Part shown: in pieces, positions 1-64,000 of the stretch
How positions within the stretch are numbered: position 1 is the first letter of the stretch
Layout of the letters: the number at the start of each line of letters is the position of its first letter
NCBI GenBank assembly: GCA_963971405.1
Contig: OZ020484.1
Coordinates: 14,074,001-14,138,000 of the forward strand
DNA: 64,000 nucleotides
Source: Psococerastis gibbosa
Lineage: Eukaryota > Arthropoda > Insecta > Psocodea > Psocidae
Direction: 5' to 3'
Notes under the pieces: generated by a model
What the model saw: the letters and a program-made list of their open reading frames with translations, nothing else
Told to the model about the DNA's origin: nothing
Databases searched by the model: none
Made by a program: the position numbers and the translations under genes

Positions 1-391
1 TAACGACAAAGAGAAGCCCTCAAGAAATGGAACTCAATATAGAAAATAACTATTTAAACACCCAAGAAGCTGCCCAGTATGACATAAAGTAGTCGGGCTC
101 CAAGAATGGTCTTCGCAGTCTCCAGGTGAACCTCCGATGCTGGTCAGGGATGGCCTTCAGGCATTAGCTATATAGATACGTTTCGAAGCCTATGTTTCTC
201 GTTTGCAAGCCATTAAATCAGGGCCTTAAGGCCCTTATGGTAACTAATAGGATCGCAGTCCAGCCCTTAGTGCGCTTGCATGAGTAATGGTAGAAATAAA
301 AATATTTGTTTTAAACTGATTATCTCGAAATGTTTTCTCTTGTGTTTTGATTGCTTCGGGTAATGACTCTTGAGTGTGGAGGTCGGGATAT
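1..391. other. No recognised feature
   Basis: AT-rich sequence with only short chance reading frames. Nothing in it could be supported. Confidence 0.4.
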
Positions 392-755
392 GGTGCCCGT
401 TCCACCGACCGGCTAGGGCTATTTACAAAAACGGTGACGTGACATTCAAGACTTAGGTGGGGTTTCCACCGACATCGCATTGCAGAATTGACGGAAATTT
501 TTATTTTCCTCTATGCCATAGTTAAAATTGATCAATCACCAACAATAAACAAACTAAAATTAAAAAATGGCGTCATGGGATATGTTAAGTACAAACATTT
601 TAATAGATTTCTATAAAAAGAAAAACAAACATTTCCGTCAATGTCATTTGCATTCAGGAATGCGAGATCGATGGAAATCCTGCCTAAGTCTTGAATGTCT
701 GCTACCACGTCACCGTTTTTGTAAATAGCCCTAGCGGGTCGGTGGAATGGGCACC
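392..755. repeat. Foldback MITE, family A copy 1
   Basis: Long inverted repeat. The left arm starts GGTGCCC and runs through GGCTAGGGCTATTTACAAAA; the right arm ends with its complement and GGGCACC. The arms are about 140-150 bases and the centre is AT-rich. The same arms recur at 39205, 57771, 60764 and 62304. Short frames inside are by-products of the repeat. Non-autonomous: no transposase. Confidence 0.8.
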
Positions 756-923
756 AAAGAGCCTTGAAGATCAATCGAAAATTTTACTGTTCTTAATTCT
801 TTCTTTTTTTAAATTTTTTTAAAAGTCATAAAGCATGTATAATCTGTTGTAAATAACTATTTGACTATAGGTAAACCGGACTCGTATCTATACTTGGTTA
901 AGTCATGCCATCACTTGTTTCAT

Positions 924-1440
924 TGCGTCAATGGTAAGCTTCTCTTAGCCTGTCCATTATCGCTTGTAGTTGGTGTAGGTTGATATCGAGAACGTACATA
1001 GCCTACCAGCAGGCCCGGGCCTAGGGGGTGGCGAGGTGGGGCCCAAGGGGCGCTAAATTGACCCCTGGAAACATTCCATTTTCCTATGGGTATGAAGCGC
1101 TCTCAGAAAAAAACACTCTAAGAGCATAAGGAAGACTGGAAATAATGGAATAAGTTAATACGGAAAAGTAACTGAAAAGGCGCAAAAATTTTCTTGTGAC
1201 AATCTTCGATAGAAGAGGCATTAAAAGAAGAAGACTATATTAATATATTGGAGGGCGCAAATTTTTTTCACCTTGCAAAAGCACCTCGGCCCGGCACTGC
1301 CTACCAGTTTGCAAATGGCCAAAATTTCATACGGAAACAATACAAATAAAGTCCAACTTCCAAGGGGTCGTTGGCATTGGACAAGGGACCCATGGGTCCA
1401 TAAAATGTCTTTCAAAAATTACCAGCTACTGTACTGTAGA
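924..1440. repeat. Dispersed repeat copy 1, interrupted by a hAT-like element
   Basis: Shares stretches such as TCCATTATCGCTTGTAG and GGGGTCGTTGGCATTGGACA with 2290-2520; a third, inverted partial copy lies near 41130-41200. In this copy the sequence is split at 1010-1299 by a younger insertion. Confidence 0.65.
1010..1299. mobile_element. hAT-like non-autonomous element with exact 8-bp target duplication
   Basis: Flanked by CCTACCAG at 1002-1009 and 1300-1307, an exact 8-bp duplication as made by hAT transposases. Ends are CAGGCCCGGGCC on the left and GGCCCGGCACTG on the right. The related uninterrupted repeat near 2370-2390 looks like the empty site. No coding capacity. Confidence 0.75.
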
Positions 1441-1849
1441 ACAATGTAACATGTAAGATGTGAACTGAATTTCCGGTGCGTTTTAAGGAATTTTTAATGA
1501 GGTTCTGTAGTGACAGTTTTGGTCACTAGGTTCGCTGACGACAAACCGATATCCACTTTACTCAAAATGGCGTCTGGATGTGAAAACTAAGCTCTTAGCA
1601 TCTAACTAATTCTTTTTATATTTTTTATAATATTTTTACTATGCCTGGACCTTATTTCGCTACATATAATTTAATATATATATTCTCCATGATTTATAAA
1701 AAAATATCACTTTAAAATAATACATAAATAAAATTTTTAAAATATTATTGAGGCTTATGGTAAAATCAACGCTTTGATATCATAGCAACTGGTGCTGCCA
1801 TCTACAAAATGACGTCACAAATGAACCCCATTGTTGGTGAAGATATTTA

Positions 1850-2076
1850 TTGCTTTCCTATTTATTCGTAAGTGTAAGGAAAGCTTCGTGACGGTCAAAA
1901 TTTTCGATTTCAAGATTTAAGTTAATTTTAACGTTTTGAGGTCCCAGGAACCCAAAGAGTAATTTGTATGAAATGTCTGTCTGTCTTTTCTGATTTTTGG
2001 GCAAAATACTCAGTGAATTTGGATGAAATTTGGCTTGTGGGTTCACAAAAAACATGCCTCGGGACAATTTTTTTTT
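1850..2076 (+). repeat. Partial copy of the 770-bp TCTG-rich repeat
   Basis: Shares CTTTCC, TTTTCGATT, TTTTGAGGTCCCAGGAACCC and the ATGAAATT...GTTCACAAAAA stretch with the long copies at 3605 and 12196, more diverged. A poly-T run follows. Confidence 0.65.
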
Positions 2077-2231
2077 TTTTTAAATTTAGGACTGACTCCC
2101 CCACATCATTTTCAGTTCATTATTAGAGTTACTACCTACATGTGTACGCTAGTGCAAAACTAAAAATGCAAGATTGAAAAAGAAAAATTCTTTCTGGGTC
2201 CGCCCCTAATAATATTACTGTTGTAGTCATT

Positions 2232-2552
2232 GGGTAGGGCCGGGGAATCTTTTGCCCCGAGGCCCGTAATGGCTCTGCCGATTGCACTGCGCGCATTGCG
2301 TGAATGGTAAGTTGAGTTTGTCCATTATCGCTTGTAGCCGGTGTAAGTTGACATTGAGAACGTATACCAGTTCGCCGATGGCCAAAAATGCATACAAAAA
2401 CAATATAAATAATGTCCGAAATCCATGGGGTCGTTGGCATTGGACAAGGGTCCTACGGGCCACTGTAAACAAGTCGGCCTGGGTCCATAAAAAGTCCTTC
2501 AAAGATTACAAGTCTCGTAGCAACTTGTCGCGAATCCTCGGGGCGGCCCTGC
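2232..2552. repeat. Dispersed repeat copy 2, possibly hAT-like
   Basis: Homologous to 924-1440 but without the insertion seen there. Its outer ends, AGGGCCGGGGAATC and GATTC-CTCGGGGCGGCCCTG, are inverted relatives. No clear target duplication was found. Confidence 0.5.
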
Positions 2553-2936
2553 CAATTCATGGCTAAAAGCAAAAAGCTATGAAATCGAAATTGTCACTGT
2601 AAACGAAGCAGTAAGAGTAGGTACTGTAAGTTACGGCCCACAATAAAAATGAATGCACGAAGATAAAAGCTAAGTACGTGGCTCGATGAGATAGTGATCA
2701 GGTTATTTGTCAATCAGGCCGGTCGCATTATTACACGCATCAAACTTGAACTTGCCATTTCCTAAAGCGACAGTTGGATTTAGATATCATATTATACACA
2801 GCCTTACTTGGTTAATTACTCAATTTATATAAAAAGAGCATGAATTAAAACGTGTTTCAATGCTTAGCTGCCTTATAAATTAAGGAAGCTGATGCACACG
2901 ATTAGAGATATTATACCTACGTAAGATGCATGTCAC

Positions 2937-3112
2937 CAAGAGCGGATCTTGCGAAAAATTTAGGGGGGGTGGGTCATAAGTTGTACGTTGAAAAGGTAGT
3001 TTGTTAGTTGAATTTTATTCAATTTAATTTTTTTTACTATCATAAGAATTTACTCATTTAGGGAGGGGGGGGTCATGGCCCCCTGACCCCCCCCCCCTTG
3101 GATCCGCCACTG
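2937..3112. mobile_element. hAT-like G-run element, exact 8-bp target duplication
   Basis: Flanked by CATGTCAC at 2929-2936 and 3113-3120. Ends are CAAGAGCGGATC and GGATCCGCCACTG. Internal runs of G and C resemble copies at 7870 and 23586. 176 bp, no reading frame. Confidence 0.75.
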
Positions 3113-3604
3113 CATGTCACAGAATATTCGAAGCGCCTAGAAGCCCAGTAGTAAGTGTAAGAAGCCAAGGGGTAAGTGAGATTTTTTGCGTTTTGGAGGA
3201 TGCTGTTACTCTCAATAACAAATAAATTTTAACTTTTCTTGTTTTATTACTAAGCCAACCCAGCGGCTATAAAACGGTGTCTACACTATGCCGCCATTGG
3301 CGGTTGCCACTGCCCATTTGGCAAAGCCATTACAAATTTCAAACTTATTCTTCTTGCGCACAGGTACTAAAATTCTGCGGTTATGTATATATAATTTATA
3401 GAAATGGCACAGCACAACTTCCAAGTTTCCGCGATCAAAATAGAATGATTCCATCTTCATTCCTAAAAAAAAATTAAAAAGTTTAAAAATTACCCATCAG
3501 GTTCACTGGTAATTATATTACTTACTTATTAAATGGAGCAACTTAGACAAATATTCAGTAAGTGTACTCTGCAATTTTTGGATCACCAAATAAGCCACTC
3601 ATTT

Positions 3605-4373
3605 TTGCTTTCCAATTTATACGTAGTATAAGGAAAGCTCGAAATTTTCGATTCCGAGATTTCAACGGATTTACAGGTTTTGAGGTCCCAGGAACCCAAA
3701 AAAGTGTTTTTTACGAAATGTCTGTCTGTCGCTCTGTCTGTCTGTCTGTATGTATGTATGTCTGTCTGTCTGTTTGTCTGTTCATCGATTTCCGGGCAAA
3801 CTACTCTGTGGATTTGTATGAAATTGGACATGTAGGTTCACAAAAATCATACCTCGGGACCATTTTATTTTTGGCTAACTCAATTTGGGGGGGGGGGAGG
3901 GTTATTTTCAAAAAACTCCAAAAAAACGTCTAAAAAAAAATTATTTCTCAAAAACGGCTCCAACGATTTCTTTTAAACTCACATATATTCTAGTCGTTAT
4001 TAATGTTGATAAAACGCGGGGGGTCGCTTACCCCTTGGTAGTTTGCTTCTGGGGGTAAAAAAATAAAAATAACTTAATTTTAATGAAAAATGACTAAAAA
4101 ATAATTTTTCTGCGAAACCTTTCTATTGTTGATTTCTACCTTCAGGCATGTTTTAGGTGTTAAATTGAGTAACGAAACCGGACAGTTTGCTTTCCCAAAA
4201 AACTATTTGGTTTTGTTCAAAAATTTTTTTTTTGAAAAAATTAAAGCAAATTCACACTGAAATGCATTGCGTGCCCTGCCATTATTGCTGTGTGGTAATG
4301 TGTTGGTCTGTCCTATCTAGAATTTACGTCACCTCCAGTGACGTCAGGTGAACAACCCCCCCCCCCCCCCCCC
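3605..4373 (+). repeat. 770-bp dispersed repeat with TCTG microsatellite, full-length copy 1
   Basis: Aligns almost end to end with 12196-12972. Order: CTTTCCAATTTATACGTAGT, a GAGGTCCCAGGAACCC block, a TCTG/TATG microsatellite (about 3718-3783), GGTTCACAAAAATCATACCT, an A/T-rich part, and a C-run at the end. No terminal inverted repeats or long frame were seen, so its class is unknown. Confidence 0.75.
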
Positions 4374-4876
4374 GTGATGACGCTCTGACGTAATAAATGG
4401 AAATTTTAAATTCGCACTATGAATTTTTCAGTGGAGAGTTGATAGAAAATGGTGGGAATCTATCAAAAATTATGTTACTATAATCATGAAATATAGTATA
4501 GTAACGTCTAATAACTTATAGAATTTACCGGGTACCCAGCCACATATTTGTCTGCTTGTATATCGTATAGCAAGATGAACCCAATTCCACAATTATTATT
4601 GTGGTCTGTAGCTCATAAATACTAGGAAAGAGGGGGTGGTGCCATTCACGCCCCATCCGGCTTAGGTTTCAAATGTGCCTCGGCGTGCCTTATTCATGAA
4701 TTAGGCTTTAGAGTTTTGTCACCTTAGGCATTTTGATTAAATTTCCCTATGTTGAATTTACGATTTACAACGCCGAGTTGCACCGGCTGCCTAGCTAATG
4801 GGTACCGTATCTATCGTTTTCACATTATACTGTGCATTAACAATTGAATTGGAGTGTGTAATCAGGGGGATAGTAC

Positions 4877-5112
4877 CAGTGGCGGCGTAACGGTGGTACC
4901 CGAGGGGGCCTGGCCCCCTCAACCGTTTCTCCGGCCCCTCCGCGCCCCCCCCCCCCACAGTTTTGAGATATTCTACATGGTGTTAATTTGCAGAATTATT
5001 CAACGGTATATCTACTTCCAATGAAAAATGTTTTGTGTTTTAATTGCCCCCCCCCCCAGATAGAAGTCATGCCCCCATGGCCCCCGCCTTAAAATTTCTA
5101 GCGCCGCCACTG
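4877..5112. mobile_element. hAT-like element, exact 8-bp target duplication
   Basis: GATAGTAC at 4869-4876 is repeated exactly at 5113-5120. Ends CAGTGGCGGCG and CGCCGCCACTG are perfect inverted repeats. 236 bp, with poly-C tracts. A sister copy of 238 bp lies at 34169-34406. Confidence 0.85.
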
Positions 5113-5216
5113 GATAGTACTGGTGCTAAATGTAGCCTACAATATTTTACGGCAGGAACCTGCTAGTCATAAAGGCTGATTAGGCCTATAGGGCGTTTTG
5201 TTCATTTTCGTCTAAA

Positions 5217-5580
5217 CCAGCAGCCTGATCGAGGCGATTATAATACCGGTATTTATTTAATTCCCTGGTAATAAAAATGTAAACAAGATAATTTTATAAT
5301 GGAAAGTGCTCTTCAAAATTTGTTTGTTTACAGTTACAATCCTAGGGTATTTATTTAACCCCGGTATTTATTTAATCCCCTGGTATTAAAAATGTAAACA
5401 AGACAATTTTATAATGGAAAGTGCTATTCAAAATTTGTTTGTTTACAGTTATAATCCTATGGCATTTATTTAACACCAGTATTTATTTAATCCCCTGGTT
5501 TTAAAAATGTAAACAAGACAATTTTATAATCGAAAATTTATTTAACCCCGGTTTTATAATCGCCTCGATCAGGCTGCTGG
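5217..5580. mobile_element. Foldback element with CCAGCAGCCTGAT ends and internal tandem repeats
   Basis: The ends are inverted repeats of about 33 bases (CCAGCAGCCTGATCGAGGCG at the left and its complement at the right). Inside, a 115-bp unit is repeated about 2.7 times, with unit starts near 5246, 5361 and 5476. Related elements are at 24528, 25843, 26200 and 59335. Confidence 0.8.
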
Positions 5581-6047
5581 CTGCTGGTGAAATACAATCT
5601 GAGTTCCAATATTAATCCAATGTATGGTCCAACAGTAAAAAGTTAAAAAATATACGATTTGGTGCTTTTTGTTTATTAATTATTCCACTTTCCAAATGCT
5701 TTATCTACAAAATCAAAAATACAAAAACTGAAACACTACACCGTAAATTATAATTAAAAAAACGTGACGAAAATCTAGGATTTCGTGCTTATTTTTGTTT
5801 ATTATAATTTACAGTCTCAAAATGACGTTTTTACTACAAACTCCAAATATGTTTGCTGAACTACTATCTTATTATAAACATAAATGTATTATGTATTAGA
5901 AAAATAAATATGTCTGATGTGTGCCTGTAATTTAAAATTTCGAGTTTCCTCCGGGGGAGACCTATTTCCGTATGCTCCCCCTAATTAACGAAAACTCCGG
6001 ATCCACCTCTGGCAACAGCCGCCATAATTATTTACCATTTACGTTAC
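5581..6047. other. AT-rich stretch, no recognised gene
   Basis: No supported coding region. A CTCCGGATCCACCTC segment near 5995-6010 may be a remnant end of a hAT-like element. Confidence 0.35.
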
Positions 6048-6112
6048 TGTGTTCGAACCCACGCCTAACCGGGGCGTCGTCTTAACCGCTGGACCACAAT
6101 CACAGAAAATTG
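6048..6112 (-). repeat. tRNA-like sequence (SINE head or tRNA pseudogene)
   Basis: The minus strand reads TGGTCCAGCGGTTAAG (A-box-like) followed after a suitable gap by GGGTTCGAAC (B-box-like). It does not fold into a convincing tRNA by eye, so a tRNA-derived SINE remnant is more likely. Confidence 0.4.
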
Positions 6113-7080
6113 TGTAAATTCGGGCCTGAATAAAGAATAAAATATAGGCAACATAACAGCATTCATTGAACAGGAAAAATCGACTAAAAAAGATCCTCCA
6201 GTTTCACTAATCCAACGAGTAAAGGTACCTACATACTTAATCTTCCTTATGTCTTATAATTTCTGATAAATTCAAGCCTCAGAGTTATAACCTCTTCATT
6301 AGACAATACGGCGTCGATTTTTAAGTGGTTTTCACAGTTTTTGACAAGGTTCCCTCAAGATCTTGCATGTTTGTTTACATTGTAGGCCTGTTTGACACCC
6401 AATTACCAACATTTCAGGACGAGTCAGACCTAATTGTCAATTACTGGCCATTCACTTGAAATATTGATTAGAAGACTTCCCCGTGAACTTAGCCAGGACT
6501 AGGTTGTGTATCTTGACAATTAAATCTTTGAATATTAATATTGGATCCCTTTCAGCGAAGAAACAGGTCCCCATATCTCAATGCAGAGCATTAGACAAAT
6601 GCTCAAGACCGATCAACATTAACAATTAAAATTGTGTATGGGACCGGTTTAAATGTACAGTACATACGTTTCGGTACGTACTAATGTACTTTAAATTGTG
6701 ATATTGAAGGTTTTGAGGAGTCATAACATTTTATTCTCCACCGTATAGCACACAGTGCACTCATTGTGAATAAAATAACTTTGTTCAGTTTACGTCAAAC
6801 AAATATAAAAACACACAACCGGTTTCGGTAAGGAAGTGAGTTTTAACAAGTTAATAGTGAGAATATTATTTATATGGTGCAATTGCTTCAAAATAATAAG
6901 GCATAGTCACTTTTTTTCTTTGTACCTGGACCTGCTTGGTACGATAGGTAAGATTTTTTTTTTGCTGTGGCGTGGATAATGAATTGAATTATACCAAAAA
7001 CAAAAACACCATTGAGGCTGTAGTTGTTGTATATTACGTATGTTGTCAGGCCACCTTAAAATTACTTATTATTTGATTTC
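6113..7080. other. No gene recognised; solo ACCGGTTTCGG motif
   Basis: AT-rich. Near 6815-6830 an ACCGGTTTCGGTAAG stretch matches the core of the palindromes at 17333 and 37107 but without a partner arm. Confidence 0.4.
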
Positions 7081-7429
7081 CTATTTATACTGTTAGTAAG
7101 AGTAAGAGACTGGTACCAGGGACGCCGAGTTTTAAAAATTCTGGGGGAGGGGCAAAAATTAGGTACTCTGGAAAGTACTAAGAAAATGCATTGGTAAATG
7201 GTTACTTAAAATAACTATAATGCAGAAAAGTAGGCTATACGAACAAAATTGGCGCGAAAAAAATTGTAAAAGTTGGTGCGGTGCAAATGCCAAATTATGT
7301 GATTTATTTTTATCTTAACGTTTGAAATATTAAGGGAGACAAATAAATAAACTGCACTAAGGGCTCTTGCTTCTGGGGGGGGGGGGGGGGCTGCGCCCGT
7401 GGACCGTGCCCCCCAAGTCGGCGTCCCTG

Positions 7430-7535
7430 CTGGTACCCATAGAAAGCTTTGTGATAATTGAAACTTCCAATTTCGAGATATTAACGGATTTACCCATTTT
7501 GAGGTCCCAGGAATCCAAGCTAGAGGGTTTTATGA
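7430..7535 (+). repeat. Partial copy of the 770-bp TCTG-rich repeat
   Basis: Shares AAAGCTTTGTGAT, TTTTGAGGTCCCAGGAATCC and ACGGATTTAC with 3605-4373. A G-run lies just before it at about 7375-7391. Confidence 0.5.
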
Positions 7536-7584
7536 TAAAATGCCTACCTGTGGTTTTCTCCAACAGGTGACCCGATGGGTTTTC

Positions 7585-7735
7585 ATAAACAGAGCAACTT
7601 CGTTGGAAGGTGGTAAAGTGCGCTTGTTCTTGTGCGAGTCTCTACACACCTTGGGATTGGAGACGTATTAAGGCGATTGAACAGGTCAATGGGATATTTT
7701 CATTAAATTTTTTTGTGGGTGATTAACCTTTTTAA
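7585..7735 (+). repeat. Dispersed repeat, copy 1 (GCGAGTCTCTACAC family)
   Basis: Shares AAGGTGGTA, TGCGAGTCTCTACAC, ATTGGAGACGTAT and GATTAACCTTTTTA with 16935-17085, and more weakly with 63638-63755. Class unknown. Confidence 0.6.
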
Positions 7736-7869
7736 AAAATTAAATAAAAAAAAATTAAATTGTCAAGCTTAAATTTTCAATTATAATAATTAATAACAAC
7801 AACAAAATGAGTACGGTAACCATGTGTTAAGAATATAGCAAAAACATTATCCATTGTAAGGTACATTTA

Positions 7870-7984
7870 CAAGGGCGGATCCAGCATTTGATTTCATTTA
7901 GAGGGGGCCAAACAATAAAGTAGGCACCTTCTCCCACTTCATATCTGATTTTGACCCCCTGACTCCCTTTTTGATCCGCCGTTG
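7870..7984. mobile_element. hAT-like GGCGGATCC element
   Basis: Ends CAAGGGCGGATCC and GATCCGCCGTTG are inverted repeats matching 2937-3112 and 23586-23763. A target duplication was not clear. Confidence 0.55.
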
Positions 7985-9837
7985 GATATTGTAGGTACCT
8001 AATCATTTAAAAGAAATTAATCAGATGGAGAAGGCAGGAGGTGTCCCATGAAAATTTACGACTCGGCAGTCTCGGGATACTCCAGTTCCATCATAAACGT
8101 AGGAATGTCGTCGCTGTTCGACGTTTTGGAGCTTCGCTTCGTGACTCGTGCACCGTACTGAATCGATTTGGTGTCAAAGGCTCGCGCAATTACCAGGTCG
8201 TGACAACCTGTCGTCAGATGTCAAGTCATTGCAGCAGCAGCGGGTGTCATTGCCTTTGAGATTATGCCTCGCTTAGTACCCAACCTGCGACACTTACTCC
8301 AAAGCTCGGCAGTGTCACACATGTGGCGTTGGTACCTGTATAGAGACGCGAAGAGCTGTTGGCTTGACCCGGATCCTTGCTATTATTATTGAAAATGTCT
8401 CTTACCACCCACGTTAGAGTGATGTTTGGAACACTTACAAAAATAAAAAAAAATAAACTCGATGTAAGCACGTTTTGAAATAAACTAAGTGTTCCAAATG
8501 TCATCTCATATCATTGTGGTTAGGTCGTACTAAGAAACAAAACAGCACACAACGCTGAGATGCAGGCTGGTTATTCAACACCATTTTTATTTCTTTTTAC
8601 GCCGATTATGTCAACATGCCGGACATCTCCGTATCGGGAATTTTGTGCTCCACTTTGGAGTTGACATGAGGATGCATTGTCAGTTTGTGGCAAGACAAAG
8701 GACATATAAAACAAAATGCTTTGCCATAACGTACCTACAGGATAGTTTTCAAGGTGAAGTCATAAGTAAGAATGTGACTAATGTTGGGTAAAATTTTCCT
8801 TAAACCATTCAGTCATTGTATCTTTATTTAGATATACGTCCTCAGTAGGATGAGACTGGCACATTCATGTATTAGGTATGCTTTGACTGAAAGAAATATG
8901 AAGAACATCCTGCGGTTGAAAAACCTGAGGCTGTGGTTTGGCTTGAGCACGACATCGCTTTTCAAAGCAGCAGTCTCCAAGGTCCAAATTGCCATGATGA
9001 TTGCCAAATGCCAATCTTCTATGGAAGAGGTATTTGAGGAAGAAGAACTGAATAAGGTTTAAAAATATGAATGAAGGGGCTCGTGGAATTAAGGATTAGA
9101 AAAAGTCATGAGCAGACATATTGTCTTCCATTTAATATTCAAACATACCAATGATGGTTCTCGGTTCTTCAAGTGGTCCTAAAATGCTAAAAACAAATGG
9201 CAATTTTTCCCTACACTTGAATCCATCACTGATGTTTATGAGAGTGTTATAAAATTTTTTGAAATGGACCAATATAACTTATTTTAACTTAACGCATATC
9301 GCTTTTTGATCTCGTTTCAAGGAGTCTGTCCTAAAAAATTCCACAAAATCCTCCCATAGCACGTAACTTTCGAGCACTGCACAGGTTGGCCGAAAAATGC
9401 AAAGACGATATTTGCTTGGGGCTGGTACCCAGCCTCACCTATAAGCAGGTCCATGAATAATGAATGCCCACATCTCAGGTACAGCCGCACTGCACCCAAT
9501 CCCATCTTAATTCAATTATATAGCAGCAGGTTCATCTCAGGGATGGCAAAAATACCTACCTTGATTGTGCTGGTACCTACGGGGCTAAATGACCCGACCT
9601 CCACGCTGATCCCGAGTTCATAATAATTAATTATATTGTAACTACGATAGCCTAATATCACAATGGACTCAATACAATAAGCAAGTAATTTCATTTCATT
9701 TGCATTTCTTTCGCAGGCTATCTAATCTCTCATAGGCTTCTTAAATTTATTTTAATTGCACCAATTTTAATGTATGCACATCCAGTCAGTTAAAATATTG
9801 CATATCATATCGAAACCGATCGTGGATTATTCTATGT
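7985..9837. other. Mostly unique-looking sequence without a supported gene
   Basis: Several frames of 60-80 codons occur (for example 8850-9062 plus, ending in a Glu-rich EEVFEEEELNK stretch) but none has a recognised motif or splice context. They may be chance. Confidence 0.3.
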
Positions 9838-9952
9838 ACAACCCGACCACGATAGGATGGCACTTAATCGAAAACTTGCATATGCCATAACACCGAGTTT
9901 ATTCGATTTTTAAAAGTTTTCCAAGTGTCATCCTATCGTGGTCGGATAGTAC
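9838..9952. repeat. Imperfect palindrome
   Basis: GTAC...CGACCACGATAGGATGGCAC is matched by GTGTCATCCTATCGTGGTCG near the other end, giving arms of about 38 bases around an AT-rich loop. Probably a small foldback element. Confidence 0.65.
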
Positions 9953-9992
9953 ATCATTATTTATACTGATATGACAATATTAAATTATTTTA

Positions 9993-10419
9993 ACAAAAGG
10001 TTAGTTGGACTTATATTACCTGTTGTGTTAATAGTAATTAGAGGCATGGGCCTCATGGTCATCGAACAATTGGGGCGGAGCCCATTGTCAGGGGAAGGGG
10101 GCGACGTGGCGGAGGAGGTTCTACTCCCATCATCCGGCTAAGTCCAGAGGAGGACTGATGGTTTTTGGCCGATTGACTCATCGCTCTTGTACTCTACACT
10201 GAATTATTAAGTAAATCCGATTCCCTTGAGGATTCGAACTACCGTTCTCCCGATTGAAATGCAAGCTCTCTAACCACTCGACCACAACCCTCGCCTGAGG
10301 CTACGTCACCCCCTTCCCCTGTCAATGGGCTTCGCCTTAATTGTTCGATGACCATAAGGCCCATGCCTCTAATGACTATTAACACAACAGGTAGTGTAAC
10401 TCCAACTAACCTTTGTTAT
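9993..10419. repeat. Large inverted repeat enclosing a tRNA-like sequence
   Basis: Arms of about 135 bases: AAAGGTTAGTTGGA, CCTGTTGTGTTAATAGT, AGAGGCATGGGCC and GGTCATCGAACAATT appear at the left and, inverted, at the right. Between the arms on the minus strand is an A-box-like GGTCGAGTGGTTAGAG and a B-box GTTCGAATCC. Confidence 0.75.
10214..10282 (-). repeat. tRNA-like sequence inside the palindrome
   Basis: TGGTCGAGTGGTTAGAGAGC followed by GTAGTTCGAATCC on the minus strand resembles the D and T arms of a tRNA. The spacing suits a Pol III promoter. Stem pairing for a working tRNA is not convincing. Confidence 0.5.
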
Positions 10420-10604
10420 ATAGTACTACACCATTGTCATTAACCCTTACAAATAGAATATTACATTAGACTATAGACTTCAAAATAAACCGCCATAAAC
10501 CGTTAACCCCGAGCATCAAACACTCAACGATCCATATTTTCTGAGAAATTTGATTCTGTTCAAATGCACACAGTGGGGATTAATATATATGATGCTAGGT
10601 AATA

Positions 10605-11005
10605 CATTACTCCTTGTTAGTACGGCCTGTGAAGGGCTTTAGCCTCATCTGCCACATCACGCCAGCCTGCGGTCCCGTGCTCTCCTTCGCCAGATCCACC
10701 TCAACGTCGTGAAGCCATCGCATCCGTGGTCGTCCCACTCGTCTTCTCCCTTGGGGCACCTCGTGTAAGGTTGCTCTTGTTGCCCTATTGTCGGCATTCG
10801 TTCCTCGTGCCCTAGCCACCTGATGCGGGCTCTTTTGATTTCGGCTACTATCGGAGGTTCGCGGTATACCGCGTTGAGCTCATAATTTCTACGCATACAC
10901 CACTCTCTCACTGATTTTGCACTGATCCATACACCTTTCGGAGTATCTTACGCTTCCACCTTTCAAGCAGCTCCTCCCTCCTCCGAGTCATAACCCATGT
11001 CTCAC
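10605..11005 (-). mobile_element. 5'-truncated non-LTR retrotransposon with 13-bp target duplication
   Basis: The minus strand encodes, with frameshifts, a typical LINE ORF2 C-terminus: CETWVMTRR, RIRWLGH-ERMP, EVPQGRRRVGRPRMRW. It is flanked by exact copies of ATGCTAGGTAATA at 10592-10604 and 11006-11018, as left by target-primed reverse transcription. The 3' end, AAGGAGTAA, matches the tail of the copy near 58.6 kb, where it continues as (GTAA)n. Inactive fragment. Confidence 0.8.
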
Positions 11006-11374
11006 ATGCTAGGTAATATATAATTAATATTGAATGCCTAAATAGAAATAAATGGGTTGATTGTCGACTATCGCACATTGAAATATAGTTGAGCGTCGTG
11101 TTTTGGAGCCCATCACAGCGTGGGTGCTGGCGATGCTCCTGGGAAATACGGGGCCAAGTTTATCATTGTTAGCGGCACCGCTTTGAAAGTTCGGTCATTT
11201 TAATTGTTTAACCATATGATGGAACCTGACTTGAATTAGACCAGACTTATGAATTGTACGTGTCTTGAATGTGCAAAGTGCGGTAACGTGTGGTTAGCGC
11301 AAGTGAGATAAGCGCACAACCTCCAACCCATTTCAACGAATTAAAAAAAAACACTCTGTGCATCAATTTGTGGA

Positions 11375-11470
11375 TTAACTACCCGATGGATTTCGACAAA
11401 ATTTGACGGAATAGATATTTATGTTTTGGGCTAACTCAAGTTTGGGGCCGGGCCAAATAACGTCAAAAAT
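11375..11470 (+). repeat. Partial copy of the 770-bp TCTG-rich repeat
   Basis: TACCCGATGGATTTCGACAAAATTT and TTTTGGGCTAACTCAA stretches match the middle of 12196-12972 with divergence. Confidence 0.45.
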
Positions 11471-12195
11471 ATTTTTTTTCCAAAAAAGGGAAGTTTTGGT
11501 TTTTAAGGAAAAATTGTTTTTATTACACATATTGTAGGACTACAGTATTGCTGTATTTTCAAGGAATATTAAATATTTTGTCTGCTGTAGACTGTAGTTC
11601 TGACTGCAGTTCAGACTTTTAAATTATATTTTCAAAATCATCTATTGTAATTTCATTGTTTTGCAAATCATCACCGAATGTTGGTCGATAAGCGCTACTC
11701 TGTTTTGTTATTTCAGTACAATTCCAAATACCATACTATAGATTGTGTACGTTCCTTGGGATAGAATGTGTATGTAATATATATAAATATAAAATAAGCA
11801 TTACAAAAAATTTGAATAGGTACTTGTAAGTTGGTACAAGCATACATGAAGAATTAACCTATACTACAATGAGTTGTAATGCATTGTGTTCCATTGTTAA
11901 ATTAGCATCATTGGCGAAGTAACTATTATAGAAAACAAATGCAACAAACCAAGGAGGCAATCATCGCTTCAAGGCATAATGATGTAGCGACGATTCAGTA
12001 ATCTGTTCTAAACGAGGCACTCGTCGGACAAAACGAAGAGTCATGCCCCATGACAAATTATGGTCCCATGTTCTTTACTAAGTCTCTAGCCGCACATCAC
12101 TTTAATAACTGTATAACTATCCTCTTCATAGGTGCTATACAGTACCTGCATATTGTACTTTATTGGACGATACACGATTCTGCAAAGGAGACTTA
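11471..12195. other. No gene or repeat recognised
   Basis: AT-rich sequence with no supported feature. Confidence 0.35.
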
Positions 12196-12972
12196 TTGCT
12201 TTCCAATTTATACGTAGTATAAGGAAAGTTTGTGATGGTCGAAATTTTCGATTCCGAGATTTCAACGGATTTACACGTTTTGAGGTACCAGGAACCCAAA
12301 AAAGTGGTTTTTACGAAGTGTCTGTCTGTCGCTCTGTCTGTCGCCCTGTCGCTCTGTCGCTCTGTCTGTCTGCCTGTGCGTCGCTTTCCGGGCAAACTAC
12401 TCGGTCGATTTTGATGAAATTCGGCATGTAGGTTCACAAAAATCATACCTCGAGACTTTTTTTTATTTTGGGCTAACTCAATTTGGGGCGGTTTTATTTT
12501 CAAAAACTTAAAAAAAACGTCTAAAAAAATTATTTCTCAAAAACGGCTCCAACGATTTCTTTTAAATTCACATATATTATATTGGTTATTAATGTTAACC
12601 AAATGCAGGGGGGTCGGTTGCCCCTTGATAGTTTGCGTCTGGGGGTAAAAAAATAAAAATAACTAAATTTTAATGAAAAATGACTAAAAAATAATTTTTC
12701 TGCGAAACCTTTCTATCGATGATTTCTAACTTCAGGCATGTTTTAGGTGTTAAATTGAGTAACGAAACCGGACAGGTTACTTACCCAAAAAACTATTTGG
12801 TTTTGTGCAAAATTTTTTTTTTTTTTTAAATGATAGAAAATTCACGCTCAAATGCATTGCGTGCTCTGCCATTATTGCTGTTTGGTAATGTTTTGGTCTG
12901 ACCTATTAACTATATAGAGTTTACCTCAACTTCAGTGACGTTAGATGGTGGACAACCCCCCCCCCCCCCCCG
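12196..12972 (+). repeat. 770-bp dispersed repeat with TCTG microsatellite, full-length copy 2
   Basis: Near full-length match to 3605-4373, including GAGGTACCAGGAACCC, a TCTG/CGCT microsatellite at about 12320-12380, GGTTCACAAAAATCATACCT and the terminal C-run. The shared 5' boundary (GCTTTCC) and 3' boundary (C-run) define the element. Frames within it are not conserved between the copies. Confidence 0.75.
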
Positions 12973-13094
12973 AGATATCGGAAATTTAACCACATGAAAA
13001 TTATTTACCATGAAATTACTCATTTTCTCTATCTACTAATTTTGATAAATTGGAAAGCATGTTCGAGTAAACTCGGACCGGTTCTATTTATTTT

Positions 13095-13226
13095 GTCCTC
13101 ACTGGTTATTCCATCAAGTGAGGGAAATACATTGAAAAATAATAATAATGAGTTACAAAAAGGATATCGGTACAGGTACCTTCGGATGCAACATCCAATG
13201 AGGCCCAAATAAATACATGCCATCAA
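13095..13226. repeat. Dispersed repeat pair member 1
   Basis: Shares CAAGTGAGGGAAATA, TACAAAAAGGATATCGG and GGATGCAACATCCAATGAGG with 20955-21080. Class unknown. Confidence 0.6.
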
Positions 13227-13340
13227 GGCCGTGCCCAGGTTTTGATTTCGGGGGGGGGGGGGGTCAAAAATTTTTTTACGTAATTTAATAGTGAATTAAT
13301 GGATAAATTCTTCAAACCATACCGGTTGACATACAAAAAT
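13227..13340. repeat. G-run element, partial (CAAGGCCGTGCCCAGG end)
   Basis: Starts CAAGGCCGTGCCCAGGTTTTG followed by a G-run, and matches, inverted, the segment 61560-61680. The other end was not found. Probably hAT-like from its similarity to 46531-46677. Confidence 0.5.
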
Positions 13341-14820
13341 AAAAAAAACATCACGTGATTAATGGGCGGCCCCAAAGATATATTTTGAAAATTGCAAAAA
13401 GTAAAACATAATTTAGTTTCAATTAGCATAGAAATTTAAGAAATTAGAACAAAATTGGCGGGAAAATAAAACATTTAATTTTGTGCTGTGCTAAAAAGTA
13501 AATTTGCAAGTTACTCATTTTATGTAAAAAATGTAAAAAATGCGTTTTGTGCAATTTTTTTGTGGCTCATTAGCTTCAATCAAAACCAGCATAGGCCCCC
13601 ATAAATAGTATGCCGATGTAGAACCGGCACCGTAAGGTGCGGGGCCATACTATACTCTACCTTCAAAAGCCATCAGTCAACGATCAACGTTTAGCCTAAA
13701 ACAGTACGTGTTCGTGTGGTATGCTATATATTTCATGCCGTTCTGAATGTTCAGGTCATGGCGCCAGTTTAGTTTCTTATAAAACAAACACTGCTGTGAA
13801 TTGAAATGTTGAAGAAGTTTAACGACAATTACGAGGCGATACTGCTTATTAAGGAAGACACTTATAGGTCTATAAATCGAAAAAAAAATTGAAGGACAGT
13901 CGGTAGTTTGCAGAGCCTGCTGGGCAGCATCACATGTCATCAATCTCTGTGGTGACCCCATGCTGAGAACAGTCAAATGTTACGTACTCGAATGCATAAT
14001 AAATAAATTATTTCAAATGTTACCTTCATCGCACAATGCTATTATACATTTTAAATGATACAAACAAACCACTCCTTAGATGGTGCTCTTACATAGAACA
14101 TGTCCGACATCGCGACAGGACCCAAATAATTATTTTTATTGATTAGAACCCTTGTAATAAAAATATGAACCCATTCTCCCGCAGTTACGATCAACATCAG
14201 CGATGTTGTAAATTAAAGTGATATATTATAATCGATACCGGCTGTAAAATACTAGTGCGTCGGCCTCGGTAGTGGTTGATTCATTTTCGACAAGCTTTCA
14301 AATTGGTCCTGAGACGTTGTATGTTGCTCCATTGTTTATTTAATTTGTGAGATTGTTGTCGTGTTATTTATTTTTATGATTGCGTCAATGCGAGAGCCTC
14401 GCAGCAGTACGTCTCCCATATCTGGGCAATAAAACAGTGGCTTCTCATTTTGACTGTACGAGTGTTTGTCCTCCTAAGGCCAGACTACATCTTCCATTCA
14501 CACTTAGGGGTACCGTAGGATATGCAACATATGCCAGTGAACGTATAATACTCTAAGCTTTATATACTTTTTAATGTTTTCCATTTCTAAGGAGTGAATT
14601 ATTTAACTATTTCGTTAAATTTTTTTAATGATAAAAGCTATGCCTCATTAAATGTATTTACTCCAAATTCAATTCTTTTACGCCACGGTATAGGCTTACC
14701 AAAAATTATGAGCAGTGAGCCCTTTACCCCTACCGAAGAAAATTAGCAAAAACTAAAGATTGCAATAAGAAGATTGTTGGACAAATGCAAAAATTGCATA
14801 AACTGTGCCGTCACTGATTT
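13341..14820. other. No supported feature
   Basis: AT-rich, no recognised gene. A 99-codon minus-strand frame at 13677-13976 has no motif I know. Confidence 0.3.
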
Positions 14821-14839
14821 TAGTAATCAAGAGTGTTGC

Positions 14840-14920
14840 TTGTAATAATTGTAAAAATGTATTGTATTGAAGGAAATAAATAAATATTGTATTGTATTGT
14901 ATATTGTATTGTATTGATTA
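14840..14920. repeat. TATTG microsatellite
   Basis: Repeats of TGTAT/TATTG with AAATAAATAAA, resembling the tail of an older retroposon lying upstream. Confidence 0.6.
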
Positions 14921-14934
14921 GTACAGCCCATACA

Positions 14935-15141
14935 CAGGGACATATTATGTACAGGCCGTGTCGCGGTGGGCCACCCACGGGTGGAGTTGGAGTATTTGGA
15001 CCAGTTGTACAAAGACTGCAACTGCACGACGAAGAAGACCTGAGGAGGCTGGCCGACGACAGAACGGAATGGAAGATCTGGAGCGTGCTGCTTCAAATCA
15101 ATCCCTTTTGGTTATCCATCAGTAGAAGAAGAAGAAGAACA
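14935..15141 (+). mobile_element. Non-LTR retrotransposon 3' fragment with (AGA)n tail
   Basis: Encodes RRLADDRTEWK, similar to the end of LINE proteins (RR-A-DR-EW), and ends in a GAAGAAGAAGAA tract. Strongly truncated. Family uncertain. Confidence 0.5.
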
Positions 15142-15661
15142 CAGGGCTGGATTAAGACATTTGCCGGCCCTTTATTTTAAAATAACATTGCATTCAAAAT
15201 AAATTCTGAAGGGCCTAGTCGAATGAGGCTTAATAGACCTCAAGAATGAAAGTGTTTTTATATACGGGCGTTGAATGCAGTCATTTGCCCCTTTCCCACA
15301 TTTATTTTCATATAAAGTATGAGTTAGTGGATTCCATAGAAAGAAGAATGGAAAACAAGTAGCTGCAATGGTTTGGCCACGTCCAACGGATGGACGAGAA
15401 TAGGACGACCCGGAGGTTGGTGGAAGCAGGAGACCCATCGCCAGACCGAGGACAATCCTTGAGGAAAGAATTGAACAACTCACCGGAGCAAGAGGAAAAA
15501 CCATGGCCGAGCTCAAGACGTTAGTCGAGTTCAAGAAATGGGTCCGAGGCGACCCCCTCACGCTGCGCACGCGGCACTAGTAAGGGGTATGAGGAAGAAG
15601 AAGAAGAATTTTAAGTAGGTAGGGCTGCAGCCTATATAACCTAGCCGGTAATCCGGCCCTG
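15142..15661. mobile_element. hAT-like remnant split by a LINE tail
   Basis: The left end CAGGGCTGGATTA and right end TAATCCGGCCCTG are inverted repeats with one mismatch. The LINE tail at 15321-15609 lies inside. No clear target duplication. Confidence 0.45.
15321..15609 (+). mobile_element. Non-LTR retrotransposon C-terminal fragment with (GAA)n tail
   Basis: Reads VDSIERRM, an in-frame stop, LQWFGHVQRMDENRTTRRL, then after a frameshift RPRTILEERIEQL and a final stop at 15578-15580, followed by GAAGAAGAAGAA. The WFGHV-RMD motif is typical of LINE ORF2 C-termini. Dead copy. Confidence 0.75.
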
Positions 15662-16930
15662 CCTATATAGTTAACCCCGTATAGAAACTACTATGTAATG
15701 TAGCTATGAAGAATTACGCTATTTAAAATACTTTTAGAAATAACGAAACATAACCCAGCACTTTTTGTCTTCCGACGTGACGGGCGACGGCAAAAAATGT
15801 TCTCACCGAGATGACCCTCATTCATCTTTCTTGAATGGAACTTCTTTAAGAAACAAGGCTAGTAGGCACCGCGTGCTCGTAGTTGTTTTCAATAGCAGCA
15901 GCACAAATCTACCTTGTTTTGTTATGAAAAATTCCAGTAGCTCAAAAATGTTGACTTTTGAGTGGAAAAAACATATTGAGTATTTTTTTGAGGGTCAAAT
16001 CTGAGTCAATGTTATTGTTGGGAACTTTTCGTTGGAGATGGAGTATTCTGTCGTCATTAGGCTCTGGTTTTGTCTTGTTCTGCCCATTGACGCTCCTTTG
16101 TACGTTGGGCAGTCTAAACACTGTTATTCTTTGAGTTTCGAGTAATATACAGTACCTATGTATCTCCTGAATGTCTTTTTATGGTACCCATTCATTATAC
16201 AGTAGTTAGACTGACAAAAATCTACTAAACAATCGCCGGATTCATTGTAGACGTAGGCTACCAATAGTTATTACCTACATACAATAATAACATTTTAATT
16301 TAATTGATTAATTTAAGTAATTTAATAATACATACATTCATTATTACGAATCGTGTACAATGTGCGTATAACTGGTATATTCTTCTCCTTTTATAGGTCA
16401 CAATTTCAGCGATTGGTTCGCAGCAACTCCCTGCATAACATCCTCCAGCTCTCTCAGTCTCGTCTTCCTCTTTAGCTCCTGCGTCCTCCTTCAGCTGATC
16501 CATGAATTTTCTCGGTAAATAAATGCATATGCTTCCATACTAGGAGCTTTAGCCCGGTAGCATGACTCACTGGCGCCAAAGCTCGAAGACGTCTTGCGGA
16601 CGAGGATTTGAACTAGCTATTACCAGGTCGATTCGATTATAACACAAGTACCCATACCGAAGGTGGGTGCAGGTCTCCGGTCCAGGCGCAGTTCTCCTGA
16701 CGTCACCTTAGTGAATCTTGGCCTAATATGGCACACTCGCCTACCTATTTTCTCTATAACTGGCCGGCCAGTGCAGTGTTGCCAGTTTTCTCAAGTTTAT
16801 TCTATAATTTGATGGATTGATAGGTGCACCTATTATTAGTATGCATGACATTCCATTGAAATGAAATGAAATAATTAAATGGAAGTCGTTTTCTGATAAT
16901 GTCACTATAGAAATTTTCTATGGTCAATTT
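15662..16930. other. No supported feature
   Basis: Nothing beyond short frames. A tRNA-like arrangement was looked for near 16600 and not confirmed. Confidence 0.3.
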
Positions 16931-16934
16931 CGAC

Positions 16935-17085
16935 TTCTATGGCAAGGTGGTAGTGTGCATACGTGCGAGTCTCTACACGTTATGCGATTGGAGACGTATC
17001 GTAACTTCTAACCTACAGAGGTGACTGGAGAGGTCAATCGGATACATTAATTAATTTGCTTGTATGCGATTAACCTTTTTATATT
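16935..17085 (+). repeat. Dispersed repeat, copy 2 (GCGAGTCTCTACAC family)
   Basis: Matches 7585-7735 over its whole length, including ATTGGAGACGTAT and GCGATTAACCTTTTTA. Confidence 0.65.
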
Positions 17086-17332
17086 TAAAAACATATATAT
17101 GCGAAAAAATTTGGCCTTTTAAACCAGCACATTGACGAGTAACGCTGGCAGTGGTAAAGTTTAAAACCATTTTCGAACGACTAAAATTTCTCTAAGCACC
17201 CTAAAGGTTTTTTTGGATCGGGGGTGGGGGTTAATTTAATCCCATTGACAAGATGCTAATCCGCATAGAAAACATAGCGGCATGTCCAAGACACTGCAAC
17301 TTTTCCTCTCCATACTAGAGTTCGCAGTTTTT

Positions 17333-17494
17333 ACTTAAAATTGTAGAAAGAATGAGACGCAACTGATCCACAATAAAATATATTAACAGTGACCGATTTC
17401 GGTAAGATGCCATCATCAGACATCATCAGATATCTTACCGAAACCGGTCACTGTTAATATATTTTATTGTGGATCAATTTCTACAATTTTAAGT
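17333..17494. repeat. Palindromic element with ACCGGTTTCGG core
   Basis: The arms read from ACTTAAAATTGTAGAAA through GATCCACAATAAAATA and GTGACCGGTTTCGGTAAG; the right arm is complementary. The core resembles the intronic hairpin at 37107-37281. The 12-mer CCACGAAGTCAC follows at 17506-17517. Confidence 0.8.
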
Positions 17495-17608
17495 ATGATG
17501 AAGTTCCACGAAGTCACTTTGGAGAATCTCACTATGATTCGCAGTTCTTCACGACTAAACAACCACGAAGGCCGATAAGATTTAAACAAGGCACTCAACG
17601 TCCGCCCA

Positions 17609-17638
17609 AATAAGTAAGTAAGCAAGTAAGTAAGTAAA
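17609..17638. repeat. (TAAG)n microsatellite
   Basis: Seven or so TAAG units, as in the tails of LINE copies here. The preceding sequence could be the end of another retroposon. Confidence 0.6.
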
Positions 17639-17639
17639 C

Positions 17640-18403
17640 GTGTATTGAAACATAAAACAAACAAATACACAATAAGAGTAAGGACACCTTACCTGTAACA
17701 ATTTTTCCCTGGCCAAAAATGTATTAAAAAATAACTAAAAAATTAAACATACAACTATTACAACTAAACTTAAATTATTAATAACATATCTTCTAGGTAC
17801 CTAGGTACACGCGATGATGAGGCGAATGACAAATTTAAATTTGAAATTAGCTCACCTTTAGTGGCGGTCCCACGTATTCATAATCGAATCAGTTGCATTA
17901 TTATTTTTTTTTTTACACTGTATATATTATAACAGATTAGGCTATAGGTATCCATTTTACTAAACGGGACCTTGATGAGTTGAACGTCTAACAGGATTAC
18001 CCGGATTGTTAACTAGCGGTAGACATGTGTCTAAAGAAGACTAGATCGAATTAAAATATGTCAAGTCTGCTTGAACAAAGAGAATGAAGGAATGTGTCCG
18101 TAGCGTAGTCATGTTCCGCGAGCCACGATCAACCAAACACGCTTGATGACATCTCGGAACGGCATGACTCCCAAAAAAATTGTCACTAACAGCTTTTTAC
18201 CCGACGGTAGCCTTGGAGCCGAAAATATTCCAACAACACCGCATGCAACGTGGACTATTTAGGGTGGTTGCCGACAACGGTACGTTTTATGTTTTTTTTT
18301 ACGTTTCCTTTAAGCCAGTGGTAAATGCTCTGGTAAATGGCCCGCGGCGAGAATGTCTGCAGTGGCTTTAAGAGTTGCCATAAACAAGAACATTAAGGCG
18401 AGG
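17640..18403. other. No supported feature
   Basis: Short frames only. Confidence 0.3.
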
Positions 18404-18548
18404 CAAGGCCGTAGCCAGAGGGGGTCCAGGGGGTGCGGACCTCTCCCGTATATAAGATAGAATGGAGTTTTAAATATATTGAGGTTATCTTATCTCCAGT
18501 GACGTCAGATGTACCCCTCCCGAAAAAACCTTCTGGCTACGGCCTTGA
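18404..18548. mobile_element. Short inverted-repeat element (AAGGCCGTAGCCAGA ends)
   Basis: CAAGGCCGTAGCCAGAGG at the left is matched by CTTCTGGCTACGGCCTTG at the right. It has a G-rich left part and a C-rich right part, and an internal GTGACGTCAGATG shared with the 3' end of the 770-bp repeat. Probably hAT-like, but no clean 8-bp duplication was found. Confidence 0.6.
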
Positions 18549-18973
18549 CTGCCGAGGATACAACAACTTGTAAAAAACATGTGTGTCCATGTTTCAGATT
18601 AACTTTAAATATAATTGTATCCTTGAAACCTTACGAATTCTTAAACAAAAAATAATTAATAATAAATGTAAGGGGTGGTCCGCACCGACCTATTGTCGCT
18701 TTGAGTGACTTTTCTTTATTTTAAATTTGGCATCGATATTGTCCTTTGGAATCAAAAAAACAGTTTTGTCGGACTATTTGTTCTCGCCATTCCGCCATAA
18801 TCAAAGTTGTGTAATTTTAGGAACAAAACCAGTTCTCTTCACTTCTTTGAATCAAAAGCAGTTCTCTATATTATTTTTTTCTCGAAATTGGGATAGCTAT
18901 GCATAGTTAGAAATATTTCTTAGGTAGGTTAAAATGAAAGTGTTTAAGGGATCAAACCATAACGCTAAAGACG

Positions 18974-19300
18974 GACGTCCACGTGTGAGAACAGCAGTTT
19001 TTCGCGGTTCATGAAAAATGACTGGTAGAGAGAACGGCTTGATTTCAGGCGACTCAAATGGTGTTAGTTAGTGTTAGTGTTAGTGTTAGTGTTAGACGTC
19101 CACGTGTGAGAACAGCAGTTTTTCGCGGTTCATGAAAAATGACTGGTGGAGAGAACGGCTTGATTTCAGGCGACTCAAATGGTGTAAGTTAGTGTTAGTG
19201 TTAGATGTCCACGTGTGAGAACAGTAGTTTTTCGCGGTTCATGAAAAATGACTGGTGGAGAGAGTGGCTTTTGATTTCGGGCGACGCAATTGGTGTTGGT
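18974..19300. repeat. Three-copy tandem repeat with TTAGTG spacers
   Basis: Units begin GACGTCCACGTGTGAGAACA at 18974 and 19095 and, as GATGTCC, at 19204. Each contains TTTTTCGCGGTTCATGAAAA, and the first two end in a variable number of GTTAGT units. Unit distances are 121 and 109 bp, the difference coming from the GTTAGT count. Confidence 0.85.
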
Positions 19301-19945
19301 GACGACCACATATTGTACACCAAAATGTAGAGGAGCATTGCTTCTAGGTGATTTAAATTTTTTTCTATCTCTACAATTGATCTTTTCTGTGAAATTATAT
19401 TTCGTCTCAACTTTTAGACTAATCCCATTCCCCCCACTGACAAGATCAAGACGCGTGCTTTGTATGAAAAATACCAGATGTACTCTATTATACTTTGGAG
19501 TAGAAAATATGCAAATTTAAATTCTAAATTCGAATTATTAAGACTCTTCGTTTGAACATATGGCGCACTCTTTAGGGTAGACTTGGGAGCACAGAAATTG
19601 ATCGGTGTCGAAATAATGCGGGCAGATAGTAATTCATCTTCCCTATTATCCAAAGATCAAGGCCTACGCTGATCCTCATTCGATTTATCAGGGGATCGGC
19701 GCGGAGGGGTCAGAGGTCAATGGCGGAGTGACGGCAGGCGCGCGCCATACCACATAGCCCGTACCTATACCCATAGTCGAGCATTGCCCTGTACTCTACC
19801 TGGCTCTCCTCACAAATGCTTCAGTAATTCTGGCGCGTAGGCCTACTACGTTTTATACCAGTTCTGACTTACAGAATCCAATCAGGCTTCATCGGTACCA
19901 TACTAATTTTTGAAAACGCATGGCAAAATAAACAAATATTGACTT

Positions 19946-20079
19946 ATTGTTCTAATACTAAGCGGAGTTAGGGTCTTACCCCCCAAAGCATGGCCAGAAA
20001 TTGTAGGAAGAGTGGGACTCGAACCAACAACCTTTCGGGTGAAATTTGGAGTTTGTCCGACCACTCTACATGTCCTAAC
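19946..20079 (-). repeat. tRNA-derived SINE, partial
   Basis: The minus strand carries GGTTGTTGGTTCGAGTCC (B box) after a tRNA-like 5' part. It shares CTACA-TTTCTGGCCATGC and CTAACTCCGCTTAG with the other copies. Confidence 0.75.
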
Positions 20080-20954
20080 GAAAATAGTACCGTAAGTCTG
20101 ATTGGTATCAAAATAATATTCTTACGTTTTAACAGAGGAGTTTCTTATTGCTACCATTGCACTGCACTGCTACTTCATGTTAAGAAATTAGAAATTGTGT
20201 ATTTCATGGACTATATGTATAAATAATTCCATTTCAAAACAAATTTCAAGGGGGTAGCTACTCAGGCATAGCACCAACGAAAATTAATGGGAATTATTTA
20301 TATAAGCAATTTAATTACGTCATTAAAATAACCCGCTACAAAACAAACGACATTGTTCATTCTAGACTCAATAGCGCCGTGTTTCAAACTTCACATAATT
20401 ATATAAATATATTTCCACACATAACTCTCTTCCAGAAACAACAGCTAAGCAACTCAACAGCATTTAATTTTTTGATAGTACGACAAAAAAAAACAAACAC
20501 ATTTTTACCCAGCCATTCGAATGGCAGATAGACAGTTTAGCTCAAGTTCTTGACTTAAATTCTCCGCTTATACTTATACCCACTATGTATTGTACATACC
20601 ATTATTATTACTTGATATTATTATTATTTTTATATTTATATTTTTTATATAATTATTATGTTTTATTGCAAAAGTCGTTTAATTTACTACTCTACATATA
20701 ATGTTCCGTTTAAAGTCACGAGAGAAACCCTACATTGGATTATTTTTACTGTTTCTCTCTTGCTTATTTATTAGGAAATATTATTCTGTGTTTATAGTGA
20801 TAGCTCTAAATGAAATTATTGTATTTATACTTATATATTATTATATTTATACTTATATATTAGAAACTGTTCAAGGGTCCATCACGGGCCCCATTTGTTC
20901 GCGAATGTAGGCCTATGATGAAGGACAATTTTGAAATAAATTATTTTTTTGTCT
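20080..20954. other. AT-rich stretch, no gene
   Basis: TTATTATT and TATACTTATATATT tracts at about 20600-20860. No supported coding region. Confidence 0.35.
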
Positions 20955-21080
20955 CACTGATTACTCCACCAAGTGAGGGAAATATATTGAAAAAGTAGTT
21001 CCTTACAAAAAGGATATCGGCGCAGGTACCTCCGGATGCAACATCCAATGAGGCCATGGGCCCAAACAAATACATGCCAT
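20955..21080. repeat. Dispersed repeat pair member 2
   Basis: Aligns with 13095-13226 including GGATGCAACATCCAATGAGG and AAATACATGCCAT. Confidence 0.6.
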
Positions 21081-22640
21081 AACTATTTTAGAGATCCCAT
21101 TTGTGACGGGTTTGATTCTAATATAAATACATAGGTAAGTAGGAATCATGTATGAGAAATAGACTAAAATTAATAGTACTTTACTTTTAGTTCTCAATTT
21201 AGGGATCCATACAAAATATTCTGTTAATAAAAGCATATAAAGTATGTTAAGCACGTCAAATACGTAAATAGGTACAAAGGAACACAATAAAATAAATAAA
21301 GAACAAATTTTTTGATGGCTCGAGGAGAGTGTGAAAGGATTGGCCTGAGTTGAAGCAGGAGCGTGTGAACGCCAAGAGTTGCTCAGGGGGCTCTCCTAGT
21401 ATGGGTTTCTTATGTTTTTATTTACTTAGGTAAATGACGGGTGCGCCTATTGTCTGACAAGAGAGACGTATCACTTTGTTTAGTTTTTGTTGTAGCTCAA
21501 GCAGACTTGAACGGCCATGTATGGTACTGCGGTTTTTGCCTGGTTATACCTATCTATGTAATTATGTGTGGGCGGCCAAACTCTATAGCACATGATTTGT
21601 GGCAGATTGGCTCCCGGAGAAGCACGCAATGACATTTTTTTTTTTAATGTTAAAAATGTTATTTATGCCGATTGGTAAATGCTGCCTCGCCTGCTGGCTC
21701 CATACAGTGCACCGCGAACGTTATAATGAATGAGGATATGTGCTTTCTTTGAATTGTAATGTAATCGATTGCTATAATCGAGGCACCTTACCGTACATTA
21801 TTTCTACTACACGTTGTATTAATATTTTGACGATTTTACTTTATACTTTCTTGTCGACTACTTACTTGATTGTATATAATTTAAAAGAAATATATTTATC
21901 TTAATAACATCATCAGCAAGATTACAGAAAAGAAAGAGATTGTTATTTATTATTATCATGTATTTGGCGTGTTTTCTGTCAAGTTCTTGTTGTAATTGTT
22001 TGCAACGCCTACTTTCAGCATTTCTGCTTTAAGCAACTCCGTCAGCCTGGCGGGGGGAGTGAGTCTGTTTGTTACCTTGAGGCACCCTAAGGGCAGACTC
22101 CTTCACATCGGGGGAAAGGGGAGGTAACTGACAGAGTTGTTTTCTGTCAAGTGAAATGCCTTAAATTCAAGTTTCTTTTAGGGTATTTCGATTGTTCTTC
22201 TATTGCGGATGTAAGAAAAAATCTGTTAAATCACAGCCTCCTATTTTAACATGTGCCTTAAGACGCAGGTTCAAAATTAGTTGGTATGGTTGGTCTTAAA
22301 AGCAGGTATCATTTGATATGCCACATGACATACTGTATGTTTGCATTTTAAAATTAGAAAATATAGTATAAAACCCCCCAAAAAACCCTTTTCAAGAGGT
22401 GAAAAAAATCCAAGAGAAAGGCCTGACTTTGCTAGATTTTGGCAAGAAATGTTTTACCGGGTTTAAAATCCCTCAAAATAATTTAAGCCAAAGGCTGGGA
22501 GTCTGGGACACCCTGTATATACAAATACATATGTATATCTAAGTAGGAGAAACAAAAATCTATGATACATTTGACTTAAGACTATGCATTTGCGTGGCAT
22601 TAGAGGGGGACTTGGCAATTACCAGTTAATATATTTCTAT
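21081..22640. other. No supported gene
   Basis: Only short frames. An imperfect inverted repeat involving AACTCCGTCAG and CTGACAGAGTT lies near 22035-22140, but its arms are short. Confidence 0.3.
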
Positions 22641-22770
22641 GATCCTACCATGTGATTAAAAATGTAAACACTACAATTTTTGAATGGAATGTGCCATTCA
22701 AAAAAGGTTTTTTTAAAATTTATAACCCCAGGAATAAGTTGATGCTAATCGCCATAGTAGGCTACGCCAC
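22641..22770. repeat. Fragment of the CCAGCAGCCTGAT foldback superfamily
   Basis: ATTAAAAATGTAAACA and GGAATGTGCCATTCAAAA resemble the 115-bp unit of 5217-5580; TCGCCATAGTAGGC resembles an end. Confidence 0.45.
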
Positions 22771-23585
22771 CCCTCTCAGACCAAGGGTTGATTTTGCCTG
22801 CAATTTAGGGGGGGGGGGGGGTCAGTGGGCAGGCTCGGTGGATTATATCATTAAAAAACATAATTATTTTTAATTCCCGCTGTAAACTTATTGTTATCTA
22901 GTGTAATTTAATTTTTTTTTTTTGGGAGGGGGGTGGGACTGGACCCTCTGACTCCCTAAAATCCGGCCCTTGTCCCAAACCCCCTAATTACGCCAAAGTG
23001 TTTATGAAGCAACAACACTCTTATTCAGCTTTATTTTGTGTCACAGAACTTTTGCAGATAAAACATCCTTAATGAAGTCAATTATGCAGTTTTAGAAGAT
23101 TTTCCCCATTCCCATTCTTCGCTTTCTTACATAAGGTAGGCGAAAGGCCTATAGTTAAGTTTCGAAATAATATTTTTAGGATAAAGGAGCTAGGTGCGGT
23201 TGAATTTCGGTTAATTTATCCAAGCAAAACGGCCCTGTAAATTGGACTACCACGAACCAAATTGTCATCTTATAATAGTAATATCCGCCATCATATTTTG
23301 GACTTGTTGAGGTCCTGTACGGTACGTAAAAAGACATCGTTGAGGACGATTAACCATAACTTGGCACATAGGCTAGGTGTTTTTATTTTGGTTTCCTCTT
23401 TGTACCGCATAGACGTGAAGTGGCGGTCACGGCCCTTGGCAACTATGATTTTTTATTGTCGTCAGAAGGAGCAGTCAAAGGATGCTTTCAACTTAAACAA
23501 AATGCTACTACGAACGTGCACAAGTGGATATGTGCCTTTGATAGCTTTGGAGTTATGGCTATGAAATATTGCCCCAGACGGTATG

Positions 23586-23763
23586 CAAGGGCGGATCAAG
23601 TGGAAAATTTAGGGGGGTCACAAGTTGTATGTAAGTTTGAAAGGTAATTTTTTTGCGGAAAATTTGAGTTTTTTATTTTAATTTTATTTTGACTATCATA
23701 CGAATTTACTAATTTAGGGGGGGGGGTCATGACCCCCTGACTGCCCCTTTGGATCCGCCATTG
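23586..23763. mobile_element. hAT-like G-run element with 7/8 target duplication
   Basis: ACGGTATG at 23578-23585 and ACAGTATG at 23764-23771 flank it. Ends CAAGGGCGGATCAAG and GGATCCGCCATTG. Sister of 2937-3112, sharing AAATTTAGGGGGG and CATGACCCCCTGACT-type blocks. Confidence 0.7.
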
Positions 23764-24527
23764 ACAGTATGCACTATAGCACTGCAGCTGAGTGCTCCTA
23801 GCCTAATTAGTAATCGAAAAAGGAGGAATTAAAAAAAAAGTTTTACAAATAAGGCTTAGAAGTATGTCCACAGTTAGAGTTCCGATCTTGGCTTCATATG
23901 CCACAATAATGATACCTACCTACGAGTATTTAGTATTTGTATTTGACTGCATACATATACAGTAAACAGTATATTTAAAACCATTACTCTATAGCCAGGT
24001 GTAAAACCCGCGCACTGCTGGCTTCGCCTTGCGGTAGATGATGCTGTTTGGCTATGTATTAATCTGGAAAATATACTGAAATACAAGCTTACAAGTTTAG
24101 ATATGCCTGTGCCACTGAGACTTCTACTTCATATACAAATATTGCTCCCATATATGCTGTACTATTGGGTCTAGTTCACAGCACGTCGATGTGTAAAGCG
24201 GGCATGGCCTGTTCACTTTAGTTATTATCAAACATGTGCTAACCAAAGAGCGGCATTGCTTCAATTAGGACAACTTCCGTACACAGTACCTACCTGAATT
24301 TTTAGGTCTGAATAAAGTCATGACATCATAAAACCAGAGACCTTCCAGCATGCAACACTTAAGTTAAGTAGCCTAGAGTAGGCGTACATCAAGTTGGAAA
24401 GCAGCATCAGCTATAGGATAGTATAGTACGGTATATTGAAAAAATAGTACCGTATTTTTTATGTACAGAACATTTTACCTCCGACTCGAAAATATTGGAG
24501 CAGACATTGAGCGCAAAGAATAACTTA
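23764..24527. other. No supported feature
   Basis: Short frames only. Confidence 0.3.
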
Positions 24528-24690
24528 CCAGCAGCCTGATCGGGGCGTTTATAATACCGGCATTTATTTAATCCACTGGTAAACAAGATAATTTTATAAT
24601 GGAAAGTGATATTCAAAATTTGTTTGTTTACAGTTATAATCCTAGGGTATTTATTTAACCCCGGTATTATAATCGCCTCGATCAGGCTGC
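24528..24690. mobile_element. CCAGCAGCCTGAT foldback element, short copy
   Basis: Ends CCAGCAGCCTGATCGGGGCG and CGCCTCGATCAGGCTGC with one copy of the internal AAACAAGATAATTTTATAAT unit. It is a reduced version of 5217-5580. Confidence 0.75.
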
Positions 24691-24895
24691 AGCGGGCCTA
24701 CTATGCCGTTTAGTATTAACCTATTGCAGGGGTTAAAAATGTAAACAAAACAATTTTGAATAGCACTTTCGATTGTAAAATTATCCTGTATTACATTTTT
24801 GGATGGAATTTCAAAATTGTCTTGTTTACATTAATTGTAAACCCAAGAATGAGTTAATCCTAAAAAACGGCAAAGCTGGGGAATAATTTTAACCA
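24691..24895. repeat. Diverged relative of the CCAGCAGCCTGAT superfamily
   Basis: ATGTAAACAAAACAATTTTGAATAGCAC and its inverted partner CAAAATTGTCTTGTTTACAT form a hairpin next to the preceding copy. A similar segment is at 26200-26335. Confidence 0.55.
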
Positions 24896-25183
24896 TTTAA
24901 ATACGGTATTGAACTGTTTGATCATATAGCCTAGAGCCATGAAAAATTGTTCCCCTGCGTCTCTTATGATTATGCAACAATGATGAGCAATTAATATCTG
25001 CAGACAAACACCTTTTTAAATTAATTATTTTCCTTAAGTAAATTATGTTCATTGACGGTTATTTTTATGATAATTTACAATTATTCCAGGATAAGTTCTT
25101 CATTTAGGTTGGTGCTAGGTCTGCAGGTGTACAAAGGGAACAACCGCGAGAGTTCATTAAAAAAATTGATCTAAGTCTATATC

Positions 25184-25373
25184 AGGACATGTAGAGTAGT
25201 GGCACGGACTCCGACTTTCACTTGCATGGTTGTTATATCAGTTCGAGTCCCACACTCTCACACATGCTACATTTTCTGGCCATGCTCCGGAGGGCATGTA
25301 AAACCGGCGGTCCCAGGCCTTCCTAGTTGAGTGTTATAGCCCTAACTCCGCCACTCCGAGAACAAAAAGTCAA
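25184..25373 (+). repeat. tRNA-derived SINE, plus-strand copy
   Basis: Begins AGGACATGTAGAGTAGTGG, continues CTCCGACTTTCAC and CAGTTCGAGTCC (B box), then ATTTTCTGGCCATGCTCCGG and CCTTCCTAGTTGAGTGT, ending AACAAAAAGTC. The ACTTTCAC anticodon-loop-like part recalls tRNA-Glu. Confidence 0.8.
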
Positions 25374-25842
25374 TATTTATTATTTATTTACTAATTGAAC
25401 CATTAATAATTTAAGTAGGTAGGCTATTCTCTGATTCGTCTTTTAGTCCGTTGTTTCTAATCTAATAGTCAGTACTTCATTTAAATTCAATTTTTTGCTT
25501 CCAGCTGATACAAATTCTCATTATGGTGTCTTCTTTATAATTAGACAGTAAATTGACGATAGGAATATTCATGGAGTGATTACGAGTAACCACTATCTGG
25601 CTCAAGATCAAAGAACCTAACAAAAAGTAGTCCTCTGCTATGTATGGCAATTAATTAAACTGTTTTCTTGTCATACATTCAATTAAACGCCCCATAGGCA
25701 GACAAAACTGAAAATGCTAGGCTAACTTCCCCTCGCAACTTAGAAGTACTACAATAGTACTTCAATATTTATATACTAGTAATATTGCATAGCATTAATG
25801 ATTTTGAACTATTCTGAAAGGCGCTATAATCTACCACCAGTA
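25374..25842. other. No supported feature
   Basis: AT-rich, short frames only. Confidence 0.3.
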
Positions 25843-26206
25843 GCAGCCCAATCATGGCGATTTGAGATTATTATAATACTGGGGTTTATTAAATCAATGA
25901 GTGCAAAATGCGCGGGAAATTCAAATTAATGTATAATAATATTTTTGGTGAGTTTTCAATTTTTTCTCCGTTAGATGTAGACACATTAATTAAAATTCTT
26001 ATTATATTTCACAGTTCTACCTGTACATTTTACTGTTTATTAGTATTTCCTTCAATTATTAAACAAGGCAACCATTCCCTTGTATTCTAGTAATTTATTA
26101 ATTTGAATATCCCGCGCATAGTATTAAACATCCTCACGCGACACGTAGCCTACTGCGGTATTCATAAATTATTATAATAATCACAAATTGCCATTATCGG
26201 GCTGCT
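25843..26206. mobile_element. Foldback element of the CCAGCAGCC superfamily
   Basis: GCAGCCCAATCATGGCGATTT and GATTATTATAATA at the left are matched inverted at the right (AAATTGCCATTATCGGGCTGC). Inner GCGCGGGAAATTCAAATTAA pairs with TTAATTTGAATATCCCGCGC. About 364 bp. Confidence 0.7.
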
Positions 26207-26335
26207 GGCCTACTATGGCGATTAGTATCAACTTATTACTGGTGTTAAAAACGTAAACAAAAAAATTTTGAACAGCTTTTTCCATTATAAAATTATCCTG
26301 ATTCCATTTTTAATCCCAGCAGACTATGATTAAAA
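26200..26335. repeat. Short relative of the CCAGCAGCC superfamily
   Basis: GCTGCTGGCCTACTATGGCG, then ACGTAAACAAAAAAATTTTGAA and ATAAAATTATCCTGATTCCA as in 24691-24895, ending ATCCCAGCAG. It abuts or overlaps the preceding element. Confidence 0.5.
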
Positions 26336-26624
26336 ATAAACGCCTAAGTGCTATATGATTAACTAGCACATCAATAATAACTAACCTTTTCAATGGTAAT
26401 ATATAATTATGTAGGCTATATTTGCTGATTGTCAGTACCTATAGCCTAGGCCTTAATACCGGTACCTACTGTAGTTGAGGCCATATTTAAAATACTACCT
26501 GAATTAAGTTGTACACTTCTAAATAATGAATGAAGGTTATTTTTTTGTACTAAAAACTGGCCGAACTTTAAGAAGTAAATATCAGTTACTAACTTATAAA
26601 AATAAATACTTCACCTCAAGGTTG

Positions 26625-26965
26625 CAGCTCATCTCCTCTGCTCTCCTTACTCAGAGCTGGCGACGCCAATTAAATAACATAAACTACATTATTTTAATTT
26701 GATCGTGTCTGGACAGCGGCGACTTATTTCAAGCGTCTAGAAGCCAAGGGATGCAAGTGACATTTTTTGCGTTTTGGAGTTAAGTGGACTATGCTGTTAC
26801 TCTAGCTGCTATTTATCCTTGAAACCAACAAGAACACCGGGTTCTGGCATTTTGACATTGCTGGAATTAAAGGAAAAGTGGTATACCTGTACATTTTCAA
26901 TTGAGCTACAAAATGTAGCCTCGAATGTTTATTTTGTCGCCTTGGCCTCTAGACGCTTAGTTTGG
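26625..26965. repeat. Dispersed repeat with TTTTTTGCGTTTTGGAG block
   Basis: Shares AAGCCAAGGG-GCAAGTGACATTTTTTGCG and CTGTTACTCT with 3130-3210 and, in part inverted, with 47285-47560 (GCTGGCGACGC, GTGCAAGTGACA). Outer parts AGCGTCTAGAAGCCAAGG and CCTTGGCCTCTAGACGCT are inverted repeats. Confidence 0.55.
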
Positions 26966-28600
26966 AACTCTCTTAGTTTATTTTAATTTTTTTTTTTTTA
27001 ATTCTCGCAGCTTTCATAACTTTTTAAAAAGTGGAGCATTCTTCTTACATTTCGCGGCTAATGAGAGAAAGCAATTTTTGTTTTGGTATCTCGTGGCTTC
27101 TAGCGATACTTGATATCGAGCAAGGCTTTAGTGGAGTAGAGCGCAACGAAACTTAAGTTGATACTGATACTGGTACCTGAGTACCTCTTTACTATACAAC
27201 CTTTGCCGCATTCAACATGTCAGTGAAATAGTTCCATTTTCAAGCTACAGCTCTTGAATACCTTTTTCGTTGTGACCTTGCTTACTAAAATGCCTGATGT
27301 ATTTAGGTTCCACAGTAAAAACACAAAAATACAGAGTTGCAAAATGGAAACAATTATAATAGATACCTATATGGTACATTTTAACAGTTACCGACAACCT
27401 TGGCTCACTTTTATTAATTGATTAGTTTTTAATAGATAGGTAATGATTTGAGTTTGCTTCGCTGCATGCTGTAAGTGATCTTCCAATTTGGAATCCGTAG
27501 TTAATAATAATAATTCTCTGTTTTATGAAAAAGGTAAAGCTCAGCGAAACATAACCCCAAACAGGGTTGGAGCAAATAGAACACTCCCAAGCTGGAATAT
27601 TTAGGGTACAATAGGTACACAGGTATTGCTTCGCCGAAATTACAATATGATTGGTTTACATGAAATTTAATCATTAAAGGATGTTTTGGGTTTCATGGAC
27701 GTGCATCAATTTCCAAAGTATTGAAATTAATTCTTTTGAATTTTGAACAAATTAACAAAAGTAGAGAGATATGATGGAAAGGTTTTTTCAATGTACTACG
27801 TATAGGAGCTGTTGTACTTTCAAAAGGGACAAAAATAGAGTATAAATATTTCTGATTCACAATAAATATCGATCCGAAATTTCATTGCACAGGTACAGAT
27901 TAAGTTTTAATCTTTGTGGCACTCAAATTTCACAACGTTAAATTTTCATATTTACAAAATTTACATGTAACAACCCGTACTCCACACTTCAATCCCTTCC
28001 AGTTGTCGTGTTTATAAACTTAGACCTATTTAATCCTTTTCTTCTATTGACTAACTGTATGGCACCGATCGGTATGGTATAGGTAATGGGTAATGCAAAT
28101 TGAAAATAATCTGGTAAAAGATGGGTCTACATTAATTAAAAATAACAGATATTATGGCGATCTACAATAGAATCACATTATTATTAGCACCGCTGGAAAC
28201 TTAATTCATTTAATTGTATAGAGAAACAAATCGTTCTAATTTAACACATTAATATATGATTAGGGTTAAAATTAAGCAACATGAGTCAAACAGAGGCTTA
28301 CTAAGATTTAGCTGGTTATCAAAATGTGCCAAAATCTTATATACAGTTAGCTCACAATGCCATCCAGCCATAATATCGCTGGACAGAATAAGGCAATTCC
28401 CGGCATACTACAGTTTCTATCTCTACGAATCTATCCTGTTCAACCTACCATGTGGATGATTTCAAAAATTAAATACTTTGAGCATTGTCGTCTTTGCGCG
28501 CTTTGCAGATTTTTATGCAAATTTCTATTCAAGTGGTCATCGTCTTTTTTTTCTACAAACTGCTTATAATGACCAGCTAAAAATATTTATAATTAACAAC
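26966..28600. other. No supported feature
   Basis: AT-rich intergenic sequence downstream of Egr. Short frames only. Confidence 0.35.
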
Positions 28601-28760
28601 AAGCGTACTTGAGTAAAAATTGAACATTCGACTTTGGAGGGAACGATGACAGCCAGATTACCGTGTTTAATTATTTTAAAGCGACAAAATAATATAAAAT
28701 AAAATGTAGTAAGATAAATTTTCAGATCAAGTGTTTTCATAAACGTTGCTCAAAGGCTTA

Positions 28761-28799
28761 TCTATATATATATTATATATATATATATATATATAGATA
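28761..28799. repeat. AT-dinucleotide microsatellite hairpin
   Basis: Run of TA repeats, self-complementary from ATCTATATA to TATAGAT. It may fall in the far 3' UTR of Egr or just beyond it. Confidence 0.7.
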
Positions 28800-29362
28800 T
28801 TCTATATAATGTTTATTAATAGGCTATATAGTCTGAGTAAAAGTCAGAAAGAAAGGTTTCGTTCAACCCGAGAAAGGTTCATGAAAACAGTACAAACTAC
28901 GGCTATCTTCTGGATAACTATGGCACATACCTCATAACAAAGGGGTAGAATATGTATAATTTGGGTTTCTGGCTGTTTATGTGCATCAAACTGTTGTTAA
29001 TAGTCACAAGTAACAAAGAAATGTACCTACCTAAAAACAACTCTTTAAATAGTGAAACCTGAAGAACGCAAGCTAAAAGAAGGGGAAATTGACACGAGAT
29101 TGATAATCTAAGGGTTAGCTTCTTCAGGCTTCACACAAGAATAACAATAGCTTAACAACGTGATTCAAACTCATGAATCGAACGGTTAGTATAGGCATCT
29201 ATTCACTGCCAGGCATATGTAGATCTCGGAATGTTTCAATCAAATGGGTTATTTATCTGGTTAATTTGGCAACAATAGTCAAAAAATAAAATTAATCTAC
29301 CTACACTAAAAATTCTAACAAAAGTCTACTAATTAAAAAAAAATTAATTAAAGCCTTGTTAT

Positions 29363-29368
29363 TTTATT
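29363..29368 (-). terminator. Candidate poly(A) signal AATAAA of Egr
   Basis: AATAAA on the minus strand about 160 bases after the stop codon. Other AATAAA matches lie further on (for example near 28812), so the 3' UTR could run to about 28.7 kb. The region 28600-29528 has no other recognised feature apart from an AT-dinucleotide hairpin. Confidence 0.35.
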
Positions 29369-29528
29369 TAACTAAACTTCAAGTTTTGCCGACTGCGCTT
29401 GACAGTCCATAATTGAGATCAGCTGAGAGCGCTGAGGGCAGTCCCACACGTCAGTACAAAAATAATACTCAGCACAGTCTTGAGAATGCGCACCAGAGTC
29501 AAGAGATCACAGCTGAAGGGGTAGGCAG

Positions 29529-33342
<3,814 letters not shown>

Positions 33343-33425
33343 GTGTAAATCCGCTTAAATCTCGGATCGAAAATTTCAAACATCACAAAGCTTTCCTTAT
33401 ACTACGTATAAATTGGAAAGCAATA
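33343..33425 (-). repeat. Inverted fragment of the 770-bp TCTG-rich repeat
   Basis: The complement reads CTTTCCAATTTATACGTAGTATAAGG reversed here, with AAATTTTCGATCCGAGATTT, the 5' end of the element. Confidence 0.65.
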
Positions 33426-33432
33426 AAAAAAT

Positions 33433-33635
33433 AAGGACTTTTTGTTCAATTAGTAAGCCAACCTATCGGAGTTAGGGCTATAAAGCCCTCTCTTACACTC
33501 AACTAGGAAGGCCCGGGACCACTCGCTTTACATGACCTCCGAAGCATGGATAGAAAATGTAGGAAGTGTAGGACTCGAACCAACAACCTATCGGGTGAAA
33601 GTCAGAGTCCGTACCACTACTCCACATGTCCTGAC
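33433..33635 (-). repeat. tRNA-derived SINE, near full-length
   Basis: Minus strand: AGGACATGTGGAGTAGTGG, ACTCTGACTTTCACCCGATA, GGTTGTTGGTTCGAGTCC (B box), TACATTTTCTATCCATGCTT, CCTTCCTAGTTGAGTGTAAG, AGCCCTAACTCC and the end AACAAAAAGTCC. Matches copies at 25184, 49212 and 56553. Inside the Egr intron, same strand as the gene. Confidence 0.85.
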
Positions 33636-33689
33636 TTTAATACTTTAATGATAATTTACTAATTATTTATTAATACCCCATTTTGAATA

Positions 33690-35062
33690 CATATAAAGCT
33701 TATAGAAAAAAAATAGTTTCGTTTATAATACTGTACTAATAAAAAATCTATTCTTTTCAGGGCCCTTTCCCAAAAAAAGTATTCTAAATTTCATGCCTAA
33801 AATGGAAAATCCCGTAGATTTTGTTTATCACCAATAGAAAAATTATTAGCTTCGTTTTTAATGCTGTAATAATTAAAAATCTATTATTTTCAGGCCCTTT
33901 CCCCCAAAAAAATATAAAAATTCCATGCTTGAAATGGAAAATCCAGTAAATTTCGGCTATGTTCAAATAACCCCATACGAAAAATTATTAGCTCTAAGTG
34001 TATATACGATGATGGATATTGCAATAGCTAAAAAAAAACACATTCTAACCATTTCATGCCCGAAATGGAAAATCCCGTAGATTTTGTTTATCACCAATAG
34101 AAAAATTATTAGTTTCTTTTATAATACTGTATTAATTAAAAATCTGTTATTTTCAGGGCCCTTTCTCACAGTGGCGGCGCTACGGGGGTGCCCGAGGGGG
34201 CCTGGTCCCCCCCCCCAACAGTTTCTCCGGCCCCTCAGTGCCCCCCCCCCACTTTTCAGATATTTTACTTGTTGTTAAATTGTGGAGAATTATTGAACCG
34301 TATACCTACTCCCAATGGAAAATGTTTCATTTTTTCATTGGCCCCCTCGGACAGAAGTCATGCCCCCCATGGCCCCCCCGCCTTAAAATTTCTAGCGCCG
34401 CTACTGCTTTCTCCCCCGAAAAAAATCTAAAAATGCCATACTTGAAATAGAAAATGCCGTAAATTTCGCTTAGGCTATTTGTACAAATAACCCCCATAGC
34501 AAAAAGTATTAGCTTAATAGTTTATATAAGATGATACTGCAATAGCTGAACAGGCGAAAAAAAAACATTCTAACAATTTCATTTCCATGCAAAATGGAAA
34601 ATTCCGTAGATTTTGTCTATCACCAATAGAAAAACTATTAGCTTCGTTTATACTAGTAATACTGTTATAATTAAAAATCTATTATTTTCAGGGCCCTTTC
34701 CCCCAAAAAAATCTAAAAATTACATGATTGAAATGGAAAATCCATTAAATTTCGGCTACGTTCAAATAACCCCGTAGGAAAAATTAATAGCTCTAAGTTT
34801 ATATACGATGATGGTTACTGCAATAGCTGAAAAGGCTAAAAAAACACATTCTAACAATTTCATGCCCGAAATGGATTTTGTTTATCACCAATAGAAAAAT
34901 TATTAGTTTCATTTATAATATTGTAATAATTAAAAATCTGTTATTTTCACAATCTAACAATTTCATGCCCGAAATGGAAAATCCCGTAGATTTTGTTTAT
35001 CGCCAATAGAAAAATTGTTAGCTTATAATACAATAATAACTGAAAGGCTATTATTTTCAGGG
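33690..35062. repeat. Decayed tandem array
   Basis: The landmark TTTTCAGGGCCCTTTC recurs (as variants) near 33758, 33892, 34152, 34688 and 35057, each followed by AAAAAAATCTAAAAATT-type sequence, a GAAATGGAAAATCCCGTAG block and CACCAATAGAAAAATTATTA. Spacing is irregular, about 130, 260, 300 (after removing an insertion) and 370 bp. Confidence 0.8.
34169..34406. mobile_element. hAT-like element inserted in the tandem array
   Basis: CTTTCTCA at 34161-34168 and CTTTCTCC at 34407-34414 flank CAGTGGCGGCG...CGCCGCTACTG. Nearly the same length and layout as 4877-5112. Confidence 0.8.
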
Positions 35063-37080
35063 CCGTTTCACAATTTAACCTATTGCCGGGGTCAATAAAG
35101 TTCACCCTGTAATAGAATTAACCGCAGTTAAATACGGATTAAGGATCTGTCTTCACCAATTGACTCCATATCGTTGAACCTGTCATTAAGGACTAAAGGG
35201 CCGGACATTAATGGACTATCTTCCATATCTAGGCTGGTCCACTTTCATAAAGCAACTTCAATATAAATTTCCCACACTTTTCATGATTAATTACTTTACT
35301 CATCATAATATTCTCCATAAATGGTTATACCATACAGTAACTTCTTTTCAATGAAGGTATGGAATATTTTAATCTGCCTACCTGTGTATGTCTGCCTATC
35401 AATTCCTAGCAAAAAATATTCAGCTTATTTCAATGTCAGTTGATTGGAAATGAAACAAATCACTGTAACTCGACAACCTAGTTCAGGATTCTTAAGCATA
35501 GAACTATTTAGGGTAAGGTCCACCATCGTAGGCAAAGTTACGAAAAGTGGAAATCGACCGAAAAAATGGTTATTTTTCATAGTATGAACAAATTGGGTAT
35601 TATTGTTTGGAATCGTCTGGGAAATGCATTTTTGTTTTAATTTTTAAACCAAACGAGCAGGCGGGAGTCATAGTTAACGACTATAATTAATTCCATCACA
35701 ACTAATGTCTTTACAGGAACGTATTGTATGGCATTGTAATGAGAAGAGTCCGTTCTCTCTAAAGAAGAAATAAATAATTTTTTCAGACAACCTTGAAATT
35801 CTGATCAACCTTTGAGTTTAGCGCCAGAATTAGCAAATTAACGAATTTGCGTTGAAAACGTATTGATGAATCTTCAAGGGAGATTGAATTTTTTTTAATT
35901 AACAATGCTTAGAACTCGTGCAATTGATACCTTTCACCAGATCACTAAAGCAGTGAAATTACACCAAAAGTTGACAGCAATAATTGTCGGGACACGAATG
36001 TCGCCAAAATGTGTTGAGATGTACAAAAGTTGGCAACATCTGTCGGGTGACCAAATTTAGCAAATTGAAAACTTTGCTTGGCGACATTTTCTCTTGCCAG
36101 TTCTGTGAAGTATGTCAACAGTGGAGAAGCATGCTATAGTAGCAGCAGATTGTGTCACTATGGTTAAGATAAGAAGACCTAGGAGATATTCGTCACTTTA
36201 AGTTTTTTTCCCAATCGCATTCGGTTCGAGAGAGAGGGAGGGGGGGGGGGGGAGGAATTGACCCCCTCCTGGGACCCCAAATTGTAATTATATTTCAACA
36301 TGTTTTCCGCAAATGTCGCCAATACTTTTTTCTAGAGATTTTTGGAATATATCAGCATTTGTGGAAAACATGTTTTTAACATGTTGGCGGGGTAATCGCC
36401 GCTTTTAATAGTGCATTTTCGAAATCACGGTTATGTAATATGTGTCATTTAAAAAAAAAAAAATCCAAGTTGAACATCCAACTGCATACTCTATTGTACA
36501 TATGACAATATGACATACTGTACGTGTTTAGTAAACAGTTATGCAAGTTTAATAAGCCAAACATTTCATTTCATCACCCAACCATAATAATCTTCAAAAA
36601 TTGACCATTGTCAGTTGAGAAATTGAAATAGCATGACCCCCTTAAGCTCTTGGGACGATGGCTCAGGGGAAAATAGAATATGAAATGGATGTCAGATAAA
36701 CCAAATGTCTCCTACTTCCACATTATTTTGTTTCGGCCTCGCCCTTATAATCCGCCGAGAATCCGAGATAGATGCAGACAAAAAACATGGCCTAGCTGTT
36801 TTTATCGCTCCATCCTTTAGGTACCGGTACCGAACATGTTACGACCTCCTGCCCCGTAAATCTTTGATTTCTTCATTCGTCGTTGTGTACCATAAACTTT
36901 GTTTAGACCCATTCGGGGTGCTCCTTCCCAACACAACCATTATACAGGGTTTGGCCATTAAATTTGGTTGATATGTATGATTTTGTAGTAGGGGCGGTAC
37001 CAAACCTGAAATTTCGGTGAGGGGCGAGTCACGCGAGAATGGGTGGTAATACGGAACAAATTTTTGTGAGAGTTTCCTTG
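35063..37080. other. Intron segment, little recognised
   Basis: A G-run at about 36238-36253 followed by GACCCCCTCCTGGGACC may be a remnant hAT-like G-run element. Otherwise nothing supported. Confidence 0.35.
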
Positions 37081-37106
37081 GTGACTTCGTGGAACTTGGA
37101 GAACAT

Positions 37107-37281
37107 CATGAGTAGAGGAAGAAGAACGCAATGATCCACAGTAAAATACTTTAATAGTGACCGGTTTCGGATAAAATCCATCATCAGACTCTGATTCTGT
37201 CTGATGATGGATTCTTTCCGAAACCGGTCACTATTAAAGTATTTTACTGTGGACCATTGCGTTCTTCTTCCTCTACTCATG
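37107..37281. repeat. Tight palindrome with ACCGGTTTCGG core in the Egr intron
   Basis: Arms 37107-37189 and 37199-37281 are about 95% complementary with a 9-base loop. The arms contain AGAGGAAGAAGAACGCAATG, TCCACAGTAAAATACTTTAA and GTGACCGGTTTCGG. CCACGAAGTCAC lies on the minus strand at 37081-37092, outside the left arm. Confidence 0.85.
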
Positions 37282-37504
37282 ACGGAACAAATTTTATCAG
37301 TTTTAATCACAATTTTAGTCCTCTCTTTATAACCAACGTTAAAGCATTAGAATTAAGAAATTCTTGGCCTTCAGTCCAAATTGTGCTCCTATATCAGCGA
37401 ACAGCGGGAATATCTTTAATATTAACTATAAATATAATTAATAAAATAATTAGTACCCCAAACCCGTTGTTTTTACAGACTCCTCTTTTTTATTTAATTA
37501 GCAA

Positions 37505-37756
37505 AGCAAGATATTAAAGATTTGGCCCATTTAAGTTGTAGAAGGTTACTGCATGCATCATAAAATAGGTAATTTTTAATTTTTGGTACCGTAGCTTTCT
37601 AATAGAAATTATTGAAGGGTAAAATTTCACGTAAAATAGATACCATGAAAAAACTACAAAACTACAAAATCAAAAATTAATAGTACCGTATTAAGTTATA
37701 TGATGCATAAAATAGTCTTTTACAACTTAAATGAACCAATATTTTAATAACTTTCT
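37505..37756. repeat. Partial foldback, relative of 37764-38166
   Basis: ATTAAAGATTTGGCCCATTTAAGTTGTAGAAG pairs with CTTTTACAACTTAAATGAACC-type sequence at the other end. It shares the inner arms of the adjacent complete element. Confidence 0.6.
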
Positions 37757-37763
37757 TAATTAA

Positions 37764-38166
37764 TTAAGAGTTTACGTCCCGTAGGAAATGGGCAGCCCGA
37801 AATTTAATACTTCTTACTTTTTATTTACTTAACTAAGCTTAGTTAACTAAGTTATTAAAGATTTGGCTCATTTAAGTTGTAGAAGACTACTTCATGGATA
37901 ATATAATAAGGTATTTTAAATTTTTGGTTGATTTTTCATAAGTATGATAACAATTTATAAACAATAAATTCACGTATAATAGATAGGCCTACTATGAAAA
38001 GTATACACAATCAAATATTAATAATACCCCAATTGATGCATAAACTAGTCTTCTACAATTTAAATGAACCAGTATTTTAATAACTTGCTTAGTTAATTAA
38101 ATAAAAAATAATAAGACAAGTATTAAACTTCGGGCTGCCAATTTCCTACAGGACGTACACTCTTAA
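37764..38166. mobile_element. Foldback element with TTAAGAGT ends
   Basis: Left TTAAGAGTTTACGTCC and right GGACGTACACTCTTAA are near-perfect inverted ends. The arms of about 150 bases share GGCAGCCCGAA and TTCATTTAA-TTGTAGAAGACTA stretches. Confidence 0.75.
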
Positions 38167-38798
38167 ATAAAGTCAAAGTGATGGTAAATATTGTAGAGTG
38201 CAACTGAAGCGCATTAGGTCTGAACTTCTTACCAGCCATGATGAGGGACCACTCCTTATATACTACGGGGGGCAGATCCTCTTATAGAATCTCTTTATCT
38301 GCCAGGGGTCAGGACAAGTCCCATGAGCTAGATTATTACACCTTATTGTTCTATTTATGGTTCAGCTTGGCCCATTGTGCCTACTGACTCAAATTGTCCG
38401 TAATATGGGCTTGAGATTATTATTTATGAACTCCGTTACATTGAGTCACACAAGGGCGGATTAGGATTTTGGATGTAGGTAATTAGATGTCTTGACGATG
38501 GCAGGTCAAACAGGTCTTGGCCTTTCCATCATTTTAAGATGATTGTATAGATTTTGCAGTCTATGTCTCCAAGGACAATGTGCGGCCACACCTGCGTCTG
38601 AATCGAAGCCAAATTCGTTTTTCATATAGTTATCAGTTAAATAATAAAATGATTGTATCCAAAAATAGGGAATTGGGAAAAATCTGAACATTGAAACAAT
38701 CAAACCTCTGTTCTGGACACCGTGTGTTTGTTAATAAAATAATAGTAAATTAAATTTACCAGTACCATCCAGAATTTCAAATGGTTTGGGGAATACTG

Positions 38799-38860
38799 AT
38801 TCGAACCAACAACCTTTCGGGTGAAAGTCACAGTCCGTACCACTACTCTACATGTCCTGA
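38799..38860 (-). repeat. tRNA-derived SINE, head only
   Basis: The minus strand has AGGACATGTAGAGTAGTGG, GACTTTCACCCGAAAGG and TTGGTTCGAATC, then diverges. Confidence 0.7.
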
Positions 38861-39204
38861 CATTATACTTCAAGCCGTTGAAATTAGGAAAGAAGCATCT
38901 CTCTGAGGTAAGTTGGTGGTATACTTTCAGAAACTACAGGGATTTGAAAGTAAAGTAGGAGGCAACAGCCCACCTGGCTTCCGTAACCGCGGGGGTTTCT
39001 CATATTTTTAGAGAAGATAAAGGTCCTTGACAGTCCTTGGGCCGAAATTAGGCCAAGGTCACTTGGATGTGTTTTTTAAGTGGGCATAGTGGCCCTCGTG
39101 GGCCGCCCCGGTATATATGAGTGGGCTCAAACTTGCAAGTGTAACCCACGTTAGTAGTTCCTTCAACTCCCGACTCCCGACCTATTTCACACCATTCCCA
39201 CTAA

Positions 39205-39585
39205 GGCGCCCATTCCATTGACCGGCTAGGGCTATTTCCAAAACGGTGAAGTGGTAGCAGACACTCAAGACTTAGGTAGCGTCTCCACCGACCTCGCATT
39301 GCAGATTGCAAGTGACATTGATGGAAATGTTTGTTTTTCTTTTTATAGAAATCTATTAAAATGTTTGTAATTAACATATCCCATGAAGCCATTTTTTAAT
39401 TTTAGTTTGTTTGTTTGTGATTTTATTGTATGATCATTGATCAATTTTAACTATGGCATAGAGGAAAAAAACATTTCCGTCAATTCTGCAATGCGAGGTC
39501 GGTGGAAACGCCACCTAAGTCTTGAGTGTCTGCTACCACGTCACCGTTTTGGAAATAGCCCTAGCCGGTCAATGGAATGGGCACC
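39205..39585. mobile_element. Foldback MITE, family A copy 2
   Basis: Left end GGCGCCCATTCCATTGACCG, right end complementary with GGGCACCT. Internal order as in copy 1. Lies in the Egr intron. Confidence 0.8.
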
Positions 39586-39709
39586 TAAGATGGCTTTCGT
39601 CTTAGAGGGATTCATATAATTAGACAACTGACTTATTGTACTACAACAGCATTATACAGCTATATCCAATACCTAAATTATCAAATTTTATAATAAAGTT
39701 ATGTAATAA

Positions 39710-40012
39710 TTGTCTATTGACGCAATACTCAACGGAGGAGATATAGTCCGGTTCATGAAAGCACAACGCATAAGATGGCTGGGACAGGTAAGAATGTCAA
39801 ACGATCATATGCCGAAAAAGATGTACAAAGCAAGCATGACAGGAAGGCGATTGGCCGGACGTCCTCGAAAACGTTGGAAGGATGAGTTGGAAACTGACCT
39901 TCGCGAGTTGGGAGTCCGTTGATGGTGGAGCGTTGTACAAGACCGAGATGATTGGAGGAGGGTTGGCGAACTCATCTAGGGCTGAAGAGCCAGAAGAAGA
40001 AGAAGAAGAATT
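39710..40012 (+). mobile_element. Non-LTR retrotransposon C-terminal fragment with (GAA)n tail
   Basis: Encodes RIRWLGQVRM, MPKKMY, GRRLAGRPRKRWKDELETDL and, after a shift, a VQDRDDWRRV-like end, then GAAGAAGAAGAAGAA. Typical LINE ORF2 C-terminus. Truncated and dead, in the Egr intron on the opposite strand. Confidence 0.75.
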
Positions 40013-42159
40013 GTGTATAATAATTGCACGAATAAAGTTTAAATAAAGTTAGTAATGAAGATTAATATGTCAAACTCACTAAGCACGACAACGACTTAAC
40101 TACGAGATTATACGCAATATTGTAACATTGGAATATATCAGACTAATTTGCCATATACTGTACCTACACACGTAAATAAATTTTTTTTCGGAAACGCTTG
40201 TCGGAAAAATTTCCAACCACGATACGTCACCTTCATGACATCAATAAGTTGTATTTGGCTTGACAATAATTTACCTGAGTAAATTAATTTTATGAATAGA
40301 TATTTATACCTAAATACGATCTTGGCAGAAACACGAAATCAATCAATTTCATATTTCATGTTAAAAAAAAAAATTAAGTTGTCATTTTGCCACCTTTTAA
40401 AATTTGTGATGGGTCATGACTCCTGTGACCCCCCCCCCCCCCTTTGTGCATTATGAAGACCCTTCCAAGCGTACAAACAGAAATTGTAAAAACAATAATC
40501 AGAAGAGAAGATTGTGCAACGAGAGCTGGGACAGTCACATAAAATTGTGACTGCAATAATTATTTTTCCATCAAACGACGGTTGGCCATGCCGGGGCTTG
40601 AATAGTATATTAACCGCTCCAAAGAATGACTCGATGGTTTTTGCCTTGGCGTTAACAGCCATGTAAGTTGTGACTGTTGAATTTCTCCGCACTGGAATGT
40701 CATCGTCTTGATATTACGTCTTACTAATGTCCTCAGGAGACTTGTCAGCAAGGTACCAAACAAGTCCCGGGACAAAGAGTACCTCTCCATCTCGCTGTGT
40801 CTTTATAGACTCATGACTACCGTTTTGGCCCCGGCCAAATTACTCGCCCTTCCCGCGTACTCGTGTCAACTGTGTGCTTGAGCAGATACGTTTTGGATAG
40901 CGCAGGCGCTCTGGATTGAATAGTCAGCTAGCTAGATTTTTTTCTGCATAAGGCAAGACTTGCAAATGACACCCCCTTCTGTACAAGGCAAAAGTTTAGT
41001 ATAGCCTACTACTGTATGTAAAAATAATAATGTCCTGAAGAACTTCTTATGGAGCGGTCTCTTGTCTAATGCCAACGAGCCCATATATTTCGGAAATTTG
41101 TATTGTTTCCGCATGAATTTTTGGTGGCCATTGGCAAACTGGTATACGTCCTTGACGTCAGCCTACACGGGGTACCAGCGATAATGGACAAGCTGCGACA
41201 ATATACTGTATGTAAACCCACGATTTCTTGGAGCCCGCATTATGCTATGTGACATTGCCTATACTTCCTACAGATTGCTAAATTTTACTTCACTTGATCA
41301 TGTTTTTCAATAATAACTGGAAATTTGCTAAATTGTCGTAAAAATTAAAAAAAAATAGCCAGTTTTCGCAATGGGGGGGGGGGCGAGCTATTCCCTTTTC
41401 GTATAATTGGGGCAAAATTCATTCATGGTTGTTCGTGCTTCACAGAGCAGGCGACTGTGCTATACTGGAAAGAGTCTGCCTCTAAAATTGTAGATGGCAG
41501 ATTGGCAGCCTATCAAAAATGTCACCAAATTATTAGGTAAGAAAAAAAGGCCATTCTTTATAAATATAATCAACCTGAAAATTGAAATTCAAAATACTTA
41601 TAATGCGTCTGTCAAGTACCAATATGCTTATGTTATACAATAACTGCCGCACGTATCTACTTTTTTATAAATTACTTGGCCTGTTGAAAAGCTTTCGCAC
41701 AACATATGCTTCTAAATTCTAGGAAAATTCTTAATGTAGGCTATTATTTTACTTTACTGTAAGTGTTATCGAATTTGGACATAAATCGGTTGAGGGGAAA
41801 AAATATAATATATTTTTGTATTTATTTATTTATTTTTTTCACACTCTGCTTATGTTTTTTATACTAGTTATACTAGTTTTATAATAGTTAATCGTATATT
41901 TCGCAAACCTAGCCGCCAATTTACTCGAACTTTGAAAAGCCATTATTGCATGACCATGGAAGAAAAGTACGGATTCTGTTTCAGTTTTGCGATATTTTAT
42001 ATAAAACCCGAGGACGATTTAAGGTTGGTTTGTGACGAGCCCGTTAACCGCGAGACACCTTAGATAAAGCCTTCAGCGGCCTGTCACCCCTTTATGGTCA
42101 TCCAACGGATTACTGCCCTCCAACTGTCATATATGTTTTGCGCACACTCTTAAGTAGTC
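40013..42159. other. Intron segment, little recognised
   Basis: A C-run at 40429-40442 and a G-run at about 41373 look like remnants of G-run elements. The stretch near 41130-41200 is an inverted partial copy of the 924-1440 repeat. No coding support for the frames at 40414-40790. Confidence 0.35.
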
Positions 42160-42230
42160 GGTTGAGATAGCTCAGCATACCAGAGCGCCGGTCTTTACAA
42201 TAAATCACTGGGACATTGCAAGTCGCTTAT
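42160..42230 (+). repeat. tRNA-like D-arm sequence
   Basis: TAGCTCAGCATACCAGAGCG closely resembles a tRNA D arm (A box), but no proper B box follows at the right distance. Probably a tRNA-derived retroposon remnant. Confidence 0.3.
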
Positions 42231-42759
42231 GACCCTATCAGCCGACAATGAGCTGCATTAGTCCCGATACTGCATCCATTTTCTCCAAAGATGGTTCTCC
42301 AGCCACCGAAGACAACAAGTTTGCATCCTAAGCTGGATTCCACCTGCTGTTTTTAATTTGCAACTTGCGATAAACGACGGTCGAAAACATATTTTCTGTG
42401 AGGTATGGCCTGTTAGAGAACCTCAGTTAACATTGTACTGTACATCTTCTTAACGCACGCGGTTGATTGAAAGCGATTAAATTAATGCGTTATCCGTGTG
42501 CTACAATGCAGGCCTGCGATGGAGAGTACAGTTGTGGCATCATCACCAACTTCAAAGATTGTAACCGGAAATAGCAGAAAACCTCTTCTTTAATATCCTA
42601 CATGAGTAATAGGGGTTATATAGCCGGCTATCGCTGTGCAAATATCATATTTGATTTGAAAGGTCCTTTGGACCACCATTTCGCTATACAAAGAGTACAG
42701 GGTAAAGAAAATTGACATGAACGCTCTACGTGGTGTCAGAAGTACGTAAACTAAGACTA

Positions 42760-42785
42760 AATATTTATTCGATCGAATAAATATT
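42760..42785. repeat. Perfect 26-bp palindrome
   Basis: AATATTTATTCGA followed directly by its exact complement. In the Egr intron. Could bind a dimeric factor or be chance in AT-rich DNA. Confidence 0.6.
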
Positions 42786-43975
42786 GGAGTGAATAATATA
42801 ATATTCGAGTGTGTTATCAGCGCAATTTCATTTCATTTTCATTTCATTGTAATGTGTTTAAATTAAAATGGAAAATTCTTTAGGGAACAGGGACAACGTC
42901 AATTACTCAGCCAACTGTTGCCGTTCGGACTTTGTATAGACTGTCCGTAGATACTACATGTTGTATCCTAATAATGTCTGCATAAAAATATAACAATAAT
43001 AATTTTTAATTTTCATCAATATGCAAAATAGCTATTAAAAAATCCCTTTCGGCTCTGGCCGATCAGGTGTAGGGAGATTCCGCAGACCCTGCTTTTCCTC
43101 TACGCTACCTACGTTATGTATGTAATAAAAAATAAAAAAATACTTCATTATTTTCGGGACCACAAAATCAATGCACAAAACACTCTTGTGTTCCAAATTT
43201 CGAACCACAATGCCGACTATGCACTTTTACTTATCAAATTATTTTCACTTTGACTGGATGCCATATTAAAATGGTTGATTTGTCCTAAATAGTGTTGATT
43301 CCCACATCGTAGATAATAATACGGGCTTTCAGTCAAATTTTAATTCATTCCTCTACGACCAATATTAACTGAGATATGAATTATATAAATTTTCAATCAA
43401 CCGCCATCTTGTAACTAAATAGTGGATCTAGCCGGTTATCGAACTCAATCAAGACATTTGTATGATCAATTTTGTGTCAAGTTTCTTACGGAAGTAAAGT
43501 TAGAGTGTTTAATAAAATCGATATACAGTACATACATACAGACACATACAGTATATATGTAACATTTTGAACGGATGGTGGTTTTAGGCTCAGGGGGTCA
43601 TGAAATGAAAGGTTGTGGAAAAAATTTCCGAAAGTCGAACATTGGCCACCGTCTCAATAGGTAGATGAATCTCCCTAAAAACGGGGAAACCCTAAACTAT
43701 AGCAAATTTCGCCAGGCTAGACAGAATAAACTCATCGCTGGGCTGGGAAACATGATGTAGCCGTCGGTACGTTATTTACCGAACCATCACTCACACGCTC
43801 TCGCCGTCTTTAACTTGAAGGTAGATTTAAATAATTAATCAAAAATAATTATTATTTTCATAGTATGAGCAGGATTGTGATTATTTTTTCCAAATGACTG
43901 TGGAGCGAATGACGGACATGTTGATGGTGGCCTTAGGCGAATCTACCTTTTCCCATCTTCCTGGCTATGACTTTT

Positions 43976-44445
43976 AAGGTGCGACACATATTAATTCATT
44001 TCCAGCACATACTCTAGAAGCGTGGTGGCTCTAGCTCTGCCCGAGAAATTTCGCGAAGATTATTAGGTTAATTGTAAGAGTGGGCCAAAAGGCGCATAAT
44101 TCACTCAATATGGAAATAAAAACAATTTTCTTTCTTCTTTTTTGTACCTGGAGGTGCGCGCAGAATTGTGAAACGCGAATTTAGGCTGGGTTTTGTTTCG
44201 CGTTTAGCAAAAGGTGCGACACATTAATTCTTTTCCAGTACATATTCTAGAAGCGTGGTGGCTCTACCTCTGCCCGAGAAATTTCGCGAAGATTATTGGG
44301 TTAATTGTAAAAGTGGGCCAAAAGGTGCATAATTCACTGGAAATAAAAACAATTCTCTTTATTTATTTTTTTTACCTGGGCCCAGGAAATATCCGCAGAA
44401 TTGTGAAACGCGAATTTTGGCTTCGTTTTGTTTCGCGTTCAGCAA
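43976..44445. repeat. Direct tandem duplication, two units of about 235 bp
   Basis: AAGGTGCGACACA starts both units (43976 and 44211). They share AGAAGCGTGGTGGCTCTA, GAGAAATTTCGCGAAGATTA and the TTTTGTTTCGCG end. ATTTCGTTTCGCAAT is repeated again just after the second unit. Confidence 0.85.
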
Positions 44446-44961
44446 GTATTTGGTGATTTCGTTTCGCAATTAATTTACTAATTTCGTTTCGCAATGACCA
44501 TCTTAGTTCCATTTTGTTTCGCAGTGTCCCAAAGTCTTTTCATAGTCATGAACTCATAACAGCTTTATTAAACTATATACATATACAGTATATCCACTAG
44601 CCAAACTTAATTTGAGATGCTTGAGACGCTGTTAGCAAAGTTAGCAAAGATCTTAGAGCCCAGAGGGATTTAGGTGATGTTGTATATTTGCCGTTTTGCA
44701 GGGAAACAGTCTACAGACAATCACTGTTACCGACAAATGTACCTGCGTCCTGACCATGTAGGTACCTGACCATGTCTCTGAAAATAAATTAGTGAGCAGA
44801 CCATGAAGGCTTTTTAATTTGTCGAAGTTTATGTTTCATAATTTAATTTTATAGTCACATAATAAAATATAGGCAATAAGAATTTTATACGTATAGAAAA
44901 TAAATAAAGTTAGTTGCATATTTGTACACTGCTCCTATGACATAGTAGCATTAATGGACGC

Positions 44962-45610
44962 TCATACAAAATGATGCAGATGCAAAATAATGTTCCCAGT
45001 TTTGGACAATTTTTCTGGAAAGCAAAAAATGTACATAGCCGCTTTTTCGAAATATTTTGTAAGCGTGTAATTTTTCTGCGGAAGGTTCCGCTTGGGCATA
45101 AGGTGTATTGGAAAGATGAGTTTCTGGCGAGGGGGATAAAGGCTGTTACTCAGAATATCAGGTTTAAACCCGGAATATAATTTTGATAACTGAGTTAGGG
45201 TAAAAAATTTCTGTAAATGGTTCTGTATGAGCAGAGCCGAGTTTCGAAGAAGGGGGATTATGCGGCTTCTCAGATTTTGATGTCTAAGGCGGGGTTTCCA
45301 CAAACGTCAATCGTCAATGAGAAATATGGTTTTGACGTGGTAGCAGAATTTTTAGTATGTCTTTAATGTCTGCTAAACCTTCAATTTCATATTTCTCATT
45401 GACGATTGACGTATGTGGAAACCCCGCCTTATTAGCGATGAACAATTTCATTGAATGGTTCAGTTTGAGAATAGGCGCATTTGAAAGGTGTTTTTTGAGA
45501 GGGTGGGGCAGAGGCGGTTTTTCGGAATATGAGATATAAAGTAGGTTTTAATTTTTACGACTGATTAAGCGAAAGAATTTTCAATGTATGGTTCAGTTTG
45601 AGCACACACT
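44962..45610. repeat. Strongly diverged tandem repeat, split by a foldback
   Basis: GGTTC-TATGAGCA, GGTTCAGTTTGAGA and GGTTCAGTTTGAGCA blocks recur, each with a following AAG-GG-GG...TTCGGAATAT-like part. Interrupted at 45286-45430 by a palindromic element. Short frames are not convincing as exons. Confidence 0.4.
45286..45430. mobile_element. Short foldback MITE (AGGCGGGGTTTCCAC ends)
   Basis: Ends AAGGCGGGGTTTCCACA and TGTGGAAACCCCGCCTT. Inner TCAATCGTCAATGAGAAATA pairs with its complement. Ends relate to family A copy 3 (57771). The flanks CTA and TA would fit a TA target. Confidence 0.8.
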
Positions 45611-46079
45611 TATTGGGAAGTAATGTATTTTTTGTAATATAAGTACATGGAAATAGATTCAGCACTAAGTACCCAGAGGGACTTGTGTTGCTGAATGACA
45701 TAACAGTAATTTCATAAATAATCCATTTTTCCTTCGATGTTACAGCGATGGAGGATGTAGGTTTAGCGTACAATACACGATTCTTCTTAAAAGTCTATAA
45801 CTAATTTAGTCTTTTTTTCAGCATTTTTCATATTTTTTTGCATCCCTTAGTGGGCCACAACATTACTAATGATGGGTCCCAGAGCATTGGCCTAAATGGC
45901 CCTCAAAATTGTGTATGTTTTTATGCTGTGACAGGCTTCCTCATTGAAATTGAAATTGAAAACGACTTTATTGAATAAAAACAAAACAAAAGGTGAACAA
46001 TAAGACTATAAAGTCTTCTTTTCATGCTAACCTTAAAAACAAACATGCTGTATTAATGTATAGATGCTTAAAATTAAAT

Positions 46080-46160
46080 AGAGAATAAACAAGAGAAGAA
46101 GAGGGGGGGAGAGAAGGTTAAGGGGGGGGGGAAGAGAAGGTTAAGGGGGGGAGGAAGGGG
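46080..46160. repeat. GA-rich simple repeat
   Basis: GAGAAGGTTAAGGGGGG-type units repeated about three times. Confidence 0.6.
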
Positions 46161-46530
46161 ATCCATTGTATCATTAAAAAATTGTCCCATTTATTTTCCC
46201 TCCTATCCGTTGAATGATGATTGGTGCGTTAATTTTTGATTCAGCGGCTTTTACCTGCGTGAGAACACCCATGAATCTAACCTGAAAGGGTCAGGTTTGT
46301 TGAAGCGAAGCGAATCACACAACACATATTGTCCGTGTGGTATTTTTAGGCCATGACGTGACTATCAATATTCTTTGCGGAATACATAAGTCATCAATGA
46401 TTCCTCTCAACAAACTTGTGCCCTCAACTTATTAGTTTGATAGATTCAGACAGTTAGGTTCACCTGTCCGAGGACCAAGTGTTAGCAGGGGTATACCTAC
46501 TGATCAAGGATTAATTTAGGGGTATAGGCA

Positions 46531-46677
46531 AGGCCGTGTCCAGGTTTTTGTTTGGGGGGGGGGGGGTCCAAGACGTTTCTTACGTATTTTATTTGTGAAA
46601 GTACATTCTATCCAGTATAAAGCTCTTTTATTTCGGGAGGGGGTCCGGACCCCTTAAATCTCCCCCCTGTGGCCCTG
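46531..46677. mobile_element. hAT-like G-run element with exact 8-bp target duplication
   Basis: TATAGGCA at 46523-46530 and 46678-46685. Ends AGGCCGTGTCCAGG and CCTGTGGCCCTG. 147 bp with a G-run. Related to partial copies at 13227 and 61560. Confidence 0.7.
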
Positions 46678-46748
46678 TATAGGCAAGGACTTTCGCTAAG
46701 AAAATTATGGGTTATACAGAAATGTATATAAAAATGGGTTCTTCATCA

Positions 46749-47190
46749 TAAACAAAAAATAACAAAAACGTAGAGGTTTAGAAAAACTTGTTATAACAAC
46801 CCGAATTAGTAAAACCCAAATAATCCCAAAGAAATTAACTTTGTCTGCGAAACCCACTTGTGTTAGTATAAAACCCTGAGCGCTTTCAGCAAGAACTGCC
46901 ATCTACAGAGGGAAACCCACTAGCACAGTTACACCTTATCTGCGATTTGAGACTTGCTCAACTTGAGAAGTTGCAAAATTTGGTAAGGTGTAATTTGATA
47001 AGGTGTAACTGTGCTAGTGGGTTTCCCTCTGTAGATAGCAGTTCTTACCGAAAGCGCTCAGGGTTTTATACTAATACACAAGTGGGTTTCGCAGACAAAG
47101 TTAATTTCTTTGGGATTATTTGGGTTTTACTAATTCGGGTTGTTATAACAAGTTTTTCTAAACCTCTACGTTTTTGTTATTTTTTGTTTA
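46749..47190. mobile_element. Near-perfect palindrome with 192-bp arms in the Egr intron
   Basis: Arms 46749-46940 and 46997-47190 differ by three substitutions and one 2-base indel; the loop is 56 bases. The arms contain CCACTTGTGTTAGTATAAAA and AGAGGGAAACCCACTAGCAC. Transcribed with Egr it would form a long double-stranded RNA. CCACGAAGTCAC follows at 47204-47215. No transposase; likely a young foldback element. Confidence 0.9.
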
Positions 47191-47284
47191 TTAAAATGAA
47201 ATACCACGAAGTCACGAGTAATCTAATTATTTCTGTTCTTCATCATGTCAAGGTACTTTTTGTTAAGGTACTTTTTGTACATTG

Positions 47285-47565
47285 CTGGCGACGCAAATGG
47301 ATTAGTTACATAAGATGCCTTACCAATTGATTCGCCAAGGGGTGCAAGTGACAAAAATACATATTTTAGAAATTTTATTTTAGAGGTAATTGAGGCTAAA
47401 GTTTGAAACTGTAAAATGTACAGCTATGCCTCTATTCCATGAACTCTGACACTGTCATAAAGACAGTTCCTGTTGGTTTCTAGTATATAGAGCAGCAAGA
47501 GTAACAACATGGTGCACTAAACTAAAAAACGCAAAATATGTAATTTGCACCTGCAGAGCAGCACG
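47285..47565. repeat. Relative of the 26625-26965 repeat
   Basis: GCTGGCGACGCAAATGG, AAGGGGTGCAAGTGACA and AAAACGCAAAATATG...TTTGCACCT blocks, partly inverted. Confidence 0.45.
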
Positions 47566-48532
47566 GCTAGTTTTTGTGCCATAGGCAACCTATAAAATAA
47601 TAATAAAATGCTCATAAGAACCCGGTACTGACAGGTTTGCTGGATTATGAGCTGGTGAAGACCATAGGGAAACTGTAATGTAGATTATTAGCGCGGGACA
47701 TCCGCGAAGAAAAATATTCGGATTTTTGTAATTGTAAAAATATTACTTTTGGTTAAGAAAAAAATAATATGACCATGTAGACCATGTAGTGTTTTAACAT
47801 TTTGGTGTGATACCAATCCTAGGTGTCCTACTATTGAATACGTCTTTGTTACCTACAGTAATTATGCTTGGCTGGAGCACAGTAAATGTTTTCTTTTTCG
47901 CAACAGATTTATCTCAATTTATTGGAAAATGTATAAAATATTTTGAAAAAAACTCTTATTGGCCTTGATTAGACACTCGAATATTTGAGGAGGCTGTTTA
48001 CAAACATGGCCAACTCCAAGTATTAAAATTTTTCAGGAGAGCGGATTTTCTGTTGAAAATTGCATTAAGTTTATAGCTAACCCCAGACTTCTCAGCGCTT
48101 CTGTGCGCAATCTGGCTGCTTTTGTCACTTTATTTTACAACGTGCAGGTGGATATTTAAATTTACTGCAAGGTCATGTCAAAACCAAATTTTGTGAAAAA
48201 AATGGAGTTGGCCACGTTTGTAGCCAAGCTCCTCATTTATTCTATCCGATATTTATTGATCGAATGAATTAGAATATTTGGAATACTTATTTTGAATCTG
48301 ATTTTAGGTTTCATTTGAGTATTTGAGTATTTATTTATTAAATAAAAAACCGCAATACAATTAGTAAATATCAAGGGGCCACACTAAGTGCACTCCCTGT
48401 GAAGGGGACTTTCGTCGTGGCCCTAATAACGAACTTTCCAAATTGTTCTTCAACCCACATTTATGGGATCGAATATTAGAACAATAATGAGTGTGTCATA
48501 GGGGGGATTCCCTTGATTTAAAAAAAAGAGTT
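47566..48532. other. Intron segment, no supported feature
   Basis: Short frames only. ATGGCCAACTCCAAG near 48006 and ATGGAGTTGGCCACG near 48201 form a loose inverted pair. Confidence 0.3.
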
Positions 48533-48659
48533 TTAGGTGGCTGTTCCACTTGTCAATTTTCCTTCAATAATTGATGAGATTTTTTTCTTTACTCTATGTC
48601 ATCTCATCAATTATTGATGCAGAAATGACGGAATATTGACAAGTGAAATAGCCACCTAA
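48533..48659. repeat. Short foldback element (TTAGGTGGC ends)
   Basis: Left TTAGGTGGCTGTTCCACTTG pairs with CAAGTGAAATAGCCACCTAA, and ATAATTGATGAGAT pairs with ATCTCATCAATTAT. 127 bp in the Egr intron. Confidence 0.75.
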
Positions 48660-49211
48660 GCGAATCTCTCCAAACCTTCCCGATTCCACCTCTAAATTGT
48701 TATTCTATTGATAACCCCTCCTTAATGAAAGCCTGAACTCGTCCAAATCGAAACTGCAAAATTATCATTAAATGATTTTGATATTGTAGGTAAGGTTCTT
48801 TTAAACGGAGAGGATAAAGTGGATTTTTATAAATCGATAGAGCAGTTTTTGACCAAGCAACTTGTGTTTTTTCACAAGTTAATTACGGCCCTGCAACCTA
48901 ACATTACGGATCAAATCGGCCTTAAATTAGCATCAGGCGCAGCGTAAGTACCAACTTTAATGAAGATAAAATCCAATCGCTATCATATAACAGCTACTGT
49001 GTTGTTGTAGTGGTATAATTTGTTCTAGTGGTATATAATTGTAAAGTATTTTGAAATCTCAGCCTTAACTGACCAAGGATTTATTTTTTTAATACCGTAC
49101 GCATTTACAATCAAACTTAACGTACGGTGTACTGTATTTTATATAGTAGAATTGATTGGCCTTCGTGCCTAGGATGGAATTAGTAAAATTTTAAGACCTA
49201 TATAAATAAAT

Positions 49212-49700
49212 AAGGACTTTTTGTTTTATTACTAAGCCAACCTAGCAGAGTTAGGGCTATAAAGCCCTCTCTGACACTCAACTAGGAACAGGCACGGATC
49301 AAGAATGAGACCAAGGAGGGGGCTGAGATTAAATACGATTTTTTTTTTTTAAATTGGGCTGAAATATTGGGGTTTTACGCATTTTCAGAGCAATAAGGGT
49401 TCCATATTATAGGTTATTAATACAATCGAGCACAAGGGGGGCCCGGGGGTCTCCCCTGGGAGAAAACTTGTGAAAATTAAGACTGAAATAGTGGGGTTTT
49501 GCGTATTTTGAGGAACCTACTGGGGGGGGGGGGGGCTATAGCCCCCTCCCCGTAGATCCGCGCCTGACTAAGAAGGCCCGGGACCGCCTGCTTTACATGC
49601 CCTACCGAATCGCGGCCAGAAAATGTAGGATGTGTAGGACTGGAACCAACAATCTTTTGGGTGAAAGTCAGAGTCCGTACCACTGCTTTACATGTCTTGA
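49212..49700 (-). repeat. tRNA-derived SINE split by a hAT-like element
   Basis: Outer parts 49212-49288 and 49567-49700 join into one SINE matching 33433-33635. The B-box region here is GTTCCAGTCC, a degenerated form. The interruption is younger than the SINE. Confidence 0.85.
49289..49566. mobile_element. hAT-like element nested in a SINE
   Basis: ACTAGGAA at 49281-49288 and ACTAAGAA at 49567-49574 (7/8) flank CAGGCACGGATC...GATCCGCGCCTG. The SINE sequence is restored if element and one duplicate are removed, so the borders are certain. Confidence 0.9.
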
Positions 49701-50650
49701 CTAATAATAATGACTAATAGCCTAAATGTTTTAAATTGTGTCAGATGTTGTCTCATATTGAACTCGCTTTAGCCTATATAAAAATTTTACAATTTCAGGT
49801 ACCTACTAAAATGTGAAGTTTAGGTCATTTTGTTGAAGATATAATTAATGCATCGTTCTAGCGGCAAATGTACTGAATGTATGAAAATGGACAATGGTCT
49901 TATTAAAATTCCATATTCTGTAAGTTATGTACAAGCTCTACAAAAAACAGACTATTTATTTACCCATTTTCTACATGGCCTAATATGTAAAATCTGAATA
50001 ATGTACTTTTAGTCTTGCTTTTAGTACCTAATCAGAAATCAAGCATGCGATGCATGCGATGCATGCAATGCAAGCAAAGTAAATTTACTGTGAAAATTTG
50101 TATTCTCCTAATTCATTTCTTCAAAATTACCCATACTTTGTTTTGTGTACAAAATATATTTAGAAATCTCTGCCTAAACGTAACTGTATGCTAGTGTCTG
50201 ACAATGAATTGAAGTCAAAGAAACGCTTTATTTCTTATGCACCTTGCCACAGACATTCATATAAAAATTCAGTTCTTTTATACTACTTTTCACTGTCGTA
50301 CTGTATAACTTGAAATAAAAGAAATATTGTAGCATTGATATTGCCGAATATTACCTTGTGATAGACAATATTAACTAGGCTAAGCTGCTCCTCAATCGAG
50401 TGAAAGCTATTTTTGGACCATTCTCCAGAAATCATCCGATTCAGATCTTAGGGTAAGCTGATGATTCCAACAGACAACAGAAAACCGCCACATATGAATG
50501 GATGGTTTCTATCAAATGTTTGATTGGTTATCCAGATGCCGGATATGTCTTCTCTGCGTTCTCGCCACGAAACAGACCGCTCTTTATTCGAGTCCAACAG
50601 TGTTTCTGATGTCGGTTACAACAAGGGACAAGGCAGTGACATTTCAAATT
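49701..50650. other. Intron segment, no supported feature
   Basis: Short frames only; a small GCATGCGAT repeat near 50045-50075. Confidence 0.35.
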
Positions 50651-50652
50651 GC

Positions 50653-50867
50653 ATCGGCGGATTCACCAGGGGGGCGCACTGTTCGCACCCCTCCCTGGGT
50701 CTTAAGAAATGCTTACTTTAATTCTGCATGTTCAAAAATTCCCCCGGGTTTGCAATTAATCTAAACTATACCAGTTGGCGGTCAGAGGAGGCATCCAATT
50801 TCCCTTTGAGGCATAGAACACTATTTGCCCCTCCCGCTGTCAAAAATCCTAGGTCCGCCCCTGTCTC
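50653..50867. repeat. Possible hAT-like element
   Basis: CATCGGCGGATTCACCAGGGGGG and CCTAGGTCCGCCCCTG resemble the GGCGGATCC ends, with C-rich interior. No target duplication. Frames crossing it are not real exons. Confidence 0.4.
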
Positions 50868-52276
50868 AAACCGATTGGTTTGTTTCATGTTGTAATGCAT
50901 GTTACTTCCACTTCAACAAAACCGATGTGGCAATATACTGACGTTTATATAAGATGAAACCAATTTTAATAATGAGCTAGCAAAAATACGAGAGTGCATG
51001 CTTAAAATGCGTATAATTCACGGTCGATTATGTTAAAAAATAATTATTATAAAAAATTGGGTGAAGTTCATTGTAAGAGCTTTGAATTAACGGGGTAGGG
51101 AATTTCGAACTTTCTAATAGATTGCACCTACCGTAATAATTTTTACATCTATAGAAACGAGCACTACCAATGAGCAGCAAGCAGCTAGCTTAGTTACAGT
51201 ACTAATATATTGTATGTTTCCCTAAAGATATTTTCTTATAACCGGCTTACATATAGTTCCTTGCATTGGTTGTTCTTATGTAGTGACATTTTTAACTTCT
51301 GCTGCATATTTAAAGGCATTTTTAAATTACACTTTAATTAGTTTAGGTGCGTGAAAAATAAAGACCGTGGAGAGCGCTTCAGTGAAAAAATGAATCACGA
51401 TCGGATTCATTAGTTGTCCGAAGTTCATTTTTTTGTATAAATATTTATTTATTTACTCAAATTCATTGGAGTTGATGGAGTAAAAATACTGCAGCAGCAA
51501 GTAAATAAATAAGAAATAAATCTTAATAAGAATATTGCCATAAACCTAAGAATTGTATTTTATTATCTCTAAAAATATAGACTAATTTTTCCGATTCCGT
51601 CGGCAGTCTGGCAATAAACTGACGAGTGGACTGGACCACAGTTTTATTCGAAGAACTCGCTCTTCAGGATGGCCGGCCGCACCTTCCTAATTCCTAAATG
51701 CCACCGTCGCCTAGCCTAGGTTCTAGGTGCTACTGTCTATACTAACAATCTTATTTACATCCAATGTCTCTTCTTGCTATAGGACAATAGCCTAACGAGA
51801 CTCACAGAATACTAGTTTAATATTAACCCCATCGTTAATTTCTACAAGGAAATAAAAGACGGATAGGCATGCGCATAGCAGAAATGGGTATAAATTAAAT
51901 TATTTATCTACGTAATGCAACACAATAGGTGGACCTACATGTAAATATAGGTAGTTCAAATTACGGATTAGTAAAAATAAACATGTTGAAAAATATTATA
52001 ACACAGAAACACATAGAATTAATAATTAATTAATATAGATAGTGAACTCTGTTAGTGGTATTTGTGAGATAGCTTCAAGTGTGTCGGCAACGTTTCTGGG
52101 GGAGGGGAATTTTTTAATACAATATTATTGTTTACTTGAGGTTAAGTAGACATATGTGGGTCTGAAACTACCATTGAGAGCAGGCCTAGTGTGCGTTTGC
52201 TTTTGGATATGAGCTGTGAGAAACGATATTTCCAGAGATCGAAAATGGAGAAAGGCAATATTCGTTAATTAGGGGA
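50868..52276. other. 5' part of the Egr intron, no supported feature
   Basis: AT-rich. GC content rises sharply from about 52300, towards exon 1. Confidence 0.35.
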
Positions 52277-52458
52277 ATGAAAGCTCACAACATCGATACA
52301 ACGAACCCGGTGTTTCCTTGCCGTCCATGCTGGGTGCGTGCACGCATCCTATTGCCACGCACACGCAGGAGGGTAGCGACGCCGGACGGCGCACGTGGGG
52401 GTAGGGGGCCAGGGGGTGTGTCAAACATCAGTCACGTGCATAACACTACCAAGCTCAC

Positions 52459-52729
52459 CTGCAATGGGCGGAGGCTCCACCAGGCTGCTAGGTCCGAAGA
52501 AGGAAGGGAGTTCGCTAGCGGTGGTGACAGGGGTGTTGAGGTCTCCCTGCGGCACGGGAAGCTCGGAAGCCGCAGTTGCCGGAGGAGGGCTGCCGCCAGG
52601 GGCTGCGGTCGGCGCCCCCTTGAGGAGACACGTGTCAAAGCTGAGGACGTTGAAGGCTGCTGACTCGGATAGGAGGAATGCAGAATGCGGGCGATGCGGC
52701 GGACAGAACTCCAAACCGTCCATGGTCAT
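52459..52729 (-). CDS. sr/Egr: Egr/Stripe zinc-finger transcription factor, coding exon 1
   Basis: N-terminal coding exon of an early-growth-response transcription factor: 90 codons plus the first base of codon 91 (Gly). The start is the ATG at 52729-52727. It has A at -3 and a GCCGCC stretch upstream; a second ATG two codons on has an equally strong context (ACCATGG), and the protein begins MTMDGLEF. No ATG is seen between here and the inferred cap site. The exon encodes a Pro/Ser/Ala-rich segment with no recognised domain, as expected for Egr activation regions. It ends at GCAG followed by GTGAGC, a strong splice donor, leaving phase 1. The exon is GC-rich and CpG-rich, unlike its AT-rich surroundings. 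Assignment to Egr rests on strand, matching splice phase, absence of a better partner and the promoter upstream. An mRNA would prove the join. Confidence 0.8.
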
Positions 52730-52940
52730 GGTCGGCGGCGATGAGGTACCCCCGCCTTCAACACAAGCACAAGACTCGGAGTCGCGAGGGGGTTGGGGGG
52801 TTAGGATCCAAGTACCGGGGGTCAGGAGGGGAAACCAAAGAACGCACCCTGTGGCCGTCAGGTTGTCGCGGTTATAGTCGCGATCCTACGAAACCGGGCA
52901 CACGCTCACGTTCTATGAGCTTCGCGTACCGGGCTGGACT
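52730..52940 (-). other. Inferred 5' UTR of the Egr gene
   Basis: About 210 bases between the proposed start site (A at 52940 within GGCAGTCC, an initiator-like sequence about 30 bases downstream of a TATA-like box) and the ATG. No ATG in any frame was seen on the minus strand here, so translation would start cleanly at 52729. The cap site is inferred, not observed. Confidence 0.5.
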
Positions 52941-52964
52941 GCCGTCCCTCCACGCACAACATCA

Positions 52965-52972
52965 CTTTTATG
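52965..52972 (-). promoter_or_regulatory. TATA-like box CATAAAAG of the Egr promoter
   Basis: On the minus strand the sequence reads CATAAAAG, one base off TATAAAAG. It lies about 30 bases upstream of an initiator-like A at 52940 and just downstream of a CArG box. Confidence 0.55.
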
Positions 52973-52987
52973 AATGAACCGTCTGTC

Positions 52988-52997
52988 CCATATTTGG
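52988..52997 (-). promoter_or_regulatory. CArG box / serum response element
   Basis: Perfect CC(A/T)6GG match: CCAAATATGG on the minus strand, CCATATTTGG on the plus. The flanking ACTTCC (GGAAGT on the plus strand) is an Ets core sharing the CC of the box, as a site for SRF with a ternary-complex factor. Vertebrate Egr genes are driven by SRF through such sites, so this is the expected control element of an activity-induced gene. It sits at about -50 relative to the proposed start. Confidence 0.65.
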
Positions 52998-53019
52998 AAG
53001 TCGCAATGGAGCTCGCCAG

Positions 53020-53024
53020 CCAAT
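53020..53024 (-). promoter_or_regulatory. Inverted CCAAT box
   Basis: CCAAT on the plus strand, so ATTGG in the direction of transcription, at about -80 from the proposed start. This is the usual spacing for NF-Y sites. Confidence 0.5.
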
Positions 53025-53083
53025 GAGCGCCGGCACCGGTCTACTGGCTCCCTCACTCGCAGAGCGCTATCTCCCTCCTACTG

Positions 53084-53102
53084 TGACGTCACCATGACGT
53101 AA
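53084..53102 (-). promoter_or_regulatory. CRE and adjacent CRE-like site
   Basis: A perfect palindromic CRE, TGACGTCA, is at 53084-53091, followed three bases later by TGACGTAA at 53095-53102. They lie at about -145 to -162. CREB/ATF sites next to an SRE are a known feature of immediate-early genes. The pairing supports a regulated promoter rather than chance. Confidence 0.6.
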
Positions 53103-53570
53103 CTCCTGCATATATCCCCACTGCTTTCAAAAACTTAGAGCTTTTACTCCATCTGTCACTTTCTTTCCACTGGATACCAGGGAAAGCAAAGACAGACTTA
53201 CTACTGTATCTGCCTGTACGAAACGGCCACAGAGTTCATTTTCTGGTTTCACAATCATAGGTACCATTTGTAATAAATTTCATAATTTCGAAACTAGCAA
53301 GACTCGATAGTTTGGGATAACTGAGGGCTAGTAGAGACCGTAAATTTTGTGCCGGACTACCGGTATCAAACAATAATATGAAACTGCCGAATCAAAAAAG
53401 TTAGCCTAACTGCAGTTGTTTTGGAAGGTTGATCGGTGCGAAAAGACATACCATTTGCAATTCTATTGATTTTATAATCTCTGGCTCCCAAAAGTCAGTA
53501 AGGATGCGAGTGTACCCATCTGGGTAGGCTCATTGTTGCTGGATACTTTGAATTTTTGCACTACGCCGAT
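53103..53570. other. Upstream flank of the Egr promoter
   Basis: On the minus strand a GGGGATATATGCAGG stretch at about 53106-53120 is TATA-like but lies upstream of the CREs. No gene or repeat recognised. Confidence 0.35.
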
Positions 53571-53805
53571 TTGAGCCACACGTCATAGTAGCAGATCAAT
53601 CACGGTGAGTTGACTGAGGCACCTATCCAAGTGTTACGTGGTAATATATATAAATATATATATATCTTACAAATGTTATACAGTACATACAGTACGAAAG
53701 CTCGCATCGCTTATAACATTTGTTAGATGACTGTGGCTCGCATAACATTTACACAGTGTGCCTCCTCAGTCAACGTGATTGATTTTTTGTAACATATGGC
53801 TCAAC
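53571..53805. repeat. Foldback element upstream of the Egr promoter
   Basis: TTGAGCCACACGT, GATCAATCACG and GTTGACTGAGGCAC at the left pair with GTGCCTCCTCAGTCAACGTG and CATATGGCTCAA at the right. An inner pair ATCTTACAAATGTTATA / TATAACATTTGTTAGAT surrounds the loop. Confidence 0.7.
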
Positions 53806-53954
53806 TCGTGTACTAAAGTAATTCAAATTTAAGCCGGGTACCCCTTAATAACAACTTCATGAAGTCTAGGCTACATATTATGTCAATAAGTAATGAAAAC
53901 TGCTAGACTGGACGCAAAAGTGAAATATTGGATGGTTTGTAAGAAGACAACTAG

Positions 53955-54178
53955 AGGCATGGGCAGCAGGTTGGGGGGGGGGGGGGGGGTGACGCCCCCC
54001 TTAATAATTTGACGAACACTAGCTAGAATTTGGTTTTCTTTGATGAATTTAAACAACAGTAGATAAAAAATAAGATTTTAATGCTCATATTAAAAAAAAA
54101 TTCAAATAAGCCCGCGATAACCAATTTAATCGAACTTTTGCACCTGTCCCCCCTGGTTCCGATCCTAGCTACGCCTAT
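53955..54178. repeat. Possible G-run element
   Basis: Starts TAGAGGCATGGGCAGCAGG with a long G-run and ends CCTAGCTACGCCTAT. Similar in style to the hAT-like G-run elements, but no duplication was found. Confidence 0.35.
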
Positions 54179-54573
54179 GAATAGACGGATATTTTAATTA
54201 AATCATTACTGAGAGAATATAATGTAAAAATAAAATGTGAATTTTGATACGGAGGGGAGGCTGTTGTTTTTGGCACGAGCCTCTCATTCCATCGCTCTTT
54301 ATTTGTTTTCTTTTAAGAATGACGTATGGCGAACAACATTGCTGCTGCTCTATTTTTGGGGTTGGGTTTGGAGAAATCTTTCAAACAATCAAAACCATTA
54401 TCCACATTATTATGGTTGCAGTTGTCGCCTAATAACAGTGTTTGGTTGCAGTAATAATTCTTATAACGTGAATGCGTTAAAGCTTTTATTGGTTTGACTA
54501 ATTATTTATACTTGGGCTGATGACTTTTAGCTTTAGTACTGGCATTTAAAGAATTTTAGGAGAGATGATAACT

Positions 54574-54637
54574 GAAATTAGAGGATATAGAAAAATCCCA
54601 TCAAGTCCAGGATTCCTATATTATATCCTCTAATTTC
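54574..54637. repeat. Small hairpin
   Basis: GAAATTAGAGGATATA and TATATCCTCTAATTTC are exact complements around about 30 bases, giving a miRNA-sized fold. No evidence of expression. Confidence 0.5.
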
Positions 54638-55067
54638 TATTCTAATAAGGAGGTTACCTCTTACACCAAAGTTAGTTAAAATGTCAGTGTTATCTGTATA
54701 CCATATAATACTGCAAAACGAATAGAAGAGATGATACTGTGTTTATATGACGTCAACAATATTTTAATACGGAAAACGTGAAAATAGCACCGCACGCGTA
54801 CATGTAACCTACTGTAACAAAACACTTTCACGCTTTGTTTGCATGTGGCCGAAATCTCTTCATTACATGAAGCACTGTGAAATTTACTGTGTTTTTTTTT
54901 TTTTTTTTTTTTTTTTAAATTCAGTCAAGTTGCTCTATACTTTTCTTTTTCTTTAAGCCTTAGGGCTTTAACTGAAATGTACATATTATGTGTAAATACA
55001 TAAAAATAATACTGTATACTGAATATTTAACACCCACTACTTTCGATTTTTTTACTTAAGGTTAGGT

Positions 55068-55238
55068 TAGGCCATAGCCAGGATTTTTTTTCGGGGGGGG
55101 GGGGGGGGTAGAAATTTTACTGGATACTACATAGTGGTTTTTATTTTTCCTCTCAAAATCCGATTCTATGTAGTATCAAGGGGGGGGGGGGGTTTGAACC
55201 CTCATGAACGAACACCCCCTATATAGGCTACAGCCTTG
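55068..55238. mobile_element. hAT-like G-run element with 7/8 target duplication
   Basis: GGTTAGGT at 55060-55067 and GGTTAGGC at 55239-55246. Ends TAGGCCATAGCCAGGA and GGCTACAGCCTTG. Two internal G-runs; ACTACATAG and CTATGTAGT form an inner pair. Confidence 0.6.
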
Positions 55239-55465
55239 GGTTAGGCTTTTTTTAATTGTAAGCTGCACACGGGCTGAGCCCTGACGGCTGCAGCATGTTA
55301 TAATTGTAATTGTAAAGACTTTTGATGCAAATAATAAATATATTATATTATTATTATTATTTTTTTTAGGCGCGGGACTCTTTCGAGTATTTGCGCCGGT
55401 CGGTGTGGGTGTGTGTGGACGTCATGGGTGGTTTAGAATGGTTTTCCTGAGTTTGTCTACAGGTG

Positions 55466-55548
55466 GGGCATACATATATTATATTATATATTATATTATA
55501 TATTATATTATATATTATATTATATATTATATTATATATTATATTATA
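55466..55548. repeat. 12-bp AT minisatellite
   Basis: Units of ATATTATATTAT repeated about 6.5 times. Confidence 0.85.
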
Positions 55549-56552
55549 GGATCTTTCCAACAAGACATGTGTTCGGCTTATATTCTCTTAAAAGATAACC
55601 ATCCAGTCATGAGTGAAATCAAATTATACATCTTGAATAAGACAACAAACGCGCAAACTAGAAGCTACTAATTCGATGGTTTCTCGTCTAAAATTATCCT
55701 ATCCCTTTGACACTGCCGCATAATCCTTGATCCATGTTTTTCTGAGGAGGAAGCAAGGGAGTGAAAAGACAGTGACCTGAGCTGGCAGGGGAAGGACGTG
55801 AACCCAAAGCACACTGCTTAAAGTTGTGACGTTATCGCCCACGTATATTGAACGGCTGGTATCGAAATAGCCAAGTTGGTCTATTTCGGGAGTTGCAAAC
55901 AGCAGGTGCGCCGGCGCATGGCGTCCCTCGCGCGCCAAAATTACTCAGCGGAGTAATGAGCATCATAACTAAGAATAACTTGAAAATCTCACCAAGAGCT
56001 CTTCGTCACGAACAGCATTCGGTCATGAAACAGTTTTTTGTGATAGTTTCAAATCCTCTGTAGAAAAATGAAGTCCTCTCGGAATTTTTTTTTTCGAAAA
56101 TGTAAAAACGCTTTTTAGTTGAAATGTAACTGACAGAAAGGGACTTGTTTTACTCATAGACCATATAATACTCTAGACACGGTATTCCAGATGCACTGCA
56201 TGAGAAAGTTGGGGCTCCAACATGATGTTTTTCTTTTGCCAGTGGATGACGCCACAGCCCAGTTTACCTAGAAACAGCGATGTGTTGCTAGGTAACCTGG
56301 TCACCCGAGTGACTAGTTTTTTTTGTTAAAAAAATAACGGACTAATCGTTAAAAGTTTCTAATTGAACATATAAGTTTTACCAAAGTTAAAAAATGTTCT
56401 CTCACTCCAATTAATTAATTAAGTAAACAAAACTTGAAAATAATAGGTTCGCGTCTCTAAAATCAGCAGTTGGTCTCTCTGCGTGTCTAGAGTATTATAC
56501 AGTACATATATGGTCTAAGGTTTAACTAATAAAAAAATAATTAAAAATACTG
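55549..56552. other. No supported feature
   Basis: Frames of up to 80 codons without known motifs. Near 56150-56180 and 56488-56516 GACCATATAATACTCTAGACA and its inverse occur, so the stretch between may be another foldback. Confidence 0.35.
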
Positions 56553-56750
56553 ACGTTTTGATCTATTACTAAGCCAACCTAGCGGTGTTAGGGCTATAAA
56601 TCCCTCTCTTACACTCAGCTAGGAAGCCCCGAGACCGTCTGCTTTACATGCCCTCCAGAGCATGGCCAGAAAATGTAGCGAGTGTGGGAATCGAACTAAC
56701 AACCTTTCGGGTGAAAGTCGGAGTCTGTACCACTGCTCTACTTGTCCCAA
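56553..56750 (-). repeat. tRNA-derived SINE with (TTA)n at its 5' side
   Basis: Minus strand: GGGACAAGTAGAGCAGTGG, ACTTTCACCCGAAAGG, GTTCGATTCCC, TTTTCTGGCCATGCTCTGG, CCTAGCTGAGTGTAAGAGAG. A TAA microsatellite follows at 56756-56790. Confidence 0.85.
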
Positions 56751-56751
56751 C

Positions 56752-56790
<39 letters not shown>

Positions 56791-56791
<1 letters not shown>

Positions 56792-57770
56792 CGTGTATTT
56801 ATCAAAAAAACATAACAAATTATGCTGAACCGGTGCCACAAAGCCAAAAAGGCGCGTTGGGATCACCAATCAATTGTAGCCTTCCTAAATGTACACACCT
56901 TGCTTATTTGCGTAGGATGAAAGTTAACATAGGGACGGTATTTAAAAAATAGTATACACGGATAACTTAATAATTCCCGTAGTTCCGCCTTGTTTTTCTT
57001 GCGGCAATTATCAGTTAGAGATATACAGTACTTCTCAGGTACTTTCTTTTTGACCAATTGGTATTTTCGGAGTTGCTGAATGAAACAAAGGTTCCTTTTC
57101 GTTTCTAACTTGTTATTACATAAATATTTAGGTAAATAATGCCATCCAATAGGCTTAGAGGTTATACTGTAACACCAAGCGGTAAATATGATTTAAATTT
57201 CGACCCAGCTAAATAATGCGGTAAATTTTTGGAACCGTCTTTTCCACTTAAATGTCTGTCTTACAGTCATGTAGGTTTTACCGTATGAAGTATGAAGAAC
57301 AAAAATCTAATGGCAAAACACAAAAGTGGACTTAGCATATAATTGATGAACAGATCCGGGGAAATGAATAGCGTCTACAACTGCCAGCAGATTTGTACAA
57401 AGGCAAGCCGCTTGGATCCTGCTAGGCATGGCTCAAGTCATCAATATCAGGTATGGGCAGGCTTGATTGTGGCTCCTGTGGTGTATAAGCTTACCCGCCA
57501 TATCATTTACCTATAAAAGGCATCTTCTGCTATCTCTACTACTTGTAGCTATTTGTCAATATATTTAATTCTTTAACATTGCTGATGTCAGTAGTGAACG
57601 TGTGAGCTTACTTTAATTTTATAGTTCTTCCTGGTTATGATGGAAGAGCTCTGACACACTGTACAGTAGGTAACTTTGTTGAAGCAAACAAGTCACATAA
57701 TAATGTATATATAAAGGACCCTTAGCATCTGCTACAGTACATATACTGGCAATTATTTAGATACTTAATA
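56791..57770. other. No supported feature
   Basis: Short frames only. Confidence 0.3.
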
Positions 57771-58156
57771 AGGCGGGTTTCCACCGACCTCTCATTGCAG
57801 AATGCAAATACATTGACGTGGTGGGAGACATTCAAGACTTAGGCGGGTGTTCCACCGAAAGCTCATTGCAGAATGCACATGACATCGACGGAAATTTTGT
57901 TTTACTCTATGCCATAGTTAAAATTGATGAATGATCATAGAGTAAAATCACAAACAAGCAAACTAAAATTAAAAAATGGCGTCATGTCAAGTACAAACAT
58001 TTTAATAGATTTCTATAAAAAGAAAAATTCAAATTTCCGTCAATGTCATTTGCTTTCTGCAATGAGAGGTCGGTGGAATACCCGCCTAAATCTTGAATGT
58101 CTGCTACCATTAATGCCATTGCATTCTGCAATAAGAGGTCGGTAGAAACCCCGCCT
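57771..58156. mobile_element. Foldback MITE, family A copy 3 (AGGCGGG ends)
   Basis: Left AGGCGGGTTTCCACCGACCT, right complement ending CCCCGCCT. The end block is repeated once inside each arm (CACCGAAAGCTCATTGCAG; ATGAGAGGTCGGTGGAATA), so the arms are internally duplicated. Confidence 0.8.
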
Positions 58157-58324
58157 AAGTATGGTATGGATCTAGTGAGTAAGAGACATTTTGGTTCGGG
58201 GGAGATTAGATCCCTCCTGTCGACACATGTTAAAGAAAGTTTCCCTCTGAATTGGGACTTGGTTCTTTAGTGCTGTGTAGTTGTAATTAGTAAATATTAA
58301 CTATTAGGTATACGTAAAATTGAA

Positions 58325-58622
58325 GAGCTCTGAAGATCCTACGACAGTAGCAGAAATCAAGCCAGCATCAGGTGGCTAGGGCACGTGGAACGAATGCCAG
58401 ACAATAGGGGAACAAACGCAGTCTTACAGAAGGTGCCCCAAGAGAGAAGACGAGTGGGACGACCACGGATGCGATGGCTGGACAACGTCGAGGTGGATCT
58501 GGCGACCCTTGGCGTCGATGGCTGACGAAGAAGAGCGCAGGACCGCGCAGTCTGGCGCGATGAGGTAGAGCAGGCCAAGACCCTTCACGGGCCGTAGCGC
58601 CAAGGAGTAAGTAAGTAAGTAT
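58325..58622 (+). mobile_element. Non-LTR retrotransposon C-terminal fragment with (GTAA)n tail
   Basis: Encodes SIRWLGHVERMPDNRGTN, VPQERRRVGRPRMRWLDNV and VDLATLGVDG, then a stop and a shifted RAQDRAVWRDEVEQAKTLHG. Ends AAGGAGTAAGTAAGTAAGTA. Same family as 10605-11005. Minus-strand frames here are shadows. Confidence 0.8.
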
Positions 58623-59334
58623 ACTTATATTTCGACAGCATTGAAAAACATAGTCCCAATTTAGAGTGAAACGTTCTTTAACGCGCGTCGATAGTACCCC
58701 GTACCGTATAGCATAATGTTGATAGCACATTTCTTTTCAGGTAGGTCCCATAATTAAGTAAATGGACGAAATAGCTGTGATGCCCTTTCACACAGACTCA
58801 ATGGTCTCCCGCGACCCTTGGACCCTTAATGGTTGAAAATGAAAGGGTTGATCACTAAACAAATAGAAAATAAATTATTACTTTGCGGGTCAATTGAAAA
58901 ATTTCAATATTTTCAATATAAAAAACGGTTATTCCATTGTTATGGTTGGTAATTACTGAATGCCCCATTGTGGTGGTCTTCTGCGAACCCTTACATTTTT
59001 ATTTTCAAAGCATTTAACCTGCCCGCGGCGAATCTAAAATATAATGGGCGATTCAAACAGGTCAGAGTTATTACGTTATTTTATGTCCTGTTAACTTAAC
59101 ATATTACGGTAGGTCGACAGAATGTGACATAAGGTCGATTTTCACAGGGCATATCGATCGTATAGAGTCGTCAAAAGTATCCATTAGATTAGCAAAAAAT
59201 CCTGACATCTTCCTCGGGACTACCACACCAATCGTTTTTCGTACATATCATTTATAAAATTCGGCCAATTTGTGCTAGAATGAGATTTTTGGTCCAAGCT
59301 TTAATTTAAAGTATCGCTGGACCAGCAGCCTGAT
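58623..59334. other. No supported feature
   Basis: Short frames only. Confidence 0.3.
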
Positions 59335-59803
59335 TATGGCGATTATAATACCGGGGTTAATTAAATACCATGTCACGTGATGGGATTAATTCAATTGCTG
59401 TTTAAAATAAATGAAAAGCAAATTTCAGAATTTTTTTAAATTGTGATGTTGGTAATGCTAAACAACTGAACTGACGCGACGCTCCTGTTGAAAATATAAA
59501 TAGCAAATACAAACACACACCGCCCTAGAAATAAACAAGTTTTAATATTTTGAATTAATATATTGAGGATTATAAATAATTTGTCTAAATATAAGGCAGA
59601 AAAAATGAAGAAACCCACCAAAAATATAGCTGAAGATAATTCAATTGTTTAAATTTGAATTTTCCGCGCTTGGCACTGCGACGATTACCAACATCTAAAA
59701 TTACAAAAATCTGAAATTTGCTTATCTTTTATTTTAAACAGCAATTGAATTAATCCCATCACGTGACATGGTATTTAATTAACCCCGGTATTATAATCGC
59801 CAT
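59335..59803. mobile_element. Foldback element with GGCGATTATAATACCGG ends
   Basis: Left ATGGCGATTATAATACCGGG, GTTAATTAAATACCATGTCA and CGTGATGGGATTAATTCAAT are matched inverted at the right. Preceded by CCAGCAGCCTGATT, the terminal motif of 5217-5580. About 470 bp with an AT-rich centre. Confidence 0.85.
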
Positions 59804-60763
59804 GAGTTGCATGCTATGAGGCGAAGAGGTAGCCGTTTCGTTTGGTTTGTTTTCTCGTTGGGAAATAATTTTCTCAGATTTATTTCCCTTGGATTTGATG
59901 ACTCTAATTATAATTATAACCGAGAATAATGCCTTTTAGGCCTATCCCCCCCCAACATTGCTGTTATTGATTTTAATGATTAACTGCATCTTGTTCATGA
60001 AAATATTCATGTTAATATCCGAGTGTGCATGCGTCCTTAAATTTTGAGCAATGGGTTGCAATATTTGTGTTCGACTTCTGTTTTTTATTTGAAAAAAATA
60101 AATATTTATTGCGAAAAAAATGAATAGTTCAGTATTTTAAATAATATTGATCAAGTTAGGATCATAATCAGTAGCTGGGGTTAGCTATTAGCATTAATTA
60201 CGGCGTGGACAGACTATTGTCTGAGTGCAAATCTTTTATAACTGCCACGATGACTCTGCAAGATAAATTAAATAAATTAATATTGTATAAATAATTTGTG
60301 TACACATTGGAGATATGCGTGCGTTGATAATGTAAATTATAGGTATGGAAGTGAATCCGATCCCTGATGGCTGATAGCAATGTAAACCCTAATCTCTAGC
60401 TCTCTCTTTGAAACCTTCCCTCTCCGTTAATTGCATTAATTAATTCTGTAACCTAATCTAAATTGTGTATATCATACGTAAAATTAATTATTTTCAGCAT
60501 TAATAATTTTTTACTGCTGTTGAACTATTATTGTTCGGTGTTTTCTGTTTTCGTTATTGTCGGTCGGGGGGTAGAGGAAACGGATAAAATGATAGAAAAC
60601 AAATTTATTATTGTATTAATAATTTCAGATAATGGTTAGTTAAACTCCCTATGTTGGTTCATAGTTGACTGACTCTAGATGGGGGAGGGGGTAACCTTGA
60701 GTACAAATTAATTGAAATTTTATTGAGCGCTGCCTATATAGCATTATAAGAAGAGGGGTCAAT
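59804..60763. other. No supported feature
   Basis: AT-rich, short frames only. Confidence 0.3.
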
Positions 60764-61089
60764 AGGCGCGGTTTCCACCGACCTCTAAGTGCAAAATACA
60801 CATACGGTGACGTGGTAGCAGAAATTCAAGACTTAGGCGTTGTTTCCGACGACCTCTCATTGCAGAATGCACATGACATTGACGGAAATTTGAATTTTTC
60901 TTTTTATAGAAATCTATTAAAATGTGTGTACTTAACATATCCCATGACGCCATTTTTTAATTTTAGTTTGTTTGTTTGTGATTTTACTCTATGATCATTG
61001 ATTAATTTTAACTATGGCATAGAGTAAAACAAAAATTTCCGTCAATGTCATTTGCATTCGGCAATGAGAGGTCGGTGGAAACCGCGCCT
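60764..61089. mobile_element. Foldback MITE, family A copy 4
   Basis: Left AGGCGCGGTTTCCACCGACC, right complement ending CCGCGCCT. Contains the ACATTGACGGAAATTTGAAT block and TATAGAAATCTATTAAAATG of the family. Confidence 0.8.
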
Positions 61090-61124
61090 TTATAGTATTG
61101 CGTGAAGCAGCAGTGGCATAACGA

Positions 61125-61200
61125 TATTTTTATATAACGGGTATAATATATATATTATTATATATAAATAAATATAATTTATATATATAAATTTACATTA
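61125..61200. repeat. TA-rich simple sequence
   Basis: TATATA/AAATA tracts. Confidence 0.6.
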
Positions 61201-61559
61201 TACTGTAGGTGCGAAATAGCTTGGCTTAGGCATTTTGATAGCAGTAATGTTTAAATAATAACGGCGAATATTCATATAAATGAAAACTGGCGGGCCCGGA
61301 CTGATGAAAGAGTGGGCCCGAAATAGTAGGGTGTTCCGAATTTCAACAACAGTGAAGTCTAAATTTTACAGAATAAGACGCATGAAAATTACTCTTAACC
61401 GATCAATTTTTTTTTAAAGACACAGGGGTTTTGCACATTTTGACAGCAAAAAGTTTTGATTTTACTTTTTTATAGACGAAGACGGAATCTTTCTTTATTT
61501 TATTTTTTTTAAATATTTCGGCGCACAGGGTCCGAAACCTCCCCGAAATAAATAAATTT

Positions 61560-61680
61560 TTGTATGCAAACCTGTATGGTTTGAAGAATTTATCCATCAA
61601 TTCAGTAATAAATTACGTTAAAAAAATTGTTAGACCCCCCCCCCCCCCCCGAAATCAAAACCTGGGCACTGCTTTGTCGG
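61560..61680. repeat. C-run element, inverted match to 13227-13340
   Basis: GTATGGTTTGAAGAATTTATCC, ATAAATTACGTTAAAAAAATT, a C-run and GAAATCAAAACCTGGGCACTG all have inverted matches at 13227-13340. Confidence 0.6.
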
Positions 61681-61990
61681 CGCAATATAGCAGGTGTCTT
61701 GCTGCCTCCTGCCCCCCCCCCCTCTCTTCTTGTGGACGCCCATGCTCCAAGCACATGATGTGTATAGAGACTCAAACATGTATGAGCAGGTTACCAACTG
61801 TGGAGGCCCCAAGTTAGTTACGGTAATTATTGGATAGTTAGTTATTGGGTTTAGGGACATTTTTTTAAAATAATTTGTAGCCCTTGATATACCACGTAGC
61901 AAGAAACGCCAAAAACCCCAAAAATTGCTTTCATATCAAATAATCATCATCTGTTGCAACTTCCAAAATATTCTTTATAATTTCTATATA

Positions 61991-62272
61991 GTAGTAGTAG
62001 TGTTCGTCGGGTTAATATCGACTTAGGCCTCATATTTGGGCCCATAGAGCGACCCCGACTTGACTGTCCTATGCCAGCCCATAGGACAGTGGACCTCCTG
62101 ATTATAGTGGATTCCGAACCACTTGGGGACACAGTGAAGTCACACGATTTGTTCGGAGGTGACCAGGACAAGTCCTACCATGTTTCCCTACCGGCACTGT
62201 GCACACGACCAAGTTGTCTGCAGCTTTGAACCTGCTCTGGTCCGCTGGATTCAACTTGGTATGGCGGCTGGC
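61991..62272 (-). mobile_element. 5S-rRNA-like SINE with (CTA)n tail, antisense copy
   Basis: Minus strand: GCCGCCATACCAAGTTGAAT, ... CAGGTTCAAAGCTGC ..., GGTAGGACTTGTCCTGGTCA, ending in CTACTACTAC. Flanked by exact 13-bp copies of TAATTTCTATATA (61978-61990, 62273-62285). The CCATACCA-G-TGAAT start and the GGTnAGnACTTG...GGTnACC block match the layout of 5S rRNA. Confidence 0.7.
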
Positions 62273-62303
62273 TAATTTCTATATAAGATGACTGAACCTT
62301 CTG

Positions 62304-62922
62304 TTAGGCGCCCATTCCATTGACCGGCCAGGGCTATTTACAAAAACGGTGACGTGGTAGCAGACATTCAAGACTTAGGTGGCATTGCAGAATGCAAATG
62401 ACATTGACGGAAATTAGAATTTTTCTTTTTATAGAAATCTATTAAAATGTTTGTACTTAACATATCCCATGACGCCATTTTTTAATTTTAGTTTGTTTGT
62501 TTATGATTTTACTGTATGATCAATTTTAACTATGGCATGGCCGGCCGCCATACCAAGTTGAATCTAGCGGACCGGAGCAGGTTCAAAGCTGCAGATAAAT
62601 TGGTCGTGTGCACAGTGCCGGTAGGGAAACATGGTAGGACTTGTCCTGGTCACCTCCGAACTAATCGTGTGACTTGACTGTATTTCCCAAGTGGTTCGGA
62701 ATCCACTATAATCAGGAGGTCCACTGGAGTCCTATGGGCCCACACCGTGGCCTGGGACTGTGTCAAACCATACTACTACTACTAACTATGGCATAGAGGA
62801 AAATAAACATTTCCGTCAATTCTGCAATGCGAGGTCGGTGGAAACTCTGTCTAAGTCTTGAATGTCTGCTACCACTTCACTGTTTTTGTAAATAGCCCTA
62901 GCCGGTCGATGGAATGAGCACC
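62304..62922. mobile_element. Foldback MITE, family A copy 5, split by a SINE
   Basis: Left AGGCGCCCATTCCATTGACC, right complement ending GAGCACCT. The centre holds the SINE at 62539-62782; removing it with one target copy restores a family A element of normal size. Confidence 0.8.
62539..62782 (+). mobile_element. 5S-rRNA-like SINE with (CTA)n tail, sense copy
   Basis: Inserted in foldback A copy 5 with exact 12-bp duplications TAACTATGGCAT at 62527-62538 and 62783-62794. Starts GGCCGGCCGCCATACCAAGT and ends CCATACTACTACTA. Similar to the antisense copy at 61991-62272 over most of its length. Confidence 0.75.
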
Positions 62923-64000
62923 TGAATAAGCCCCTTTACAAATTCTCTCAAAGTGAAATAAGCTGTCATTTTTAAACTTAACGACAAACCCGATGCCAAT
63001 CAGAAAGCCTTAAATGGAATCTGCCGGACAACCACCTAACATACGGTACAGTAGTTAGTCGAGATAAGACAACGAAAATGTACGGACAGCTGATGCCGCG
63101 ATGGTTCACCAGTCAGTCACTGATCCTAAAAATAATGTAATGAATAAACAATTACGAGAAATTCATCCTTGACGTTGTTCCAGGCTTGATTGACAAGCTT
63201 GATAATCTATAAAATAATAACCTCGACTCTTTGCCAGCGGCTGCTTTACGGTGATTTAAACAAGGAATTTACCATGGTTCTCCACTGTTTATGGATACTA
63301 TCATACCTGTATACAGACTGGAGCTTGTTTGAATTTTCGGAATCGTAGTTATCTGTACCGCCCTCCTACTACTGCCCATAATTTGTTGGTTTCTAGGTAA
63401 TTGTATATCATGCTGTAATTGCCTGCTAACAACTATCAATTAAGCATCAATTTAAGGTAGTTGCTTAGGACTTATGGGCGCTATTGACAATGTTTATTGG
63501 TGATTATGCTGTTCATATATATTTACAATAACGATTAAATTTCAAAGTGGACTCCATCATTTTTTTAAAAGAACCGGTCCGAGTTTACTCGAACATGCTT
63601 TCCTATTTATCAATTAGTATAGGTATATGAGTACATGTATGTCGACATTGATGGCAAGGTTGTAGCGTGCTTGAACTTGTGTGAGTCTCTCTATGCCATA
63701 GCTTCGGAGACATGTCGTAACTCAACACTGGTACTAACCTACGGAGGCGACTGAATTTCATTTAAAAAAATACTTGCAAATGGACGAAGAAACCTATCTG
63801 AAACTATTATGTCTGGTCACTCGTTAGTCGTTTCATTAATAGGTAGGCGGAAATGTCATTTGATGTTCTGGAATCGTCAGGAATCGTTCACAGTACGAAA
63901 TATCGTAAATTGAGAACTGATGTGTAACAAAAGTTCTCTGTTTTTCTTCAGGAGCTGCCACCCACGGTCAGTTTCATAGAAGCGTCAGCTGTCAGTTAAA
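62923..64000. other. Mostly unrecognised; one dispersed repeat
   Basis: 63638-63755 is a third, diverged copy of the GCGAGTCTCTACAC repeat (GATGGCAAGGTTGTAG, TGAGTCTCT, GGAGACATGTCG). CCGGTCCGAGTTTACTCGAACATG at 63575-63598 is shared, inverted, with 13060-13083. Nothing else supported. Confidence 0.4.

Follow-up and report, generated by a model that had tools for sequence, protein, structure and literature searches.

A very likely egr-B core promoter upstream of the predicted Egr gene of Psococerastis gibbosa

The window analyzed here, i.e., a 64-kb stretch of contig OZ020484.1 of Psococerastis gibbosa, carries a predicted Egr gene on its minus strand. The coding part of the first exon (52459-52729) starts with an ATG at 52729 and ends at a donor site CAG/GTGAGC. 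The coding part of the second exon (29529-30766) follows the sequence TTTCAG, encodes three Zif268-type zinc fingers and ends with a stop codon at 29529. The two are separated by a predicted single intron of ~21.7 kb (30767-52458) with a GT donor and an AG acceptor, across which the reading frame is kept. In this predicted two-exon splice model, the exons joined in frame would encode a protein of 502 amino acids. At the exon junction, 12 of 15 residues are identical to those of cricket egr-B, VEPPPITGSLEPEEL, as translated from junction-spanning cricket primers (Watanabe et al., 2018; PMC6140108).

In a search of the PDB, the best two rows were multi-finger ZNF568 chains, which were matched in several stretches, and the next rows were EGR1/Zif268 chains, matched in one stretch comprising residues 323-411. 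The peptide of 90 amino acids encoded by the first exon has no match in Pfam with an E-value of 1 or lower. When the zinc fingers were used as a query against the 409-Mb assembly, the match was 100% at this locus and at most 59% for all others among the matches listed, and a single Egr gene is therefore likely; this search gave at least 241 matches, and 150 of 2225 candidates were scored. Among the matches listed, those to C2H2 zinc fingers are dense on contigs C15 (~28.9-30.2 Mb) and C20 (~19.1-20.1 Mb), and these runs look like expanded zinc-finger gene clusters. AU-rich nonamers (TTATTTAWW), a further hallmark of immediate-early genes, are absent from the 2.1 kb past the stop codon, and ATTTA occurs there six times, which is below the window average of ~3.9 per kb on the same strand. 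Thus, mRNA instability signals lend no support here.

Upstream of the first exon, a compact series of motifs is present at 52940-53102, and these motifs are real. Distances are counted below from A52975, the probable start of transcription. The distal CRE TTACGTCA (53095-53102, minus strand) and a perfect palindromic CRE TGACGTCA (53084-53091), both located by direct motif search, begin at approximately -127 and -116, respectively. Together, these adjacent sites read GTTACGTCATGGTGACGTCA, with TGG as the spacer. The other motif searches located a CCAAT box at -49 to -45 (53020-53024), which lies on the plus strand, reads ATTGG on the minus strand and is, thus, in inverted orientation with respect to the gene, as well as a perfect CArG box or SRE, CCATATTTGG, at -22 to -13 (52988-52997), the edge of which is overlapped by the Ets core GGAAG (52996-53000, plus strand). 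The resulting sequence CCATATTTGGAAG at 52988-53000 is the sole CArG box running straight into GGAAG on either strand of the whole window. All these elements, i.e., the CRE-like site, the perfect CRE, the inverted CCAAT box and the perfect CArG box with its Ets core, had been listed in the initial annotation, and each is found where it had been placed. Further toward the gene, TCATTC (52972-52977, minus strand) corresponds to the published initiator YCATTC, with a probable +1 at A52975 as judged from this consensus and from the match to a cricket primer. It is followed by CATAAAAG (52965-52972, minus strand), which is probably among the first transcribed bases in view of its overlap with the cricket primer, and by AGTCC (52936-52940, minus strand) at +36 to +40, which matches the motif AGTYY that was published with the label DPE.

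The start of the cricket egr-B transcript was fixed by 5′ RACE by Watanabe, Ugajin and Aonuma (2018; PMC6140108). The elements of the egr-B core promoter are two CREs, a CCAAT box, an SRE, the initiator YCATTC and the AGTYY element, and this core promoter was reported to be common to most of the hemimetabolous insects examined, Tribolium and Daphnia (PMC6140108). Two extra motifs were also described: a GAGA motif at approximately -80, restricted to polyneopterans, and a GC-rich motif that most hemimetabolous insects have ~30 bp past the start (PMC6140108). Among the literature matches listed, this was the sole paper describing this promoter.

The primers printed in Table 1 of that paper stood in for a promoter alignment in the comparison with the window. 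The orthopteran egr-B core-promoter primer covering the SRE, GTCCCATATTTGGAAGTCG, is identical in all its 19 bases to the block at 52985-53003 (plus strand), and this 19-mer is present in one copy in the whole 409-Mb genome. The primer covering the CRE pair with a 3-bp spacer, GTTACGTCATTTTGACGTCA, matches the CRE pair of the window in 18 of its 20 bases (53084-53103). A third primer, on the initiator side, also matches in 18 of 20 bases (52960-52979), with 15 of 20 as the next best score in the window. The 5′ primer for cricket egr-B cDNA matches in 23 of 26 bases (52953-52978); its first 16 bases are identical, and its first base aligns with 52978. Three of these four primers, i.e., those for the SRE, the CRE pair and the cDNA, were rescored window-wide, and each score was reached at 1 of ~128,000 positions, while the initiator-side primer was judged by its next-best score. 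All four matches fall within 151 bp, and their layout agrees with the use of the primers in the published work, with forward primers on the CRE pair and reverse primers on the SRE and the initiator (PMC6140108). A core primer with a 2-bp spacer between the CREs gave no ungapped match in the window (10 of 19 bases).

Two adjacent CREs, a CCAAT box, an SRE, a YCATTC initiator and an AGTYY element are, thus, all found here, with egr-B exon 1 downstream, as published for the egr-B core promoter (PMC6140108). The AGTCC element is a motif of five bases with 486 hits in the window and is weak when taken alone. The two extra, minor motifs are weak or absent. Within the core region, the polyneopteran GAGA consensus is matched best by a weak GA-rich stretch in the interval between the CREs and the CCAAT box (53064-53079, minus strand; approximately -104). 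It matches in 12 of 16 bases, a score that is equalled or exceeded at 118 of 127,970 window positions, and it is not convincing as a GAGA motif. No good match to the GC-rich motif was found downstream of +1, and the best one in the core region (10 of 14 bases) lies upstream of it. The latter motif was stated for most hemimetabolous insects and is, hence, no absolute requirement (PMC6140108). According to Table 2 of the same paper, a 194-bp block in the cricket has its first base 150 bases upstream of +1; here, 128 bases separate the beginning of the CRE pair from A52975, but as the ends of that block are unprinted, these figures provide no test of the spacing.

The match at the exon junction and the primer matches together identify the first exon as that of egr-B. 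As in the published primer layout, the CRE pair is located upstream of the SRE and the initiator, and the egr-B exon junction is conserved. The region is, thus, very likely the core promoter of the arthropod Egr/stripe egr-B transcript and homologous to the promoter of the cricket, most of the other hemimetabolous insects studied, Tribolium and Daphnia, and as judged from its sequence it is well supported as a further instance of this published promoter. The proposal in the initial annotation of an invertebrate Egr gene with a compact promoter containing CREs and an SRE is borne out. As a check, conservation of the CArG box and the CREs in relatives had been suggested, and both are kept in other arthropods as far as the published primer sequences show. 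That these elements are conserved as a set had been reported in 2018 (PMC6140108).

The vertebrate EGR1 and c-fos immediate-early promoters are alike in having a CArG box with an Ets core and CREs near the start. The EGR1 promoter contains several CArG boxes, whereas here, one CArG box is found, directly upstream of the initiator, and no TATA box. For c-fos, the presence of SRF and CREB sites was also mentioned in the cricket study (PMC6140108). Within the insects, Drosophila stripe-B and variant III of honeybee AmEgr are the equivalent alternative-promoter isoforms of the same gene (PMC6140108). However, Table 2 of that paper gives no conserved core-promoter position for Drosophila and Apis, in contrast to the conserved form present in this window.

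The isoform egr-B is the one that is induced by neuronal activity in the cricket and, as AmEgr variant III, in the honeybee (PMC6140108). In the cricket, its pre-mRNA was upregulated within 15 minutes, and the induction was insensitive to cycloheximide (PMC6140108). A cricket fragment of 2.2 kb, comprising upstream sequence and the 5′ UTR, drove activity-dependent expression of EYFP; 3 of 37 reporter lines responded, and the induction of the reporter mRNA was ~1.8-fold vs. ~6.5-fold for the gene itself (PMC6140108). By homology, transcription in P. gibbosa would begin at the initiator TTCATTC (~52975) and would be TATA-less. CREB/ATF would bind both CREs, a CCAAT factor the CCAAT box, and SRF with an Ets-type partner the CArG/Ets block, and these bound factors might relay calcium, cAMP and ERK signals to the promoter. 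Egr RNA may, then, be expected to increase shortly after neurons become active, independently of new protein synthesis, again by homology. The CREs and the SRE of the window are putative response sites. When single signalling pathways were stimulated, cricket egr-B was not induced (PMC6140108), and simple sufficiency of CREB or SRF is, therefore, not established.

The position of the transcription start requires reconsideration. In the initial annotation, CATAAAAG was labelled as a TATA-like box, and an initiator-like start was placed at ~52940. Neither TATAAA nor TATAWAAR is present in 52900-53150. The primer used for the full-length cricket egr-B ORF begins with TTCATTCATAAAAG and contains CATAAAAG (PMC6140108, Table 1). 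Since this primer starts at TTCATTC, CATAAAAG should be transcribed in the cricket. In the window, the same octamer immediately follows the initiator TTCATTC and is covered by the match to the cricket cDNA primer, which argues against a TATA box, and the supposed initiator CAGTCC contains the published AGTYY element. With YCATTC matched at 52972-52977 and the cricket primer starting with the corresponding TTCATTC, +1 is probably located at ~A52975, approximately 35 bases upstream of the start proposed earlier, and the core-promoter labels given to these two sequences were probably wrong. The spacings reported at the time (-160, -147, -82, -53 and -28) are correct as positions of motif centres relative to 52940, but they do not hold as distances from the probable start: the CArG box then lies at -22 to -13 instead of -53, and the CREs begin at approximately -127 and -116 instead of -160 and -147. 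The canonical position of a DPE is ~+28, and AGTCC, which starts at +36, is off this position.

The closeness of the SRE and the initiator might be a sign that SRF positions the start. In an extended version of this idea, the CArG/Ets block, the initiator and the CATAAAAGTG leader would constitute one composite start element. SRF, bound at -22 to -13 near the usual place of TBP, would directly position polymerase II on the TATA-less initiator, and the arrangement would have been kept across arthropods because the SRE and the start are inseparable. We regard this version as doubtful.

Transcription could alternatively start at ~52940 in a TATA-dependent manner with the same enhancer inputs, with CATAAAAG as the TATA box and CAGTCC as the initiator. 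The former differs by one mismatch from TATAAAAG, and its first base is located at -32 from A52940, which is a normal distance for a TATA box; CAGTC resembles arthropod initiators. Besides, an 18-codon upstream ORF, MLCVEGRQSSPVREAHRT (52962-52906, minus strand), is present in the leader if transcription starts at 52975 and is avoided with a start at 52940. However, counted over both strands, the window has 146 sequences that match TATAAAAG equally well, and a TATA motif with at most one mismatch followed by CAGTY at 28-34 bases is found three times, this site included. Thus, the arrangement is not distinctive. Such a start is also difficult to reconcile with the full-length cricket primer, which starts at TTCATTC and includes CATAAAAG, and with the published naming of YCATTC as the initiator and AGTYY as the DPE; in the main text of that paper, "TATA" appears once, in relation to a motif of the Fra protein (PMC6140108). 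A TATA-dependent start as the explanation of this promoter is, therefore, improbable, although 52940 could be a secondary or minor start. The upstream ORF starts at ~+14 of the probable Egr leader, and the corresponding part of the cricket primer is without an ATG.

It is very improbable that the CRE pair is a shared, bidirectional element that also drives a transcript on the plus strand via the TATA-like sequence CATATATCC at ~53110. The palindromic nature of TGACGTCA and the CATATAT stretch that follows the CRE pair on the plus strand would fit such a role, but neither of the plus-strand open frames of at least 150 amino acids in the window (46872-47330 and 52377-52877) is located downstream of this stretch.

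The cluster of motifs was also evaluated by simulation. To count as a full cluster, a CRE had to have another CRE-like site at most 30 bp away and a CArG box no more than 165 bp away, with a CCAAT box in between. The real window has one such cluster, and none was present in any of the 800 sequences of 64 kb simulated with order-2 Markov models, 400 from the whole window and 400 from 52001-54000. As the set of motifs was picked after the site had been seen, and as the window is also rich in TGACGTCA (7 sites vs. 0.59 expected from order-2 composition), the simulation by itself does not constitute the main evidence; the independent test by the published orthopteran primer matches is stronger. 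Chance co-occurrence of short motifs, with the Egr promoter located elsewhere, would be favored by the abundance of the single motifs on both strands of the window (CCAAT, 135; YCATTC, 71; AGTYY, 486), the enrichment of TGACGTCA and a second CRE-CArG pair at 16698-16731, but it was rejected as extremely improbable in view of the simulations and, particularly, of its contradiction by the primer identities of 19/19, 18/20, 18/20 and 23/26 within 151 bp, including the genome-unique SRE 19-mer. In the second pair, which is located on the plus strand ~13 kb past the 3′ end of the Egr coding region, a perfect CRE TGACGTCA lies 16 bp from the perfect CArG box CCTAATATGG. The copies of TGACGTCA at 4339 and 18500 fall within the interspersed repeat family D20.

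An egr-B core promoter at 52940-53102 adds one more genome to those with a very old activity-regulated promoter, and its short sequence could serve in neuronal-activity reporters in a new arthropod. The likely start has moved, so that the SRE is adjacent to the initiator and no longer at -53; this alters the cut point for a reporter and the assignment of bases to promoter or leader.

The upstream region, 52941-55200, contains no AP-1 consensus (TGASTCA), MEF2 consensus or second perfect CArG box. Two imperfect CArG-like sites, two C/EBP-like sites and one further TGACGTCA, at 54748, are present. The Egr autoregulatory site, GCGKGGGCG, was not found in the window, and a tRNA scan of it found none. 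With neither an AP-1 site nor a second perfect CArG box in 52941-55200, the published distal modules are without support here (PMC6140108). Inverted repeats, ATCAATCACGGTGA and TCAACGTGATTGAT, are present at 53595-53783, with an inner pair at 53664-53680 and 53712-53728, which suggests that a small MITE-like element was inserted ~600 bp before the Egr start. Upstream of the promoter, at 53974-53990, 55090-55192 and 55472-55550, there are also long poly-G tracts and a tandem array of the TATATTA type.
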